Of a DNA stretch of 64,000 bases, positions 1-64,000 are shown in pieces. The translations under genes and the position numbers were made by a program. The notes under the pieces were generated by a model. The model made no database searches, was not told the origin of the DNA, and saw only the letters and a list, made by a program, of their open reading frames with translations. Each line of letters opens with the position of its first letter. The stretch's first letter is position 1. Source of the DNA: Pseudomonadota bacterium (lineage in GTDB: Bacteria > Pseudomonadota > Alphaproteobacteria > UBA2136 > JAPKEQ01); the NCBI GenBank assembly GCA_036141575.1, contig JAYZXF010000001.1, positions 62,001 to 126,000 of the forward strand, written 5' to 3'.

Positions 1-364
<364 letters not shown>

Positions 365-410
365 ATTAAGAGGCTAATGTTACGAAATGTACATGTGCCC
401 ATGGAGAATA

Positions 411-440
411 AAAAAGCCCCCGCATTTGCAGGGGCTTTTT
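411..440 (+). terminator. Rho-independent terminator after the efflux pump gene
   Basis: The arms AAAAAGCCCC and GGGGCTTTTT flank a short GC-containing loop and end in a T-run. The sequence is almost the same as the terminator at 13807-13836, so this hairpin type recurs in the genome. Confidence 0.85.
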
Positions 441-457
441 CTCGCTCATGGCAGGGG

Positions 458-703
458 GTGCTTAAAGATAAGTTGAACATCACCTTTCATGAAGATGAAA
501 AACAAGCTCTAATAGATAAATACCTTGAGCAGGATCTTTCCTTTAATGAGGAAACTGTTGAGTTTGAGCCTTTTGAAATGAGTAGGGATGGAGCAATATG
601 TTCTGTTCGTATTTACCCTCAGAAAGTTAGTGGGAAATTGGTACTTGGGATCGGGCAGAATATGATCCCTACGGTATATGCTTCTCATAAGCATGAGCAA
701 TGA
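458..703 (+). CDS. Small hypothetical protein (doubtful)
   Basis: An open frame of about 81 residues follows the terminator. The frame is also open upstream to an ATG at 377, but that stretch contains the terminator hairpin, so the upstream start is unlikely; GTG at 458 is the first start after it. The sequence is hydrophilic and looks protein-like (it includes FEPFEMSRDG and VRIYPQKVSGKLVLGIGQ) and has no domain I recognise. No good ribosome-binding site is visible. It could be a real small protein or the remnant of a larger gene next to the rearranged autotransporter region. Confidence 0.3.
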   Translation: MLKDKLNITFHEDEKQALIDKYLEQDLSFNEETVEFEPFEMSRDGAICSVRIYPQKVSGKLVLGIGQNMIPTVYASHKHEQ

Positions 704-766
704 ATTCATACATTAAAAACGGCGCATCAGTGTCATAACTTGTTAAAGAAAGGAAAAGCTAAAGCT

Positions 767-803
767 AAATGCCGTATCTAAGATTAAGGTACGGCATTTT
801 TTC
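767..803 (+). terminator. Rho-independent terminator in the left intergenic region
   Basis: The 10-bp arms AAATGCCGTA and TACGGCATTT enclose a 13-nt loop, followed by a T-run. It closes transcription of the small open frame ending at 703 or of read-through from further left. Confidence 0.75.
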
Positions 804-853
804 TGTTTACAGCAAAAGTGCAGTGATGCTGATAATTCTCCCAATTCCCTGAT

Positions 854-967
854 CTGCTGACCTCATATGGAGACTAGAGTATATTAAAAATACCCGTATT
901 TGCGGGAATGGGACGGCAAAAACAAAAAAACACCCATAAGGGTGTTGAATCTGTTTGAAAATGGTGG
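854..967. repeat. Direct repeat, left copy (114 bp), flanking the autotransporter gene
   Basis: This matches 9453-9566 over the same length (114 bp) with seven mismatches and no gaps. It runs from CTGCTGACCTCATATG to AAAATGGTGG and carries the same terminator hairpin (AACACCC-ATAA-GGGTGTT, at 924-946 here). In the right copy the final TGGTGG is the CCACCA end of tRNA-Ala read in reverse; here no tRNA body follows. The two copies bracket the autotransporter gene and a DUF2726 gene fragment. Confidence 0.9.
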
Positions 968-1260
968 TGTGAATAATGAGCCTATAAAAGGCAGCTGTAA
1001 GATAAAAATCCCTGTTACTTATTATTAAACAGGCAAAGTATATAAATTTACAGGGATATTGCTTTATTTTTGATAAATAAAGATAGTTATGGCTTGATCT
1101 CAGGGGGCTTTAGCACGATTTTCCATTAACTCATAACAGGGAATAAACTTTATTATGTATTTAAGCTTGATAACGTAAATCATTTCTTTTTTCAGCAAAC
1201 TCTTGTTTTTATATAAGAGTTCTCTTATAACAGGCCAAACAGTACACAAAGGATGATGCC
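968..1260 (+). promoter_or_regulatory. Upstream region of the autotransporter gene with palindromes and a candidate promoter
   Basis: There is no gene here. The region is A+T-rich and holds several inverted repeats: ATCCCTGT (1008-1015) with ACAGGGAT (1050-1057); CTTTATT/AATAAAG around 1062-1082; and a perfect 8+8 palindrome TATAAGAG-TT-CTCTTATA at 1212-1229. A sigma-70-like promoter can be drawn as TTGTTT (1203-1208), a 17-nt spacer and TATAAC (1226-1231), so the last palindrome overlaps the -10 box as an operator would. AAGGA lies about eight nucleotides before the TTG start at 1261. The promoter and operator roles are inferred. Confidence 0.45.
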
Positions 1261-4200
1261 TTGAATTTCAAGTGTATAGCTAAATACGTCTTATTGGGCG
1301 CCATGATTGGCCTATTTAACCCTGCCGAATCTTATGCACAATGTACCCGTACAAGTATTCCTGTTCATCCAGGAAACCCGTTCCCGAGCGCCGCTCAATT
1401 TGATTGTACAGATGATATACAAGGTGGCGTCAATTTTCCTTCTGGCTATACAGGCGGAGGCCTTACACCTCTTATGCCAGTCAATGCTCTGATTCCAGAT
1501 TCTCGTCTCAATGTTTTTAACTTAACAGAAAATATTAATCCTTCAGCTGGCAGAGTTGGTGTACGTGCTATTAACTTTACGTCTTTCCGTAATGATACGC
1601 GTGCCTTAGATGTTGCTCTGACACCGTCTTTATTCGGTGCTGGCAATACTATTGCTACACATGGTAATGGTGCGCATGGTATTGAGGTCGGTTCATGGGG
1701 GTCATACTTTTTAAACCTTGCCTATGAGCGCCAGAGTAGTGGCGGGGGAAATGCAAGCGGTCACGTCGTGCATACTTATACTAATGGTGGGCGTACATTT
1801 GATATTTCAACGAGCGGTACAGGTGCGCATGGTATCTATTCATACAGTGGTGGCGGGCATGGTCCTGGTGGTGATGATGACGCTTTTGGCGGCGGTGCAA
1901 GTGGTAGCCCTGGTGGTCGTGGTGGACAAATTTGGGTAGATAGCCGCTCTAATATTTATACATACGGCGCTCATTCACATGGTATTTACTCAGCAAGCCG
2001 TGGTGGTGATGGTGGTAATGGCGGTAATGGTGGCCTTGGCGGTAGCGGAGGCGCTGGCGGGCAAGGTGGCGCTGGCGGCTATGTCACAATTAGTAGTCGC
2101 GGTAATATTATTACGCACAACATTGGTTCGCACGGTATTATTGGCCAAAGTATTGGTGGTATCGGTGGGACTGGTGGTAATGGGTTGTTTTGGAATGGTG
2201 GTGGTAATGGTGGTGGTACCAGCCATGGTGGCACGGCTTATATTAATAATTATGGCTATATTGAAACCAAAGCAAACTTCTCATCAGCCATTGTAGGGCA
2301 AAGCATCGGTGGTTTTGGCGGCGGAGGAGGCGGCTCATTTGGTTTTATTGGCTACGGTGGGAGCGGAAACAGTGCAGGTAACGGTGGCACTGTCGTGATT
2401 AATAATAATGACGGTAATATGGTCACGCGTGGTTCTCATAGTCATGCTATCCTTGCACAAAGCATTGGCGGTGGCGGTGGCTCTGGCGGTGGCGGTTTTG
2501 GTGCTGTCGGTTTTGGTGGCGCTGGTAATGCCGGTGGTCATGGCGGTGGCGTTGGTGTTTATAACCGCAATAATACAGCACTCAACCTTTATACAATTAC
2601 ATATGGTTCTCGTTCTCACGGTATTTACGCCCAGTCTATTGGTGGTGGTGGCGGTGACGGTGGTGATTCTGGCGGCTTTAGTGCTGTTGGTGGCTCAGGT
2701 GCAGCAACCAGTAATGGTGGCACAGTGACTGTTGATAATGACCGTTACATTCAAACAAGTGGGCTTTTGTCTTCTGCTATTTTTGCACAAAGTATTGGTG
2801 GTGGTGGTGGTAATGGCGGTTCATCTGCTTCAGCATACATGGGCGTAGGTGGCTCCGGTGGTGGCGGTGGTCATGCCGGAACTGTGACTGTGAATAATGA
2901 TGCGACCCTCTTTACTGCAGGTAACCTGTCATCGGCTATTCTTGCTCAAAGTATCGGTGGTGGTGGTGGTCACGGCGGTAATGCCGTAGGTGCAAACTCA
3001 TTTACACTTAATGTTGGTGGCTCTGGCGGTGGCGGTGGCCACGGCGGTCATGTAAACCTATTTGATGGCGATACATTTGGTAATAACGCAGTCACTGTGC
3101 AAACATATGGAGACCGTTCACATGGCTTCCACGCCCAAAGTATTGGTGGTGGTGGCGGTAATGGTGGTTCAGCTGCTTCATTTGGTGCTGCACCTGTCGG
3201 CTCTTTTGCTTTTGCTATGGGCGGTTCTGGCGGCTCTGGTGGTCATGGTGGTAACGTGAATGTTCGGTCGCGATCTACACTCGAAATTTATGGAACAAAT
3301 TCGTCAGCAGTACTAGCTCAAAGTATAGGTGGTGGTGGTGGTAACGGCGGTTTTGCTGGTGCCTTTTCTGGTTCTTCTGGCTTTTCAGGTTCTGTGGCTC
3401 TTGGTGGGCGCGGTGGTATTGCTGGTCATGGTGGCACAGTGAGTTTAAATTCTTTTAGTCACGCGACAACACGTCAGGCAAACTCTTCTGGGGTTGTTGC
3501 CCAAAGTATTGGTGGTGGCGGTGGTAATGGGGGCTTTAGTTTGAGTGGTTCTTTCTCGACAAAAGCTTCTGGCTCTTTTTCAATGGGTGGTTCTGCTGGT
3601 GCGGGTGGAAACGCGAATAATGTGACCCTCAACAATTACGGTAATGTGACGACACATGGTGACAATAGCCATGCACTGATTTCACAAAGTATTGGTGGCG
3701 GTGGCGGTAATGGTGGTTTTGCCCTTGGGGCAAGCTTCTCTGGTGGATATAGCTTTACAGGTGCGGTTGGTGGCGCAGGTGGGGCCGGAGGTTATGCTGG
3801 CGTTGTCACAGCTTATAACAGCGGCGGATTACTGACACACGGCACAACAGCACATGGCGTGCTAGCGCAAAGTGTAGCTGGTGGTGGTGGTAATGGTGGT
3901 TTTGCTATTGGAGCAGCAGGGGCTGGAACAGGTGCCGCGACTCTAAGTGTTGGTGGAAATGGTGGTTCAGGGAACCATGCAAATCAAGTCCATGCAACAA
4001 ACCATGGAAGCATCACAACACGCGGTAATCGTTCAAACGGTCTTGTGGCACAAAGTGTTGGTGGCGGTGGCGGTAATGGAGGCTTTAGCGTGAGTGGTGC
4101 TGGAGCTGGTACGTATAGTGCAGGCATGTCTGTTGGTGGTGATGGTGCTTCTGGCGGTAATGGTGCACTGGTTGGTGTTACACATACAGGTTCTATTTAT

Positions 4201-7200
4201 ACACATGGCCATGACGCACACGGTATTGTAGCGCAGAGTATTGGTGGAGGCGGTGGTAATGGTGGCTTTAGTGTTAACGGTTCAGCATCATCAAAATTTG
4301 CAGGCAACCTAGGCCTTGGTGGATCAGGCTCCTCTGGTGGTAATGGTGGTCAAGTTATCGTGACAGCGAACTCAGGTCTTGTGCATACACAAGGTGATCG
4401 CTCTCTTGGCATGATTGCTCAAAGCGTTGGTGGAGGCGGTGGTAACGGCGCCTTTAATGCAAGTGCAGGCTTTAGTGTAGGAAATAGTGTTAACGCAGGT
4501 ATTGGTGGAAGTGGAGCTTCTGGTGGTATTGGTGCAAACGTGACACTTAACGCATTAAACAGTGATGTGAGAACTTCTGGTAAACACGCACACGGGCTAC
4601 TTGCTCAAAGTATTGGTGGTGGTGGCGGTAATGGTGGCTTTAACCTCGGTTTCTCTGGTGGTAAAGGTTATACAGGTACGCTTAGCCTTGGTGGTAATGG
4701 TGGTTCTGGTAAAAGTTCTGGAGTTGTCACAGTTAATCAATCAGGTTTCTTGAGGACGCAAGGACATGGTGCCATTGGGCTTGTCGCCCAAAGTGTTGGT
4801 GGTGGTGGCGGTAATGGAGCTTTCAGCCTTGCTGGTAATGTCGCAGGTTCTAGTGCTCTTAATGCCAGTATCGGTGGCGGTGGCGGTAGTGGAGGTAACT
4901 CCAATATTGTAAACCTTTCAGCTGGTGGCACAGTGATGACTGAAGGTCATGATGCTTATGGCTTGCTTGCACAAAGTATTGCTGGCGGTGGTGGTAATGG
5001 CGGCTTTGCACTTTCTGGGGCAGCAGCTATTAACGGACATAGTGTAAATGTTGCACTTGGCGGTGGCGGTGGAACAGGTGGTCATGCCGCAACAACAGCC
5101 CTTACATTCTCAGGCTCTCTTCAAACATCTGGTACATCCTCTCATGGTCTTTTGGCTCAAAGTATCGGTGGTGGTGGTGGTAATGCTGGTTTTGCTGGCA
5201 GCCTTGGTGGCACTCTTAGAAACGGAAGTGAGTTTGGTTTAACAGTAGGTGGCTCTGGAGGTTCTGGTGGACATAGTGGTGCTATTCAGGTGTCATCAGC
5301 AGGCACTGTGCTTACGAGAGGCTGGGGTGCTAACGCAATTATGGCGCAGAGCATTGGCGGCGGCGGTGGTAATGCTGGTTTTGGTTATAGCTTGGGCTTA
5401 ACACCAGGCTCTAATGGAAGTTCTGCACGTGTTACGCTTGGTGGAGCAGGAGGCTCTGGTGGGTACGGACAAGACGTAACCATTAATAATACGGCAAACC
5501 TGCGCACGCTTGCTAGATACAGTAACGGTATTTTGGCACAAAGCATTGGCGGTGGCGGTGGTAATGGCGGTAGCGTTATTGCTGGGAACCTTGCCTTTAG
5601 AAGTTCAGGTAAACAGTTTAATGTAGGCCTTGGTGGAAATGGTGGAACAGGTGGTATTGCCCGCGCTGTGAATATTACTAATACCGCTCAAATTTTAACT
5701 GAAGATGCTGACGCAATTGGTATTTTAGCGCAAAGCATTGGCGGTGGTGGTGGTAATGGCGGTATGTCTCTTAGCGCTGGAATGACAGGTTCAGGTTCTA
5801 ACCAGTTTGGCCTTACTCTTGGCGGATCAGGTGGATCTGGAGGTGCTGCTGGTGCAGTAAGTATTACACAGACTGGTCTTGTTGAGACAAGAGGTAACCG
5901 TTCTTATGGTATTCTCGCTCAAAGTATTGGTGGCGGTGGTGGTAACGGCGGTATTAGTGGTGCCGTTTCACTCGGTCAAGGCGGAAACAATAGTAATTAT
6001 AACGCTGTGATTGGTGGTTCTGGTGGAAGTGGTAATACGGCTTCTAATGTAGATCTTGTTTTAAGTGGTGGACTTATTACACGCGGTAATAGTGCACATG
6101 CAGTTTATGCCCAAAGCGTTGGTGGTGGCGGTGGTAATGGTGGTAGCAGCTTTGCTGCGACACGTACAAGTTCAGCTAGCGAGCCAAACCGTAATGTTGC
6201 TGTATCAGTAGCACTTGGTGGTTCTGGCGGTACAGGGAACCATGCTGGCAATATTACTGTCAATAATACGGACACAATTCAAACATTTGGTGCCGGTTCA
6301 TACGGTCTTTTGCTACAAGCCATTGGTGGCGGTGGTGGCTCTGGTGGGAACGCGAACGCCTTTACAATGGTTTCAAACTCATCTTCAAGCGCACGTGATG
6401 GCACGCAGAGTAAATCACGTGTGCTGAGTATTGGTGGTAGTGGTGGCGCGAGTGGTGATGGCGGTATCATTACAGTTGATAATTCTGGCACAATTGAAAC
6501 ATCTGGTGCGGATAGCCATGCCATTTTTGCACAAAGCATTGGTGGCGGTGGCGGTAACGGTGGTGACGCTGCTCATGCCAGACCAACTCTGGCTGCTATG
6601 ATTGATTTACCTGATGGGCCATCTTTTGCAGGGCTATCAGGATTTGGCTTTAACCCAACAGTGAGTACACCTGATCAGGAGCCCCAGCTGGCTATTGATA
6701 CGAAGGATTTATCCGTTACTGTTGGTGGCAGTGGTGGTGCAAGCGGACATGGTAAAGCGGTGACAATTCGTAACTCAGGCTCTGTTGTGACCCGCGGTGA
6801 TGGCGCTTTTGGCCTGCTTGTGCAAAGCATTGGTGGTGGCGGCGGTACTGGTGGCCTAAGCGAATCTGGTGAAACAGGTTCTGTAGGTGTCGGTGGTGCT
6901 GGCGGTAGCTCTGGCCATGGTGGTGATATTTCTATTACGAACAATGGAAGCATTGATACATTTGGTATTGCTGCACACGGTATGTTTGTGCAAAGCATTG
7001 GTGGCGGTGGAGGCCTTGCAGGCAATGTTGACCGCGGTGTAACAGATGATGGTACAACAGGCCTTGCTCTTGGACGCAGTGGCGGTGCTGGCGGTAATGG
7101 CGGCAATATTACAATTGATAGTTCAGGTCGCATCACAACCCGTGGCGATAGCGCATTTGGTATTTTTGCACAAAGTGTTGGTGGTGGTGGCGGTGTCGCA

Positions 7201-9228
7201 GGTAGCATCGGTAACGGACCAGGCTTTGCAGGATCAACAGGAGCTGTAGGGCAGGGTGGAGATATCCTTATTACACATACAGGTGACATTACAACACTGG
7301 GTGATAATGCACATGGTATCTATGCCCAATCTATGGATGGAGCGGGCGCGCCATCAGGTGAAGTGACGATTGATTACACAGGAACAATTTCTGTGCTTGG
7401 GCAAGGCTCTCACGCTATTGTGGCCAACACAAAGGATGGCTGTAGCATAGCGTGTGATATTGATATTTCTATAAGAGGTGGATCTATTGCAAGTGGTAAC
7501 GGTACAGACGCAGCGGTGCAGTTTACTGAAGGTAGAAATAATAACCTAACAAACCAAGGGGTGATCCAAAACGCTTCAGGCCTTACAGGGCTTTCTGTTG
7601 CAGGTACAGGCGGAGATGACGTAATTGAGAACCAAGGTACTCTTATTGGTAATATTGACCTTGGCACTGGCGCAAATAGGCTCAACAATACAGTAGGTAT
7701 TGTCTTTTCTGGTACGAACTTAAACCTTGGTGGTATAGCGCTGTCTCAAACTTTTAATAATGCAGGCATGTTAACAGTTGGTGATGTGGGGCTGCTGCAA
7801 ACCACAGTCTTAAATGGACATTTTAGCCAAGCTTCCGCAGGTACTATGAATGTAGACTTTGATAGCGGCACGCTTTCTAGTGACCTCATTCAAGCGACAG
7901 GTTCAGCAACAACAGATGGTACTCTTGTATTAAATGTTTTAAACCCTGAACAAATACGATCAGGAACACATGTGACATCATTAATTGAGGCGACAGGCGG
8001 GCTTGTTGATAGTGGTATTACACTGCAAGCGCCAAACACAGCTGTGGTTGGGTATAACCTCCTTGCAAATGGTCAAGACCTCTCTTTAGAGACGTCTGTT
8101 GATTTTACACCTGATGCCCCAACTGCAACAGGGAATCAGAGAGCGATTGGTGAATACTTTAATACAATTTTATCTAACCCTAACCCAGAGTTTCAGCAAG
8201 TGGTTGGCTTGATTGCAGGGATGCAAACAGGTGAAGAAGTTGCAGCCTTTATGGAGCAGCTTTCTCCAGAGCCACAAACAACAGCTAAGGCAACGAACAT
8301 TCTGTCTTCTGGTGTATTTAACCAAAGGCTGCGTAGTTGTCACCAACGTACAGGCGCTAACAAATTTGTCCGCGAAGGAGAGTGTGTATGGTATGCCCTT
8401 GGTGCCCGCTACACAGATAGAAACCTAACGGCTTCAGCACAAGGGTATAAGTCGCGCAGTCATGATATTGCTGCTGGTGCTCAGGTTGAAGTGAAGCCCG
8501 GTTTACACTTTGGTGCAGGTCTTTCTCTTGAAAAAGGTAGTTCTAAATCTGTTGGAGCGACAGCCTCTCAAGAGAGCACAGGTGTGCAAGTCGGTGGTAT
8601 TGTGAAGCGCGATATTGGCGATACCTTGATTACAGGTACGCTTGCTGCTGGTTATAATAAGCACGATGCTTTACGTGTGATTGATCTTGGCGGTGGGGGT
8701 ACTGTTAATGCTGAATCAGACTTTGATACGCACTTTGTATCTGTTGAAACAGATATTGCACATACGTTTGACCACGATAGTTGGTTTATTCGCCCAACGG
8801 TTGGAACGAATGTAACGTACTCTCATTCGTCTTCATTTAGTGAAAATGGGGCAGGTGTACTAGGCATTGATGCTGATTCAAACAGTGATGTGTCTGTAAA
8901 TGTACGTGCAGGATTTGATGTGGGTGGTGAAATTAAAACCAGCCGCTACTGTAACGATGAATGCGCAGTTGTTCGTCCGTATGCTAAAGTTGGTTATGTA
9001 CATTACCTGACAGATAGAAATACAACGCTGAACGCACGTTTTCAAGGGGCGCCAGCAGGTACTAAGTTTACAACAAGTACGCCAGTGTATGAGGACTACC
9101 TTGATATTAATGTAGGTGCTGAACTGTTAAATTCTGATGATACGGTTGTACGTATTGATTACGGTGCTCAAATTTCAGATAATGTGACGCAACAAAGCGC
9201 GCTGCTTAAAATAGCGATACCGTTTTAG
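1261..9228 (+). CDS. Giant glycine-rich repeat autotransporter (type Va secretion)
   Basis: A 2,655-residue secreted or surface protein. A Sec signal peptide is visible (positive start, hydrophobic stretch, cleavage expected after SYA near residue 26). The passenger, to about residue 2200, contains some 29 units of roughly 60-70 residues, each with a core like SHGILAQSIGGGGGNGG followed by a less conserved beta-rich segment, as expected of a long beta-helix-type fibre. A linker follows, and the last 280 or so residues form an autotransporter beta-barrel ending in an aromatic residue (IAIPF), as outer-membrane barrels do. The barrel region has two cysteine pairs that could form disulfides. There is no in-frame ATG upstream; the TTG at 1261 has a good ribosome-binding site. 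The role is probably adhesion or aggregation, by analogy only. Direct repeats on both sides suggest the gene was acquired or rearranged. Confidence 0.9.
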   Translation: MNFKCIAKYVLLGAMIGLFNPAESYAQCTRTSIPVHPGNPFPSAAQFDCTDDIQGGVNFPSGYTGGGLTPLMPVNALIPDSRLNVFNLTENINPSAGRVGVRAINFTSFRNDTRALDVALTPSLFGAGNTIATHGNGAHGIEVGSWGSYFLNLAYERQSSGGGNASGHVVHTYTNGGRTFDISTSGTGAHGIYSYSGGGHGPGGDDDAFGGGASGSPGGRGGQIWVDSRSNIYTYGAHSHGIYSASRGGDGGNGGNGGLGGSGGAGGQGGAGGYVTISSRGNIITHNIGSHGIIGQSIGGIGGTGGNGLFWNGGGNGGGTSHGGTAYINNYGYIETKANFSSAIVGQSIGGFGGGGGGSFGFIGYGGSGNSAGNGGTVVINNNDGNMVTRGSHSHAILAQSIGGGGGSGGGGFGAVGFGGAGNAGGHGGGVGVYNRNNTALNLYTITYGSRSHGIYAQSIGGGGGDGGDSGGFSAVGGSGAATSNGGTVTVDNDRYIQTSGLLSSAIFAQSIGGGGGNGGSSASAYMGVGGSGGGGGHAGTVTVNNDATLFTAGNLSSAILAQSIGGGGGHGGNAVGANSFTLNVGGSGGGGGHGGHVNLFDGDTFGNNAVTVQTYGDRSHGFHAQSIGGGGGNGGSAASFGAAPVGSFAFAMGGSGGSGGHGGNVNVRSRSTLEIYGTNSSAVLAQSIGGGGGNGGFAGAFSGSSGFSGSVALGGRGGIAGHGGTVSLNSFSHATTRQANSSGVVAQSIGGGGGNGGFSLSGSFSTKASGSFSMGGSAGAGGNANNVTLNNYGNVTTHGDNSHALISQSIGGGGGNGGFALGASFSGGYSFTGAVGGAGGAGGYAGVVTAYNSGGLLTHGTTAHGVLAQSVAGGGGNGGFAIGAAGAGTGAATLSVGGNGGSGNHANQVHATNHGSITTRGNRSNGLVAQSVGGGGGNGGFSVSGAGAGTYSAGMSVGGDGASGGNGALVGVTHTGSIYTHGHDAHGIVAQSIGGGGGNGGFSVNGSASSKFAGNLGLGGSGSSGGNGGQVIVTANSGLVHTQGDRSLGMIAQSVGGGGGNGAFNASAGFSVGNSVNAGIGGSGASGGIGANVTLNALNSDVRTSGKHAHGLLAQSIGGGGGNGGFNLGFSGGKGYTGTLSLGGNGGSGKSSGVVTVNQSGFLRTQGHGAIGLVAQSVGGGGGNGAFSLAGNVAGSSALNASIGGGGGSGGNSNIVNLSAGGTVMTEGHDAYGLLAQSIAGGGGNGGFALSGAAAINGHSVNVALGGGGGTGGHAATTALTFSGSLQTSGTSSHGLLAQSIGGGGGNAGFAGSLGGTLRNGSEFGLTVGGSGGSGGHSGAIQVSSAGTVLTRGWGANAIMAQSIGGGGGNAGFGYSLGLTPGSNGSSARVTLGGAGGSGGYGQDVTINNTANLRTLARYSNGILAQSIGGGGGNGGSVIAGNLAFRSSGKQFNVGLGGNGGTGGIARAVNITNTAQILTEDADAIGILAQSIGGGGGNGGMSLSAGMTGSGSNQFGLTLGGSGGSGGAAGAVSITQTGLVETRGNRSYGILAQSIGGGGGNGGISGAVSLGQGGNNSNYNAVIGGSGGSGNTASNVDLVLSGGLITRGNSAHAVYAQSVGGGGGNGGSSFAATRTSSASEPNRNVAVSVALGGSGGTGNHAGNITVNNTDTIQTFGAGSYGLLLQAIGGGGGSGGNANAFTMVSNSSSSARDGTQSKSRVLSIGGSGGASGDGGIITVDNSGTIETSGADSHAIFAQSIGGGGGNGGDAAHARPTLAAMIDLPDGPSFAGLSGFGFNPTVSTPDQEPQLAIDTKDLSVTVGGSGGASGHGKAVTIRNSGSVVTRGDGAFGLLVQSIGGGGGTGGLSESGETGSVGVGGAGGSSGHGGDISITNNGSIDTFGIAAHGMFVQSIGGGGGLAGNVDRGVTDDGTTGLALGRSGGAGGNGGNITIDSSGRITTRGDSAFGIFAQSVGGGGGVAGSIGNGPGFAGSTGAVGQGGDILITHTGDITTLGDNAHGIYAQSMDGAGAPSGEVTIDYTGTISVLGQGSHAIVANTKDGCSIACDIDISIRGGSIASGNGTDAAVQFTEGRNNNLTNQGVIQNASGLTGLSVAGTGGDDVIENQGTLIGNIDLGTGANRLNNTVGIVFSGTNLNLGGIALSQTFNNAGMLTVGDVGLLQTTVLNGHFSQASAGTMNVDFDSGTLSSDLIQATGSATTDGTLVLNVLNPEQIRSGTHVTSLIEATGGLVDSGITLQAPNTAVVGYNLLANGQDLSLETSVDFTPDAPTATGNQRAIGEYFNTILSNPNPEFQQVVGLIAGMQTGEEVAAFMEQLSPEPQTTAKATNILSSGVFNQRLRSCHQRTGANKFVREGECVWYALGARYTDRNLTASAQGYKSRSHDIAAGAQVEVKPGLHFGAGLSLEKGSSKSVGATASQESTGVQVGGIVKRDIGDTLITGTLAAGYNKHDALRVIDLGGGGTVNAESDFDTHFVSVETDIAHTFDHDSWFIRPTVGTNVTYSHSSSFSENGAGVLGIDADSNSDVSVNVRAGFDVGGEIKTSRYCNDECAVVRPYAKVGYVHYLTDRNTTLNARFQGAPAGTKFTTSTPVYEDYLDINVGAELLNSDDTVVRIDYGAQISDNVTQQSALLKIAIPF
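2130..7345 (+). repeat. Tandem coding repeat array (about 29 glycine-rich units)
   Basis: Inside the autotransporter gene, the DNA encoding AQSIGGGGGNGG recurs about every 180-220 bp. The core is well kept at the protein level while glycine codons alternate between GGT and GGC, which points to selection on the protein and age rather than a very recent DNA expansion. The last units (near 7300) lose the glycine run (QSMDGAG), as terminal repeats often do. Such arrays can expand or shrink by recombination and may be misassembled from short reads. Confidence 0.9.
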
Positions 9229-9239
9229 GACGCCTTAAG

Positions 9240-9461
9240 TTAACTGCTTTGTTTTTTAAAGGTAGTCAGTGCCTCTAAAATATATGTTTTGATTTTATCA
9301 GATTCGTAATAGCTCTGATGAGGTTTAGATTGGTATCTAATTAGACATAGGCCAGCTTGTTTACATGCTTTATTCTTTACAGTATCACTTTTTTGACCTC
9401 TAAGAGTATTATGTGATAAGTCATCTAGCTCAATCACACAGATGATACGGAGCTGCTGACC
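9240..9461 (-). pseudogene. C-terminal fragment of a DUF2726-domain protein
   Basis: The minus-strand frame reads LRIICVIELDDLSH, then a hydrophilic helix and KNKACKQAGLCLIRYQ, then a stop. The VIELDD-SH motif followed by an aspartate-containing helix and AGLxLIR is the core of the DUF2726 family (restriction-endonuclease-like fold). Only about 70 residues remain: homology starts at 9452, exactly where the 114-bp repeat begins (9453), and the frame then runs into a stop within the repeat. No start codon fits a full domain. I read this as a gene cut by the rearrangement that produced the repeat. The family match is from memory of its motif, without a search. Confidence 0.6.
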
Positions 9462-9566
9462 TCATATGAAGATTTGAGTATATTAAAAACGCCCGTGTTT
9501 GCGGGGATGGGACGGCAAAAACAAAAAAACACCCATAAGGGTGTTGAATCTGTTTGAAAATGGTGG
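9453..9566. repeat. Direct repeat, right copy (114 bp), joined to the tRNA-Ala 3' end
   Basis: Partner of 854-967 (about 94% identical). One end is the CCACCA terminus of tRNA-Ala; the other abuts the DUF2726 fragment. The copy includes the terminator of the tRNA operon, so this is probably the native copy and 854-967 the duplicate. The arrangement resembles a tRNA-associated attachment site, but only six bases of the tRNA are shared. Confidence 0.9.
9522..9545 (-). terminator. Terminator of the tRNA-Ile/tRNA-Ala operon
   Basis: On the minus strand AACACCC-TTAT-GGGTGTT is followed by a run of seven T residues, 16 nucleotides past the tRNA-Ala 3' end. The same hairpin is present in the left repeat copy at about 924-946. 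Confidence 0.85.
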
Positions 9567-9636
9567 AGCCTAGCGGGATCGAACCGCTGACCTCCTGCGT
9601 GCAAAGCAGGCGCTCTCCCAGCTGAGCTAAGGCCCC
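9561..9636 (-). tRNA. tRNA-Ala (anticodon TGC)
   Basis: The minus strand folds as a 76-nt cloverleaf: acceptor GGGGCCT pairing with AGGCTCC, D-arm AGCTCAGCTGGGAGAGC, anticodon stem CCTGC/GCAGG with loop TTTGCAC, T-arm GGTTCGATCC, and an encoded CCA. It lies 24 bp after tRNA-Ile. This pair normally sits between 16S and 23S rRNA genes, but neither rRNA is nearby. Confidence 0.97.
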
Positions 9637-9660
9637 ATATTCTATTTTCGTATTAAACGA

Positions 9661-9737
9661 TGGTGGGCTCAGGAAGACTTGAACTTCCGACCCCTGCGTT
9701 ATCAACACAGTGCTCTAACCAACTGAGCTATGAGCCC
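9661..9737 (-). tRNA. tRNA-Ile (anticodon GAT)
   Basis: A 77-nt cloverleaf on the minus strand: acceptor GGGCTCA/TGAGCCC, D-arm AGCTCAGTTGGTTAGAGC, anticodon loop TTGATAA within CTGTG/CGCAG, T-arm with GTTCAAGTC, and an encoded CCA. It is the first gene of a two-tRNA operon. Confidence 0.97.
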
Positions 9738-9753
9738 TCGCTTACGTTCACGA

Positions 9754-9782
9754 AAAATAGAGAATTTTTAGGGGTAGGTCAA
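9754..9782 (-). promoter_or_regulatory. Sigma-70-type promoter of the tRNA-Ile/tRNA-Ala operon
   Basis: Read on the minus strand: TTGACC (9777-9782), a 17-nt spacer and TATTTT (9754-9759), ending 16 bp before the tRNA-Ile 5' end. Both spacing and -35 box are good. Its presence shows that the pair is transcribed alone rather than from an rRNA promoter. Confidence 0.65.
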
Positions 9783-9829
9783 GTACTCTTTTTCACTTTT
9801 TTTAATAAAATTTCTGTTACACTTCCGGC

Positions 9830-10120
9830 ATGGAAAAAAATGCAATAATAACAAGCCCTGAAAGCACGTCTCAAAGCTTGCAGGAATTATACAAAAAATT
9901 TGAAAAATTACCGCTAGAAGAGCAAGCAGAAGGTATGCTTGAGGCTTTTAATAAGGTGATGCGCCAAGAGCTTTCAGTAAGGGAGCTTGCGTTTTATATT
10001 GCACAGTCTAAATCTGAACAGTTGCAAAAATCTAAGGGGTATGAGGCCTCAGAGTTTTTTGCGGTTTATATTCTTAATAAGCTCGCGCCAGCAACTACAC
10101 TTTTTGATAAGTCATACTAA
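9830..10120 (+). CDS. Hypothetical protein, 96 aa
   Basis: A small, soluble, mostly helical and charged protein with no motif I recognise (it contains LYKKFEKLPLEEQAEGMLEA). It starts just after the tRNA promoter region and points away from the tRNAs. Its 3' end overlaps the 3' end of the methyltransferase gene on the other strand by 26 bp. Codon use looks like the neighbouring genes, which supports a real gene. No strong ribosome-binding site is seen before the ATG. Confidence 0.6.
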   Translation: MEKNAIITSPESTSQSLQELYKKFEKLPLEEQAEGMLEAFNKVMRQELSVRELAFYIAQSKSEQLQKSKGYEASEFFAVYILNKLAPATTLFDKSY

Positions 10121-10814
10121 TCCATTCTTTAAAACTCTCTGGAAGAGGGGCTTTGTAGATGTGTGAAGCAAGTACGGTCTTAAGGCCATGGCTTTCACCG
10201 AGTTCCTTAAGCCTGTCTTCTGAATAAAGTTGGAAGAAACGGCCAGTTTCCTTTTGGATGTACGCACCGCTGCCTGCACGCACGTGTTGGAAGAGGTACC
10301 CTTTAGACTTAAGAGTACGGCTTACTTCTGAGAAGGCTTTTTCTGCGCCAATGTTATGCCCTTTAACGTCTGGCAGGTGTAAAATGCCTGCGTGACAAAA
10401 TGCTGCATCAAAAGAGCTGTCATTGAAAGCAGAAAGGTCTGTTAATGTACCATGCGTCACTTGGTGCCCTTTTAGGTGCTGTGCAAAGGCAGCAGAAGGT
10501 TCTATCGCTTCTACCGTAAAGCCCTTTTCTTTAAAGAAGGTGATTTCATCACCGCTTCCTGCTGCAAGGATAAGAATGTGAGAATTTTTGGGAAGTCTTG
10601 CGGCAAAAATTTCCATTTCTTGATATTTAATCAAGGTGAGGTCTTCTGTGTGGACGGTTTTAAGATAGCTTTCTGCAAAGTCATCATAGCTTTTTAAGGT
10701 GAGGGCAGTGAGCTCTTCTTCATACTGCTGAAGTTCTGCATCTGTATAACCTTTCAGGTTTCCTGTGTTGAGGTCTTCTAAAAATGTTTGAATGCTCATG
10801 CTTTTTTTATCCAT
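10095..10814 (-). CDS. Class I SAM-dependent methyltransferase
   Basis: The fold is shown by motif I (HILILAAGSGDEITFFKEKG), the acidic end of strand two (VEAIEPSAAF), and FDAAFCHAGILHLPD followed by the helix of an S-adenosylmethionine enzyme of the UbiE/Methyltransf_11 type. In motif I the usual DxGxGxG is AAGSGDE, so the first acidic residue is missing while the acidic residue binding the ribose remains. The substrate is not evident. The frame extends to 10859, but no start there has a good Shine-Dalgarno; ATG at 10814 (MDKKS) or 10799 (MSIQT) fits the family better. It is transcribed divergently from tldD. Confidence 0.75.
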   Translation of the reverse strand: MDKKSMSIQTFLEDLNTGNLKGYTDAELQQYEEELTALTLKSYDDFAESYLKTVHTEDLTLIKYQEMEIFAARLPKNSHILILAAGSGDEITFFKEKGFTVEAIEPSAAFAQHLKGHQVTHGTLTDLSAFNDSSFDAAFCHAGILHLPDVKGHNIGAEKAFSEVSRTLKSKGYLFQHVRAGSGAYIQKETGRFFQLYSEDRLKELGESHGLKTVLASHIYKAPLPESFKEWISMTYQKV

Positions 10815-10858
10815 ATATATTAAAAAAAATCTTGCGACAATTCTGTTGGTTGTATACA

Positions 10859-10886
10859 TTGATAGGGTTCAATAATCTGTTATACT
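10859..10886 (+). promoter_or_regulatory. Sigma-70-type promoter for tldD-pmbA
   Basis: TTGATA (10859-10864), a 16-nt spacer and TATACT (10881-10886), about 30 bp before the tldD start. The match to consensus is good. Confidence 0.6.
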
Positions 10887-10915
10887 CTACCTTTAACTGA
10901 AGAATGGAGCAAACC

Positions 10916-12364
10916 ATGTCAGTCACACAAGACTTTCTGGACCGCTTTGGCCTGAGTGCTGCGTCTGCGACAAACCTTGTTGCCGATAGCCTCAAAGGTG
11001 CCGATGACGGTGAACTTTACTGTGAAGATATTTGGGATGAAGTTGTAAGTCGTTCGTCTCAACCCAAACCTGGAAGCGCTGAGCTGGACGTTCAAACTAG
11101 CTCTTCTTATAGCGAGGATGGTGGTTTTGGTCTGCGTCGTGTTGTAGATGGTAACTTTGGTTATCAGTTTGCAACGGATTTTACAGCAAATGCTGTAAAA
11201 GATGCTGGATCAAACTTGCGTGCTGTATTTGGCGTTTCGCCGAACACGCTGTTTCCTGCACCTCAAAGCACAGCGCAAGCTTTTTACGGAAGCGCTAACC
11301 CGCTGACCGAAATGAGCTATGAAGACAAATTTGCTCTGCTTGAGCAAATTGATGCCTACGCAAGGTCTCAAGACCCTCGTGTACGCCGTGTCAACGTGGC
11401 TTTGATTGGAAGCTATAGCAAAGTGCTGATTGTGCGCCCTGATGGCTTTATGGCGGATGATATTCGTCCGCAGGTTCAACTTCGTATCACCGTTCAGGTG
11501 GAAGAAGATGGCCGAACTGAAGCTGGGAGCTCTGCGATTGGTGGTCGTACCACTTATGCAGATATTACAACGGAAGCCAATTGGAAGCATCATGTGGGCG
11601 TTGCGCTCTCTGCTGCTATCAAAATGCTGAAAGCTGAGCCTTGCCCCTCTGGTGAAATGCCAGTGGTTCTTGGTAATGGCTGGGCTGGTGTTTTGTTGCA
11701 CGAAGCTATTGGTCACCCGCTTGAAGGCGATGCCAACGCTGAAAAGACGTCTAACTTCCATAACAAAATGGGTCAAAAAGTTGCGTCTGACGGTGTCACC
11801 ATTGTGGATAGTGGGCATGATCAAGATGCACGTGGCGCACTCAACTTTGATGATGAGGGCACACCAACCGAAGTCACTACTCTCATTGAGGATGGCAAAC
11901 TTGTTGGTTTGATGCATGACCGCATCAGCGCACGTAAGCTTGGTACAAAGTCTACGGGTAGTGGTCGCCGTGAAAGCTTCCGCCATCCTGTATTGCCGCG
12001 TATGCGTAATACCTTCATGCAGAATGGAGACATGTCGCCTGAAGACATTATCTCTCAGACAAAGAACGGGATTTATATCACGGACTTTTCTGGGGGCAGT
12101 GTACAAAGTGCGACAGGCCAGTTTGTGTTTAATGCAAAATTTGCAATGCTGATTGAAAACGGCAAGCTGACAACGCCTCTGAAAGGTGGAACCTTGATTG
12201 GTAACCCTTATGAAGCGTTGATGCATATGGACATGATTGGTAATGACCTTGAGTACGATGCCGGTGTCGGCATGTGCGGTAAGCAAGGCCAAAGCCTCCC
12301 TGTTAACCTTGGTCAACCGACGCTTCGCCTGATGGGCGGTGTTGCGGTTGGCGGTGCAGCGTAA
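10916..12364 (+). CDS. tldD: Metalloprotease TldD
   Basis: Cytoplasmic zinc peptidase subunit that acts as a heterodimer with TldE/PmbA. In enterobacteria the pair cleaves the leader of microcin B17 and degrades CcdA, and it processes some modified peptides. The zinc motif HEAIGH is at residues 262-267, followed by PLEGD, and the C-terminal GMCGKQGQ block is conserved. The ATG at 10916 is preferred over the in-frame ATG at 10904 because GGAG lies six bases before it. The partner gene pmbA follows after 17 bp. TldD/E can also trim modified peptides, and a bufferin operon lies about 12 kb away; a link is only a thought. Confidence 0.95.
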   Translation: MSVTQDFLDRFGLSAASATNLVADSLKGADDGELYCEDIWDEVVSRSSQPKPGSAELDVQTSSSYSEDGGFGLRRVVDGNFGYQFATDFTANAVKDAGSNLRAVFGVSPNTLFPAPQSTAQAFYGSANPLTEMSYEDKFALLEQIDAYARSQDPRVRRVNVALIGSYSKVLIVRPDGFMADDIRPQVQLRITVQVEEDGRTEAGSSAIGGRTTYADITTEANWKHHVGVALSAAIKMLKAEPCPSGEMPVVLGNGWAGVLLHEAIGHPLEGDANAEKTSNFHNKMGQKVASDGVTIVDSGHDQDARGALNFDDEGTPTEVTTLIEDGKLVGLMHDRISARKLGTKSTGSGRRESFRHPVLPRMRNTFMQNGDMSPEDIISQTKNGIYITDFSGGSVQSATGQFVFNAKFAMLIENGKLTTPLKGGTLIGNPYEALMHMDMIGNDLEYDAGVGMCGKQGQSLPVNLGQPTLRLMGGVAVGGAA

Positions 12365-12381
12365 GAGAAAGGATAAAGACA

Positions 12382-13689
12382 ATGACACTCTCTTATGATC
12401 AAATTGCTCAGCAGATGATTGACCTTGCCAAGAAAGCAGGGGCAACAGATGCGATTTGCCATGTAAGCCGTTCTGAAAGCACTGAGGTTGAAGTGGAAGG
12501 ATCTGAGCTGAAAAGCTTTGAAGCCCCACGTGAACAGGGCATTTCTCTGACAGTGTTTAAAGGTAAAAAGCTTGCAAGTGTGGAAGGTGTAGACCTGACA
12601 CCTGCTGGCCTGAAACGCCTTGCGGAACGCGCAGTTGCTATGGCTGACCATACAGCAGAAAACCCTTATGCTGGCCTTTCTGAGGCGTCGCAGTGGGCAA
12701 CGCCTGTTGACCTGGATAAGGTTGACAATCAACCGCAGATGGATGCAGCAGCACTGAAAGCGCAAGCTGAACAGATGTCTCTGCGTGCAGAAGCTGTTAA
12801 AGGCGTTACGAAAGCCACTTGCTATGCGTCAACAAGCTATGGTGAGACATACACAGCCAACTCAAACGGGTTGCTTGTACGTGGTGAAGGCACCTTTACC
12901 AGCCTAACTGCTTCGGCAATGGTTGGTGCAGGCGATGACACCTTTATGGCCTACTATGGTGATAGCAAGCGTCATGCTTCTGACTTGGATTCTGCTGAAT
13001 CTATTGTTGATGAAGCTGTGAAACGTTCGTTGTCTATGCTTGGTGCAGCACCGATTCAAAATCCGCGTGAAATGCCTGTCTTCTTTGATGACAGGATGGC
13101 GACGGTTTTGGTGATGTCTCTCATTTCTGGCATTAACGGTGACGCTGTCTTTAGCAAGTCAACGTTCCTGAAAGATGCTTTGAACACTGAAATCTTCAAC
13201 CCAAACATTACCATTACGGATGATCCGCTGGTGATGCGTGGGGCAGGGTCTCGTTACTGCGATAGCCAAGGTGTGGCGATGCAGAAGCGTGAACTTGTGA
13301 CACAAGGTGTTCTCAATGAGTGGATGCTGGCAATTGGTTCAGGTAATAAACTTGGACTGCCGTCTAACGGCTATGCCAGCGGAACCAGTAACTTGACACT
13401 GTCAAATGGCTTTATGACACGTGATGATCTTCTGAATGTTGAAGAAGGTTTTCTTGTGACAGGCCTGATGGGCGCCGGTGCAAATATCATGACGGGTGAC
13501 TACTCGTGTGGTGCACAGGGCTTCCTGATTAAGGACGGTAAAATTGATCGCCCGATTAAAGGCGTGACAATTGCCGGGCACTTGACAGATATGTACAAGA
13601 ACCTGACGCAAGCCGACGACTTGAAGATTCGTGGAGCGACAAATGCGCCGACGTGTTATGTTGGCCCTATGAAGGTCTCCGCAGCTTAA
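12382..13689 (+). CDS. pmbA: TldE/PmbA, non-catalytic partner of TldD
   Basis: 435-residue paralogue of TldD that lacks the HExxxH zinc motif, as expected for TldE. Recognisable family blocks are DAICHVSRSESTEVEVEGS near the start and GFLIKDGKIDRPIKGVTIAG near the end. It shapes the closed chamber of the TldD-TldE protease. It follows tldD in the same operon with AAAGGA before the ATG. After the stop comes a palindromic repeat element and then a bidirectional terminator shared with pepF. Confidence 0.93.
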   Translation: MTLSYDQIAQQMIDLAKKAGATDAICHVSRSESTEVEVEGSELKSFEAPREQGISLTVFKGKKLASVEGVDLTPAGLKRLAERAVAMADHTAENPYAGLSEASQWATPVDLDKVDNQPQMDAAALKAQAEQMSLRAEAVKGVTKATCYASTSYGETYTANSNGLLVRGEGTFTSLTASAMVGAGDDTFMAYYGDSKRHASDLDSAESIVDEAVKRSLSMLGAAPIQNPREMPVFFDDRMATVLVMSLISGINGDAVFSKSTFLKDALNTEIFNPNITITDDPLVMRGAGSRYCDSQGVAMQKRELVTQGVLNEWMLAIGSGNKLGLPSNGYASGTSNLTLSNGFMTRDDLLNVEEGFLVTGLMGAGANIMTGDYSCGAQGFLIKDGKIDRPIKGVTIAGHLTDMYKNLTQADDLKIRGATNAPTCYVGPMKVSAA

Positions 13690-13701
13690 AGGCCTTATGG
13701 C

Positions 13702-13775
13702 GTGCTTTTTCCTGTTTAATTCGGCTTAAGTAGAGCTTCTACTCTATGCCGTTCAAAAAGAAAATATCATCGCCA
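13702..13775. repeat. Palindromic intergenic element, copy C
   Basis: Related to 35245-35325 and 54853-54935. It keeps the GCTTTTT and CTTAAGTAGA...TCTACTCTA landmarks. The core stem is AGTAGA-GCT-TCTACT with an outer CGGC/GCCG pair; both arms differ from the other copies in matching ways. It lies between two convergent genes, upstream of their shared terminator. Confidence 0.6.
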
Positions 13776-13806
13776 TAACTCTCTTTAAGGAATATATAAA
13801 ACGAAG

Positions 13807-13836
13807 AAAAGCCCCCGCATTTGCGGGGGCTTTTTT
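13807..13836 (+). terminator. Bidirectional terminator between pmbA and pepF
   Basis: A near-perfect hairpin, AAAAGCCCCCGCA / TGCGGGGGCTTTT, with A-runs on the left and T-runs on the right, so it can serve both converging genes. Confidence 0.9.
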
Positions 13837-13848
13837 GTCGATTATGGC

Positions 13849-15714
13849 TTAAGCCATGTTCAGCTTTTTCGCCAGCTGCTCTGCTTCTGCAATCCAGTCC
13901 TCAACAACGTCGAAACCAGCATTCCAGAATTCAGGCTTAGTTGGGTCAAGGCCAAACGGCTTGGTCAGTTCAACAGCGCTCTTAGTACCACCTGCACGCA
14001 GGAGATCCAGATACATCGGCTCAAACTGTGCGCCAAGTTCTGCACGCTTTGCAAATAGTGCCTGTGTAAACAGTTCACCAAACGCATAAGCATAAACGTA
14101 GAACGGGTTGAAGAAGTGGCTGACATAGCACCATAGACGGTTCATCTGCTCTTCATCATAGTTGAAGACCTCGCCATTCTTTCCATAGAACGTTTCAGAA
14201 ACGCCCATGAAATACTGGTTAAAGTCTTCAATTGAAAGCTCACCTTTTGTGCGGCGATGTGTATGAATCGCTCGCTCAAATTCACTAAAGGACAATTGAC
14301 GCTCCACAGTATTCATGAAGTCGTTAATTTTACCCATCAGCAGGTCGAGGCGTTCTGCATCGCTCATTGGCTGATTTAGCATGTGCGTAAAGGTGAGCAT
14401 TTCACCAAATACAGATGCTGTTTCAGCGTAAGGCATTGGTGCATGCCACATCAGTTCGCCTTGCTCTTCAAGAGCCAGCATACCGTGCACGCCGTGGCCA
14501 AGTTCATGGGCAACTGTCATGACATCGCGGCGGGTGCCGAGATAGTTCAGGAAGTTCCACGATTTATTACCACCGCTGTACGGGCCAGAACAGTTGTAAG
14601 CACCACTTTGTTTACCAGGAACATAAGGTGCGTCAATCCAGTTCTCATTCTCAATGGTTTCAACCAAGTCCAGCAGGGTAGGGCTGAAGGCGCCATAGGC
14701 GTCTCGTACCATTTCCATGCAGTCAGCCCAACTCACTTTATCATCAGATTTCAGTGGCATTGGAGCGTTACGGTCAGACCATTCCAGAGGTGTGCCAGCG
14801 GCAGTGCCATCTGCTTTGTTGAGAATGTCACGCTTAAGTGCGTAGAAACGAGCACAAGCATCAGCACCACGGGTTTTACCCGCTTCATGCAAAGCTTCAA
14901 CCGTTGCATCATCAATCATGTTACCAATATTTTTCGCCTGCATAGGATTGGCAGGGTCATAACCACGTGTTTTTTGCAAAACAGCCATTTGACCCATATT
15001 TGCGTTCATAGCTTTTGCTACGAAGCGGTCAAATTTCTTCTCTGCAAAAGTGGCATTGATAATTTTAATGACCTTTGCGCGGTATTCACGATTTTTGCTG
15101 TCATCAAGAATTTTCAGGGACTCTGTAAGTCTTAGCGCTTTTTCTTCACCGGTCTGTTCATCTGGAATCATGAATTCCAGTTCAGCTTCCAGCAAATTTG
15201 CGTAATCTTTCATGACGCCTGGGCCAAATGGTGAGACAGTTTGTAGCATAGATTCAGCATCTTCAGAGAGCTGGTACTTTGCATTCTCACGGATTTTGTC
15301 CAGCATTGGCTGATGATGCTTCACAACAGGATCTGTATTTAGCAGATTCTCATATTCAGCGTCATCCATGTTACCAATTTCAAGGTCAACATAAGTCATA
15401 TGTTCAGCCTGAAGAGGGCTGATAGCCTCGCTCACTTTAGCAGACATTTGCTGGGCTGGTACATCGGATGGATCTTCAGATTGAAGTAGCATAGGGTACA
15501 CATACAAGTCATATGCTGTACGCTCAAGCTGCTGCATCAATGTGAGAACTTGTCCTAGGTCAGCGCTCAGTGTGCCTTTAAAGGATCCGATTTTTTCAAT
15601 GATACCTTTGGCTTTTGCGATATCTTGATCAATTTTAGGATCGTTCAAGTCTGCGTAAAGTTGTGAGCGGTCCCAGCGGACGCCTTCTGCGCCAGTTTTA
15701 TTGTCATTAGACAT
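13849..15714 (-). CDS. pepF: Oligoendopeptidase F (peptidase family M3)
   Basis: Cytoplasmic zinc metallopeptidase of 621 residues that cleaves oligopeptides of medium length. The M3 signature HELGH is at residues 403-407 (TVAHELGHGVHG), with the conserved downstream segment MPYAETASVFGE providing the third ligand, and YAYAFGELFTQALF near the C-terminus. The length fits the PepF/M3B branch. The start has a strong ribosome-binding site (GAGGGAG). It is a single gene converging on pmbA. Confidence 0.93.
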   Translation of the reverse strand: MSNDNKTGAEGVRWDRSQLYADLNDPKIDQDIAKAKGIIEKIGSFKGTLSADLGQVLTLMQQLERTAYDLYVYPMLLQSEDPSDVPAQQMSAKVSEAISPLQAEHMTYVDLEIGNMDDAEYENLLNTDPVVKHHQPMLDKIRENAKYQLSEDAESMLQTVSPFGPGVMKDYANLLEAELEFMIPDEQTGEEKALRLTESLKILDDSKNREYRAKVIKIINATFAEKKFDRFVAKAMNANMGQMAVLQKTRGYDPANPMQAKNIGNMIDDATVEALHEAGKTRGADACARFYALKRDILNKADGTAAGTPLEWSDRNAPMPLKSDDKVSWADCMEMVRDAYGAFSPTLLDLVETIENENWIDAPYVPGKQSGAYNCSGPYSGGNKSWNFLNYLGTRRDVMTVAHELGHGVHGMLALEEQGELMWHAPMPYAETASVFGEMLTFTHMLNQPMSDAERLDLLMGKINDFMNTVERQLSFSEFERAIHTHRRTKGELSIEDFNQYFMGVSETFYGKNGEVFNYDEEQMNRLWCYVSHFFNPFYVYAYAFGELFTQALFAKRAELGAQFEPMYLDLLRAGGTKSAVELTKPFGLDPTKPEFWNAGFDVVEDWIAEAEQLAKKLNMA

Positions 15715-16012
15715 GCGTATTCTCCCTCAAGGGTTAAAAGAAATTCAGATTCATAAATCCATTCTATTTTATAGAAAGCGTGTCTTTGAGGCAAGGCCGT
15801 TTAGAAAATGTCAAAAGGGGCCAGAATGATGTGATCTCTTAATAGTATTTAAAATTGAGTCAGTTAAGTCATTTATTGCTCTTTAAAGTTGCTTTTATTT
15901 TTTGTGCGAGCTCCCATAAGCGGTTACCATTGGGGAAGTAAATATATAAAAAGAGAGTTTGGTTTTAAGGTTTTGCATAGCGCAAGGCCCCTCTAAAACC
16001 CTATAAAAATAT

Positions 16013-19000
16013 ATGCTTATAAGGCAAATTGCACTGTTTATACTAAGGTTTATGCTCGTTGCTGTGGCATATACTGCGGTTGGTCGTCTCTCTTATACTC
16101 TTGCTATTCCACCTGGGTTTGCTGTTCCAATTTGGCCTGCTGCTGGTGTCGCACTTGTGAGTGTCATTATGGGTGGGTACCGGTATTTACCTGCTGTTTT
16201 CCTTGGAGCTGTTGCTGCAAACTTGATTCTTTCAATTGAAACATCGGCAGATGAGCCTTTTATTACAGCACTTCGTGGTCTGGAGACAGCATCTTTAATT
16301 TCATTTGGTGTCATGTTACAAACTGCTTTTGCAGCGTATCTTGTGCGAAGGTTTATGCCAGAAGGGGCAATCCCGCCAAGTAACTATCATGATGTGTCTT
16401 TGTTTTTACTACTGGGTGCGGTGATAGGTTCAGTTGTGAGCTGTACTATTGGTACGGCAACACTATATTTTTATGGCATTATTCCACCAGAAGTGATTAT
16501 TCCAAACTATATAGGGTGGTGGGTTGGCGATGCTATTGGTGTGGCGCTAATTAGCCCGCTTCTTTTCCTGTTGATGGATAGGAGAAACTCCCTTTTAAGG
16601 AAGTTTATTGTGGTTGTGCCCTCAGCCATTTTTGTATTGTTGGTGATTGTCGCCTTCTTTACAGCTAAAGAATACGATAAAAACCGCCAACAAGCTGAAA
16701 TTGATAATATTGCAATGGAGCTCTCTCAGGAGTTAGAGGAAGAGTTACAAACTTATTTAAATCTCCTCACTGCAAATGAGCGTTTTATCCTATCATCTGA
16801 ATATGTTTCTGATGATGAGTTTGAGCTCTTCACAAGGCAGTTCTTTAAGAGATATACTGGCCTTGCAGGAATGGGCTGGCTACCAAAGGTAACAAAGGAT
16901 CAACGCGCTTCTCATGAGCGTTCCATTCAAGAGCAGGGTTATGCAAATTTTACAATTAAGAGGCGCTTTGATTATGGCAAGATGAGTACCTCTGAGGAGC
17001 GTGAAGTTTACTTCCCGATTACCTATGTTCATCCATATGATCTTAACAAGAATGCTCATGGGCTTGATGTTTACGGGTTGGATCCTCTCGTTGGGAATAT
17101 GAGGGTTAAATCTCTTGATGCAGCAAGGGATGAGGCACAACCAAAAGCAACAGGTCGTTTTCCAATTGTACAGGCAGAAAATCAGTACGGGTTTATTGTT
17201 TACCACCCTGTGTTCTCAAGTGATGTTGATGGTGTATCTATGAGCAAGCGTCAAGAAGCGCTTGTTGGATACTGTAACGGTATTTTTACATTTCCAGACC
17301 TGATGTCTACGGTAAGTGAAGAGGCACGCTCTAAGGGATTTGATGTCATTTTAAAAGATGTGTCGGTGAACGACTCTCGTAAAGAAATTCTATTTGATTC
17401 TAGAACGCCTGACTATAAAGAGGACAGCTCTCTTGTTATTGATAAGTACGCATCTCAGGCACATGTACGTTTAAACTTTGCAGGACGTACTTGGGAAATC
17501 AGTTTTATTCATAAACATATGGAAGTTTCTAACCTGCTTTGGTGGCTTTTGATCATTGGATTACTTCTTTCTTGTGGGTTCTCACTCTTCCTGATTTGGT
17601 TGTCTGGGCATGTTGAAGCGGTTCAAAAAGAAATTGTGACAGCTGATATTGAGGAAAGAACAACAGCAGGTGTTGTGCTGGCTTGTGCATTTGCGGGTGT
17701 CTTTCTCGTGATGAGTTTGTATATTTCTGAAGAGTTTGAAAGTCAGGAAGAAGAAACTGTTCATGCCATTATTATGGAAGAGATGGACCTTATTAAAAAG
17801 AGTATTACGGATGGTCTTAGCTCTACTGTGATTGCTCTTCGCCGTATGGCGCAACGTTGGGAAACAAGTGGCGGTACACCAAAAGAAGAATGGGTAGCAG
17901 ATGCACGTAATTATATTTCAGATTTCCCTGCATTAACAACAGTTGAGTGGGTAAATGATCAAAATATTATTGAGTGGGTTGAACCTTTGCGAGGGAATGA
18001 AAAAGCTCTAGGGCTTAATATTGTTTTTGATGAGAAGCGCCGTGCAATGTTGGAAGGTGCAAAGGTTCGTGGACATATTACGATGACGTCTCCTTTCCAG
18101 CTTGTGCAGGGGTATAAGGCCTTTATTGTGTATATACCTGTTTATAGAGGGGAAGATTTTGAAGGATTTATTGTTGGTATATTTGATACAGATAAATTTG
18201 TCCGTAATGTGCTCCCTGCAGAACAACTTGATAATTTCCACCTTTTAGTAAGGGATGGGGAAAGTATTGTGTTTGAAAGCTCAAAAGAAGGAAAGGTAAA
18301 TGTCTCTTTTGCATCTGAGTTGAGTTTAAAGGTATTTGGGCGTAAATGGTCAGTGATTTTATCCCCTAAAGGAGATTATTTAGGGAGTAAAATTTCGTAT
18401 GTTGCTCTCTTTACCCAGGTTACGGGTGTTCTCTTCTCGCTGCTTATTGGTTTTGCTATTTATACAGCTCTGATTTCCCACCAACGTAATAAACTTGCTA
18501 GGCGTAAGAGTGAAGAGCTTGCAGAGAGTGAAGCGAAGCTTCAGGCGATTATGGATAACACTATTGATGGTCTGATTACCATTGACCGAGAGGGCACGGT
18601 TCAATCTTACAACAAAGCCTGTGAGCAGATTTTTGGATATATGCCGTCAGAGGTGATTGGGCAAAACATTAAGATGCTGATGCCAGAACATATTGCCGAG
18701 AAGCACAATCGTTACTTGGATAATTACCAACAAGGTAAGAGCAAGAATAATATGATTGGATTTGCGCGTGAAGTGGAAGCTAGGCGTAAAAATGGTGAAC
18801 TCTTCCCTGTGGAAATTTCTGTGAGTGAAGTCATGACGCCTGAGGGAATGATCTATAGTGGGATTATGCGTGATATTACTGAGCGTAAGAAGATGATTGA
18901 AACGCTGATGAGCTCAAACGAGGAGTTGGAGCGTTTTGCATATGTATGTTCACATGACCTGCAAGAGCCGCTTCGTATGGTGAGCAGTTTTACTGAAAAG

Positions 19001-19606
19001 CTAAAAGATTACATAAAAGACACTGGTGTTGAGAAGGATGAAAAAGGCCAGCGCTATATGAACTTTATTGTGGATGGTGCCAAGCGCGCACAGGAGCTTA
19101 TTCAGGATATTCTTGCTTATTCAAGGCTTGATCGTGATGCACAGCGCCATGAACCTGTTGATTTAAATGATCTTATTAAGCTTGTGGAAGAAACAGTTCA
19201 AGTGGGTTTAGAATATACGGGTGGAGAGGTGACATATGGTAACCTGCCTGTGGTGCTTGGAAATAAAACACAGATTTATCAGTTGCTTCAAAACTTGATT
19301 GGAAATGGTCTTAAGTATCAAAAACCAGAAACAAAACCGTCAGTTGATGTATCAGTAAAAGAGGTTGGTGATTTTTGGCAGATATCTATAAAAGATAATG
19401 GAATTGGTATGGAAGAACGCCACTTGAAGAAAATTTTTGAAGTTTTCAAAAGGCTGCACAGAAAAGATGAATTCCCTGGGACGGGAATCGGACTTTCTGT
19501 TTGTAAAAAAATTGTAGAGCGTCATGGTGGTCAAATTTGGGTTGAGTCTAAAAAGGGACATGGTTCAACGTTCCACTTTACGCTGATGAAAAGTGAGGAG
19601 TCTTAA
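16013..19606 (+). CDS. Hybrid-sensor histidine kinase with MASE1, two CHASE-like sensor regions and PAS
   Basis: A 1,197-residue membrane kinase. Order: MASE1 membrane domain (about 1-215, with GFAVPIWPAAGVAL); a first extracytoplasmic CHASE-like region (about 230-500); a helix near 505-530; a second extracytoplasmic region (about 570-790, with MAQRWETSGG and MTSPFQLVQGYKAFIVYIPV) between further helices; a PAS domain (about 838-955, FixL-like DGLITIDREGTVQSYNKACE); a dimerisation domain with phospho-acceptor His981 in SHDLQEP; and an HATPase with DNGIGM and GTGIGLSVCKKIVERHGG. The HDLQEPLR form is the phytochrome-kinase type, which usually pairs with stand-alone receivers like the next gene. 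No cytoplasmic haem ligand can be confirmed in PAS. Start ATG at 16013 directly precedes the first helix. Confidence 0.9.
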   Translation: MLIRQIALFILRFMLVAVAYTAVGRLSYTLAIPPGFAVPIWPAAGVALVSVIMGGYRYLPAVFLGAVAANLILSIETSADEPFITALRGLETASLISFGVMLQTAFAAYLVRRFMPEGAIPPSNYHDVSLFLLLGAVIGSVVSCTIGTATLYFYGIIPPEVIIPNYIGWWVGDAIGVALISPLLFLLMDRRNSLLRKFIVVVPSAIFVLLVIVAFFTAKEYDKNRQQAEIDNIAMELSQELEEELQTYLNLLTANERFILSSEYVSDDEFELFTRQFFKRYTGLAGMGWLPKVTKDQRASHERSIQEQGYANFTIKRRFDYGKMSTSEEREVYFPITYVHPYDLNKNAHGLDVYGLDPLVGNMRVKSLDAARDEAQPKATGRFPIVQAENQYGFIVYHPVFSSDVDGVSMSKRQEALVGYCNGIFTFPDLMSTVSEEARSKGFDVILKDVSVNDSRKEILFDSRTPDYKEDSSLVIDKYASQAHVRLNFAGRTWEISFIHKHMEVSNLLWWLLIIGLLLSCGFSLFLIWLSGHVEAVQKEIVTADIEERTTAGVVLACAFAGVFLVMSLYISEEFESQEEETVHAIIMEEMDLIKKSITDGLSSTVIALRRMAQRWETSGGTPKEEWVADARNYISDFPALTTVEWVNDQNIIEWVEPLRGNEKALGLNIVFDEKRRAMLEGAKVRGHITMTSPFQLVQGYKAFIVYIPVYRGEDFEGFIVGIFDTDKFVRNVLPAEQLDNFHLLVRDGESIVFESSKEGKVNVSFASELSLKVFGRKWSVILSPKGDYLGSKISYVALFTQVTGVLFSLLIGFAIYTALISHQRNKLARRKSEELAESEAKLQAIMDNTIDGLITIDREGTVQSYNKACEQIFGYMPSEVIGQNIKMLMPEHIAEKHNRYLDNYQQGKSKNNMIGFAREVEARRKNGELFPVEISVSEVMTPEGMIYSGIMRDITERKKMIETLMSSNEELERFAYVCSHDLQEPLRMVSSFTEKLKDYIKDTGVEKDEKGQRYMNFIVDGAKRAQELIQDILAYSRLDRDAQRHEPVDLNDLIKLVEETVQVGLEYTGGEVTYGNLPVVLGNKTQIYQLLQNLIGNGLKYQKPETKPSVDVSVKEVGDFWQISIKDNGIGMEERHLKKIFEVFKRLHRKDEFPGTGIGLSVCKKIVERHGGQIWVESKKGHGSTFHFTLMKSEES

Positions 19607-19609
19607 TGC

Positions 19610-20056
19610 ATGAGGGAGAATAGTAAGTTGATTGATATTTTGCTTGTGGAAGATAATCCGGGCGATGTGGAATTAACACGAGAAGAATTTGAGGGTGGAA
19701 AATTTAGAAACGCCTTGAATGTTGCGCGTGATGGAGATGAGGCTTTAGACTTTCTTTTTAAGCGTGGCAGTTTTTCTGATGCAAAAACACCTGATTTGAT
19801 TCTGCTGGATCTAAACCTGCCGAAAACAGATGGTAGGGAAGTGCTTGAAGTGATTAAATCTGATGAGGTTTTGAAAAAAATTCCTGTGATTATTTTGACA
19901 AGTTCACAAATGGATCGTGATGTTTTGGAGGATCATGGTTTACCTTCAACATGTTATATCGTAAAGCCAATCAGTATGGGCCAGCTTCTAAATATTTTAA
20001 AAAAGCTTGAAGAGTTCTGGATTGATATTGTGCGCACTCCTGCGTTTGGTTCATAA
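19610..20056 (+). CDS. Single-domain response regulator (RcpA/CheY-like)
   Basis: A 148-residue stand-alone receiver with the acidic pair at E14/D15 (LLVEDNPGD), phospho-acceptor Asp67 (LLDLNLP), and the conserved lysine in YIVKP. The NPGD motif and the DGDEALDFLFKRG segment mark the RcpA subfamily, partners of phytochrome-type kinases. It has no output domain, so it probably works by phosphotransfer or protein binding. It begins three bases after the large kinase gene and is followed by a second small kinase, forming one operon. Confidence 0.9.
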   Translation: MRENSKLIDILLVEDNPGDVELTREEFEGGKFRNALNVARDGDEALDFLFKRGSFSDAKTPDLILLDLNLPKTDGREVLEVIKSDEVLKKIPVIILTSSQMDRDVLEDHGLPSTCYIVKPISMGQLLNILKKLEEFWIDIVRTPAFGS

Positions 20057-20077
20057 GAAGAAAGTGTATCTCAGTCA

Positions 20078-20830
20078 ATGACACCTGAAGAAAAGATTGC
20101 TCAGCTTGAAGCCGAACTGGAAAGTGTAAAAAAAGAGTACGACGAATATGCATATATCGTCTCTCATGATTTTAGTGCGCCATTGCGCCATGCACATGGA
20201 TTTACGCAACTGGTACTAGATAGGGACGCTGAAAATTTGAGTGAATCTTCCGTGAAATATTTAAAAAGCGTGCTTGAATCTTGTGAAAAGGGCCGTGATA
20301 TGTTGGAAGGCCTTTTGTACTTTTCACGTGTTCATACGTCTAAAGAAGCGATTGAGGATGTGCCCTCTGAAGATATGGTGAAATTAAATGCTGCACTTTT
20401 TGATCAACTTATTCTAAAAATTGGCGCAAAGGTTACGTTTGATCATTTGCCAGTTGTGAGAGCTGTACGTTCTCAGCTACAAATGGTGTTTCATGCGCTT
20501 TTGTTAAATGCACTTATGTATCATGAAGAAGGGGCTTCTCCTGTTGTGCATATTGCCTGTGAGGATAAAGGTAGTGAATGGCTTTTTTCTGTAGAAGACA
20601 ATGGTATTGGTATTGATGAAAAGTCGCTCGAGAAAATTTTCCAACCGCTCAGGCGCGCCGTGCGAGAAGATGAGTATGAAGGCCTAGGCATGGGACTAGC
20701 ACTCGCAAAGCGCATTGTGAAACGCCATGGCGGGGAGCTCACGTTAAAAACAGAGCTAGGCAAAGGAAGTGTGTTTTCTTTTACACTGCCAAAGGATGTA
20801 AATATGGAAATTGAAGAAAAGCCTTTGTAA
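20078..20830 (+). CDS. Small cytoplasmic histidine kinase
   Basis: A 250-residue kinase without a sensor domain: a short coiled coil, His30 in IVSHDFSAPLRHAHGF, and an HATPase with DNGIGIDE and GLGMGLALAKRIVKRHGG. With no membrane or PAS region it may take phosphate from, or deliver it to, the receiver encoded just upstream, as a phosphorelay part or competing kinase. It belongs to the same run of genes as the 1,197-residue kinase. Confidence 0.88.
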   Translation: MTPEEKIAQLEAELESVKKEYDEYAYIVSHDFSAPLRHAHGFTQLVLDRDAENLSESSVKYLKSVLESCEKGRDMLEGLLYFSRVHTSKEAIEDVPSEDMVKLNAALFDQLILKIGAKVTFDHLPVVRAVRSQLQMVFHALLLNALMYHEEGASPVVHIACEDKGSEWLFSVEDNGIGIDEKSLEKIFQPLRRAVREDEYEGLGMGLALAKRIVKRHGGELTLKTELGKGSVFSFTLPKDVNMEIEEKPL

Positions 20831-20860
20831 AACACATAAAGAACCCCCATATATCAGCAC

Positions 20861-21088
20861 ATGACATATACAGGACCTGAAAAAAGAAAAAATAAGTCAG
20901 CCAGTGATGCTGAGCTTTATAAAACTTTTAAACTCAACCCTAAGCTTAAAACAGAACGTCGTGAGGACGAGCTGTCACGCTTACGTGAAATTCAATCCCA
21001 GAAGAAGCTATGGTGGCGTGTGATTATCGCCTGCGTCATTCTTAATGCTGTGTTTGTTGGGCTTGGCCTGTGGGGGATGATGTCATGA
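20861..21088 (+). CDS. Small one-TM membrane protein
   Basis: 75 residues: a charged cytoplasmic N-terminus (it contains YTGPEKRKNK and a KTERREDELSRLREIQ helix) and one C-terminal membrane helix (VIIACVILNAVFVGLGLWG). No known family. Its stop overlaps the start of the GGDEF gene as ATGA, so the two are translationally coupled. It could be an accessory subunit of that protein, which is inference from context. Confidence 0.65.
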   Translation: MTYTGPEKRKNKSASDAELYKTFKLNPKLKTERREDELSRLREIQSQKKLWWRVIIACVILNAVFVGLGLWGMMS

Positions 21089-22776
21089 ACTTTTTAGGGA
21101 ATAAGCAGGTTGTGGGTTGGTTGCAAGCTCTGCTTGCGGTGATGGTCTTTCTTGGGCTTTGTAATGTATTTGGACGCTACTGTATTGTCACGTACAACAC
21201 GAACCCGCTCATTTATTCTTGTGTGTCTTTCTCAAGTGCAGCGCTTGCGCTTCTCCTTTATGCAGGACGAGGGCCGCTCGGTAAAGAAACCATGCGTAGT
21301 ATTGATACGTGGGTTTATGGCGTTGTCCTGATGTGTGGTTACGTATTTGGTATGCTTTTATATGCTTACGTGACGTCTACAGAGGGTACGATCCTTCAAA
21401 AAATTAGTGTGTTTATGAGTGTGATGGCGAGCTGGATTTTTCTTGGTCGTGTCCCTGATCGCTACCAACTAATTGGGACAAGCATTATTACCATTGGTGT
21501 ATTTGCAGTGTGTTGGGGCCTTGGTCAAGAGAACCTTGGCACAATTCTTCTGTTGGCTTTGACATACGGTGGCCTGCAGGCCGCACGTATCTTTACAGCC
21601 GAGCTTCATAGGCCTCACTCTCAAGCAGCTTCACAGAAGAAAGACCCCAAAGCACGTGCGCGTGTCATTAGCTTTGTTATGTTTACGATGAGCTGTATTT
21701 TTACCGTCTTTTGTATATTGCTTGCAGGTGTTCAGGAACTTCAGGGAGAGCGCATCTCTGAGTATTTGCCAATGTTTTCAGACTTTACCCATCCGCCAAC
21801 AATTTTCCTTGGCATTATTATGGGTGTGTTGATTGTTGTGCCTTTACGTATTTTGGAGTTTTCAAGCGCTCATACTATTAAGGCTGAAAACTTTACCACT
21901 GTCACAGCGTTTTCATCTCTAGGGACTATGTTTTGGGAGTGGGCGACATCTCCGATTAGTGGACTATCTATTAAAGCGATTTCGACATATGACGTGATGG
22001 CTGGGGTGTTCATTACAACTGGCGCATTGGTGATTGCATTGACGCGTCCTATGATTGCGCGCAGAAAAAATGCGTTGCAGGATTACATTCAGGTTTCTCC
22101 ACAAGATGTGCAATCTGTTGCTGATAGCCGTTCTATTTTGGTAGAAGCGTTAGAACATTTTGATGGAGACCTTGCTAAAACTGCCAAAGCTTTGGATTTA
22201 CCAAGGCCAGCTATTCAAGCTGTGCTGGATGATGAAGAGCACAGTTTAGCCTTTAAGGAGCTTTCAGCTGTTGGGCGTCAGTTTAGAGAAAACGTTGCAG
22301 GTGCAGACGCGCTCACAGGCCTTCTGAATCGTTCTCACTTTAAACGCAAGGCCAAAGACCTGTTGGAGGAAGGAAATCCTCTCACGCTCCTTTACATTGA
22401 TCTGGATAAGTTTAAACCTATTAATGATACTCATGGTCATGAAGTTGGTGATGCAGTATTAACGGTTTCTGCTGAGCGTATGCTTTCCGCTCTGCCTGAA
22501 ACAGCGCTAGTTGCTCGTCTTGGGGGAGATGAGTTCGCGGTTCTTGCTGATAAAGATTACAGTGAGGCTGTTAAGAAAGAAGTCGCTCAGCTTATTCAGC
22601 TGGAAAATCTAGAAGAAACGCTTTCTGTTGGTGCGTCCATTGGTGTGGCTCAGTTTCCTGAACATGGAAACACGCTTAAAGAGCTGCTGGATGCAGCCGA
22701 TAAGCAAATGTATGATGATAAGCAGGCGAGAGAGAAGGCTGCGGGTTTACCAAGCGAGCTTTCTGCGGCCAAGTAA
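21085..22776 (+). CDS. EamA-type membrane protein fused to a Fis-like HTH and a GGDEF diguanylate cyclase domain
   Basis: Layout: about ten membrane helices of a DMT/EamA-like transporter (residues about 5-325, with SSAHTIKAENFTTVTAFSSL as in the second EamA half); a helix-turn-helix of the Fis type (about 349-385, VEALEHFDGDLAKTAKAL then LPRPAIQAVL); and a GGDEF domain with an intact catalytic motif at 480-484 (RLGGDEFAVL) and DALTGLLNR at its start. It should make cyclic di-GMP at the membrane. No RxxD inhibitory site is obvious before GGDEF. The HTH between a membrane domain and GGDEF is odd and could be a structural linker rather than a DNA binder. ATG at 21085 is preferred over 21070 because it forms the ATGA overlap. 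The 3' end overlaps nrsF by 30 bp. Confidence 0.85.
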   Translation: MNFLGNKQVVGWLQALLAVMVFLGLCNVFGRYCIVTYNTNPLIYSCVSFSSAALALLLYAGRGPLGKETMRSIDTWVYGVVLMCGYVFGMLLYAYVTSTEGTILQKISVFMSVMASWIFLGRVPDRYQLIGTSIITIGVFAVCWGLGQENLGTILLLALTYGGLQAARIFTAELHRPHSQAASQKKDPKARARVISFVMFTMSCIFTVFCILLAGVQELQGERISEYLPMFSDFTHPPTIFLGIIMGVLIVVPLRILEFSSAHTIKAENFTTVTAFSSLGTMFWEWATSPISGLSIKAISTYDVMAGVFITTGALVIALTRPMIARRKNALQDYIQVSPQDVQSVADSRSILVEALEHFDGDLAKTAKALDLPRPAIQAVLDDEEHSLAFKELSAVGRQFRENVAGADALTGLLNRSHFKRKAKDLLEEGNPLTLLYIDLDKFKPINDTHGHEVGDAVLTVSAERMLSALPETALVARLGGDEFAVLADKDYSEAVKKEVAQLIQLENLEETLSVGASIGVAQFPEHGNTLKELLDAADKQMYDDKQAREKAAGLPSELSAAK

Positions 22777-23394
22777 GCCACCAATAAGTGCAAGCATAAT
22801 AATCGGTATTCCGTAATATACAGACACGTAAAGTGCGTAATCACTGCTGCAGTGGAACGCATAGGCAAAGGCTGTCAGGCTACCTGATGCAACACCTGCT
22901 GCCATGCCGAGTAGGGCAGGTTGTGAACTTGCAGTGTGCTTCAACCATGCATTCCAGAGGAAGCCAAATGTAATCAATCCACCAATCATAAGTGTTGTTG
23001 AGCAATGGAAGCCCATGCTTGTCATGCCGAGAATCTTGCCTTCAAAAGCAGCGATAGAGAACTTGCTTGGTTCTGCAAAAGCTGTGATAGCAAGACCTGC
23101 TGGTACAAGAAGAGCAGGCACAAAATGCTTCACGCCAATATGTGTAGATGGTCTTGAGAGTTTAAGGGTAAGCCAAGCTGCCCATGCAAAGAGCATAAAG
23201 AATGTACCATTCTTAAATACTGCTGGGAGTGTTTTAATAAATTCAAAAAAGTCAGTACGAAGACCTAGTAAGCTAAGTACAAGGAATGAGCCGAGCACGA
23301 GCAGGGCCAGAGTAATGCCATATAGCTTTTTGTTTGCGAGAGGCTTTACTTCTGACATGTCGTCAACAAGGCCTTGAATGAATGGATCGCTCAT
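22747..23394 (-). CDS. nrsF: NrsF family anti-sigma factor (DUF1109)
   Basis: A 215-residue inner-membrane protein with six predicted helices after a short cytoplasmic start (SDPFIQGLVDDMSEVKPL). DUF1109/NrsF proteins hold a SigF-type ECF sigma factor inactive at the membrane until metal or oxidative stress. The gene overlaps the sigma factor gene by ATGA, a common sign of a sigma/anti-sigma pair. A buf operon beginning on the other side of the sigma gene supports this. Two conserved cysteines used for sensing in Caulobacter NrsF were reported; FHCSTT and FHCSSD here are good candidates. Confidence 0.88.
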   Translation of the reverse strand: MSDPFIQGLVDDMSEVKPLANKKLYGITLALLVLGSFLVLSLLGLRTDFFEFIKTLPAVFKNGTFFMLFAWAAWLTLKLSRPSTHIGVKHFVPALLVPAGLAITAFAEPSKFSIAAFEGKILGMTSMGFHCSTTLMIGGLITFGFLWNAWLKHTASSQPALLGMAAGVASGSLTAFAYAFHCSSDYALYVSVYYGIPIIMLALIGGLLGRRKLAW

Positions 23395-23927
23395 GATGCT
23401 TTCTCCTCAATCATTGCCATCATTTTTTTGATGCCTCTATGTACTGTTACTTTTACAGATGAAACGCTTTGTCCTGTTGCATCTGAAACTTCTTTCATGC
23501 TCATTTCCTGTAGCTTTACCATTTTAATGACTTTGGCTTGCTTTGTTGGTAGCTGCCCCATGAGTTTTTCTAGGTCATGTTTGGCGAGAATACTCTCGTG
23601 GTTTGAGCTTCCTGGTAGAGTTTCCTCATCAAGCTCTACAGACAGACCCGCTTTTGATGCGCGCAAAAAATCAATCCAGCGATACTTCGCGACAGCGCTC
23701 AGCCAAGGGCCAAACGGCTTTGTCGGATCATAAGTATGGCGTTTTGTATGTACGGTCATCAGTGTCTCTTGTACTAAGTCATCAATATGTTCAGGCCCAA
23801 TGCGTTTACTATAATAGGCATGGAGCCACTGTTTTACATGAGTTAAGAGATTGTTGTATGCGGCTTTATCACCTGTAAGGGCGGCCTGCATCCAATTATC
23901 CCACTCATTGCTTTTATACGTATTCAT
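23391..23927 (-). CDS. sigF: ECF sigma factor (SigF type)
   Basis: About 178 residues with region 2 (HIDDLVQETLMTVHTKRHTY, then PWLSAVAKYRWIDFLR) and region 4 (LPTKQAKVIKMVKLQEMSMK, then SVSSVKVTVHRGIKKM). Being coupled to a DUF1109 gene places it in the SigF group. Those sigma factors turn on a small regulon of DUF2282, DUF692, DUF2063 and DoxX genes, which is what lies across the divergent promoter region. The frame also allows GTG at 23933, but ATG at 23927 is more usual. I do not see a matching ECF promoter directed to sigF itself. Confidence 0.88.
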   Translation of the reverse strand: MNTYKSNEWDNWMQAALTGDKAAYNNLLTHVKQWLHAYYSKRIGPEHIDDLVQETLMTVHTKRHTYDPTKPFGPWLSAVAKYRWIDFLRASKAGLSVELDEETLPGSSNHESILAKHDLEKLMGQLPTKQAKVIKMVKLQEMSMKEVSDATGQSVSSVKVTVHRGIKKMMAMIEEKAS

Positions 23928-23965
23928 GATCACTTAAGTTACATTAAAAAAAATTTTTTTATTGT

Positions 23966-23993
23966 GTAACCGATCTTATTTATAGACCGTATT
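23966..23993 (+). promoter_or_regulatory. ECF (SigF-type) promoter of the buf operon
   Basis: GTAACC (23966-23971), exactly 16 nucleotides, then CGTATT (23988-23993), about 105 bp before bufA. The GTAACC box with a 16-nt spacer and a CG-starting -10 is the ECF form and is close to what has been described for SigF promoters in Caulobacter. The position between sigF and bufA fits direct control. Confidence 0.7.
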
Positions 23994-24099
23994 ACCCACT
24001 GAATGATTTGAAAGTTAATAAAATCGTTCGGCTTATATTCTAATGAAAAGAATAAAAAAGTCCACGATAACTAATATATAAATATAAGGTACTCGATAT

Positions 24100-24369
24100 A
24101 TGAAAAACTCTAAGAAACTTATGACAGCAGCAGCTCTAACAGCATTCGTAGCAGGTTCAGGCGCTATGATTGAGGATGCGCACGCAGGTAAGCCTGGTTA
24201 CGAAAAGTGTATGGGCGTTGTTAAAGCAGGTATGAACGACTGTGGTGCGAACGGTCACAGCTGTGCTGGTCAAGCTAAAGTAGATAACGATCCGAACGAG
24301 TGGGTGTACCTACCAGAAGGTACTTGCGACAAGCTTGCTGGCGGCGTTGTAAAAATGATGAAAAAATAA
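24100..24369 (+). CDS. bufA1: Bufferin precursor BufA1 (DUF2282)
   Basis: An 89-residue secreted peptide precursor: Sec signal peptide with cleavage expected after AHA (residue 29), then a core with four cysteines at 37, 48, 55 and 76 in the contexts KCMG, DCGAN, SCAG and GTCDK. DUF2282 proteins of this form are bufferins, in which a DUF692 enzyme with its DUF2063 partner converts cysteines to thio-heterocycles so that the product binds copper in the periplasm. The maturation genes follow directly. Expression is expected from the ECF promoter at 23966. A weak hairpin after the stop may keep its transcript level above that of the enzymes. Confidence 0.88.
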
Positions 24370-24370
24370 T

Positions 24371-24395
24371 CTAAATTAAAATTTAGTTTTATTTT
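24371..24395 (+). promoter_or_regulatory. Hairpin with U-tract between bufA1 and bufB
   Basis: CTAAAT-TAAA-ATTTAG followed by TTTTATTTT, immediately after the bufA1 stop. The stem is short and A+T-rich, so it could be a leaky terminator or an RNA 3'-end stabiliser that gives more precursor than enzyme. Function is inferred. Confidence 0.4.
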
Positions 24396-24419
24396 ATGCG
24401 AACCAAGAAAGCTCCTGCT

Positions 24420-25280
24420 ATGAACGAACGTCTTAATAAATCCGGGGTCGGACTTAGACATCCTCACATGCAGGAGCTTCTGCTTGGTCAATCATCTGTT
24501 GGCTTTCTTGAAGCGCACAGCGAAAACTACTTCGGTGGTGGCCTTGCAAGAGAGCAAATCAATGAAATTTCTAAACTGTACCCTGTTACATTGCATGGGG
24601 TAGGGCTTTCACTAGGCCGCGCGGACGGCCTTGATAAGCAACATTTGAAACAGCTGAAAGCGCTGGTAGAAGAAGTAAACCCCGTGTTTGTGTCTGAGCA
24701 TCTTACGTGGAGTGGCTACAGCCATACCCATGTGCCAGACCTTTTGCCTTTACCGTTTACAAATGAGGCGCTTGATACGTTTGTGGATCACGTAAAAGAA
24801 TTCCAAGACACACTTGGTAGACAAATTTTGGTGGAAAACCCATCTAACTACCTTGCTTTTAAAGATTTAGATTTTACAGAGACAGAATTCCTTAACCTTG
24901 TGGCAGAACGCTCAGGCTGTGGACTTCTTCTTGATATTAATAACATTGCTGTAAGTGCACAAAACCTTGGGTATAACCCTGAGGATTACGTCGATGAAAT
25001 TACAAATAGTGGTGCGGTCAAGCAGTTCCACCTAGCAGGTTATGAAGTACGTGACCTAGAAGATGGGGCACAGCTTTACCTCGATACACATGGTCACCCT
25101 GTGTATCCAGAGGTCTGGGAACTTTACAAACGTGCGTTGAGACGCTTTGGTGATATCCCAACGCTTATTGAGTGGGATATGGATATTCCTGCGCTGAGTG
25201 TATTAGAAGAAGAAGCTGCAAGAGCTGACGTTGTACGTACTGAAGTGAAAGAGGAGGCAAACCATGCCGTCGCTGTCTAA
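24420..25280 (+). CDS. bufB1: BufB, multinuclear non-heme iron oxidase (DUF692/MNIO)
   Basis: About 286 residues with the TIM-barrel pattern of MNIO enzymes: GVGLRHPHMQELL at the start, EAHSENYFGGG, LHGVGLSLG, SEHLTWSG, LVENPSNYL, LLLDINNIAVSA, FHLAGYE, DTHGHPVYPEVWELYK and IEWDMDIP. These His/Glu/Asp/Asn positions hold two or three iron ions that use oxygen to modify cysteines in the bufferin precursor. ATG at 24420 is chosen over 24396 because it leaves the usual short N-terminus and has a purine-rich stretch upstream. bufC overlaps its 3' end by 17 bp. Confidence 0.9.
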   Translation: MNERLNKSGVGLRHPHMQELLLGQSSVGFLEAHSENYFGGGLAREQINEISKLYPVTLHGVGLSLGRADGLDKQHLKQLKALVEEVNPVFVSEHLTWSGYSHTHVPDLLPLPFTNEALDTFVDHVKEFQDTLGRQILVENPSNYLAFKDLDFTETEFLNLVAERSGCGLLLDINNIAVSAQNLGYNPEDYVDEITNSGAVKQFHLAGYEVRDLEDGAQLYLDTHGHPVYPEVWELYKRALRRFGDIPTLIEWDMDIPALSVLEEEAARADVVRTEVKEEANHAVAV

Positions 25281-26037
25281 GCTTCAAGAAACACTCCTCA
25301 ATGATATTTATACAGGCAGTTCAGATAGCCTTGAGTATCTGGATGCGCGTGTGCCTGATGTAGAAGGCCGTTTGAATATCTATAAAAATAATACGCGCCT
25401 TAACCTAATTGATACATTGAAAAATGTTTACCCTGTGACCCTTCAGTTGGTTGGTGAAGAATTCTTTAAAACGATGGCGCGCCACTATGTGAAACAGGTG
25501 CCAATGGAAGTTGGAAATCGCAACGCCTATGGCTCTGAGTTTAGCGATTTTATTAACGGGTTTGCAGAAGCAAAATCTCTTCCGTATTTGAGCGATATGG
25601 CGAGACTAGAATATGCCTACTTTAAGGTTGGGGTGACAGAAGAAAAAGAGACACTCACACAAGAGGGTTTACAAGCAGCTCTCGGAGAGTTTGGAGATGT
25701 GAATTTTGAGTTAAACAGCAATGCAAGTCATGTTGATTTAACTTTTAATGTGGATGGTCTTTGGCATTTACATCAATCTGATAGTGCGGATTTTTCAAGT
25801 TTTGAATTAATTGAAAGTTCTCGCCCTGTTCTTGTTCTAAGAGACGCCTCTCACATGACATGGATGAAAGTTTTAAGTGCTGAGACAGCTGCATTTTTAG
25901 CAGATGTTTCACTTGGAAAATCCTTTGCAGAATCTATGCAAATACAAATGGAAAAAGAAGCGAATTTAGAAGCGCTTCAAATGGATTTTGGTTACCTGTT
26001 AAGTCAGGGCGCTTTTACCCCTTTAAATGGAGAATGA
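25264..26037 (+). CDS. bufC1: BufC, DUF2063 partner protein
   Basis: 257 residues. The N-terminal half is the DUF2063 region (LNIYKNNTRLNLIDTLKNVY, then VTLQLVGEEFFKTMARHYVK, then RLEYAYF). The family binds the peptide precursor and presents it to the DUF692 oxidase. It is cytoplasmic and has no signal peptide. AGGAGG lies before the ATG, inside the end of bufB, so the two are coupled. Confidence 0.88.
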   Translation: MPSLSKLQETLLNDIYTGSSDSLEYLDARVPDVEGRLNIYKNNTRLNLIDTLKNVYPVTLQLVGEEFFKTMARHYVKQVPMEVGNRNAYGSEFSDFINGFAEAKSLPYLSDMARLEYAYFKVGVTEEKETLTQEGLQAALGEFGDVNFELNSNASHVDLTFNVDGLWHLHQSDSADFSSFELIESSRPVLVLRDASHMTWMKVLSAETAAFLADVSLGKSFAESMQIQMEKEANLEALQMDFGYLLSQGAFTPLNGE

Positions 26038-26041
26038 AAAC

Positions 26042-26470
26042 ATGATATCTACAGCTAAAACAACTCTGCGTATGCTTATGGCAGATGTAAACTTTGTTCA
26101 GTCGGTTGCCCTGCTTGCAGCACGTATCTGGATTGCGAAGGTCTTCTTCTACTCAGGCCTCACTAAAATTAAAACATGGGACAGTACACTGACATTGTTT
26201 GAGTATGAATATGCTGTACCTGTGCTCCCAACAGAAGTGGCAGCATACATGGCGACTGCAGGAGAACTTATTTTGCCAGTTCTTCTTGTGTTTGGTTTGT
26301 TTACACCTATCGCAGCTCTGGGCCTATTTATTATGACGCTTGTGATTGAGTTCCTTGTGTACCCAGGAACAACAGAGCATTACTACTGGATGCTTTTGCT
26401 TGGTATTCTTATGACACATGGTTCTGGCAAGCTTGGCCTTGACCACTTTATTAAGAAGAAATTCCTCTAG
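26042..26470 (+). CDS. DoxX-family membrane protein of the buf operon
   Basis: About 142 residues with four membrane helices and the DoxX features RIWIAKVFFYSGLTK at the start and GKLGLDHF at the end. DoxX proteins are commonly the last gene of bufferin operons; a role in redox or membrane handling of the product is likely but not shown. ATG at 26042 has GGAG before it; the ATG at 26027 lies inside the end of bufC. A strong terminator follows. Confidence 0.85.
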   Translation: MISTAKTTLRMLMADVNFVQSVALLAARIWIAKVFFYSGLTKIKTWDSTLTLFEYEYAVPVLPTEVAAYMATAGELILPVLLVFGLFTPIAALGLFIMTLVIEFLVYPGTTEHYYWMLLLGILMTHGSGKLGLDHFIKKKFL

Positions 26471-26490
26471 GAATATATAACCCCCTATAA

Positions 26491-26520
26491 GAAAACAGGC
26501 CCCGTATGGGGCCTGTTTTT
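26491..26520 (+). terminator. Terminator of the buf operon
   Basis: AAAACAGGCCCC-GTAT-GGGGCCTGTTTTT, a long GC-rich stem with a T-run. The A-run on its left lets it also serve the converging NAD-salvage operon. Confidence 0.9.
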
Positions 26521-26528
26521 ATGTCGAT

Positions 26529-28130
26529 TTAGATACGTGAGACGATTTGGTTGCCAGTAATCATCTTTTTCCATTCCAGGAACATTTCACGTTCAATGCC
26601 CACAGGGCTTGAGGTATGCGAACCGTTGACCGGCTTGTAGCTTTCAGGGAGTTTTGCGAACTCTTCCTCAAAACGTGCACGGCAGGCGCTGAGATCAAAC
26701 AGGCTTTCATCCACGATCTCTGGGCCGTTCAGCATGCGCTGAATGGGCTGAGATGCTTGAATGCCAGCTTCAAACAGTTTGCCGCGTTCGCTGTCCAGAC
26801 GTTGCGAAAACAAATCGTCTTTCAGAACGCCATTTTCCACATAGTTGCCACGAGTCATGTCTACAGCAACATCCGCAAGGATTTTGCCATCTTCACGATA
26901 CAGGCGGACACGATCCAGAATACCAGGCAAAGACGCCTTTGCAGGGTTTTCAGACAGCTTAACCTGACGCAGCTCTGCACCATTGGGTGCTTTGAGATAG
27001 CCAGACTTCGTCACAATAGTGGTATTGACCTTGGTTTCTTGCATGTCGCCACCAAGCTCGCCACCAAATTGGAAGTAGCCGCCAATGCCAGCAGTGGTAA
27101 AGGGAACGCTATGATCCCGAACCATTGAAGCCAGGTTTACAGCGCGCAGCCCACCACTCAGGGAGATGGTCACAGCCGTGGTCGTGTCTGTGTTAATGCC
27201 GGCTTTTTGTAGCTGTTTCATGCACCAAATGGCACCGCGTGCAAGGTCGCCAGAATCAATCCGCAATTGGTAGTTGGTCGGGTTGAATTCTTTCAGAACT
27301 ACAATGGCATCCAGAAGGCCTTGCTCCACCGAAATGGTATCAATCAGCAGGGCGCCATAATCAGGGTGTTCTTTCATGAACTTCCGGAAGGCATGCTGTT
27401 GAGCCATACTGTTTTGGCGTGGGTCTTCAGGGTTGGCCTGCGGATTCAGGATGAAGTATTCCGCCATTTTGGTTTTGACAAACCAGTGGTCCATTGTGCC
27501 AACGGCCGTGTAGCCGCCGCGCATGGCAGCATTCATGTTGGATGTTCCAAGCATGCCGCACATGTAAGCAATATCAGCAGTCATGAAACCGCCGGTATCG
27601 TTAGAACGGCGCATAGAGTTATCAGCCAGAATCACTTTGCCATCCACAGCCCAAGTCAGGCGTGCTGCCTTGGTTGCAACTGAGGAACAGCGGCGCAGGA
27701 AGTCTGAGATGATGGTATCCACCCACTTGGCCTGAACAGGGTCACCCGTTACACGGCCAATGGGGCCAGGGAAGGTGACAGTACCATCAGGCATCATATC
27801 CACTTGGCAGTTGAACGGCATGCCTGCAAGCGTATCCAGATAGTCTGGATCATACTTGGGTTTTCCGTCTGGACGGTTGAGAGATTTGGCCCAGTCAATA
27901 AATTCACGGTCAAACCGGAATTCAGAGAGTGCGGGCAAAATCCATCTGGCGCCAGCCATAATGGTGTAAGGTGTGGTCATGCCGCCGCGCAGGTACATAT
28001 TACCTGTGTTGACATAATCTCGCATACTCATGAGAGACTGGCCTGTGGTGACATGATACAGATCGGAGTTGGCAGCGGACATATGCCCATCTTCACCAAT
28101 CAGCATGTTTTTGATGAGGTCTTGGCTCAT
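26529..28130 (-). CDS. Nicotinate (or nicotinamide) phosphoribosyltransferase family enzyme
   Basis: 533 residues of the NAPRTase/NAMPT family, which joins a pyridine base to PRPP in NAD salvage. Family features: SDLYHVTTGQSL near the start, TKAARLTWAV, GTMDHWFV, LRIDSGDLA and the PRPP-binding region near FTTAGIGGYFQFGGELGGD. The neighbouring amidase gene produces nicotinate from nicotinamide, so nicotinate is the likelier substrate. The two genes are one operon (pncA-like first), 60 bp apart with a perfect hairpin between them. Third codon positions look more G+C-rich than in the neighbouring genes, which may indicate transfer. AAGGAG precedes the ATG. Confidence 0.85.
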   Translation of the reverse strand: MSQDLIKNMLIGEDGHMSAANSDLYHVTTGQSLMSMRDYVNTGNMYLRGGMTTPYTIMAGARWILPALSEFRFDREFIDWAKSLNRPDGKPKYDPDYLDTLAGMPFNCQVDMMPDGTVTFPGPIGRVTGDPVQAKWVDTIISDFLRRCSSVATKAARLTWAVDGKVILADNSMRRSNDTGGFMTADIAYMCGMLGTSNMNAAMRGGYTAVGTMDHWFVKTKMAEYFILNPQANPEDPRQNSMAQQHAFRKFMKEHPDYGALLIDTISVEQGLLDAIVVLKEFNPTNYQLRIDSGDLARGAIWCMKQLQKAGINTDTTTAVTISLSGGLRAVNLASMVRDHSVPFTTAGIGGYFQFGGELGGDMQETKVNTTIVTKSGYLKAPNGAELRQVKLSENPAKASLPGILDRVRLYREDGKILADVAVDMTRGNYVENGVLKDDLFSQRLDSERGKLFEAGIQASQPIQRMLNGPEIVDESLFDLSACRARFEEEFAKLPESYKPVNGSHTSSPVGIEREMFLEWKKMITGNQIVSRI

Positions 28131-28159
28131 GGTTGAGCTCCTTGAAGTTTTGAAGAGAA

Positions 28160-28181
28160 GCTCAGGCCCGAAGGCCTGAGC
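28160..28181 (-). promoter_or_regulatory. Intercistronic hairpin in the NAD-salvage operon
   Basis: A perfect 9-bp stem GCTCAGGCC/GGCCTGAGC with a 4-nt loop between the two genes. No T-run follows in the direction of transcription, so it is more likely an RNA stability or processing element than a terminator. Confidence 0.5.
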
Positions 28182-28190
28182 AAGAAAGTT

Positions 28191-29063
28191 TTAGACGCGC
28201 TCTTCGTAGATCGCTTGTGTGGTTGTTGCGGTCATGCCGAGAGCCACCATGTCAGCGATAAACTGTTCGCCAATTGCTGGGAAGTCTGGTCCACCAGGTG
28301 CTTGTGCAACCGGCGACATGCAGTCTTCCAACAGAACAAATTTGCCAATGTGCTCTTTACCAATCAGCTCGCCGCATTGGCGAACAGTGGTGTTGACACA
28401 GTGGCTTTTGGCTTGACCAAGTACAAAGACCAAGTCAGCAGCGCGCAGTTTGTTCAGTAAGGCTTCATTCACACGGGTGTGTGGGTCGTTCAGCTGGACT
28501 TGTGCATGGATGGCACCGTAATGTTCGGTCAGAGGGTTTTTGCCTTTGAGAATATCTGTGGTGATTTTTCCTGTCTGTTCTTCCCAGTACTTGGTTGCAG
28601 TACGGAAATCATCTTGGAGCTCGTGTCCCCATGTGCCGTATTCACAGTGGTTTGGCCAAATGAAATGGGCAAACGTGCCATCTTCTTCAAGTTGGCGTGT
28701 GTACCACAGCGCATATTCTGTCAGCGCAGGGTCATACGGCGTCCATGTACCATTTTTGATGTCATGAGACGTGATCAGCGTAAAGGGATCAGGCATATTG
28801 CCGTCTGCATCACGCCACATTGCACGGTGAGCAATGTCGGGGTGTTCTGCATTGGGCATTTCGTGGGTGTCGAAGGTCAGAATGACTTCTTCAGGAGTCG
28901 ACAGCGTTTGGCCGTTATAAAACAAACCTCCATCTGTCATCCGGCGCACAAAGCAGGCACTGCGAATTGCATCTGCCATGGCGCCTTCAACTGGCAGCGC
29001 TGCGCCGTCCTGATTCATGAAGTCGTTTTGGATATCAATACCAAGAATTACAATACCAGCCAT
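28191..29063 (-). CDS. Nicotinamidase-like cysteine hydrolase
   Basis: 290 residues of the isochorismatase-like hydrolase fold, longer than the 200 or so of typical PncA. Asp10 is in LGIDIQNDF, a DTHE motif supplies a metal ligand pair, and the nucleophile Cys222 is in SHCVNTTV. It most likely hydrolyses nicotinamide to nicotinate, which the next gene would then attach to PRPP. The start has AAGGAGATAT, a strong ribosome-binding site. The extra length lies mainly between the metal motif and the catalytic cysteine. Confidence 0.8.
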   Translation of the reverse strand: MAGIVILGIDIQNDFMNQDGAALPVEGAMADAIRSACFVRRMTDGGLFYNGQTLSTPEEVILTFDTHEMPNAEHPDIAHRAMWRDADGNMPDPFTLITSHDIKNGTWTPYDPALTEYALWYTRQLEEDGTFAHFIWPNHCEYGTWGHELQDDFRTATKYWEEQTGKITTDILKGKNPLTEHYGAIHAQVQLNDPHTRVNEALLNKLRAADLVFVLGQAKSHCVNTTVRQCGELIGKEHIGKFVLLEDCMSPVAQAPGGPDFPAIGEQFIADMVALGMTATTTQAIYEERV

Positions 29064-29437
29064 TGGGATATCTCCTTATATGAGGCATGGTTTGAGTGTG
29101 TGCCTAGGCACGGTGAATCCCTCATACAAAGTACACTTTATATGAGAGATGAAAGATAAAAAAGACCCCTGATGTGTGGGATCCTTTATCAAACGGTTTT
29201 AGATGTCTCTAAATAATAGGGGACTTATAGCATGTGACTGAGTTGTATGCAATATAAAAGGGCTAGAAATAAACGACATTTTATGTTTGTCAGATTTTAA
29301 CTTTATGGTACATTTATATGCAACACGTTCTAACTGAGTTCCCCTGTTGCAAATTGATGGAAAGCCACGCTCAATACGGGCTCATTTAACGTTTTGTGCT
29401 GTTAAAAAGGTGCAAACAACAAGGAGGCTGAAACGCC
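29064..29437. other. Intergenic region between the divergent NAD-salvage and PhyH operons
   Basis: 374 bp without a convincing gene. It is A+T-rich in its middle. An imperfect hairpin lies at about 29157-29190 (GACCCC against GGGATC with an A-run on the left) and could act as a leader or attenuator in the minus direction. AAGGAGG at about 29420 is the ribosome-binding site of the PhyH gene. Open frames here lack start signals and protein-like composition. Confidence 0.5.
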
Positions 29438-30550
29438 GTGATTATAGACCAGTCCGTAAGGGAGTTGGTGTGGGAGATAGAGTCCTCTCCGCCAGATATA
29501 AACCAAAAAATCATTCAACTGATACAGACTCTTCACAACAACCTTCAAACCCACTCCCACACTCTCACACATCTACCTACACAACAGACAGCTTACACAC
29601 AGTATCCTCTAGATGAGGACGGCTTTGCTGTAGCGTTTGACCCGTTAAAGGATGAGGAGGGCTTTATGGCTGCCTTTAGAGAGCATGGTCTTGTTGTGGG
29701 TAAGGGCGTGATCTCGAGTGAGCTGTGCAAGAAAGCAGTTCATAGAATTCAGGACGTAGCTTCTCTTATCAGTAATGGGCAATTTGATTTCTCAAACCCT
29801 GAGAGTTGGCACGGTATGCCCGAGGATGAACATGGTACGCCACTCCTGAGCAGAGGATTCTTTGAACTTTACCATGATGGGGTCTGGGCTGAGATCAGGC
29901 AGAGTATCAGGCTTTATATTCATCACGTACTGCTGTGGGGTAGGGTTGATTTATGGAGTAGTTTTGACAGGTTTGGTGTAAAGCTCCCGAATGAAGATGG
30001 CAAGGCGCTTGGTCTGCATGTGGATCAAAACCCAACGGTTCACCCTGAATTTAGAACATTGCAGGGCATTCTGGCGCTTGCAGATAACCCCAAAGAGCAG
30101 GGCACATTTAGAGCTGTACCAGGATCAAGAAAGGACTTTCATGGGTACATTCCGTTTGTGAAGAATAAAGGGGAGTATGTAGCGCTGGAAGAGGGGAGTG
30201 AACTCTCTGAAAAGCTGAATTCTTACCAACAAGCTTTTCCACTCAGAGCAGGTGACATTGTGACATGGGATAGTAGAACAACTCATGCCAACACATCGAA
30301 TTTGTCTGATTCTACGAGGTACGTGGCCATGGTGGCGATGGGGCCTGCACCTGAGAACTTTTCTGAAATGTCTGCAGTCAGGCAGGAAGCCTTTGAAAGT
30401 GGCCTTGGGAGTAACGTGAGAGATGCGCTCATGCATGCCAGTATGAAACCAAGATTCACAAATAGTTCCGTTATGAACGCAGTGAGACAACCAGAACACT
30501 TAAACCAATTGGGAGCGTACCTTTATGGCTTTGAACCTTACGAACTGTAG
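29438..30550 (+). CDS. PhyH-like Fe(II)/2-oxoglutarate dioxygenase
   Basis: 370 residues. The double-stranded beta-helix iron site is visible: His194 and Asp196 in GLHVDQNP, the distal His283 in TTHANTS, and Arg294 (STRYVAM) as the 2-oxoglutarate anchor; WDSRTTHAN is typical of the phytanoyl-CoA dioxygenase family. It should hydroxylate a small molecule or a sugar-linked product; the substrate is unknown. The N-terminal 70 or so residues are extra and threonine/histidine-rich (it contains HNNLQTHSHTLTHLPTQQT). GTG start, with AAGGAGG ten bases upstream. It is the first gene of a coupled four-gene operon. Confidence 0.85.
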   Translation: MIIDQSVRELVWEIESSPPDINQKIIQLIQTLHNNLQTHSHTLTHLPTQQTAYTQYPLDEDGFAVAFDPLKDEEGFMAAFREHGLVVGKGVISSELCKKAVHRIQDVASLISNGQFDFSNPESWHGMPEDEHGTPLLSRGFFELYHDGVWAEIRQSIRLYIHHVLLWGRVDLWSSFDRFGVKLPNEDGKALGLHVDQNPTVHPEFRTLQGILALADNPKEQGTFRAVPGSRKDFHGYIPFVKNKGEYVALEEGSELSEKLNSYQQAFPLRAGDIVTWDSRTTHANTSNLSDSTRYVAMVAMGPAPENFSEMSAVRQEAFESGLGSNVRDALMHASMKPRFTNSSVMNAVRQPEHLNQLGAYLYGFEPYEL

Positions 30551-31631
30551 ACTCTTATTAAATGCTGAGTCTTTTGGGTTTGGTCCAACAGCAGCCATTG
30601 CGAGCTTCTTTCCTCTCCTTAAAGGGCAAGTAGAGCGCATCAGTTATATAGGAGACGGGCATAGCTTAGACCTACAAAAGCCTCTGGATTATGACGCTAT
30701 TTATGATTCCAGCAATATGAGAAACACGGCTTTGGAGGGCATCTTAAAACAGTATGATGTGTTTTTGACAGCGACTGACTTTATAATGGCTGAGAAAGCA
30801 AAGGCCGCAGGCTTAAGAGTGATTATCTATGATCCACTCACATGGTTTTGGAAGGATATGCCAAATGCTGTAAAGGGTTGTGATTTATACCTCTCTCAAG
30901 ATTTTATTGGCGTGGGCAAACTACTTAAAGGGTATAGAGAGAAGATGAAAGGCGAAGCTGTTGCCGTGCCACCGATTCTTCAATCTAAAATGCCAGAAAG
31001 AGAAGGGCAGCATGTTCTTTTGAACTTTGGTGGGCTCATGAATCCATTTTGGAGCGAGGGAGATGCGATTGCTTATGCGGAGGCGATGTATAAAGCTGTT
31101 GTTGATGCTTTACCTGAAGGGGAAGAATTGATTGTGTGCGCGAGTGAAAAGGTTGCTGAGGCTCTACCACATATACATGCTCAGAGTTATCCAAGGGAAG
31201 AGATGCTGAAGATTCTTGAGGGGAGTAAGTATGCCTTCATGACCTCCGGACTTGGGAATATCTATGATGCGGCGCAGTTTGATTTGCCAACAGTTTGGCT
31301 TCCGCCAACCAATGATAGCCAAGGGCAGCAGTTAGACATGATTGCGTCGGAAGGGTATGTGGACATCGCTCTCACATGGCATGATTTGCTGGGTATACCT
31401 GAGCTTGATTATAGGCAAGAGCAAGCTAAGGTGATTGCAGATATTGTGAACTGTGTTGGCAAGCTTCCTTCTGTGAATTTAAATTTTAATCACGCCTTAA
31501 AGCAGGTCTCGGCTCAGGATTCTAGCCGTGCAAAAGGCTTGATTGATGTGTACGGTACATCTGGTGATGAAGCTGTTGCCTCAGTTGTTCTTGGCTTTAT
31601 TGAGAAAGGAGGACAGGTATGTTCAGCTTAA
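30525..31631 (+). CDS. GT-B fold glycosyltransferase-like protein
   Basis: 368 residues. A GT-B pattern is suggested by GFGPTAAIASFFPLL near the start (acceptor-side loop), LLNFGGLMNPFW at the start of the second domain, and the donor-side GLGNIYDAAQFDLPTVWLPP segment near the C-terminus, comparable to MurG/GT28 proteins. No exact family is recognised. The gene begins 26 bp inside the PhyH gene with GGGAG before the ATG. Together with the GT-B gene two positions downstream, it suggests stepwise sugar transfer in one pathway. Confidence 0.65.
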   Translation: MALNLTNCRLLLNAESFGFGPTAAIASFFPLLKGQVERISYIGDGHSLDLQKPLDYDAIYDSSNMRNTALEGILKQYDVFLTATDFIMAEKAKAAGLRVIIYDPLTWFWKDMPNAVKGCDLYLSQDFIGVGKLLKGYREKMKGEAVAVPPILQSKMPEREGQHVLLNFGGLMNPFWSEGDAIAYAEAMYKAVVDALPEGEELIVCASEKVAEALPHIHAQSYPREEMLKILEGSKYAFMTSGLGNIYDAAQFDLPTVWLPPTNDSQGQQLDMIASEGYVDIALTWHDLLGIPELDYRQEQAKVIADIVNCVGKLPSVNLNFNHALKQVSAQDSSRAKGLIDVYGTSGDEAVASVVLGFIEKGGQVCSA

Positions 31632-32437
31632 ACTCTCATCATAGTCCTGATTCTCTTCTTTTAGATGCTTATAGGCCAGCGCTTCTTGGGCAGGATATGA
31701 ACCTTTTTACCTTAACCATTAAGCATAACCCCAAAACATCTCTCGCGAGGTATCAAAGCCATGCTGTACTGAGTGCACCATGTAAAGATGAGTTTCCGGT
31801 AGATGCTTACCATTTATTAGGTGGAATGGTGAGAGAGGCTTTACTTAAGCAGGGCATTTATAGTGTGCATAGCACATGTGTTGACGGCCATTTGATTGTC
31901 GCGCATTCGGGTGGAGGGAAGAGTTCTGTGTTGTTGGAGTGCGTTGAGCAAGGAATGAAAGAAGTCATCTCGGGTAATAAGACTCTGGTTACGTTTATGG
32001 ATGGGAAGATGCAAGCTGTTGGTGGCACTGCTTCTATGACAATAGGAGAGCAGGTCTTTCATGAACAGGTTCAGGCACCCGTTTCTGACAAAAAGGTGTA
32101 TGGAGATAGAGTTGCGTTCAGGATTTCAGAAGATAGATACGCAAGTCACCCTCAAAACATTCATGCTGTTTGGGTGGTAAAACTGACAAATGAGGACGTT
32201 GTTTGTCAGGAGTTGTCAAAAATGAGTGTCTTACATAGGCTCTTTCCATTCTTTATGGATACGGTGAATGCCTCGGTGATTCTTGGAGAAGGGGAAGTAT
32301 TGTTTCAGCCAGAAGATCAAAAGGCAGAAGAGGGGTTGCCTGCACTGTTAAAACAGGTTTTGGATCATGTTCAGGTGTTTGAAGTATCAGGGACAAGGCA
32401 AGAGATTGCAAAGTTGATAAAGGAGAAAACATCATGA
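31619..32437 (+). CDS. HPr kinase-like P-loop protein
   Basis: 272 residues. A Walker A motif AHSGGGKSS with Lys101 follows TCVDGHLIVA, the layout of HprK/P-related kinases, which phosphorylate hydroxyl groups. HprK-related proteins outside the PTS occur in several biosynthetic clusters. No HPr or PTS gene is near, so its target is probably a product or protein of this operon. It is coupled on both sides: 13 bp overlap with the upstream gene (AAAGGAGGA before ATG) and ATGA overlap with the next. Confidence 0.6.
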   Translation: MFSLNSHHSPDSLLLDAYRPALLGQDMNLFTLTIKHNPKTSLARYQSHAVLSAPCKDEFPVDAYHLLGGMVREALLKQGIYSVHSTCVDGHLIVAHSGGGKSSVLLECVEQGMKEVISGNKTLVTFMDGKMQAVGGTASMTIGEQVFHEQVQAPVSDKKVYGDRVAFRISEDRYASHPQNIHAVWVVKLTNEDVVCQELSKMSVLHRLFPFFMDTVNASVILGEGEVLFQPEDQKAEEGLPALLKQVLDHVQVFEVSGTRQEIAKLIKEKTS

Positions 32438-33465
32438 AGAAGATTCTCTACGGGATTTGCGGTATTGGGTTGGGCCATATGTATCGCCAATTGCCAATTC
32501 TTGAAGCTTTAAAAGGACAGGCTAAAATTGCTATTTTTGCCTACGGAGAGAGCTTGAAGTTCTGTGAGGAGCATTTTGCTGAGGACGCGTATATTCAAGT
32601 GATTCCTGTGGCCGTACCCTTTATTGTGGGTGATTCAACTGGGTTAAACTTTGCTAAGAGCTTGTCACATGAAGCCAATCAACAGAACTTTTGGGAAATC
32701 AATACGGCTGCAATGGCGCAGGCGCAGGCCTTTATCGGAGAACCTGATGTGGTTTTAACAGACTATGAACCTGTGAGCGCTCAATATGCTTATATGTATG
32801 ACGTGCCGCTTTATACGATGGACCAGCAAAGTAAGTACTTAGTTGGTGACTATCCAGAGAAGCTTGGAGATGTATCTCTTATTGATGAAGTTCAAAGGCT
32901 GCGTATGTTTTTCCCAAAAGCTCACAAAAGAGTGGTGTTTTCATTCTTTGATGTGAATGTGAAGATCCAATACGCAGGTGAAGTGCAAGTGGTAAGGCCG
33001 ATATTAAGGCAAGAGCTGCAAGGTTTAAAAAGGAAAGTGAAAAGAGGTTCATACTTAATTTACCTGTCTGCACAAGGTGGGCATAGCCAGAGTTTAAGTG
33101 AGATTCAGGAAATCTGTGCGGCTTTCCCTGAATCTGAGTTCCATATCTTTGATGGTAAAAATGCGAGTGATGAGGCCTTTATTGAAGCGTTAAGAACCTG
33201 TGAGGGCGTTATCAGTACCGCAGGACACTCGCTTATGAGTGAGTCAGCCACCCTAGGTATTCCTGTTTATGCTATGCCTTTGAATATCTATGAGCAGCAA
33301 ATGAATGCTGTTGAAATTGAGAAAGCGGGGCAGGGAATAAATAGGTCTACGTTTACGCAGAAAGGTTTTGAAGCATTTCAATCATTCTGTGAAGCGTTCG
33401 CGCCTAAACCTCTCGGTGATGTGTTTAATATAGAAGAGCTCATCTCTGAAATTTTGAGCCATTAA
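32434..33465 (+). CDS. GT-B glycosyltransferase (MJ1255-like family)
   Basis: 343 residues. The N-terminal YGICGIGLGHMYRQLPILEA is the glycine-rich acceptor loop of GT1/GT28-type enzymes (compare GxGxGHxxR in the MJ1255-like group), and ISTAGHSLMSESATLGIPVY near 255-275 is the nucleotide-sugar site. It is the last gene of the four-gene operon, joined to the kinase-like gene by ATGA, with AAAGGAG upstream and a terminator just after the stop. It is more canonical than the first GT-B protein of the operon. Confidence 0.75.
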   Translation: MKKILYGICGIGLGHMYRQLPILEALKGQAKIAIFAYGESLKFCEEHFAEDAYIQVIPVAVPFIVGDSTGLNFAKSLSHEANQQNFWEINTAAMAQAQAFIGEPDVVLTDYEPVSAQYAYMYDVPLYTMDQQSKYLVGDYPEKLGDVSLIDEVQRLRMFFPKAHKRVVFSFFDVNVKIQYAGEVQVVRPILRQELQGLKRKVKRGSYLIYLSAQGGHSQSLSEIQEICAAFPESEFHIFDGKNASDEAFIEALRTCEGVISTAGHSLMSESATLGIPVYAMPLNIYEQQMNAVEIEKAGQGINRSTFTQKGFEAFQSFCEAFAPKPLGDVFNIEELISEILSH

Positions 33466-33489
33466 AAAAGGCTCCCGAAGGAGCCTTTT
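33466..33489 (+). terminator. Bidirectional terminator after the PhyH/GT operon
   Basis: AAAAGGCTCC-CGAA-GGAGCCTTTT with a stable tetraloop. It sits one base after the GT stop codon and one base before the converging YeeE gene end, so it serves both. Confidence 0.9.
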
Positions 33490-33490
33490 G

Positions 33491-34048
33491 CTATCTGAGT
33501 GATTTAGGGACTGCGATAGCAATGCCAATAAAGGCAAGGCCAAGAAGAATACCAAGTAAGGTTCCATCCATGGCAATCAGATGCTCATACTTACTGCTTG
33601 TTTCAGCAAGGCTGACTTTACCGCCTGCAATTTTATCAAATAAAGAGGTGTTCGCTTTAAGCCATTCATACATGAGCGTGAAGGCGAAAGCGCCTGCAAA
33701 TCCACCCAGTACAAAGAAGAGTGCATCTTTGCGCCCTGTTGCAAGGGCTGCAAGGCCTGTGCCTGGACAGTAACCAGCAATGGCAAAGCCAATACCAAGT
33801 AAAGCGCCACCAATGACAACGCCAAGGTAGGCTGCTTTAATAGAAATGTGCCCTGCATCGATAAAACCAAGTTTAAGACCACTAAATAAAGCAACGGAAG
33901 CAAGGCCGATAGCAAATAAAATGGCTTTCATGAGGCGCAAATCTGTAAAGCGTAGCATGTTAATAATATTTTCTGGGTTTGTGGCTCCAACACGGTTAAG
34001 GGCAAAACCAAACAGCGTACCAAGAGCAATAGCAAGATAAAGTTCCAT
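33491..34048 (-). CDS. YeeE/YedE-family transporter, half-size subunit (second of the pair)
   Basis: 185 residues with about five helices and the family signature AGYCPGTGLAALATG, whose cysteine is part of the sulfur path in YeeE/YedE (TsuA-type) transporters. Half-size members work in pairs, and the partner is encoded 22 bp upstream. The upstream repressor is of the persulfide-sensing type, so import or export of a sulfur species (thiosulfate, sulfide or persulfide) is the expected job. Confidence 0.85.
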   Translation of the reverse strand: MELYLAIALGTLFGFALNRVGATNPENIINMLRFTDLRLMKAILFAIGLASVALFSGLKLGFIDAGHISIKAAYLGVVIGGALLGIGFAIAGYCPGTGLAALATGRKDALFFVLGGFAGAFAFTLMYEWLKANTSLFDKIAGGKVSLAETSSKYEHLIAMDGTLLGILLGLAFIGIAIAVPKSLR

Positions 34049-34070
34049 AGTTTAATTCCTTTCTTGAGCC

Positions 34071-34649
34071 TTAGCGTTTTTTATACAAAATCATGGCAAG
34101 CGGGATAGATGTTGCAAAGAGCCCTAATGCAAATAAGTAGCCGCTGAGAGATGTTTGCATCATACCGCTCATCATATGGCCACTTGTGCAACCGCCTGCG
34201 AGCCTTGCGCCAAAAAGAACGATAAAGCCAGCAATAAAGGCCCATACATAGCGCTTTGTTGGGTTGGTGCCAAAATTATCAGACCAAGCTTTAGGCATTT
34301 CTGATTCTTGTTTAGATGCAGGCTTATCACCTGAAAGCTTACTTGCTAGAAAAGCACCAAACATCATCGCGAGTACAAACACAAAGCTATAGTTAAGTGG
34401 GTTGGCTGCATTTTTGGCATATTTACCGCCACTCTTATTTAGGTAAGCATTTTCTGAACCGTAACCTGTTTTACTATCTACACCTTCTTGAATAATTTCA
34501 GGGTTGATCATGTCCCAAACAATGGCATCAGCAATAACAAACTGGGTGGATACGCCAATTGGCTTCACAAATAATACCGCACTAAAGAAAGCCATCGCAA
34601 GGAGTGCGCCTCCTATAGCCCAGGGCAAAACGCTTTTACATTTACACAT
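34071..34649 (-). CDS. YeeE/YedE-family transporter, half-size subunit (first of the pair)
   Basis: About 192 residues: a short cytoplasmic start with two cysteines (MCKCKSVLPW), helices with FFSAVLFVKPIGVSTQF, and the signature AGGCTSGHMMSG. The frame is open to 34814, but the ATG at 34649 has AAGGAGAA before it and gives the normal N-terminus; the longer version would lie within arsR. It overlaps the arsR stop by eight bases, so repressor and transporter are coupled. Confidence 0.85.
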   Translation of the reverse strand: MCKCKSVLPWAIGGALLAMAFFSAVLFVKPIGVSTQFVIADAIVWDMINPEIIQEGVDSKTGYGSENAYLNKSGGKYAKNAANPLNYSFVFVLAMMFGAFLASKLSGDKPASKQESEMPKAWSDNFGTNPTKRYVWAFIAGFIVLFGARLAGGCTSGHMMSGMMQTSLSGYLFALGLFATSIPLAMILYKKR

Positions 34650-34950
34650 TAGAGTTCTCCTTATTTTGACAAAATTCTTGATAGAGCAGGGCCATAATAT
34701 CCTGCGTGAGTTTGGATGAAATACTGTAATAGAGGGTGCGATGCTCCCTTCTGTAGCTGACAATACCTTCTTCTCTAAGCTTGGCAAGGTGCTGAGATGT
34801 TGAGCTTTGTGCAAGCCCTGTTGCTTCTATAAGTTCAGTGACGCTTTTTTCACCCTCTGCCATGGTGCAAAGGAGAAGAAGCCTATGAGGGCTTGCAATA
34901 CCTTTTAAGTATTTTGAGACCATATCCGCTTTATTGTTCATGTCATCCAT
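34642..34950 (-). CDS. ArsR-family repressor of the SqrR/BigR persulfide-sensor type
   Basis: 102 residues: winged helix with SVTELIEATGLAQSSTSQHL as the recognition region. Cys28 (LLLLCTMAEGE) and Cys94 (YQEFCQNK) are 66 residues apart, the same spacing as the two cysteines of SqrR/BigR that form a tetrasulfide bridge with reactive sulfur. The metal motif ELCVCDL of true ArsR is absent. The two transporter genes downstream belong to a sulfur family, in agreement. It probably represses its own operon at the A+T-rich palindrome just upstream. Confidence 0.85.
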   Translation of the reverse strand: MDDMNNKADMVSKYLKGIASPHRLLLLCTMAEGEKSVTELIEATGLAQSSTSQHLAKLREEGIVSYRREHRTLYYSISSKLTQDIMALLYQEFCQNKENSNV

Positions 34951-34962
34951 ATATATATTGTA

Positions 34963-34982
34963 ATATTAGAAATGTATAATAT
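34963..34982 (-). promoter_or_regulatory. Candidate operator of the SqrR/BigR-type repressor
   Basis: ATATT and AATAT arms ten bases apart in a very A+T-rich stretch 13-32 bp before the arsR start. Repressors of this type bind A+T-rich inverted repeats next to their own promoter. The role is inferred. Confidence 0.45.
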
Positions 34983-35014
34983 CAAGTTTTTATAATATAA
35001 AAACAAAAACCAAG

Positions 35015-35046
35015 AAAAACCCCCTCTCACATGAGAAGGGGTTTTT
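35015..35046 (-). terminator. Terminator after the 24-residue membrane peptide gene
   Basis: On the minus strand a stem of about nine pairs (CCCCTTCTC against GAGAGGGGG) with a four-base loop is followed by TTTTTC. It lies 15 bp past the stop of the small frame at 35061-35135 and before the arsR promoter. Confidence 0.75.
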
Positions 35047-35060
35047 GAAAATTCTTTTTC

Positions 35061-35135
35061 TTAGCCAAATAGGTAGCTTGCAGCGTAAAGCAAGAAAGCA
35101 ATACCTAAAAGATACGGAGCTAGGTATAGTAGCAT
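35061..35135 (-). CDS. 24-residue single-TM membrane peptide
   Basis: The minus strand encodes a 24-residue peptide beginning MLLYLAPYLLGIAF and ending SYLFG, almost wholly hydrophobic with one proline and several tyrosines, enough for one membrane helix. A terminator follows at once, and GAGG lies some 12 bases before the ATG, a rather long spacing. Size and composition resemble small subunits such as KdpF or CydX, without clear homology. There is no other gene between arsR and gntR, so this would be the purpose of the terminator. Low to moderate certainty because of length. Confidence 0.45.
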   Translation of the reverse strand: MLLYLAPYLLGIAFLLYAASYLFG

Positions 35136-35244
35136 AACCAAGCACAGCCTCGTTTTGTTAAACTCAGTAAGTATCCTGAATGCTTCAGAATTCCCTACCT
35201 AACTCACTATATGGTGACTTTTTTCCTCAAGTCAAGCTTTTGAG

Positions 35245-35325
35245 GCACTTTTTGCCTTTAAAATTCCCTTAAGTAGATTGCTACTCTACGGGCCTTTAAA
35301 AGCCAAAAATTACCCTCAAAACTGT
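35245..35325. repeat. Palindromic intergenic element, copy A
   Basis: The most symmetrical of three copies. Outer arms CTTTTTGCCTTTAAAA and TTTAAAAGCCAAAAAT pair almost throughout; then CCC/GGG; then an inner stem AGTAG-ATTG-CTACT. A smaller inverted repeat CCTCAA...TTGAGG (35225-35245) stands next to it. It lies upstream of the terminator of the gntR gene, outside any gene. Confidence 0.65.
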
Positions 35326-35362
35326 AGATTATGGAACAGGTGAAAAGAAAGTATGAAGAAAT

Positions 35363-35391
35363 AAAAAAGAGGGACGTAGTCCCTCTTTTTT
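35363..35391 (-). terminator. Terminator of the GntR-family gene
   Basis: AAAAAGAGGGAC-TAC-GTCCCTCTTTTTT on the minus strand, 14 bp after the stop codon. Confidence 0.9.
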
Positions 35392-35404
35392 AAACGAAGA
35401 GTGC

Positions 35405-36082
35405 TTAGTTAACTGTTTCAGAAGTTGTTTCTGTCGCAGTTTCTACTGTAGTTGCATCGATACCGTAGTAAGTGCTAACGATTGTACGCATTGTTTTTTC
35501 AGCGCTGTCAGCTTTCTTACGCTTGAATGCACCCATGAGGTAAGTGAATTCTTGAGCGATTGTCTTCATGATATCGTCAGTTAGAGCAACAGGTGTCGCA
35601 ACAACCATGCGGCGCTCTACCATGTTTAGAACTTCAGCAGCTGTTGTGCTACCACAGCCCTGACGGATCAGAGAGAATGCTTCAGAGATAGCTGTTTCAA
35701 ATGCTTTAACATCAGTTGTCTTCAGGCTTGAAACGTGGTTCTCAAGTGCAAGGATGCTTTCGATGTCAGCACGTTCAGTTGCCATACGCGCAGCAAGGCT
35801 CATCATGTGTGCAAATACAGATTTTTGGTCTGTAATTTCGTCTTTTGTCATTGTGCGGACAAAAGCACCACGGTGTGGAACCATTTCAATAAGGCCATCA
35901 GCAGCGAGTGCACATAGTGCTTCACGTACAGGTGTACGAGATACGCTGTATTCTTTAGCGATTTTAAGTTCGCTTAGGTGGGCGCCACCAGAAAGTTCGC
36001 CTGTCGTAATTTTTGAACGCAGCATCTCGCGTACGTTTTGGTCCAAGTTTGCAACACCTTGCATTGTGCTATCCCTCTTCAT
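35405..36082 (-). CDS. GntR-family transcription regulator (FadR/FCD-like)
   Basis: 225 residues. The N-terminal winged helix (VREMLRSKITTGELSGGAHL, then EYSVSRTPVREALCAL and GLIEMVPHRGAFVR) is clearly GntR. The helical C-terminal half resembles FCD effector domains, but the metal-binding histidines of that domain are not evident, and the tail is rich in Thr/Glu. The target is unknown: no metabolic operon is adjacent, since tyrS is upstream on the same strand with its own terminator. Confidence 0.85.
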   Translation of the reverse strand: MKRDSTMQGVANLDQNVREMLRSKITTGELSGGAHLSELKIAKEYSVSRTPVREALCALAADGLIEMVPHRGAFVRTMTKDEITDQKSVFAHMMSLAARMATERADIESILALENHVSSLKTTDVKAFETAISEAFSLIRQGCGSTTAAEVLNMVERRMVVATPVALTDDIMKTIAQEFTYLMGAFKRKKADSAEKTMRTIVSTYYGIDATTVETATETTSETVN

Positions 36083-36243
36083 TTATCGTTTTTTATAATT
36101 GTATGAGGACTCTTTACGGTCCATTTTTGCAGGCAAAATCAAACATTTGCGCTGAAATAAATCTTTAAATCGAGGGCGATTGTATACGCGAACTGGCACA
36201 TCTGCAACAACTTTTTTGGAAAAATAACTACTTTTTATAAAAA

Positions 36244-36269
36244 AAGAGGTTGCCGATTGGCAACCTCTT
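36244..36269 (-). terminator. Terminator of tyrS
   Basis: AAGAGGTTGCC-AATC-GGCAACCTCTT followed by a T-run on the minus strand, 27 bp after the tyrS stop. Confidence 0.88.
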
Positions 36270-36295
36270 GAATTGTCGATGAAAGATGGTGTGTT

Positions 36296-37519
36296 TTATG
36301 ACAGCGTAACGCGTGCCATTTTACGCTTACCAGCTTGAACCACAATAGCTTCTGATGCAGTGATGGTTGCCTGTGGGTCGCCCATCTTCTCTTGGTTAAT
36401 TTTAACAGCGCCACCTTCGATGAGGCGTTTGGCTGCTTTGTTGCTTTCTGCAAACTCAAGAGAGACAAGAAGCTTCACAAGTCCAATTTCGCCACCTTCT
36501 GTTTGAACATCCTTTTCAGGGAGCTCATCCGGGATTGCGTTTTTAGAGAAACGTGTTTCGAAGTCTTCTTGGGCGGCTTTGGCAGCTGCTTCATCATGGT
36601 ACATCTCTACAATCGTGCGACCGAGGAGCTTTTTAGCATCCATTGGGTGTGATGGCAGAGTGCTTACGTCAACGGCTGTAAGCAGGCGGAAGTATTTCTC
36701 CGTCAGCTCATCAGGAATCGACATGATTTTACCAAACATTTGGTTCGGCTCGTCTTGTAGGGCAATGTAGTTCCCCTTGGACTTGCTCATTTTGTCTTTG
36801 CCATCTGTTCCTTCAAGAAGAGGGAAGGTCATAACAATTTGCGGGCTCATATCACGAGACTGCATCAGTTGACGACCCATCAAGCAGTTAAAGGTTTGGT
36901 CTGTACCGCCAAGCTCAATGTCACATTCCATAGCAACACTGTCGTAACCCTGCATGATTGGGTAGAGCAGCTCGTGCATAGAGATGGGTGTACCTTCCGC
37001 AAGGCGTGTTGAAAAGTCTTCACGCTCAATAATGCGGGCAACAGTCACTTGAGCACACAGTTTGATGGTGTCAGCGAAGTCAAGCTTGCTGAGCCATGTT
37101 GTGTTGTTCAGGATCTCAAGTGTCGCCTCGTCTTTTTCAAGCACCTTGAACACCTGCGCCATGTAGGTTTCAGCGTTCTCGTTGATTTGTGCTTCTGTAA
37201 GCGGTGGGCGTGTTTTGTTACGGCCGCTTGGGTCACCAATCAGGGCTGTATATCCACCAATCAGGAACTGGACCTTATGGCCAAGCTCTTGGAACTGGCG
37301 CATTTTGCGCAGAATAACGCTGTGGCCAAGGTGAAGGTCAGGCGCTGTTGGGTCTGCACCAAGTTTGATTTTCAGAGGGCGATTATCGCGGATTGCTTCT
37401 TTCAGCTTAAGCAGAAGGCCGCCTTCTGGTTCAATCTTTTCAGTACCTTGTTGAAGGATGGCAAACTGGCGTTCAGCCTCTGCCACCACTTCTGGTGAGA
37501 ATTTTTGTTGTTCAGACAT
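36296..37519 (-). CDS. tyrS: Tyrosyl-tRNA synthetase
   Basis: Class I aminoacyl-tRNA synthetase of 407 residues that charges tRNA-Tyr. The HIGH-type motif is HLGH at residues 63-66, the KMSKS motif is intact (DKMSKSKGN), the tyrosine-site segment QGYDSVAMECDIELGGTDQ is present, and an S4 RNA-binding domain ends the protein (AAKRLIEGGAVKIN). The form belongs to the bacterial TyrRS type with HLGH and a compact C-terminus. CAAGGA precedes the ATG. Divergent to anmK. Confidence 0.95.
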   Translation of the reverse strand: MSEQQKFSPEVVAEAERQFAILQQGTEKIEPEGGLLLKLKEAIRDNRPLKIKLGADPTAPDLHLGHSVILRKMRQFQELGHKVQFLIGGYTALIGDPSGRNKTRPPLTEAQINENAETYMAQVFKVLEKDEATLEILNNTTWLSKLDFADTIKLCAQVTVARIIEREDFSTRLAEGTPISMHELLYPIMQGYDSVAMECDIELGGTDQTFNCLMGRQLMQSRDMSPQIVMTFPLLEGTDGKDKMSKSKGNYIALQDEPNQMFGKIMSIPDELTEKYFRLLTAVDVSTLPSHPMDAKKLLGRTIVEMYHDEAAAKAAQEDFETRFSKNAIPDELPEKDVQTEGGEIGLVKLLVSLEFAESNKAAKRLIEGGAVKINQEKMGDPQATITASEAIVVQAGKRKMARVTLS

Positions 37520-37620
37520 ACATCTGTATCCTTGTATTAAAAAACATTTAAGGTCAAACTATAGGGTATATATGGGTTTATTGTCCATCATTTCAAGAAG
37601 AAAAACAGAAGGGAAAGCGA

Positions 37621-38691
37621 ATGCTTGCAATTGGTTTGATGAGTGGTACGTCACTAGATGGTGTGGATGCTGTACTTGTGGAAACAGATGGTGAGAAAAA
37701 GCATAAGTTTCTTGCGGGAATAACCCTTCCTTATGATGCTTCTTTTAGAAAGAGCCTCTTTGAACTCGCACAGCCAGAGAGCTTGGTGAACCCTTCAGAT
37801 ATTATGCGCCTTGAAAAAGAGCTGACAGAAAAGCACGCGGACGCTGTTGAGAACCTTTTAAAGGCATCAGGTGTGAATGGTGCTGAAGTGGAAATTGTTG
37901 GTTTTCATGGCCAGACGATTCGCCATATCCCAGAAGAACAACTCACTTGGCAAATGGGCAATGCAAACTTGCTTGCAGAGAAAACAGGGATTGCAGTGGT
38001 CTCTGATTTTCGTCGTCGTGACATGGCGTGTGGTGGGCAAGGGGCTCCGCTTGTGCCTCATTTCCATGAATCTGTTTTTTCTGAACTTGAAAAGCCAAGT
38101 GTGATTTTAAACATTGGCGGAGTTGCGAATATGACTCTCCTTAAAGAAGAGGGAGCAATTGCTGCTGATGTAGGGCCTGGTATTGGGCTTCTTGATGCGT
38201 GGGTCCAAAAGCATGCAGATGTGCCTTTTGATAAAGATGGAGAGATTGCTTCAAAAGGAGAAGTAGATACACAGTTTGTGCAATATGCAGTTGCGGCACC
38301 TTTCTTTGATGCGGCTTGGCCCAAGTCATTTGACCGTTATGCTTTTGAAAGTTGTGTGCCTCAGCACCTTGGGCTAGAAGACGGAGCGAGAACGTTATGT
38401 GCATTGACAGCCTCGGGTATTGCAAAGGCATTGGAGCAGCAGAATGTGACCTCTGGAACCATTTATGTACACGGTGGTGGCGGGTATCATCCAGTGATTC
38501 GCAGGGATATTGCAGAGAAGACAGGCCTTGATGTGGTTCTTTTGGATGAGATTGGGCATCAGACAAGCTTTCTTGAAGCCGAATGTTTTGCTTGGCTTGC
38601 GGCTAGGCGTTTGAAAAATATACCATTTACCAGTGAGAAGACCACGGGTTGTCAAAAGCAGAGTGTTGGGGGTATACTCACGACAGCTTAG
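37621..38691 (+). CDS. anmK: Anhydro-N-acetylmuramic acid kinase
   Basis: 356 residues. AnmK hydrolyses and phosphorylates 1,6-anhydro-MurNAc from cell-wall turnover to MurNAc-6-phosphate. The signature IGLMSGTSLDGVDAVLVE opens the protein, and GFHGQTIRH, DFRRRDMACGGQGAPLVPHF, NIGGVANMT and DVGPGIGLLDAW are all family blocks. AGGGAAAG precedes the ATG. In many alphaproteobacteria anmK and tyrS are divergent neighbours, as here. Confidence 0.94.
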   Translation: MLAIGLMSGTSLDGVDAVLVETDGEKKHKFLAGITLPYDASFRKSLFELAQPESLVNPSDIMRLEKELTEKHADAVENLLKASGVNGAEVEIVGFHGQTIRHIPEEQLTWQMGNANLLAEKTGIAVVSDFRRRDMACGGQGAPLVPHFHESVFSELEKPSVILNIGGVANMTLLKEEGAIAADVGPGIGLLDAWVQKHADVPFDKDGEIASKGEVDTQFVQYAVAAPFFDAAWPKSFDRYAFESCVPQHLGLEDGARTLCALTASGIAKALEQQNVTSGTIYVHGGGGYHPVIRRDIAEKTGLDVVLLDEIGHQTSFLEAECFAWLAARRLKNIPFTSEKTTGCQKQSVGGILTTA

Positions 38692-38732
38692 CAATGGGAT
38701 GCTAGGTGGGATAATGACTTAAAGGGACGGCC

Positions 38733-39785
38733 TTGACGTTACTTCTATGTATGGTGATTGGAGCGCTGAGCGCGTTTGCACTTCGCCGTAAATTAGGCTT
38801 ACACCCTTTGGGCTTGTGGCCCGTTCTTGCTGGCGCACTCGGCGCAGCGATGCCTCATGTACAAGAGCTGTTGTTCCTTTTTAATGGAACATGGGGACTG
38901 AAGTTCCAGTACGGCCTCACATGGTCTATTTTTACTTTACCTGTTTTAACGGCAGTGCCAGCGTTCCTTGTTTTTAAATTTGCGAAGAACACAAAGAGTT
39001 GGTCATCTTATTATCCGTACTCGTTAGCAGCAGCTTATTTTGTATTACTATTTTCTTTCTTTACAGGGGCTGGGGTTCAACCATTTTGGCCAATTCCAGT
39101 ACATGTATCTTTTAATGTGATTTTTGAGCTGGATTATGTCTTGCTTCTTATTGCTCTATTGTTCCTGCTTGCATGTTTCCTCTTTAATAATTATGCCCGT
39201 GATGCTGCTCGTGTAGGGCTTGTTGCTTGCGGTATTTATCTTGTTGTGGTGATGACGTTTAAGCATCAGGCGCATTCTTTTGCAGAAGATTACGCAGAGG
39301 CTTTCAAGCTTGATGTGGTTGAAGTCACAACGCTTGCTCAGCCAATTAATCCGCTCAACTGGCGTATTATTGTTGAGACAAAAGACGGTCGTTTGCATGA
39401 CTCTATGATTAACCTGTTCCGTGAAGAGCAGCGTGAGGTGTATGACAACTCGACGCGTAGTGCACGTATTGACTCTCTCTTCATGCCAAAGCACTTGGCA
39501 ATTTGGCGCATCTACCGCCGTTATGGCATGACAAATAGTAAGTTTCCACAAGTTGCGTTTGACTCTTTTGAGAGCCGTAACTTTAAATGGCTGGCACGCT
39601 TTGCTGTGTTTAAAACACTTGTGAAGTGGGAAGGTAAGCCTTGTGCAGAATTTAGAGACCTAAGATTTGAGGGCGCTCGTTCGAACGCCCTCGGAAGATT
39701 TATGCTCTGCAAAGAGAATAAAGAGTTTGTGCTTTATCAAGCAGACAAAGCAGGCTCATTCTCTAAGTTAGACATGATGTACTGA
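38733..39785 (+). CDS. Membrane protein related to the YdjM/DUF457 family
   Basis: 350 residues. Five or so N-terminal membrane helices, then a soluble part with NPLNWRIIVETKDGRLHDS, which is typical of LexA-binding, membrane-bound metal-dependent hydrolases (DUF457). The usual metal-binding histidines of the family (as in a PDxDH motif) are mostly replaced here, for instance AAMPHVQELL, so catalysis is uncertain. TTG start with AAAGGGA seven bases before it. The 3' end overlaps the converging hydrolase gene by 49 bp. Confidence 0.6.
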   Translation: MTLLLCMVIGALSAFALRRKLGLHPLGLWPVLAGALGAAMPHVQELLFLFNGTWGLKFQYGLTWSIFTLPVLTAVPAFLVFKFAKNTKSWSSYYPYSLAAAYFVLLFSFFTGAGVQPFWPIPVHVSFNVIFELDYVLLLIALLFLLACFLFNNYARDAARVGLVACGIYLVVVMTFKHQAHSFAEDYAEAFKLDVVEVTTLAQPINPLNWRIIVETKDGRLHDSMINLFREEQREVYDNSTRSARIDSLFMPKHLAIWRIYRRYGMTNSKFPQVAFDSFESRNFKWLARFAVFKTLVKWEGKPCAEFRDLRFEGARSNALGRFMLCKENKEFVLYQADKAGSFSKLDMMY

Positions 39786-40396
39786 GTCAACTTCGCAGCA
39801 AGCTCTTCTTGCTGTTCTGTGTAGAAGTGATCCGCACCAGAAATTTTACTGTAGTGAATCTTCACATCTTTTTGACGTGCCGTTTTCTTCAGTAGAGTTT
39901 CAATGTCACCTGATGGAGTAATCTCATCATTGTCACCAACAATCACAAAACCGCTTGCTGGGCATGGTGATAGGAATGAGAAGTCGTACATGCCTGCTGG
40001 AGGAGATACCGCAAGAAAGCGGTGTACATCTGGGCGACGCATAAGAAGCTGAAGTGTAATCCAGCTCCCAAATGAGAAGCCTGCAATCCAGATACCAGAT
40101 GTGCTTGGGTGCTGTGCATGTAGCCAGTCAAGTGCTGCAGCTGCATCGCTCAGTTCGCCAACGCCGTTATCGTACTCACCTTGAGAGTTACCCACGCCTC
40201 TAAAGTTAAAGCGTAGAACAGAGAAGCCGCACTTTGCAAAAGCTTCGTAAATACGGTACGTCACTTTTGTGTTCATTGTGCCGCCGTGTAGTGGGTGAGG
40301 GTGCATCACAACCGCGATTGGTGCACGTGGATCTTTGGCTTGGAAGTATTTGCCTTCAATGCGACCTGCTGGGCCATTGAATGTAATATCAGGCAT
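39737..40396 (-). CDS. Alpha/beta hydrolase (COG2945-like)
   Basis: About 219 residues. Nucleophile motif GFSFGS, the preceding VVMHPHPLHGGTMNTKV oxyanion segment, LRFNFRGVGNSQGEYDNG and the C-terminal ADHFYTEQ with the catalytic histidine. This family is annotated as predicted esterases of unknown substrate. The frame is open to 40570, but ATG at 40396 has AAAGGAG before it, while the longer part would overlap the cysteine desulfurase promoter and start. Confidence 0.85.
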   Translation of the reverse strand: MPDITFNGPAGRIEGKYFQAKDPRAPIAVVMHPHPLHGGTMNTKVTYRIYEAFAKCGFSVLRFNFRGVGNSQGEYDNGVGELSDAAAALDWLHAQHPSTSGIWIAGFSFGSWITLQLLMRRPDVHRFLAVSPPAGMYDFSFLSPCPASGFVIVGDNDEITPSGDIETLLKKTARQKDVKIHYSKISGADHFYTEQQEELAAKLTQYIMSNLENEPALSA

Positions 40397-40542
40397 GGGG
40401 TTCTCCTTTAACTTGTAAAAACTTGTGGGGTGAACATACCGAAAAATAAAGCAAAATGCAAATTTTTGTTGTAAGTATTTGATTTGTAATGAAAGTGAAA
40501 TCTGCGCCTTGAATAAAAAGCAGAAATAAGTAAAGTAGATGC

Positions 40543-41661
40543 ATGCTTTATTTTGATAACAATGCGACAACGCCGCTTTTGCCAGAGGTAAAGGCTGCGA
40601 TCACCGAGATGCTTGATAATTTTGGCAATGCATCTTCTGTTCACCAAGTTGGCCAAGCGGCGCGTAGCCGTATGGATATTGCCCGCCGTCAAGTGGCGGA
40701 GCTTGTCGGCGTGCGTAGTGAGCAAGTGGTGTTTACTGGTGGTGGTACTGAGGCCAACAATATGGTCCTTAAAAGTGCGGCAAGAGACGGACGTCCGATC
40801 ATTACTCAGAAGACAGAACATTCTTGTGTAATGAATTCTGCAAAAAGCATTGTTGAAGGTAACCATCCTGTAGTGTTTTTAGATGTAGATTCTAAAGGTC
40901 TAATTAGCCTTGAGGGTTTGGAGAGTGCACTTAAAATGCATCCAAATGCATTGGTGAGTTTAATGCATGCCAATAATGAAACAGGTGTAATGCAACCTCT
41001 TAAAGGAGCTTACGAGCTTTGTCAGAAACATGGTGCGCTTCTGCATAGTGATGCCATTCAAACAGGCGGTAAAATTCCACTGAGCTTAGATGTGGCAGAT
41101 ATTGTCACGTTATCATTCCATAAGCTTGGTGCACCAAAAGGTGTGGGCGCACTTGTCTTTAAAGCAGGTGTAGAGCTTGAGCCGCTTTTGCATGGTGGTC
41201 GCCAAGAGCGTGGTTACCGTAGTGGAACAGAAAATACCATTGGTATTGTGGCGGCAGGTGTTGCTTGCGAAAAAGCGAAAGAGCACTTTGGGCATTACCA
41301 AGAGCTTGGTGAAGCTAAGCTTAAGTTTGAAGAGAAGATGAAGTCACTGAGTGACAAGGTTAAAATTATGGGCGAGGGGGCTGAGAGGCTTCCAGTCACA
41401 AGCAGTATTGCGCTTAAGGGTATGTCAGCAGAAATGATGGTGATGCTGATGGATATGCAAGGTGTATGTATCTCTCAAGGATCAGCCTGTGCAAGTGGTC
41501 GCGTAGACCCGTCTCATGTGATTGAGGCGATGGGCTTCCCTGAGCTGGCACTGAGCACTGTGCGTATGGCAAGTGGTTGGCACAACACCCCGTCAGATTA
41601 TGACACCCTTTATGAAACCTTTGAAAAGGTTCTCAAAAATACGAATTTTTTTGATAGCTAG
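40543..41661 (+). CDS. Cysteine desulfurase (class V aminotransferase, NifS/IscS-like)
   Basis: 372 residues. A PLP enzyme that removes sulfur from cysteine for Fe-S clusters, thiolated tRNA and other sulfur acceptors. It starts with YFDNNATTPLLPEV; the PLP lysine is Lys194 in LSFHKLGAPKG, and the catalytic cysteine is Cys316 in SQGSACASGR within the flexible loop, the IscS/NifS arrangement. There are no isc or suf genes beside it, so its partner is not clear. Divergent to the alpha/beta hydrolase. Confidence 0.9.
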   Translation: MLYFDNNATTPLLPEVKAAITEMLDNFGNASSVHQVGQAARSRMDIARRQVAELVGVRSEQVVFTGGGTEANNMVLKSAARDGRPIITQKTEHSCVMNSAKSIVEGNHPVVFLDVDSKGLISLEGLESALKMHPNALVSLMHANNETGVMQPLKGAYELCQKHGALLHSDAIQTGGKIPLSLDVADIVTLSFHKLGAPKGVGALVFKAGVELEPLLHGGRQERGYRSGTENTIGIVAAGVACEKAKEHFGHYQELGEAKLKFEEKMKSLSDKVKIMGEGAERLPVTSSIALKGMSAEMMVMLMDMQGVCISQGSACASGRVDPSHVIEAMGFPELALSTVRMASGWHNTPSDYDTLYETFEKVLKNTNFFDS

Positions 41662-41728
41662 TTTTTAAACTATCGGCACCCTTCATAAGAAGGTGTAAGG
41701 GAAATTCTTAAAATAAAGGGAAAAGCTG

Positions 41729-41833
41729 ATGATTCTTACTCTATCTGCCGTGGGTTTAAGTTCAGCATTTGTATTGCTACTTCATAAACAATTGTGTTTG
41801 CAAGAATCACGTTCCTATAAATCCCGTAAGTAG
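41729..41833 (+). CDS. Possible 34-residue membrane peptide
   Basis: MILTLSAVGLSSAFVLLLHK followed by a polar tail ending SYKSRK: one hydrophobic helix and a basic end. AAAGGGA lies eight bases before the ATG, better than most nearby genes. It fills the gap between the desulfurase and a secreted protein. No homology is known to me. Confidence 0.4.
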   Translation: MILTLSAVGLSSAFVLLLHKQLCLQESRSYKSRK

Positions 41834-41842
41834 TTTTATTTC

Positions 41843-42187
41843 ATGAAACATATTCTCGTCTATACGGCGCTCTTTAGCGCATGCTTTGTGGGGACAGCAT
41901 CAGCTGAAATTGTGAAGACGAAAGGAGTAGGTTACGCCTGCATGAAGATTGTGGACCTCGCTAAAGTCAAAAAGGCGCAGCGCCTAGGGCAGGGAAGTCA
42001 GGTTGGTCACTTTATGAAGAATGGTTGCTTTGCAACGTTACCGCGTTGGAAGTTGAAGAAGGTGAATGAGTGGGGCCTTGCGGTACAGGTAGAAGGGACA
42101 CCAAAAGATTTTGGTTTCCAGAATACGCCGGGCATGGAAAAGATTAGTAAAATTAAAGTTTGGATGCACAAAGAGAATATTAGATAG
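41843..42187 (+). CDS. Secreted hypothetical protein, 114 aa
   Basis: A signal peptide is clear (MKHILVYTALFSACFVGTAS, cleaved after ASA near residue 21). The mature part has two cysteines (YACMKI and NGCFATL) that could form a disulfide and many lysines; no known domain. Probably periplasmic. A terminator follows directly. Confidence 0.7.
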   Translation: MKHILVYTALFSACFVGTASAEIVKTKGVGYACMKIVDLAKVKKAQRLGQGSQVGHFMKNGCFATLPRWKLKKVNEWGLAVQVEGTPKDFGFQNTPGMEKISKIKVWMHKENIR

Positions 42188-42200
42188 TTTCTATCCAAGG

Positions 42201-42226
42201 AAAAAGCGCCCCTTAGGGCGCTTTTT
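42201..42226 (+). terminator. Terminator between the secreted protein and the amidohydrolase
   Basis: AAAAAGCGCCC-CTTA-GGGCGCTTTTT; symmetrical, so it serves both convergent genes. Confidence 0.9.
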
Positions 42227-42238
42227 AATATCATTAGT

Positions 42239-43060
42239 TTATCGTACGTGTTTCGCCACGTTGCCAATAAATGTGTTCAGATCTTTTTGAAGTTTATTGA
42301 AACCTTCATGTTTTTCAAAAGTGTCTTCACTCATGTAAAGCGCTTTTTTAATTTCAATCTGAAGGCTATGTACGCCGCGCTTAGGGTTACCGTACATACG
42401 TACAATTTCACCACCAAGGAAAGGATCGTTTACAGCAACTGTATAACCAAGATTCTCTAGTTCCTTTTTCACAAAGGCAGTAAATTCAGGGTCACATGTT
42501 TTTTGCTTGTTATCTGAAATGACAAAGTCAGCACGGGGTTCACCTGTTTCAGCATTTTTACTATACATTGCGTGCATGTTGAGATGGTAAACATTGCCGT
42601 TTTTCTTTTTCTTGAAAAGGTGCTCTTCAAGAGTCAGGTGGTACGGAATGTAGTAGCTCTCAATCATTTGGAGAATGTCATCTTCATCTAAATTCTTGTT
42701 GTGAATCTCTTCACCGTTCGGGCCAATACGCTTAATAAGACCACGGCCAAGCTCTACAGTTTGCTTTTCTGGGTGAATCTGCATAGACATCTCACCTTTA
42801 ACAAGAGCTGGGTCTACATCTAGAACGTGACGGTTCATATCAATGTATGTACGTGGAATGAGCATAGAAATAAGGTCTGCGCCAAAGCTTGGTGCCTCGC
42901 CAACAAGTTCATCTACGTAGCAGTCTTCCCAACGGCGTAGCGTGAGATCATCCATTTTTGTACTAAAATCTGCTGGAAAGTTTCGGCCGCTGTGTGGGCT
43001 GTCGATTACCAATGGTGTGTCGTCATTCGACTCATAGACTGTTAAAACGTCTTCATACAT
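42239..43060 (-). CDS. N-formylglutamate amidohydrolase family protein
   Basis: About 273 residues. The family turns N-formylglutamate into formate and glutamate in histidine breakdown, and broader members act on related amides. Matching segments are PLVIDSPHSGRNFP, RTYIDMNRHVLDVDP, YHLNMHAMYS, DFVISDNK and GVHSLQIEIKKALYM. The frame continues upstream to 43450, but that part is the antisense of the preceding gene; ATG at 43060 follows GGGGGA and gives the usual start. No other hut gene is near, so the histidine pathway assignment is open. Confidence 0.85.
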   Translation of the reverse strand: MYEDVLTVYESNDDTPLVIDSPHSGRNFPADFSTKMDDLTLRRWEDCYVDELVGEAPSFGADLISMLIPRTYIDMNRHVLDVDPALVKGEMSMQIHPEKQTVELGRGLIKRIGPNGEEIHNKNLDEDDILQMIESYYIPYHLTLEEHLFKKKKNGNVYHLNMHAMYSKNAETGEPRADFVISDNKQKTCDPEFTAFVKKELENLGYTVAVNDPFLGGEIVRMYGNPKRGVHSLQIEIKKALYMSEDTFEKHEGFNKLQKDLNTFIGNVAKHVR

Positions 43061-43160
43061 TTTTATTATTCCCCCAAGTATTTGTGCCAGTTTAAACAGT
43101 TCATTGAATAATGTAAACGTGCACACCCGTTCATCTCTATAAATATTTATGGGGTCTGAC

Positions 43161-43197
43161 AAAAAAGCAACCCCCACACATTTCTGTGCAGGGGTTG
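43161..43197 (-). terminator. Terminator of the coiled-coil membrane protein gene
   Basis: On the minus strand AACCCCTGCACAG pairs with TGTGTGGGGGTT around a short loop and is followed by GCTTTTTT. Confidence 0.75.
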
Positions 43198-43205
43198 GTA
43201 TCGGT

Positions 43206-43757
43206 TTATTCGGTGTTTTCTTCAGCAGGGGCATCATCGCCGCCAACGCCAGGGATCCAGTCCGTGGCTCGGTCCCAGCCGCGAGAAAACAGGCCAGGCT
43301 CTGTTTCGCCATTGGCTTCCGCCTCTGCCCGTTGACGGGCTTCTTCAGCTTCGGCTTCCGCCTCAGCTTGTGCAGTAGCAGCCTCCGCAGCTTCTTCTTC
43401 AGCTTGGATACGGGCTTTTTCAGCAGCTTTAGCAGCCTTTTCAGCTTCACGGATGGCGGCTTGCTCTTCTGTGCAGCCTACGCCTGTCCATTTGCAGCTG
43501 GTGCCTTTGGTTGCAGACCATGCCTTGCCTGGAGCGCTAATGACAGCATCCTTGGCATTACCAACAGCCTTGTAGGCACCCCAAGCATAACTGCCAATGA
43601 AGAGGGTGATAGATAGCAAAATGCCACCTATGACAAGGAAGGCAATTGCTTTACCGTAGCCAACAATGACATTGCACCAGCGCAGCACACGCTCGTGGAA
43701 ATTAAGGCACCCAAGTTTTTGCCAGAAAGTTTTTGTTTCGGGTTCTTGATCGGCCAT
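43206..43757 (-). CDS. Hypothetical membrane protein with an alanine/glutamate-rich coiled coil
   Basis: 183 residues: a polar start, one or two membrane helices (VGYGKAIAFLVIGGILLSIT), a short cysteine-containing region (GTSCKWTGVGCTEEQ), then a long Ala/Glu helix (AEKAAKAAEKARIQAEEEAA) and an acidic tail. The composition is low-complexity, so family assignment by similarity would be unreliable. Base composition is more G+C-rich than its neighbours. It has its own promoter inside the end of uvrA, and GAAGGAGG before the ATG. Confidence 0.7.
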   Translation of the reverse strand: MADQEPETKTFWQKLGCLNFHERVLRWCNVIVGYGKAIAFLVIGGILLSITLFIGSYAWGAYKAVGNAKDAVISAPGKAWSATKGTSCKWTGVGCTEEQAAIREAEKAAKAAEKARIQAEEEAAEAATAQAEAEAEAEEARQRAEAEANGETEPGLFSRGWDRATDWIPGVGGDDAPAEENTE

Positions 43758-43808
43758 AATAGCCTCCTTCAGAATGAGGAACGGAAAAAAGGGTTTCGAG
43801 TTAGCTCA

Positions 43809-43837
43809 TTTATAAGAAGGAATTGTATGCAGGTCAA
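43809..43837 (-). promoter_or_regulatory. Sigma-70-type promoter of the coiled-coil protein gene
   Basis: On the minus strand TTGACC (43832-43837), a 17-nt spacer and TATAAA (43809-43814), reaching four bases into the 3' end of uvrA. Close to consensus. Confidence 0.65.
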
Positions 43838-46740
43838 GCAACCTTGTTGTTTTTTCCTGATTTTTTAGGTTTCAGCATTGGCGCAAGGAAACGAGCGGTG
43901 TGACTAGTTTTATGCTTAGCAACCTTTTCAGGTGTGCCTTCCGCCAGAATTGTTCCGCCAGCATCACCACCTTCAGGGCCCACGTCAATTACGTGGTCAG
44001 CCGTTTTGATGACATCAAGGTTGTGCTCAATAATCACCATACTGTTTCCTTCATCAACAAGGCGGTGCAGGACTTTGAGTAGAAGCTCAATATCTGCAAA
44101 GTGAAGACCTGTTGTTGGTTCATCTAGAATGTAAAGCGTTTGGCCTGTTGAACGCTTTGATAGCTCCTTAGAAAGCTTGATGCGTTGTGCTTCACCACCT
44201 GAAAGGGTTGTGGCGCTTTGGCCAAGCTGGATATAGCTGAGACCAACGTCCATCAGCGTTTGCAGCTTGGTACGAATGCTTGGCACGGCTTCAAAGAGCT
44301 CTAGGGCTTCTTCCACAGTCATATCAAGTACGTCAGCAATGGATTTATCTTTGTACTTAATTTCCAAAGTTTCTCGGTTGTAGCGCTTACCGTTACACAC
44401 CTCACAAGGTACGTACACATCAGCAAGGAAGTGCATTTCCACCTTAATCATGCCGTCACCTTCACAAGCGGAGCAGCGTCCACCTTTCACGTTGAAGGAG
44501 AAGCGGCCTGATGTGTAGCCACGGCTCCCTGCTTCTGGTAGACCTGCATACCAATCACGAATAGGGGTCATAATCCCTGTGTATGTGGCTGGGTTAGAGC
44601 GTGGTGTACGACCAATTGGAGACTGGTCAATGTTCACGATCTTATCAATAAACTTCACACCATGAATTTTTTCATGAGCGGCAGGAATGGTTTTGGCTCT
44701 ATTGAGGTCACGTGAAAGGGCGCTATGGAGCGTATCCATTACAAGTGTCGATTTACCTGAACCAGAAACACCTGTCACACATGTCATTTTACCAAGTGGG
44801 AAATTGACCGTGACATTTTTCAGGTTGTTACCTGTTGCACCTTTAATGATAAGTTCCTTGCCGTTACCCTCACGGCGTGTTTCAGGCACCATGATTTCAC
44901 GTTTACCTGACAAGTATGCGCCGGTCACAGAGTTTTTGTCAGCGGCAAGTTCTGCTGCTGTCCCTTCTGAGATGACTTGGCCCCCATTACGACCTGCACC
45001 AGGACCAATATCAATCACATGGTCTGCCTCACGCATGGCATCCTCATCATGCTCAACAACGAGGATGGTGTTGTCCATATCTCTTAGGGCCTTCAGCGTT
45101 GTGAGAAGTTTCTCATTATCGCGCTGGTGCAGACCAATAGATGGCTCATCGAGTACGTAAAGCACGCCTGTTAGACCACTACCGACTTGTGAAGCAAGGC
45201 GAATACGTTGGCTTTCACCCCCTGACAGGGAGCCTGACTTACGATTAAGGGTTAAGTAACCCAAGCCAACATGTACAAGGAAGCCAAGGCGAGCTGTAAT
45301 CTCACGCAGGATTGGTTCTGCAATGGTGAGCTTATTGCCTGAAAGTTTGTCGCCAAGGCTTGCAAACCATTCACTCGCTTCAAGAATGCTTACGTCTGTT
45401 GTATCTGAAATGTTCTTGCCTGCAATTTTAACGGCAAGAGCATCAGGATTGAGGCGTTGGCCTTCACAGCTTGGGCAAGGGGACGTTGTGCGGTACTGGT
45501 CAAGTAGGTCACGGTTACGACCTTGAGACTCTCTCCAACGGCGCTCAATGTTTGGAATTACACCTTCAAATGTTTTACGGGTTTGGAAGTTTCCTTTGCT
45601 GGCATTAAATGTGAATTGGATCGTATCATCATCTGAGCCATACAGGAGCATGTCCTGAATATCTTTAGGTAGTTTTTCAAATGCTGTATCGAGTGAGAAA
45701 CCAAAGTGTTTAGATAGAGCTTCACCATAGTAAGCGACACCCCAACCATCTTTCCATGGGTGAATGGCACCTTCACGGATCGACTTGCTTGGATCACGCA
45801 CAATAAGATCTGGTGAGAAGTGCACCACTTCACCAAGGCCGTCACAGGTGTTACAGGCACCATAAGGGCTGTTGAATGAGAACATGCGTGGCTCAATATC
45901 GGCAATCGTATGGCCACAGATGTTACAAGCGTGCTTTTCACTAAATTGTACAGGTTCAGGAAGGGACTTCTTGTCTTCCTCTTTTTTAGGAACAGGCTCT
46001 ACAAGTACAATACCGCCGGTCAGCTTAAGAGAGGTTTCAATAGAGTCCGCAAGGCGGGTCTTGTTGTCTTCCTTAGCGACCATACGGTCAACAAGAACCT
46101 CTAATGTGTGCTTCTTGTTCTTGTCAAGCTCTGGCGTGTCATCCATGTCGTAGAGCTCACCATTCATACGGATGCGTGTGTAACCAGCTTTTTGCCAGCC
46201 TAGAATATCTTTTTTGTACTCACCTTTACGGCCACGAACGACTGGCGCGAAGATATGTAGGCGTGTGCCTTCTGGCCATGCAAGGATGGTATCGACCATT
46301 TGGCTAACCGTTTGTCCTGCAATTGGCACATCATGTGTTGGACAGTGCGGCGTACCACATTGTGCAAAGAGGAGACGAAGGTAGTCATAAATCTCAGTAA
46401 TGGTACCCACAGTAGAGCGTGGGTTTTTGCTTGTCGTTTTCTGGTCAATGGCAATGGCAGGGGATAGGCCTTCAATACTATCCACATCTGGCTTGCTTGC
46501 CATATCAAGGAACTGACGGGCATAAGCACTCAAACTTTCAACATAACGGCGCTGGCCTTCTGCATAGATGGTATCAAATGCAAGAGACGATTTACCTGAG
46601 CCTGATAGGCCAGTAATAACTGTAAGGGTATGCTTAGGAATATCTAGAGAAACATTCTTCAGGTTATGTTGACGAGCACCTCTAATAGAGATGTGCGTTG
46701 TATTTGTAATTGGAGTACTTGTTTTCATGAGTGTTATCAT
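43834..46740 (-). CDS. uvrA: Excinuclease ABC subunit A
   Basis: DNA-damage recognition ATPase of nucleotide excision repair; works with UvrB and UvrC. 968 residues, the normal length. Two ABC modules: Walker [10 protein letters not shown] and GVSGSGKST, signatures [13 protein letters not shown] and [13 protein letters not shown], and zinc sites CNICGH...CNTC and CSAC...CEVC. N-terminus [14 protein letters not shown] is typical. Either ATG 46740 or 46728 could be the start; neither has a clear Shine-Dalgarno. It is divergent from ssb, as in many proteobacteria. I see no GTTC-type SOS box between them. Confidence 0.97.
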
Positions 46741-46808
46741 AGAGTTTAGGCGTAAAAAATCAAGACATGTTTAGTACTATTTTTTATGTTTCTTTTACTA
46801 TGTAGCTC

Positions 46809-46837
46809 TTGTCAAAAGGGGATAAAAACGGCATACT
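46809..46837 (+). promoter_or_regulatory. Sigma-70-type promoter of ssb
   Basis: TTGTCA (46809-46814), a 17-nt spacer, CATACT (46832-46837), 41 bp before the ssb ATG. Confidence 0.6.
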
Positions 46838-46877
46838 CAGCCTCACAAATTTTGAGATATTAAGAAAGATACACATT

Positions 46878-47375
46878 ATGGCGAGCTTGAACAAAGTACA
46901 GATTATTGGAAACCTGGGTCGTGACCCTGAAATTCGTTACACACAGGATAACCGTCCTATTGCTAACGTAAGCGTCGCTACAACTGAAAGCTGGAAAGGC
47001 CAAGACGGTCAGAAGCAAGAGAAGACAGAATGGCACCGTGTTGTGGTATTCGGTAACCTTGCAGGTGTGATTGAGAAATACCTTAAAAAAGGTGACAGCG
47101 TTTACTTTGAAGGCAAACTGCAAACTCGTAAGTGGACTGGCCAAGACGGTAAAGACAACTACTCAACTGAAGTTGTGATTGATCGTGGCGGTAACATGGT
47201 GATGCTTGGTAGCCGTGGTGGTGCATCTATGGGTGACGCTGGTGGTTACGGTCAGAGCGCTCCAGTAGATAACTTTGACCAAACATCTCCTGCGGGTGGT
47301 GGTGCTCCAGCAGGTGGCGCAGGAACTGTTCCAGTTTCTTCTGAGCCTGCGTTTGACGATGAAATTCCATTCTAA
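46878..47375 (+). CDS. ssb: Single-stranded DNA-binding protein
   Basis: About 165 residues. The OB-fold begins MASLNKVQIIGNLGRDPEIRY and includes EWHRVVVFGNLA and KGDSVYFEGKLQTRKW; a glycine/alanine-rich linker follows, and the acidic tip FDDEIPF binds repair and replication partners. The longer frame from 46809 would contain the promoter; ATG 46878 is the family start. Divergent from uvrA. Confidence 0.96.
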   Translation: MASLNKVQIIGNLGRDPEIRYTQDNRPIANVSVATTESWKGQDGQKQEKTEWHRVVVFGNLAGVIEKYLKKGDSVYFEGKLQTRKWTGQDGKDNYSTEVVIDRGGNMVMLGSRGGASMGDAGGYGQSAPVDNFDQTSPAGGGAPAGGAGTVPVSSEPAFDDEIPF

Positions 47376-47404
47376 GCCTTATTAAGCTAGAATAGGTCTT
47401 AAAG

Positions 47405-47497
47405 ATGAAAAGGGTGTTTGCATTTGTAAACTGGGTTATGGAGATTCTCTCCAAAACGCATGAGACATCTACAGACACCCATCATCGTTCTCTCTAA
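47405..47497 (+). CDS. Possible 30-residue peptide (weak)
   Basis: A short frame, MKRVFAFVNWVMEILSKTHE and a polar tail, in the gap between ssb and the DUF502 gene. The amphipathic start is plausible, but no good ribosome-binding site is seen and the length allows chance. Confidence 0.2.
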   Translation: MKRVFAFVNWVMEILSKTHETSTDTHHRSL

Positions 47498-47515
47498 AAT
47501 AAAAAGGTAAAAATA

Positions 47516-48286
47516 ATGGCTCCTAAAAAAGAATCTGATGTAAAAGCGCAAGCAGAGTTAGATCTTCCTGAGCCGGAAAAGAAATCTAAAAAGAAGCGTG
47601 GCCTTTTCGCTTTTCTGAGAGATAACTTCATTGCAGGTATTCTTCTTGTTCTACCTGTTCTTATTACATTTTATATTTTGACTTTTGTGATTGGGCTTGT
47701 TGAAAGCACTGTTACAGAGATTATTCCATTTGAAGAGCGTATTAATAAATATGTCCCTTATGATATGGGGAACATTGTTGAGCTGTTTATTGCACTCTCA
47801 GCGCTTATCTTTATTGGAATTATTGCGCGCCTGTATGTAGGTAAAAAGCTGCTTGGTTGGTGGGATGCACTGATGCTCTCTATTCCAGGTGTACGTGCAA
47901 TTTACGGCGCAACAAAGCAAATTATTGAAACGGTTTCTGTGTCTAACTCATCATCTTTCCGTGATGTGGTGCTGGTTGAGTACCCGCGCAAAGGGCTTTA
48001 CGCCATTGCTTTCGTAACGGGTGAAACAAGAGGTGAGGTGCAGAAGGTCACAGATGATACAATGGTTAATGTGTTCCTGCCAACAACACCAAATCCCACA
48101 TCAGGCTTTCTGCTATTTGTTCCTAAAAAGGATATGATTAAGCTTCACATGACGGTAGACCAAGGTGTGAAGATGGTGATTAGTGGTGGTATTGTAACAC
48201 CAAGTATGGCTGAAGGCCGTGCAGCTCTTAAGGTTGAAAAGACGCAACCCAAAGAAGGGAAGACTGTAGAGGCGGGAAGTGATTGA
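47516..48286 (+). CDS. DUF502 family membrane protein
   Basis: 256 residues with two membrane helices (FIAGILLVLPVLITFYILTF and IVELFIALSALIFIGIIARL) and the conserved soluble block SIPGVRAIYGATKQIIETVS, then FRDVVLVEYPRKGLYAIAFVTGE. The function is not known for the family. It overlaps the next gene by eight bases and so probably shares its mRNA. Confidence 0.85.
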   Translation: MAPKKESDVKAQAELDLPEPEKKSKKKRGLFAFLRDNFIAGILLVLPVLITFYILTFVIGLVESTVTEIIPFEERINKYVPYDMGNIVELFIALSALIFIGIIARLYVGKKLLGWWDALMLSIPGVRAIYGATKQIIETVSVSNSSSFRDVVLVEYPRKGLYAIAFVTGETRGEVQKVTDDTMVNVFLPTTPNPTSGFLLFVPKKDMIKLHMTVDQGVKMVISGGIVTPSMAEGRAALKVEKTQPKEGKTVEAGSD

Positions 48287-48875
48287 GCTTCTAACGTCTA
48301 AGTACGCCTTTGCTTTTCTTGCCTTTGCTTTTGTCCTTATCGGATATATTCCTTATGTGGTTTCAACTCTTAGAGGCATAACGCGCCCGCATATTCTGAC
48401 ATGGTCTCTTTGGGGACTCCTGAATGGGATTGGCTGTGCAGCGCAGCTAAGTGCTGGAGGCGGTCTGGGTAGTGTTGCTACGGGTGGATCATTTGCGTTT
48501 TGTGTGATTATTGCTGTTCTAGCTTACAGGCAAAACCTTGTGCGTATTACACAGGGGGATTGGATTCTCTTTGGGGCAGGCCTGCTGGCTGTGCCGCTTT
48601 GGTTTATGATTGAAAGCCCTATTCTTGCAGTGATTTGGATTTCTATTATCGATTTTGTAGCGTTTTTGCCAACGATTAGAAAAAGCTATCACCATCCAGT
48701 ACAAGAGAAGGTGTTTGCGTTTAGCGTGAGTACTTTGAAGTTTATTGTGTCGCTGTTTGCGTTAGAGTCTTATAGCCTTGTCACGTACCTTTACCCAGCA
48801 TCTTTGGTGGTTACCAATTCAAGCTTTATTGCCATGGTGCTATGGCGTAGACGCGTTTTAGCCAGAAGCCAGTAG
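48279..48875 (+). CDS. Polytopic membrane protein, unknown function
   Basis: 198 residues with about six or seven short helices; IGYIPYVVSTLRGITRPHIL and the length recall PQ-loop/SWEET-like small membrane proteins, but the PQ motif is missing. GTG start with GAGGCGGG before it, overlapping the DUF502 stop. The 3' end overlaps recG on the other strand by 18 bp. Confidence 0.65.
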   Translation: MIELLTSKYAFAFLAFAFVLIGYIPYVVSTLRGITRPHILTWSLWGLLNGIGCAAQLSAGGGLGSVATGGSFAFCVIIAVLAYRQNLVRITQGDWILFGAGLLAVPLWFMIESPILAVIWISIIDFVAFLPTIRKSYHHPVQEKVFAFSVSTLKFIVSLFALESYSLVTYLYPASLVVTNSSFIAMVLWRRRVLARSQ

Positions 48876-50963
48876 CTTCATCGCATCCTGTTTTTCAAAG
48901 ATATGCATGAGCCAGAAGAGGGCTTGAGATTCTTCATGGGATAGCCCTTTAGAGAGTGTTTCTCTGGCAGCGTCTCTTGCTTCGCTGACAAGCTCTTTAT
49001 GGACACTAAAATCAGCAAGGCGCGTTACGCCAAACCCACTTTGTCTGGTTCCTAAAATTTCACCCGGGCCGCGCAGTTCTAAATCTTTTTCAGCAAGCAC
49101 AAAGCCGTCTTCACTGTTGCGAAGTGTGTCGAGGCGTTCTTTAGCGTATTGGCTTGGTGGGTTTTTGTAGAGCAGGATACAGCTACTTTGCAAGCTGCCT
49201 CGGCCAATACGGCCACGGAGTTGGTGCAGCTGAGCAAGACCAAAGCGCTCTGCATGTTCAATTACCATAACGGTGGCATTGGGTACATCAACCCCAACTT
49301 CAATCACAGTCGTAGACACAAGCACCTTGGTATGGGCATCCTTAAATGTCTGCATGGCAAGGTCTTTTTGCTCGGCTTTCATTTTACCGTGAAGCAGGCC
49401 AACGTCATTGCCATAAAACTGTTGGAGGAGCTCTGCGCGCTCTTCTGCGGCAGCAAGGTCGCTCTTTTCGCTATCTTCAACCAGTGGGCAAACCCAGTAG
49501 GCTTGTTCACCTTTTTCAAGGACACGTGCAAGAGACTCAGCCACGTCGCCGAGCTTATCTAAAGGAAGGGCGCGGGTTGTGATAGGCGTACGTCCCGGAG
49601 GTTTTTCCGCAATGATAGAAATGTCCATATCCCCATAAGCTGTCATGGCGAGTGTGCGTGGAATAGGGGTTGCTGTCATCACCAATAGATCTGGCTGATA
49701 TTCACCTTGCTGTAAATTCATACGCTGACGGACACCAAAGCGGTGCTGTTCATCAATAACAGCAAGTGAGAGATTATGAAACTCAACATCTTTTTGTAGA
49801 ATGGCATGGGTACCAATCACAATATCAATAAAGCCACCCTTGAGGCGGGATTTCACAGAACGCTTTTCAGCAGCCTTTTGTTTGCCTACTAGAAGCTCAA
49901 CAGTAATGCCGAGTGGCTCAAGCATCTTTTTAGCATTCTCATAGTGCTGAGTGGCAAGAATTTCAGTTGGTGCCAGTAGGGCGGCTTGATGGCCATTTTC
50001 TACGGCTTTGACCATAGCTGCAAAACCAACTACAGTTTTTCCGCTTCCTACATCCCCTTGCACAAGGCGAAGCATTGGCGTTTTTTGTTCCATGTCGTGG
50101 TGGATGTCTGCGACGGCTTTTTTCTGATCCCCTGTCATAGAGAAGGGTAGGCCGTGGTTATAACTTTGGGTGAGACCTGCTGGGGCTTTGTGCTCTATGC
50201 CGCCAAGTTGCTGGGTGTGTTTACGGGCTTCCGTTAGGGCGACTTGCCAGCAGTAAAACTCATCAAAGGCCAGCCTTGTGCGGGCTTTGCCATCTTTTGC
50301 AATGTCGTGCCCGTCTTCAGGGCTATGAATACTGTTCAGTGCTTCCATGAAGCTTGGGAGTTCATGTGTTTGGATTAAGTTTTTAGGCAGCCATTCTGGC
50401 AGAGGCGCATGGCTGATCTCGCTCATAGCCCAACTGATTGCCTTAGCAATTTGAAACTGATTAATACCAGCTGTAAGCGGGTATGTTGGATGGAGGCGAG
50501 CAACCTCATCTCTGTTTTCAGCTTTAGAAAGTGTTGGGTGTAAAAACTGCAAGTTGCCTTTTTGGTCAAATGAGGCTTCACCACTAAGAACAATTTCACT
50601 GCCTTCAGGGTATTGTTTGGCAAACCATCCACCAAAGTTAAAGAACACAAGGTCAGCGCTTGCTGTACCGTCACTCACTTGGATGCGGTAAGGCTGTCTG
50701 CCTTTTTGGAATGGGGCAATATGCTTCGTAACTGTTGCAGTCGCTGTCAGTTCCATCTCTGCGCTCGCCATAAATAAGGGCTGCAAATTGCGTCTATCAA
50801 TTGTACCTGTTGGCATATGTAAGCAAAGGTCAATCAGGCGAGGGCCACAGAGTTTGTGCAGCTTTTTGATTTGGGCATCTTTGAATTCAGGAATCTTTTC
50901 ATAAGGCGCAAATGGATCAAGAGCATCATGCCCAGCTTTCTGCTTTGATACATTTTGATTCAT
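48858..50963 (-). CDS. recG: ATP-dependent DNA helicase RecG
   Basis: About 701 residues. Branch-migrating helicase acting on stalled forks and Holliday junctions. Wedge/OB domain (about 60-160) precedes the helicase: Walker A VQGDVGSGKT near residue 305, DEQH box, TATPIPRT and the motif VI segment QLRGRIGRG. A TTG at 50975 is also possible, but ATG 50963 has AAGG just before it. Divergent from sdhE-mfd across a region with long inverted repeats. Confidence 0.95.
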   Translation of the reverse strand: MNQNVSKQKAGHDALDPFAPYEKIPEFKDAQIKKLHKLCGPRLIDLCLHMPTGTIDRRNLQPLFMASAEMELTATATVTKHIAPFQKGRQPYRIQVSDGTASADLVFFNFGGWFAKQYPEGSEIVLSGEASFDQKGNLQFLHPTLSKAENRDEVARLHPTYPLTAGINQFQIAKAISWAMSEISHAPLPEWLPKNLIQTHELPSFMEALNSIHSPEDGHDIAKDGKARTRLAFDEFYCWQVALTEARKHTQQLGGIEHKAPAGLTQSYNHGLPFSMTGDQKKAVADIHHDMEQKTPMLRLVQGDVGSGKTVVGFAAMVKAVENGHQAALLAPTEILATQHYENAKKMLEPLGITVELLVGKQKAAEKRSVKSRLKGGFIDIVIGTHAILQKDVEFHNLSLAVIDEQHRFGVRQRMNLQQGEYQPDLLVMTATPIPRTLAMTAYGDMDISIIAEKPPGRTPITTRALPLDKLGDVAESLARVLEKGEQAYWVCPLVEDSEKSDLAAAEERAELLQQFYGNDVGLLHGKMKAEQKDLAMQTFKDAHTKVLVSTTVIEVGVDVPNATVMVIEHAERFGLAQLHQLRGRIGRGSLQSSCILLYKNPPSQYAKERLDTLRNSEDGFVLAEKDLELRGPGEILGTRQSGFGVTRLADFSVHKELVSEARDAARETLSKGLSHEESQALFWLMHIFEKQDAMKLLASG

Positions 50964-51001
50964 TTTACCTTGCAAGCTTCCTTTAAAAAATTGATTACCT
51001 A

Positions 51002-51145
51002 AAACCTACCCTATAACTCTACTATACGAAACTGCAAATTTCTGAAGTCAATAACTTCCGTTGCTCATGTATATTAAATACATTGCGCTACGGTTTATTT
51101 TCTCAGCCATTTTCGTTGTCGTATAGCGAATTATAAGGTAGGTTT
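51002..51145. promoter_or_regulatory. Divergent recG/sdhE control region with 27-28-bp inverted repeats
   Basis: Arm 1 (51002-51029, AAACCTACC...CTATACGA) and arm 2 (51119-51145, TCGTATAG...GGTAGGTTT) are inverted copies apart from one length difference and a few changes; 89 bp lie between them. The right arm ends at the sdhE ATG and contains its ribosome-binding site. The same unit read outward on both sides suggests a mirrored promoter with the same control. A smaller palindrome ATGTAT-ATTAA-ATACAT is at 51067-51083. Confidence 0.55.
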
Positions 51146-51409
51146 ATGTGCATGGATAGCGCAAAAAGACAACTTCTCATCAAAGAAATTAAATTCCGTG
51201 GCCGTCGTGGTATGAAGGAACTTGATCTGTGGATCGGTGATTATATTACTGGCCATGTGGAAGCTTTGGCTGATGATGAGCTCGAGCCTTTGCGTGACCT
51301 TCTTCTGGTTCCTGAGCAAATTCTATGGGGCTGGCTTGAGCGTGGTGAAGCGGACGCACCTTTCAATACGTCTGCATTCACAAAGCTGTATGAATCACGT
51401 CGCTCATGA
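51146..51409 (+). CDS. sdhE: SdhE, FAD assembly factor of succinate dehydrogenase
   Basis: 87 residues. The RGxxE motif is visible in FRGRRGMKELDLWIGDY; the rest is the helical bundle of the family (DDELEPLRDLLLVPEQILWG). It promotes covalent FAD attachment to SdhA. It overlaps mfd by ATGA, a pairing seen in many alphaproteobacteria. Confidence 0.92.
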   Translation: MCMDSAKRQLLIKEIKFRGRRGMKELDLWIGDYITGHVEALADDELEPLRDLLLVPEQILWGWLERGEADAPFNTSAFTKLYESRRS

Positions 51410-54400
51410 GTGAGCTTCTCAGTAACATTCCAAAAGTTTACGGCATAGAAAACGGTAATTTGCCTTATTGGGCATACCGTGAATGGCTTAAGGGTAAGGG
51501 CTCTCTCCTTGTTATTGCACCTGACCACGGAGCCATGCAAAAGTGTGTCGATGAGCTTAAGTTTTTGCTGCCGCGTGTGCCTGTTATGCCTTTCCCTGCT
51601 TGGGATGTGCAGCCTTACGACCGTTTAAACCCTGATGCGACCATTCAGGCTCAGCGTATGGCTGTGCTTTCTACGATTAAGGAAGATGGTCGCCATCTTA
51701 TTATTACAACACCAGCAGCTTTAATGGTGAAAGTGCCTCCATTAAAGAAGGTGGCGCAGTCCGTTAAGTTAAGTGTTGGTGATACAGTTGATCGTGAAAA
51801 GTTTTTAACCTCTCTTGCGGAGTTTGGTTACCTGCGTGTAGGCACTGTTATGGAGCCGGGAGAGTTTTCTGTGCGAGGTGCATTGATTGATGTCTTTCCA
51901 CCGACAGAAGAGCGTCCATTTAGGCTCGACTTTTTTGATGATGAACTGGATGGCATTAAGGTGTTTGAGCCGTCTTCACAGCGTAGTGAAGAGAGCATGG
52001 AATCTGTGCGTGTTTCACCTGCCAGTGAGGTACCGCTTTCTGAAGAGGCCATCAAGAATTTTAGAGAAGGATACCGAGGCCTGTTTCCAGATGGGGCGCA
52101 GGATGAAGTATATGAATCTCTCTCAAATGGTCGACGTCATGGTATGGCAAGTCATTATTTGAGTTTGTTTTATAATAATGATTTAAGTAGTTTTATTAAT
52201 GTTTTGGGTTCTGGTTTTTCTGTTCTGTGTTCTTCTGGTGTAGAAGGGCATGTTGATGGGAAATGGAACACTGTTGAAGATGCTTTTAAAGCGCGCGCCG
52301 AGTTTATGGCCGTATATAAAAAGTCATTTTCTGAGGACCCGTATAGGCCAGTTGCCCCTGAAGATTTGTATGTAGATCCTGAGAGCTTTTTTGGTGCGCT
52401 TCAAGCAGCTGGTACACAGCTTCTTGTGCAGCTTGATGATGGAGATGCGAAGGCGCTTCCATTTAAGTCGGTCTCACTTGTTAAAGATGCAAAGTCTCTC
52501 AATAAATCTTCAGCAGATTTAGCTGTTGATATGTTGACCAATGCCATCTCAGAAGGATGGCAAGTTCTGCTCACAGCATTTTTACCGTCGTCACTTGTCC
52601 AGTTAACTAGGGCGCTAGAGCAGCACGGTTTTGCTGGAGCGACAAGTATTGAGTCATTTGATGAGTGGCAAAAGAGTAAGAAAAAATCCTCTGCACTGGT
52701 CAGTCCACTCGCGTGGGGTGTGGTTGATAAGAAGAAAAAGCTTCTGATTCTCACGGAACAAGATGTGTTTGGTGAAAAAGTAAACCGTGCAGTCACCCGT
52801 AAAAAGAAAGGCGGCGAAGACGCCTTTACCCACTTTAGTGAGCTAAATGTTGGAGATTACGTCGTCCACCAAGAACACGGTATTGGTAAATTTACGGGCA
52901 TGCAAACCCTGAAGGTTGATGGTGCTGAACAGGACTTCCTTCTGCTTGAATATGATGGCAATGATAAACTGTATGTACCAGTATTTGCACTGAACCAACT
53001 GAGCCGTTTTGCCCATTCTGAGGCAGATGGCACAAGGCTTGATAAACTGGGTGGTGCAGCATGGCAGGCCCGTAAGGCGAAAGTGAAAGAAGACCTTCTC
53101 GCTATGGCTGGTGAACTTCTTAAGATTGCCGCACAGCGTGAAGTGCGTCTAGGCCACCAATACACACGTCACGATGGCTTATATGATGAATTTTCTATGG
53201 GCTTCCCATACACACCAACAGATGAACAGCAAACAGCAATTACAGATGTTGAAAGCGATATGACAGGCCCACGTGCCATGGACCGTGTGGTTGTGGGTGA
53301 TGTTGGTTTTGGTAAAACAGAAGTGGCGATGCGTGCTGCTTTCCTTGCGGCTTCTGATGGCCGTCAGGTGGCTGTGGTCGTGCCAACAACACTGCTTGCA
53401 CGTCAACACTATCAAAACTTTAAGAGCCGCTTTGCACAGTTCCCTATTAATGTGGCGATGGTGAGCCGTCTCGTTCAGCCAAAGCTTCGTAAAAAAGCAC
53501 TTGAAGGTCTTGAGAAGGGGCAGGTGGACGTGGTGATTGGTACCCATGCTCTACTTGGTAAAACTGTTAAGTTTAAAGATATTGGCCTCGTGATTGTGGA
53601 TGAAGAACACCACTTTGGTGTACGCCACAAAGAGCGCCTGAAGCAGATGAAAGAAAATGTGGATGTGCTGACCCTTACGGCTACGCCAATTCCACGTACC
53701 ATGCAAATGGCGCTTGGTGGACTGCGTGATCTGTCGCTTATTACTTCGCCTCCGGTGGACCGTCTTGCGGTCCGTACTTATGTGATGAAGCTAGACTCAA
53801 AAGTGATTCGTGAGGCGATTCTTCGTGAGATTCACCGTGATGGTCAGGTGTTTGTTGTGACACCTTACGTAGATGATATTCCAAAACTCTCAGAGCGTAT
53901 CAGTGCGCTTGTGCCAGAAGCATCTATCCGTATTGCGCACGGTCAAATGAGCCGCGATGAAATGGAAGATGTAATGGTTGAGTTCTATGAGGGTAAATTT
54001 AATGTCCTCATTTCTACAACAATTGTGGAATCTGGTATTGATGTACCAAATGCAAACACGCTGATTGTAAACCGTGCAGATCGCTTTGGTTTGGCTCAGC
54101 TTCACCAGCTGCGTGGCCGCGTGGGTCGAGGTAATGCGCGTGCTTACTGTTACTTGCTTCTACCTGAACGCGGTGCTGTAACCGATAATGCTGAGAAGCG
54201 CCTCAAGATTATGCAGAAGCTTGATAAGCTTGGGGCAGGGTTTACGCTTGCAAGTTATGACCTTGATATTCGTGGGGCAGGGAATCTGCTTGGAACACAA
54301 CAAAGTGGTCATATCCGTGAAGTTGGGTTTGAGCTTTATAACCAAATGCTTCAGGAAGCCATTGCAGAGGCGCAGGCTGGTAAAGGCGATAAAAAGGCTA

Positions 54401-54852
54401 TTGAAGAGATATGGGAACCATCTTTGGAACTGGGTCTATCTTTCTTGATTCCAGAATCTTACGTGAAAGATTTTCATGCAAGGCTTGGCTTGTACCGTAG
54501 ACTTTCTAAGTTGAAGACCGAAGATGATATTCAGAACATGCAAGATGAGCTATTGGACCGCTTTGGTGAACCGCCTGAAGAAGTGACAGCTCTCTTTGAT
54601 GTGGTGCGCACAAAGAACCGTTTGAAGCTTCTTAATATTGATCGTCTGCAAGTGGGTGATAAAGGCGCTGTGATTAAGTTCCATAAGCAAACCTTTAGAA
54701 AAGCTGAGCAACTCTTACATTATGTGCTGCAAAATGCCGGCATTATGAGTGTGAAGCCTGACCAGAGCTTGGTAGTGCATCGTGCATTTCCGAAAGGCGG
54801 AGCGCGTATTAAAGTAATCGATAATATTCTTTCTAAGCTAGAGTCTCTTTAA
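51406..54852 (+). CDS. mfd: Transcription-repair coupling factor
   Basis: 1,148 residues. Removes stalled RNA polymerase from lesions and recruits UvrA. UvrB-like N-terminal domains; the polymerase-interaction domain (about 480-570, with LNVGDYVVHQEHGIGKFTGM); the RecG-like translocase with Walker A VGDVGFGKTEV near residue 640, DEEHHFGVRHKERLK and LRGRVGRG; and a C-terminal autoinhibitory domain. Length is normal. uvrA is in the same window, 5 kb away. After the stop comes a palindromic repeat and then smpB. Confidence 0.97.
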   Translation: MSELLSNIPKVYGIENGNLPYWAYREWLKGKGSLLVIAPDHGAMQKCVDELKFLLPRVPVMPFPAWDVQPYDRLNPDATIQAQRMAVLSTIKEDGRHLIITTPAALMVKVPPLKKVAQSVKLSVGDTVDREKFLTSLAEFGYLRVGTVMEPGEFSVRGALIDVFPPTEERPFRLDFFDDELDGIKVFEPSSQRSEESMESVRVSPASEVPLSEEAIKNFREGYRGLFPDGAQDEVYESLSNGRRHGMASHYLSLFYNNDLSSFINVLGSGFSVLCSSGVEGHVDGKWNTVEDAFKARAEFMAVYKKSFSEDPYRPVAPEDLYVDPESFFGALQAAGTQLLVQLDDGDAKALPFKSVSLVKDAKSLNKSSADLAVDMLTNAISEGWQVLLTAFLPSSLVQLTRALEQHGFAGATSIESFDEWQKSKKKSSALVSPLAWGVVDKKKKLLILTEQDVFGEKVNRAVTRKKKGGEDAFTHFSELNVGDYVVHQEHGIGKFTGMQTLKVDGAEQDFLLLEYDGNDKLYVPVFALNQLSRFAHSEADGTRLDKLGGAAWQARKAKVKEDLLAMAGELLKIAAQREVRLGHQYTRHDGLYDEFSMGFPYTPTDEQQTAITDVESDMTGPRAMDRVVVGDVGFGKTEVAMRAAFLAASDGRQVAVVVPTTLLARQHYQNFKSRFAQFPINVAMVSRLVQPKLRKKALEGLEKGQVDVVIGTHALLGKTVKFKDIGLVIVDEEHHFGVRHKERLKQMKENVDVLTLTATPIPRTMQMALGGLRDLSLITSPPVDRLAVRTYVMKLDSKVIREAILREIHRDGQVFVVTPYVDDIPKLSERISALVPEASIRIAHGQMSRDEMEDVMVEFYEGKFNVLISTTIVESGIDVPNANTLIVNRADRFGLAQLHQLRGRVGRGNARAYCYLLLPERGAVTDNAEKRLKIMQKLDKLGAGFTLASYDLDIRGAGNLLGTQQSGHIREVGFELYNQMLQEAIAEAQAGKGDKKAIEEIWEPSLELGLSFLIPESYVKDFHARLGLYRRLSKLKTEDDIQNMQDELLDRFGEPPEEVTALFDVVRTKNRLKLLNIDRLQVGDKGAVIKFHKQTFRKAEQLLHYVLQNAGIMSVKPDQSLVVHRAFPKGGARIKVIDNILSKLESL

Positions 54853-54935
54853 GCGACTTTTTGCTTTTACGTCTGCTCAAGTACGCAGATGTACTCAGCG
54901 CATCCTTAAAAGACAAAAATTCATCTCAAAGTGCA
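54853..54935. repeat. Palindromic intergenic element, copy B
   Basis: It begins one base after the mfd stop. It shares GCGACTTTTTGCTTTTA at its start and CTTAAAAGACAAAAATTC at its end with copy A. The inner stem is AGTAC-GCAGAT-GTACT, different from AGTAG/CTACT of copy A but still paired, with outer TGC/GCA. It may also be the transcript end of mfd. Confidence 0.65.
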
Positions 54936-54950
54936 CTTTATTTGCACTTT
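54928..54950 (+). other. Inverted repeat before smpB
   Basis: AAAGTGCA-CTTTATT-TGCACTTT, perfect 8-bp arms directly after palindromic element B and 28 bp before smpB. It overlaps a possible -35 (TTGCAC), so it could act as an operator; no T-run follows. Confidence 0.4.
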
Positions 54951-54978
54951 ATGAAGTTTTGATATAGTTTCCTGAATT

Positions 54979-55473
54979 ATGGCGAAAAAGCAAAAGACAC
55001 CAACATCTCCTCCGGGAACGAAATTGATTACCGATAACCGTAAGGCTCGGCATGATTACGCGATCCTAGATACTTATGAAGCAGGCCTTGTTCTGCAAGG
55101 GACAGAGGTAAAAGCGCTACGCAGTGGTGGTACAGCTCAGTTGGGCGAAAGCTACTGTATTTTCCAGAGCGGTGAGATGTTCCTGTTTAATGCATTTATT
55201 AGCCAATATTCTCACGGGAACCAGTTTAATCATGAAGAGCGTCGTACCAGAAAACTTTTGATGCATATGGCAGAAATTGACCGTCTGTTTGATGAAAAAG
55301 AACGCTCTGGCCTGACGATTATCCCGCTTAAGCTTTACTTTAAAGACGGTAAAGTGAAAGTGCAGCTTGGTGTTGCGAAGGGTAAAAAGAACCATGATAA
55401 GCGCGCGACGATTAAAGAGCGTGATTGGAATCGTCAGCAGCATCGTCTGCTTCAAAGTTATAAGGGCAAATAA
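54979..55473 (+). CDS. smpB: SsrA-binding protein SmpB
   Basis: 164 residues. Partner of tmRNA in ribosome rescue. Segments NRKARHDYAILDTYEAGLVL, then GTEVKALRSG, and DKRATIKERDWNRQQHRLLQ at the C-terminus are typical; the basic tail is inserted into the decoding site. The tmRNA gene is not in this window. It is followed without a gap by a PanC-like gene. Confidence 0.95.
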   Translation: MAKKQKTPTSPPGTKLITDNRKARHDYAILDTYEAGLVLQGTEVKALRSGGTAQLGESYCIFQSGEMFLFNAFISQYSHGNQFNHEERRTRKLLMHMAEIDRLFDEKERSGLTIIPLKLYFKDGKVKVQLGVAKGKKNHDKRATIKERDWNRQQHRLLQSYKGK

Positions 55474-56223
55474 ATGAAGTGGGTTGTAACCAAGGCCCAG
55501 CTTTCTGAAGCTCTTCTTGAGTATCCTGAAGATCGAAGTTTTTCTGTGGCCTTTATTGGGGCTGAACCTTCTGCTGACGACATTTTGGCTGTACGACAAG
55601 CTGCGAGGCTATGCGATATTGTAGTTGTGGCTGTGCAAGGTAACCACTTAAGTGAGCGCTATAAGCCTTACCTTGAGGGAGCAGGAGCTGATGTGGTGTA
55701 TGTGGAAAGCACATATAACTTAAAGCCGAAAAGTCGCTTGATTGTGGATGGTAAAGCCGATGGAACGTTTTTCCTCAAAACAATTTTGAAAGTCTTGCCT
55801 CTTGTGGTGACGGTGAGTAGTGCCAAATTTGTAGAAACGCAGACACTCAAAACACTCTCTCATGAGTTTGATGGGCTCTTTACGCTCGTGACTCAGGACA
55901 TGAGTGCAGAAACGATGACTGCTAAACAGCGCAAAGTACGCACATCTATGGGTGTGGTTCGTCAGGCTATTAAGGCAGGTGAAAACGATGTTGAAAACCT
56001 GAAAAAGCTTTGTGAGCGCTCGTTAAAAGAGCAAGGTGTTGTTGGTGAAGTAACGCACGAATTCGTCTCAAAAGACTTAAATTCTGTTGGTTTAAAACTG
56101 AGGGAAGGCGGGCATTATTTCATGTCTGTTCAGCTTGGTGATGAAGTGATTCATGATGGCATTCAGTTCGGAGACGTGAAAAAAGCCGTATCTTCCTTAG
56201 ATAAATCTGGCACATACGTATAA
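55474..56223 (+). CDS. PanC-like protein lacking the catalytic motifs
   Basis: 249 residues. It aligns in outline with pantoate-beta-alanine ligase: start MKWVVTKAQLSEALL, then DILAVRQAARLCDIVVVAVQ where PanC has GHLSLVRRARE followed by DVVVVSIFVNP, then ERYKPYLEGAGADVVYVE where PanC has a YPR...LEADLALLEEAGVDLVF-like stretch, and a C-terminal part with AIKAGE. The HxGH adenylation motif is gone (IGAEPSADD) and the MSSRN loop is replaced (MTAKQRKVR), so it cannot act as a normal PanC. It starts directly after the smpB stop with AAGGG upstream, in one operon. The relationship is recalled from family patterns and should be tested. It may be a regulatory or scaffold protein. Confidence 0.5.
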   Translation: MKWVVTKAQLSEALLEYPEDRSFSVAFIGAEPSADDILAVRQAARLCDIVVVAVQGNHLSERYKPYLEGAGADVVYVESTYNLKPKSRLIVDGKADGTFFLKTILKVLPLVVTVSSAKFVETQTLKTLSHEFDGLFTLVTQDMSAETMTAKQRKVRTSMGVVRQAIKAGENDVENLKKLCERSLKEQGVVGEVTHEFVSKDLNSVGLKLREGGHYFMSVQLGDEVIHDGIQFGDVKKAVSSLDKSGTYV

Positions 56224-56241
56224 AAAATCTCCATTAAATAC

Positions 56242-56276
56242 TTGCTTTTTGCATACGGTCGCATTATATGTATGCA
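56242..56276 (+). promoter_or_regulatory. Candidate rpoZ-rsh promoter with a 7-bp inverted repeat
   Basis: TTGCTT (56242-56247), 17 nt, TATATG (56265-56270), 36 bp before rpoZ. TGCATAC (56250-56256) and GTATGCA (56270-56276) are perfect inverted arms in the spacer and just past the -10, where a repressor could bind. Confidence 0.4.
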
Positions 56277-56306
56277 TAGAAACGAGTTTCAAATAAAGGA
56301 TAAATC

Positions 56307-56762
56307 ATGGCCCGCGTTACCGTTGAAGATTGCGTAAGAGTTGTAAATAACCGCTTTGAGCTTGTGCTGCTTGCTGCACAACGAGCTCGTGATATTGCTG
56401 CGGGGACTCCTCTAACAGTAGACCGTGATAACGATAAAGATGCTGTTGTAGCCCTACGTGAAGTAGCAGCACAAACTGTAGATTTTGAAGAGCTACGTCG
56501 TCACATCTCTCGTGGTGTGAACCGTCATAGCGACCTGAACATGGAAGATGATGCACTTCTTAGCCTTGTTCAAGAAAGCTTTAACGCTGACCAATCAACT
56601 CCTGGTACAGATTCTGAGATTGAAGAAATCGCATTTGAAGATGACAGCGAAGAGAGCACTGTAGAAGCTTCTGCTGAAGAGCTTGAAGCATCAGGTGATG
56701 AAGGTGTTGAAATTAGCGATGAGGCCCTAGAAGCTGAGCTAAACAAAGTGAACAGAATCTAG
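56307..56762 (+). CDS. rpoZ: RNA polymerase omega subunit
   Basis: 151 residues. The omega core is [20 protein letters not shown], then [20 protein letters not shown] and [14 protein letters not shown]. After about residue 70 there is a long acidic extension (it contains [20 protein letters not shown]), longer than in most bacteria but common in alphaproteobacteria. Omega also forms the binding pocket for ppGpp, and the ppGpp synthetase gene rsh is next. Confidence 0.94.
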
Positions 56763-56776
56763 TCACATTAAGCTTT

Positions 56777-56801
56777 AAAAAGAGCCCTTCGGGGCTCTTT
56801 T
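56777..56801 (+). terminator. Terminator between rpoZ and rsh
   Basis: AAAAGAGCCC-TTC-GGGGCTCTTTT followed by CTTTTTT. Confidence 0.85.
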
Positions 56802-56863
56802 CTTTTTTGCCTATTTTAGGGTCTCTTGTTAGTATGGAATCCTGTTAAATTAAAGGAACCCCC

Positions 56864-59026
56864 ATGATTCGTCATTACGAACTTATTGATAAAGTAAAAT
56901 CTTACAACCCTTCTTGTGATGTGGGACTTATCAACAAGGCTTATGTCTTTTCTATGCGTGCACACGGCAACCAAAAACGTGCCAGTGGTCAACCGTACCT
57001 CATTCACCCTCTAGAGGTGGCATCTATCCTTGCTGATTTGAAGCTAGATGATGCAAGTATCTGTGTTGGTTTATTGCACGACACGGTGGAAGATACACTG
57101 ACAACGTATGATGAAATTAAAGATATTTTTGGTCGTGAAATTGCTGATCTTGTAGACGGTGTAACAAAGCTGTCTCAAATTACCTTTAACACGAAGGCCG
57201 TAGAACAGGCGGAGAACTTCCGTAAGATGTTCCTGGCGATGTCTAAGGATATTCGCGTTCTACTTGTGAAACTTGCTGATAGGCTCCATAACATGCGTAC
57301 GATGGAGCATATCTCATCCCAGGATAAACGCCGCCGTAAAGCACAAGAAACAATTGATATTTACGCGCCTCTGGCAGACCGTATTGGCCTTTATGCTATT
57401 AAGAGCGAACTAGAAGACCTGTCTTTTAAGGAAATTAACCCTGATGAGTATCAGCGCATTTCTCGTCGTCTTGATGAGTTTATTGAGAAAGAAGAGCTTG
57501 TTGATAAGGTTGCTCATGAGCTGAAAGATGAATTACGTAATCACGGTTTCCCCGATGCATATATTAAGGGGCGTGCAAAAACAATCTACTCAATCTATCG
57601 TAAAATGGTGAAAAAGAACCTCACGTTTGATCAGCTCACAGACATTGTTGCCTATCGCGTTGTGATGGAGGATGACAAATCCTGCTACGAAATTCTTGGT
57701 ATGATTCACAGCTTGTATAAAGCGATTCCGGGTCGTTTTAAAGATTACATCTCTAACCCGAAACCGAATGGTTACCAGTCACTTCATACTTCTGTAATCG
57801 GCCCGTTTGGTAACCGTATGGAAGTTCAAATTCGTACGACAGAAATGGATGAGGTGAGTGAGATTGGTGTCGCAGCACACTGGTTGTATAAGCAGGCAGA
57901 TGGAAGTTCTGAGGGCTCTCAATATGCATGGCTAAGAAAAATGCTTGAGATGCTGAACAATACCGATGACCCAGAAGAATTCTTAGAGAATACCAAGCTT
58001 GACCTATTTAAAGAGCATGTATTTGTCTTTACACCTAAAGGTGACCTTGTGTCTCTTCCAGTTGGGGCAACGCCTTTAGACTTTGCTTATGAAGTTCACT
58101 CAGAAGTGGGGCACCGTTGCCAAGCGGCTAAAATTAATGGCCGTGTAGTGCCGCTGCGTGCGCGATTGAATAATGGTGACCAAATTGAGGTGATTACAAA
58201 CAAAGGGCAAGAGCCTTCTCCAGCTTGGAGAGACTTTGTTGTAACCGGTAAAGCGCGGGCAGCCATTAACCGTTACCTGCGCTCTAAAGAACAAGTTGAG
58301 CACTTGCGCCTTGGCCGTGAGATGCTTGACAAGTACCTCAAGAAAGAAGGACTGAATCTTAAGGATGCAGACCTAAAACCTTTCTTTGAAAAGTATCGCC
58401 TGAAAGATCTTGATGATGCCTATGTTGGTATTGCGCAGGGGCGTGTCTTCCCTAAACAATTGGTGGCGACAGTCTTCCCTGATCTTTACAAAGAAAATCT
58501 AACTGAGAAGGCGCAGGGTGACCGCCTTGCAGAGACAACTAAATCTCGTCCTGATAAAGAACCAGAAAGAGATCTTTCTGTTGGGATTCAGGGGCTTACT
58601 CCGGGTATTTCAATCCACTTTGGTAAATGTTGTAACCCGCTACCGGGTGAACCCATTGTCGGCATTATTAACACGGGCCGCGGTGTGACGGTTCACACAA
58701 AAATGTGTAAGAACCTGACAACGCTTTCAGATCAACCTGATCGTTGGATCTCCCTGAACTGGGATGGTGAAGATACATCTGAAGATCGCGTTTATGTTGT
58801 GCGTGTGAAGGTGCAGCTTGCTCATGAGCCTGGTGCGCTATCAAACTTCTCAACAGCTGTCTTTAATGGTGCGGGTAACATTGTTGACCTTCATATTGAG
58901 CGTCGCTCAACAGATACGTATGAGATTCGTACAGATATTGAAGTACGTGATATTTTGCACTACGAAAAGATTATTGCAGGTCTTAAAGCACTCTCATGTG
59001 TAACAAGCGTGGAGCGCGCGCAGTGA
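56864..59026 (+). CDS. rsh: Bifunctional (p)ppGpp synthetase/hydrolase Rsh (SpoT/Rel)
   Basis: 720 residues. The hydrolase HD domain is intact: LLHDTVEDT with His72-Asp73 and Glu76-Asp77. The synthetase has RFKDYISNPKPNGYQSLHTS; the RxKD form is typical of bifunctional enzymes rather than of RelA-only types. TGS domain (VFVFTPKGDLVSLPVGATPL) near 390 and a C-terminal ACT domain follow. It sets the stringent response. Shares the region with rpoZ; AAAGGA precedes the ATG. The next gene starts within its stop codon. Confidence 0.96.
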   Translation: MIRHYELIDKVKSYNPSCDVGLINKAYVFSMRAHGNQKRASGQPYLIHPLEVASILADLKLDDASICVGLLHDTVEDTLTTYDEIKDIFGREIADLVDGVTKLSQITFNTKAVEQAENFRKMFLAMSKDIRVLLVKLADRLHNMRTMEHISSQDKRRRKAQETIDIYAPLADRIGLYAIKSELEDLSFKEINPDEYQRISRRLDEFIEKEELVDKVAHELKDELRNHGFPDAYIKGRAKTIYSIYRKMVKKNLTFDQLTDIVAYRVVMEDDKSCYEILGMIHSLYKAIPGRFKDYISNPKPNGYQSLHTSVIGPFGNRMEVQIRTTEMDEVSEIGVAAHWLYKQADGSSEGSQYAWLRKMLEMLNNTDDPEEFLENTKLDLFKEHVFVFTPKGDLVSLPVGATPLDFAYEVHSEVGHRCQAAKINGRVVPLRARLNNGDQIEVITNKGQEPSPAWRDFVVTGKARAAINRYLRSKEQVEHLRLGREMLDKYLKKEGLNLKDADLKPFFEKYRLKDLDDAYVGIAQGRVFPKQLVATVFPDLYKENLTEKAQGDRLAETTKSRPDKEPERDLSVGIQGLTPGISIHFGKCCNPLPGEPIVGIINTGRGVTVHTKMCKNLTTLSDQPDRWISLNWDGEDTSEDRVYVVRVKVQLAHEPGALSNFSTAVFNGAGNIVDLHIERRSTDTYEIRTDIEVRDILHYEKIIAGLKALSCVTSVERAQ

Positions 59027-59688
59027 GAACTGTTTTTAAAGTGAATAAAAAACAGCGTAAGAGAGGGCGCCACACGAAAAAGCGTCTTCATGTAGGGCAC
59101 CGCTGGTCAGAAGTGTTTTGGCCAAGCATGGGCGTTGCAGCACTTCTAAGGTGGGCGGAGCTACGTATTAAGCGCTCTAAAGGCTCTACACACTATGTGG
59201 CAATGGGTGCGGCGATTGGTGTCTTTATTTCTTTTACGCCATATCTCGGAACGCAAATTGCGACAATGTTCTTGCTATGTTATTTGCTAAAGGGCTCATT
59301 TGTTGTTTCTGTTTTAGTGTCTATTATTGTTGGAAACCCTTGGACATTCCCCTTTATTTTTGCATGGACATATAGCCTCGGCCAGTTCATGATTTATCAA
59401 GAGATTCATGAGTTTGACCCTAAGTTTTTGATTGAAAGCTTTAATTTTTCTAATATGCGTGTTTTATGGGATGAATACTTGCTTCCTATGACGGTGGGTG
59501 GGGTGCCAAGTGGTATTGTTGCTGGCTCTGTGACGTATATCGTGATTTACCTGCATATTGAGTCTTACCGTAAAGCGCGTTCAGCTTTTCTTAAAAGGCG
59601 TCGTGAGCAAAATAAAGAGAAGAGGGAGCTTATTAAAAAAGGCTTTGAAAAGGTTAAAGACATGATGAGTAAGGATGAAGAAGCATGA
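59023..59688 (+). CDS. DUF2062 family membrane protein
   Basis: About 221 residues: a very basic start (KKQRKRGRHTKKRLHVGHRW), the DUF2062 block VAMGAAIGVFISFTPYLGTQ, then VGNPWTFPFIFAWTYSLGQ and a last helix before a charged tail. Function unknown; the family is often near lipid or lepB operons. The GTG at 59023 overlaps the rsh stop (GTGA) with GGAG before it and is preferred to the upstream start at 58996. It overlaps acpS by ATGA. Confidence 0.85.
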   Translation: MRTVFKVNKKQRKRGRHTKKRLHVGHRWSEVFWPSMGVAALLRWAELRIKRSKGSTHYVAMGAAIGVFISFTPYLGTQIATMFLLCYLLKGSFVVSVLVSIIVGNPWTFPFIFAWTYSLGQFMIYQEIHEFDPKFLIESFNFSNMRVLWDEYLLPMTVGGVPSGIVAGSVTYIVIYLHIESYRKARSAFLKRRREQNKEKRELIKKGFEKVKDMMSKDEEA

Positions 59689-60041
59689 TCCTTGGTGTCG
59701 GTGTTGATATTTGTGAAATTGCGCGTATAGAAAAGATTTTCTCTAAAAGCAAAGAGCAGTTTTCTGAGCGTTTACTTGCTGAGGGGGAACTTTGTAAAGA
59801 TTCTGCTGAGGCTTATGCAAAGCGATTTGCTGCTAAAGAAGCTGTCTCTAAAGCTCTTGGTACTGGCATTGGTGAAAAGCTCTCCTTTCAAGATATTGAA
59901 ATTTCTCATCATGAAAGTGGACAGCCTTATGTAATGCTTTCTGAAAAGGCTATTGCACACTTTGGAGATGTAAAGCTACACCTTTCTCTTTCTGATGAAG
60001 CGGGCCTTGCTGTGGCCTATGTTGTTGCGGAGAAAATGTAA
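59685..60041 (+). CDS. acpS: Holo-[acyl-carrier-protein] synthase
   Basis: 118 residues. Transfers phosphopantetheine from CoA to ACP. GVDICEIARIEKIF gives the metal-binding Asp, and AKRFAAKEAVSKALGTGI with the Glu is the other site; FQDIEISHHESGQPYVML follows. It is translated through ATGA coupling to the DUF2062 gene and precedes rnfH without a gap. Confidence 0.94.
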   Translation: MILGVGVDICEIARIEKIFSKSKEQFSERLLAEGELCKDSAEAYAKRFAAKEAVSKALGTGIGEKLSFQDIEISHHESGQPYVMLSEKAIAHFGDVKLHLSLSDEAGLAVAYVVAEKM

Positions 60042-60305
60042 ATGATTCAAGTGAAAGTGGCTCTTGCAGAGCAGAATGAAGCCCTTCAAAAAGAGCTGTC
60101 TTTGCCGGTAGGAAGCACTGTGAGAGCTGCGATTGTAAAAAGTGGCCTTGTAAAAGTGAACAGCCTTGAAAGTTTAAACGCCCTAGATGTTGGAATTTAT
60201 GGTAAAAGAACATCTATTGATACAATGCTCTCTGAGGGAGACCGTGTAGAGATTTATACAGAACTTATCGCCTTTGGTCGCGATCTGAAGAAAAAAAGAA
60301 AGTAG
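60042..60305 (+). CDS. rnfH: RnfH family ubiquitin-like protein
   Basis: 87 residues of the beta-grasp RnfH (UPF0125) family: LPVGSTVRAAIVKSGLV, NALDVGIYGKRTSIDTMLSE and GDRVEIYTELIAFGRDLKKK match the typical VGIF...L.DGDRVEIYRPL.ADPK...RR pattern. In gammaproteobacteria it lies with ratA near smpB; here it is in the acpS-lepB run with no ratA. Its function is unproven. Confidence 0.82.
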   Translation: MIQVKVALAEQNEALQKELSLPVGSTVRAAIVKSGLVKVNSLESLNALDVGIYGKRTSIDTMLSEGDRVEIYTELIAFGRDLKKKRK

Positions 60306-60309
60306 GAAA

Positions 60310-61056
60310 ATGGCAACTGAAAAGCCAACATCATTCCTGTACTCAGTATGGGATTTTATTAAAACAATCGCAATTGCACTTGCGATTGCCTTTGTGATTC
60401 GTAGTTTTTGGTTTGAGCCATACCGCATTCCATCAAGTTCAATGGTGCCAACACTTGAGATTGGTGATTTTCTGTTTGTGAATAAATATACATACGGTTT
60501 GAATATTCCTTTCACAGATAAAACATTCTTTGAAAAAGCACCTAAGCGTGGTGATATTGTTGTGTTTAAACGTGAAGCTCCTGAACTTCCTGGTAGCTTT
60601 ATGGGGCTAGGGCCAACGTTCTTTATTAAACGCATTGTTGCAGTACCGGGTGATAAAATCTCTTATGAAGGTAAATTTTTAAGCATTAATGGTGAAGTTG
60701 CCCCACTTGAATATGTAGAACAAAAGACTTATGTAGATAATGGGAACTTTAGCTATAAAGTTAACCTGTATAAAGAGGACCTCGGACGAACGGTACATGA
60801 TGTGTACTTGACGCCAATGGTAGAAGAGAAAAACCTGCGTGAAGCAACTGTACCAGAAGGCCATTATGTTGTGATAGGTGATAACCGTGATAACAGCCAT
60901 GATAGCCGTGGATGGATGTATCCGAACTGGGGCTTCCTTCCTCGTGAAGATATTGTTGGTCGTGCGTCATTTACGTGGCTTTCACTTGGCCATAACTACA
61001 TGCCAAGGTTTGACCGTATGTTCCTTAACCTAAAGGTAAAAGAGAATGAATCCTAA
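60310..61056 (+). CDS. lepB: Signal peptidase I
   Basis: 248 residues. Membrane serine protease that removes Sec/Tat signal peptides. N-terminal helix (about 14-32), Ser44 in PSSSMVPTL, general-base Lys107 in FIKRIVAVPGD, and GDNRDNSHDSRGWMYPNWGF near the end. Overlaps rnc by 11 bp; the rnc ribosome-binding site is within lepB. Confidence 0.96.
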   Translation: MATEKPTSFLYSVWDFIKTIAIALAIAFVIRSFWFEPYRIPSSSMVPTLEIGDFLFVNKYTYGLNIPFTDKTFFEKAPKRGDIVVFKREAPELPGSFMGLGPTFFIKRIVAVPGDKISYEGKFLSINGEVAPLEYVEQKTYVDNGNFSYKVNLYKEDLGRTVHDVYLTPMVEEKNLREATVPEGHYVVIGDNRDNSHDSRGWMYPNWGFLPREDIVGRASFTWLSLGHNYMPRFDRMFLNLKVKENES

Positions 61057-61759
61057 AGATAGGCCGCATTGGCCAGAGTTTTCGGAACTCGAAAACAAAA
61101 TTAATTATACGTTTAAAAACAGAGCGCTTCTTATTGAGGCGCTTTGCCACTCTTCATATACCAAGCACCCTGATGGCACGCACATTAGTAATGAACGCCT
61201 TGAGTTTCTTGGTGATCGTGTTGTGAACCTATGTATTGCAGACATGATTTATCACCAGATGAAGAACCAGCCGGAAGGCCGCCTTTCTAAGCGTGTAGCA
61301 AGCCTTGTGCGTAAAGAAACGCTTGCTGAAGTAGCACGTAAGATTGGGCTTGGCGCGTTTCTTCTTCTTGGTAAAGGTGAGCGTCAAAACGGTGGTGCTG
61401 AAAAAGATGCAATCCTTGCAGATGCCATGGAAGCCCTGCTTGCAGCGATTTACCTAGATAATAACGGTACAATTGTTGAGGCTAAAAAGGTGATTGCTGA
61501 GTTTTGGTCAGAGGATATTCTGGCAACAAGCTTTATTGATGCAAAGTCTCGCCTGCAAGAATGGTTACAGAAGCAAGGTGAGCCGCTACCAGAGTATGAA
61601 CTTTCAGAAATGCTTGGTGAAGCCCATGACGCAACATTCAAGGTTCTTGTAAAACGAATAACTTTGGTGAAGCGCTCGGCTCTGGAAAATCTAAACAGCA
61701 GGCACAGCAAAATGCCGCTCAAGTGCTCCTTAAAGAGCAAGGAGTTCTATAACTTATGA
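61046..61759 (+). CDS. rnc: Ribonuclease III with an apparent frameshift in its dsRNA-binding domain
   Basis: Processes rRNA precursors and double-stranded RNA. The catalytic domain is complete: NERLEFLGDRVVNLCIADMI and DAILADAMEALLAAIYLD. The dsRBD starts normally (DAKSRLQEWLQKQGEPLPEY, then GEAHDATFKVLVK) but after residue 203 the frame reads an unrelated tail (RITLVKRSALENL). The other frame from there reads NFGEALGSGKSKQQAQQNAA and ends at 61752, the usual dsRBD end, four bases before era. Adding one A to the AAAA run at 61651-61654 restores KVLVKTNNFGEALGSG. So either a base was missed in sequencing, or the strain makes a RNase III with a broken RNA-binding domain. Confidence 0.9.
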   Translation: MNPKDRPHWPEFSELENKINYTFKNRALLIEALCHSSYTKHPDGTHISNERLEFLGDRVVNLCIADMIYHQMKNQPEGRLSKRVASLVRKETLAEVARKIGLGAFLLLGKGERQNGGAEKDAILADAMEALLAAIYLDNNGTIVEAKKVIAEFWSEDILATSFIDAKSRLQEWLQKQGEPLPEYELSEMLGEAHDATFKVLVKRITLVKRSALENLNSRHSKMPLKCSLKSKEFYNL

Positions 61760-62646
61760 CAACTCGTGCAGGCTTTATTGCCATTATTGGTGCGCCAAAT
61801 GCTGGTAAATCTACATTCATGAACCAAGTGGTTGGTGAGAAGATCTCAATTGTAACACCTAAGGTACAAACAACGCGCTTTAATGTACGTGGTATTGTGA
61901 GCCGGGATGACTCTCAGTTGGTATTTGTTGATACGCCTGGGGTATATAAGCCAGGTAAGTCAAAGATGGACCAGGCTATGGTTGCGAGTGCTTGGAGCGC
62001 AGTGCAGGAAGCAGATGCTGCTCTGTTTGTGCTAGATGCTAAAAAAGGGTTCGGTGAAAAAGAAACGATGGTTCTTGAAGGGCTTCGTGAAAGCCGTAAA
62101 CCAATCTTTCTTGCACTCAACAAGGTTGACACTCTCAATAAAGATAAACTTCTGCCGCTTATGCAGCGTGCAGGTGAATTTGGGTTCTTTAAACAGATTT
62201 TTGCAATTTCAGCAGAGAAAGGCGACGGTACGAATGATGTATTAGATGCTCTTGAAAAGGAAATGCCTGAAAGTCCATTCCTGTTTGACCCTGATGATAT
62301 TACAGATATTCCAATGCGTATGATGGCAGCAGAAATTACGCGTGAAAAAGCTTATATGCTTCTTGGGCAAGAGCTTCCATATGCGATGGCAGTCGAAACA
62401 GTCAACTATGAAGTGCGTGATAATGGGTCCATCCGTATTGATCAAATGATTTACGTAAAGCGTGATAGTCAAAAGCAAATTGTTGTGGGTAAGGGCGGTG
62501 AAGTTCTTAAGAAAATCGGATCTCGTTCTCGTCGCGCACTTATGGAAATGATGGAAACAGATGTTCATCTGTTCCTACGTGTGAAAGTGAAATCTGAATG
62601 GAGTGAGAATACCCTGATGCTTCGCATGACAGGCTTCGACCTTTAG
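61756..62646 (+). CDS. era: GTPase Era
   Basis: 296 residues. Ribosome-assembly GTPase that binds the 3' end of 16S rRNA. G1 GAPNAGKST, G3 DTPG, G4 NKVD; C-terminal KH domain with VVGKGGEVLKKIGSRSRR. The order lepB-rnc-era is conserved. Its ribosome-binding site (AAGGAG) lies in the end of rnc, so translation is probably coupled to the rnc frame that ends at 61752. A terminator follows. Confidence 0.96.
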   Translation: MTTRAGFIAIIGAPNAGKSTFMNQVVGEKISIVTPKVQTTRFNVRGIVSRDDSQLVFVDTPGVYKPGKSKMDQAMVASAWSAVQEADAALFVLDAKKGFGEKETMVLEGLRESRKPIFLALNKVDTLNKDKLLPLMQRAGEFGFFKQIFAISAEKGDGTNDVLDALEKEMPESPFLFDPDDITDIPMRMMAAEITREKAYMLLGQELPYAMAVETVNYEVRDNGSIRIDQMIYVKRDSQKQIVVGKGGEVLKKIGSRSRRALMEMMETDVHLFLRVKVKSEWSENTLMLRMTGFDL

Positions 62647-62660
62647 GTCATAAATACAAT

Positions 62661-62688
62661 AAAAAAGCTCCCGTTTGGGAGCTTTTTT
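62661..62688 (+). terminator. Terminator of the lepB-rnc-era operon
   Basis: AAAAAAGCTCCC-GTTT-GGGAGCTTTTTT; symmetrical, so it also ends the converging hypothetical gene. Confidence 0.9.
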
Positions 62689-62699
62689 ATTAGATATAT

Positions 62700-63371
62700 T
62701 TAGCGATAATCATCAAGTCCCCAGTCAAGACCATAATCATCTTGGTGTTGTGCCATTTCAGTTTCTTCTTGTTTGCGTGCAAGTTCTGCTAAATTGCATG
62801 GCTCAACATTACTTAGTTCCATTTCTCCGTTTTTAACAGCCTTAATCGTAGACATGAGTTTACCAACTTCTTCTAGAGCTGCATCTTTATCATCAATATA
62901 GCGTGCTTGATCTGTTGCTACTTCTCTTAGTGCGTCTGGTGTAATAGCATGACTATGGAATTGGGCTTCAAATTCACCAAACTCAGAACGTTCAATAGCG
63001 ACAGAGCCATCTTCAAAGATATATGCATCATAACTTGTAACACCGTCGTACCTGCTTTGGTTTTCAGGCATCTGAGCCACCTTAACCATTGGGCCATATT
63101 CAGTTTGAATAATATTTGAACTTTTTGATTCTTGTGCATTGTCTAAAATTTCACCAAGCGTTTCACCTTTTTCAATGGCATGGCGCAGGCTCATACCGCT
63201 CCATTGTTCCAATCGTTCATCGGTTGAACCGTTTACAGCTTGGAATGCTTTAGAGTTTTCATCAACACCATTCATATCATTCTCATCATTGCGAATACGG
63301 CAGAAGTCAGCGTTATCACCGTTTGGGGCACTACCAGATTTATAACCGTTTAAAACATCTTGTGTCAGCAT
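62700..63371 (-). CDS. Hypothetical protein, 223 aa
   Basis: A soluble, acidic protein with no signal peptide or membrane helix and no family I recognise. It has YDAYIFEDGSVAIERSEFGE in the middle and a C-terminus rich in Gln/Asp (it ends LDWGLDDYR). It lies downstream of typA on the same strand. Its ribosome-binding site is inside the right arm of a terminator-like hairpin (63372-63422), so its expression may be conditional. Confidence 0.65.
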   Translation of the reverse strand: MLTQDVLNGYKSGSAPNGDNADFCRIRNDENDMNGVDENSKAFQAVNGSTDERLEQWSGMSLRHAIEKGETLGEILDNAQESKSSNIIQTEYGPMVKVAQMPENQSRYDGVTSYDAYIFEDGSVAIERSEFGEFEAQFHSHAITPDALREVATDQARYIDDKDAALEEVGKLMSTIKAVKNGEMELSNVEPCNLAELARKQEETEMAQHQDDYGLDWGLDDYR

Positions 63372-63422
63372 AAAAAAATCCTCCCTAATACTGAGTCATA
63401 ACTCATATATGGGGAGGATTTA
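63372..63422 (-). promoter_or_regulatory. Terminator-like hairpin that contains the ribosome-binding site of the 223-aa gene
   Basis: Minus strand: AAATCCTCCC, a small inner stem TGAGT-TATG-ACTCA, then GGGAGGATTT, a T-run and at once the ATG. The right arm is the Shine-Dalgarno (GGGAGGA). So the same fold can end transcription from typA and hide the start of the next gene. Whether it is switched is unknown. Confidence 0.55.
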
Positions 63423-63437
63423 ATAGGTTTTCAACCC

Positions 63438-64000
63438 TTAGCTTGCCATTTGGCGAGAGAGCTTTTTACGTGTGTGGCTATCAAGGCCTTTTTTACGTAG
63501 GCGAATGTGGTTTGGTGTTACTTCCACAAGCTCATCTTCTTGAATGTACGTTAGGGCGTACTCAAGCGTAATAGCGCGAGGAGGTGTTAGCGTTACCGCT
63601 TCATCCTTACCGCTTGCACGTACGTTAGAAAGCTTCTTACCCTTAATTGGGTTCACTTCAAGGTCTTCCACACGGCTGTTTTCACCAATGATGCTACCGT
63701 CGTAAACAGGGTCACCTGGGTTTACAAACATAATACCGCGAGCTTCTAGGTTGAAGAGTGCGAACGCCACAGCGTCACCTTTCTCCATACTTACAAGAGC
63801 ACCGTTACGGCGTGTGCTGGCAACAGAGCGCACAGGACCGTAGTGCTTGAATTGGCGCGTGAGGATACCTGTACCACGTGTGTCTGTTAGGAATTCACTA
63901 CGGTAACCGATCATACCACGGCTAGGGCCTTCAAAGATAAGGCGTTGCTTACCTTGGTGGTCAGCAATCATATCAGTCAGTTCAGCTTTACGCAGACCCA
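63438..64000 (-). CDS. typA: GTP-binding protein TypA/BipA, C-terminal part
   Basis: The last 187 or so residues of the ribosome-associated translational GTPase TypA/BipA; the start lies beyond the window. GPSRGMIGYRSEFLTDTRGT is the family hallmark, followed by the unique C-terminal domain with FNLEARGIMFVNPGDPVYDG and GENSRVEDLEVNPIKGKKLS, then LTPPRAITLEYALTYI and a basic end that binds the ribosome. The GTPase domain is not in view. Confidence 0.94.
   Translation of the reverse strand, partial: GLRKAELTDMIADHQGKQRLIFEGPSRGMIGYRSEFLTDTRGTGILTRQFKHYGPVRSVASTRRNGALVSMEKGDAVAFALFNLEARGIMFVNPGDPVYDGSIIGENSRVEDLEVNPIKGKKLSNVRASGKDEAVTLTPPRAITLEYALTYIQEDELVEVTPNHIRLRKKGLDSHTRKKLSRQMAS

Follow-up and report, generated by a model that had tools for sequence, protein, structure and literature searches.

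A transferable four-gene cassette of a dioxygenase, two glycosyltransferases and an HprK-like protein in alphaproteobacteria

Organization of the operon

Four overlapping genes on the forward strand, at positions 29438 to 33465 of the window (the whole stretch of 64,000 nucleotides analyzed here), raise two questions: whether they act as a unit and, if so, what they make. The initial annotation read them as an operon of a PhyH dioxygenase, a GT-B protein, an HprK-like kinase and a second GT-B protein, and their starts and overlaps are present as it gave them. Gene 1 (29438..30550; 370 aa, GTG start) encodes a PhyH-type Fe(II)/2-oxoglutarate dioxygenase, gene 2 (30525..31631; 368 aa) a GT-B glycosyltransferase that we assign by sequence to a sister family of cytosylglucuronate (CGA) synthase, gene 3 (31619..32437; 272 aa) an HprK-like P-loop protein in which Walker A is kept and an Asp pair is replaced by GNK, and gene 4 (32434..33465; 343 aa) a glycosyltransferase of the MJ1255/VC2487 type (PF13528). 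Overlaps of 26 bp (genes 1/2), 13 bp (genes 2/3) and 4 bp (genes 3/4) make it probable that the four are translationally coupled. The GTG start lies ten bases 3' of a Shine-Dalgarno sequence, AAGGAGG (29421..29427, forward strand), and this start context is also kept in a congener, the metagenome-assembled genome (MAG) ANT-120.

The proposed terminator was found directly after the gene 4 stop as a hairpin with a 10-bp stem and a 4-base loop (33466..33489, forward strand; −15.9 kcal/mol, z = −3.2). Runs of A and T flank it on either side, so that it could terminate transcription from both strands and serve both convergent genes; it is missing from the pattern-scan list of terminators, probably because the T run forms part of the stem. 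On the reverse strand, two half-size Sulf_transp (YeeE/YedE) genes and an ArsR-like regulator (33491-34950) converge with the operon and have this hairpin in common with it; this block is kept in the congener as well. An Rfam scan gave no element within or upstream of the operon. Family scans of the window neighbors bore out the claim that no PTS, capsule or lipopolysaccharide gene adjoins it. The four-gene set itself includes no precursor peptide gene, no base-releasing hydrolase, no sugar-nucleotide gene and no exporter or resistance gene.

Conservation of the set in other genomes

A search for co-conserved homologues found all four genes together in two other genomes, so that the co-occurrence on which the initial annotation had staked its proposal holds. 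In ANT-120 (loci L003/L004/L011) they have the same order and the same neighbors as in the window, while in the MAG RI_95 (loci L012/L024), which the grouping used in genome sampling places in another alphaproteobacterial order, the same genes in the same order have wholly different flanks (two sampled entries, G196 and G398, appear to be this one genome, judged by position). The overlaps of genes 1/2 (exactly 26 bp) and of genes 3/4 (4 bp) are identical in all three operons, and that of genes 2/3 is 4 bp in ANT-120 and RI_95 versus 13 bp in the window. Amino acid identities to the window copies in ANT-120 and RI_95 were, respectively, 76% and 62% for gene 1, 71% and 53% for gene 2, 62% and 39% for gene 3, and 70% and 54% for gene 4.

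The dN/dS ratios between the window and ANT-120 were 0.08, 0.15 and 0.10 for genes 1, 2 and 4, rough values given that dS was high throughout; dS of gene 3 was saturated, and the range of 0.08 to 0.15 covers the genes with a measurable dS. The operon genes are thus under purifying selection. Two further genomes have the genes in this order and with the same joins; this, together with the low dN/dS ratios, means that the set is not a chance grouping, and the earlier view that the genes act together is well supported by their co-conservation in another order amid unrelated flanks. Divergent NAPRT and nicotinamidase-like genes upstream had been considered as operon partners and were dropped, being absent beside the RI_95 operon.

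A transferable cassette

In the window genus, the context consists of housekeeping genes, and the GC content of the cassette (0.445) matches its surroundings (0.449). In RI_95, the cassette has a GC content of 0.600 versus 0.42 to 0.48 in the neighboring segments and 0.55 before the tmRNA gene (ssrA). A 20-nt sequence at the 3' end of this ssrA gene has an exact second copy 10.05 kb downstream (L024 2490-2509 and 12544-12563), and these are its only two sites in the RI_95 genome, allowing three mismatches. The interval between them holds two tyrosine integrase genes and one for a type IIG restriction enzyme, and the pair of repeats probably marks an ssrA-integrated island. Another 0.75 kb separates the second repeat from the start of the cassette, which has a phage Mu F-like gene on its far side; the cassette therefore adjoins the repeat-bounded element and is not inside it. 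A second, tandem element is plausible, but the contig ends 1.7 kb past the cassette. Both RI_95 and ANT-120 are MAGs, in which an assembly chimera is possible, yet the window arrangement was found independently in two genomes. Taken together, the agreement of three genomes from two orders in gene order and joins, the unrelated flanks in RI_95 and its GC and ssrA-repeat setting show that the four genes behave as a portable cassette, inherited or transferred together.

The cassette is rare, being found in 2 of the ca. 380 alphaproteobacteria sampled. Close relatives of gene 1 (E ≤ 1e-25) were found in 2 of 376 sampled alphaproteobacteria, counting the window genome. For gene 2 the count was 3 among 385, with one of the three weak, and for gene 3 it was 2 among 398 genomes sampled across the phylum, one of these being an HprK-related kinase B. 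In the stretches read, the rest of the set was absent both around a weak gene 2-like match in genome G326 and around a gene 3-like match in G519, the latter an HprK-B protein above the cut-off of that model. A pattern-based scan of 84,980 GTDB genomes, which overlooks diverged copies, gave the operon only in ANT-120 and RI_95, along with Streptomyces genomes carrying gene 2 alone. The other operons were recovered by an alignment-based scan of GTDB contigs, and a pattern scan with the single gene 2 sequence gave none. No description of the four-gene operon was found in the literature searched, which also yielded nothing usable on the gene combination, on the function of DUF1479/Gig2 or on the GAK system. 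As far as tested, then, the composition is an undescribed one, with genes 2 and 3 above no family cut-off.

The proximity of the RI_95 cassette to integrases and a type IIG restriction enzyme could suggest a trait of mobile islands, such as defense or counter-defense, in which a protein, peptide or nucleic acid is modified; HprK-like kinases in known clusters phosphorylate lasso peptides. We consider this decidedly unlikely. The set has no precursor peptide, its surroundings in the window genus are housekeeping genes, PADLOC and PHROG gave no notable match for the cassette proteins (marginal PADLOC matches of genes 1 and 3 were taken as chance), and no relatives appeared in IMG/VR scans or, for genes 1 and 2, in phage records.

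The dioxygenase

Gene 1 matched the Pfam families PhyH (2.9e-11, above the cut-off) and Gig2-like (1.4e-6). The iron ligands named in the initial annotation, an HxD...H set with a 2-oxoglutarate-binding Arg (H194, D196, H283 and R294), are intact and invariant in the three operon copies, as is Walker A K101 of gene 3. Gene 1 is better conserved than any other member of the set, and this extends to its C-terminal LGSNVRDALMHAS segment. It has the iron ligands and core motif in common with PhyH-type small-molecule dioxygenases (SnoK, ectoine hydroxylase) and with the Gig2-like family, and weakly matches SnoK (3.6e-5) and Gig2 (0.045), but unlike all of these it has long N- and C-terminal segments that are conserved within the cassette. 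No close characterized relative was found.

Gene 2 belongs to a sister family of CGA synthase

Gene 2 passes no Pfam model, and its match to TIGR04467 (4e-8, 32.8 bits) is below the curated cut-off of 300 bits. All eight gene 2 homologues nevertheless matched this model (best, 3e-17), and hhalign of the gene 2 family with an annotated CGA synthase gave 98.4% over 273 columns, nearly the whole GT-B length. CGA synthase (BlsD/MilC, TIGR04467) is the pyrimidine N-glycosyltransferase of the blasticidin and mildiomycin clusters, which moves glucuronic acid from UDP-GlcA onto cytosine; gene 2 is ca. 23% identical to it, and the motifs FG.G, D.L...W, VPPI, N.GGL..PF and LPP.N.SQ are common to both. 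From these comparisons, we place gene 2 in a sister family of CGA synthase, far under the cut-off of that family. The AlphaFold2 model (pLDDT, 88.6) has a GT-B fold, and the solved structures nearest to it are YjiC-type UDP-glycosyltransferases, the calicheamicin enzyme CalG2, PseG and MurG. The GT-B label given earlier was thus correct as to fold, while the label alone missed the kinship with CGA synthase, which offers a concrete lead as to the chemistry.

Of the partners of CGA synthase, the radical-SAM decarboxylase BlsE and an aminotransferase are found beside gene 2 in none of the three copies, and no CMP hydrolase adjoins it either. Conversely, the annotated CGA synthase on a plasmid of Streptomyces sp. 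NBC_00467 has adjacent genes annotated as blsE and blsF, and its Rhodococcus relative lies beside a nucleoside 2-deoxyribosyltransferase and deoxysugar genes. The nearest relatives of gene 2 outside the operon (ca. 36% identical) are orphan Streptomyces genes annotated as hypothetical and located beside a divergent alpha/beta hydrolase gene (L006 12001-13128, L007 11815-13011 and L010 4881-6023; also L014, L015 and L016), with no nucleoside-antibiotic genes next to them. These homologues appear, by sequence, to be a branch of orphans within the CGA-synthase superfamily. Judged by homology to CGA synthase, the acceptor of gene 2 is perhaps a heterocycle. The cassette would carry this superfamily into proteobacteria outside nucleoside-antibiotic clusters.

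The second glycosyltransferase

Gene 4 passed PF13528 (2e-32, 113 bits against a cut-off of 25 bits) and matched the profile of the MJ1255/VC2487 family over its full length, yet under the TIGR00661 cut-off (4.7e-30, 104.9 bits versus 195.9). Unlike that family, it is coupled to the cassette, and it is not detectably a duplicate of gene 2. Since MJ1255- and MurG-like GT-B enzymes often have lipid-linked acceptors and the gene 2 fold lies close to that of MurG, the cassette might decorate a surface glycan or lipid, with the two GT-B enzymes extending a lipid-linked sugar and the dioxygenase hydroxylating the lipid or the sugar. We regard this as rather unlikely, given that both flank contexts lack a neighboring capsule, lipopolysaccharide or flippase gene, that the set has no precursor gene and that the sequence of gene 2 resembles CGA synthase and not MurG.

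The HprK-like protein

Gene 3 passes no library family model. Its profile covered the His strand, the P-loop and the next strand of HPr kinase structures with an E value of 0.24, which is below significance alone, and hhalign with HprK-related kinase B gave 95%. Walker A (K101) and the preceding His (H84) are intact, as in HPr kinase, and on these grounds we take gene 3 to be an HprK homologue. An AlphaFold model built from three sequences (pLDDT, 43) was too low for use. Past the P-loop, where HprK relatives have a [D/N]D motif, each of the three operon copies has (G/T)NK instead (GNK at residues 119 to 121 in the window): the site reads ADD, SND or TND in HprK-like proteins elsewhere and SGN or ATN, followed by KT, in the operon. 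In Mycoplasma pneumoniae HPrK/P, the conserved Asp177 and Asp178 are located at the ligand pocket (PMC11204831). The GN/TN positions of gene 3 would, in our reading, correspond to this pair.

The window genome, 97.7% complete, gave no match to HPr (PF00381) or to the HprK C-domain (PF07475), a genome-wide absence that rests on family searches. Given the replaced Asp pair and this absence, we infer that gene 3 is not a PTS regulator and maybe not a conventional kinase; of the earlier label, HprK homology and Walker A stand, while kinase activity is doubtful. That gene 3 acts as an ordinary HprK-fold kinase on Ser/Thr or small molecules and phosphorylates the product, as first proposed, would fit the intact Walker A and the conserved H84 before the P-loop, but it appears unlikely with (G/T)N followed by K at the Asp-pair site in every operon copy, even if another acidic residue might still make it an active kinase.

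HprK-related kinase B (TIGR04355) of the GAK system has a homologous P-loop region, the conserved His and GGGKS as in gene 3, but ND where gene 3 has GN/TN; its model was matched by only one of three gene 3 members (E = 0.04), and the ATP-grasp and amphi-Trp genes of the GAK system are absent beside gene 3. At one locus with an HprK-B gene (L022), nearby ORFs are, on reading, what we take to be ATP-grasp-like and amphi-Trp-like.

A proposed function

The reading that we propose, with about an even chance of being right, is that the four genes form one transferable cassette for biosynthesis or tailoring: a small, perhaps heterocyclic, acceptor would be hydroxylated and would receive two sugars, and gene 3 would be a pseudokinase or an atypical phosphotransferase. 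By family, gene 1 would hydroxylate the substrate or an intermediate with Fe(II) and 2-oxoglutarate, gene 2 would use a nucleotide sugar, probably a UDP-sugar, to glycosylate the small acceptor (the leading guess for the acceptor atom being a ring nitrogen, as in CGA synthase), and gene 4 would attach a second sugar. Gene 3 would hold a nucleotide at its P-loop. With its Asp pair lost and no HPr found in the genome, it could be a pseudokinase with a regulatory or scaffold role, or else a phosphotransferase whose chemistry has changed and which acts on the product of the pathway. The set brings neither an exporter nor a resistance gene, and for this reason the product probably stays inside the cell or is otherwise retained. 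The product initially suggested was a phosphorylated, hydroxylated glycoside; a hydroxylated glycoside is a fair deduction from the domains, while phosphorylation, weakened by (G/T)NK in every copy, is doubtful and the least secure step of that proposal.

A more specific and improbable version would be an undescribed minimal nucleoside-like pathway outside actinomycetes, carried on a transferable cassette, in which an N-glycoside made by the CGA-synthase relative receives a second sugar and a hydroxyl group and the HprK-fold enzyme with GNK in its active site performs or senses phosphorylation. The four-gene set is self-contained and small enough to be expressed whole in Escherichia coli with a metabolomics readout, and the conserved loss of the Asp pair in gene 3 offers a direct test of other HprK-fold chemistry or of nucleotide sensing.

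Other features of the window

Elsewhere in the window, a 2,655-aa glycine-rich protein with many SIGGGGGNGG-type repeats and an autotransporter-like C terminus is encoded at 1261-9228 on the forward strand. Genes for tRNA-Ala(TGC) and tRNA-Ile(GAT) lie side by side on the reverse strand (9561-9737), an arrangement different from the usual 16S-23S spacer in that Rfam detected no rRNA gene anywhere in the window. At 24100-26470, a small signal-peptide protein and DUF692-like, DUF2063-like and DoxX-like membrane proteins, identified by reading, follow one another in a row that resembles a bufferin-type (MbnB/MbnC-like) metal-binding peptide operon.
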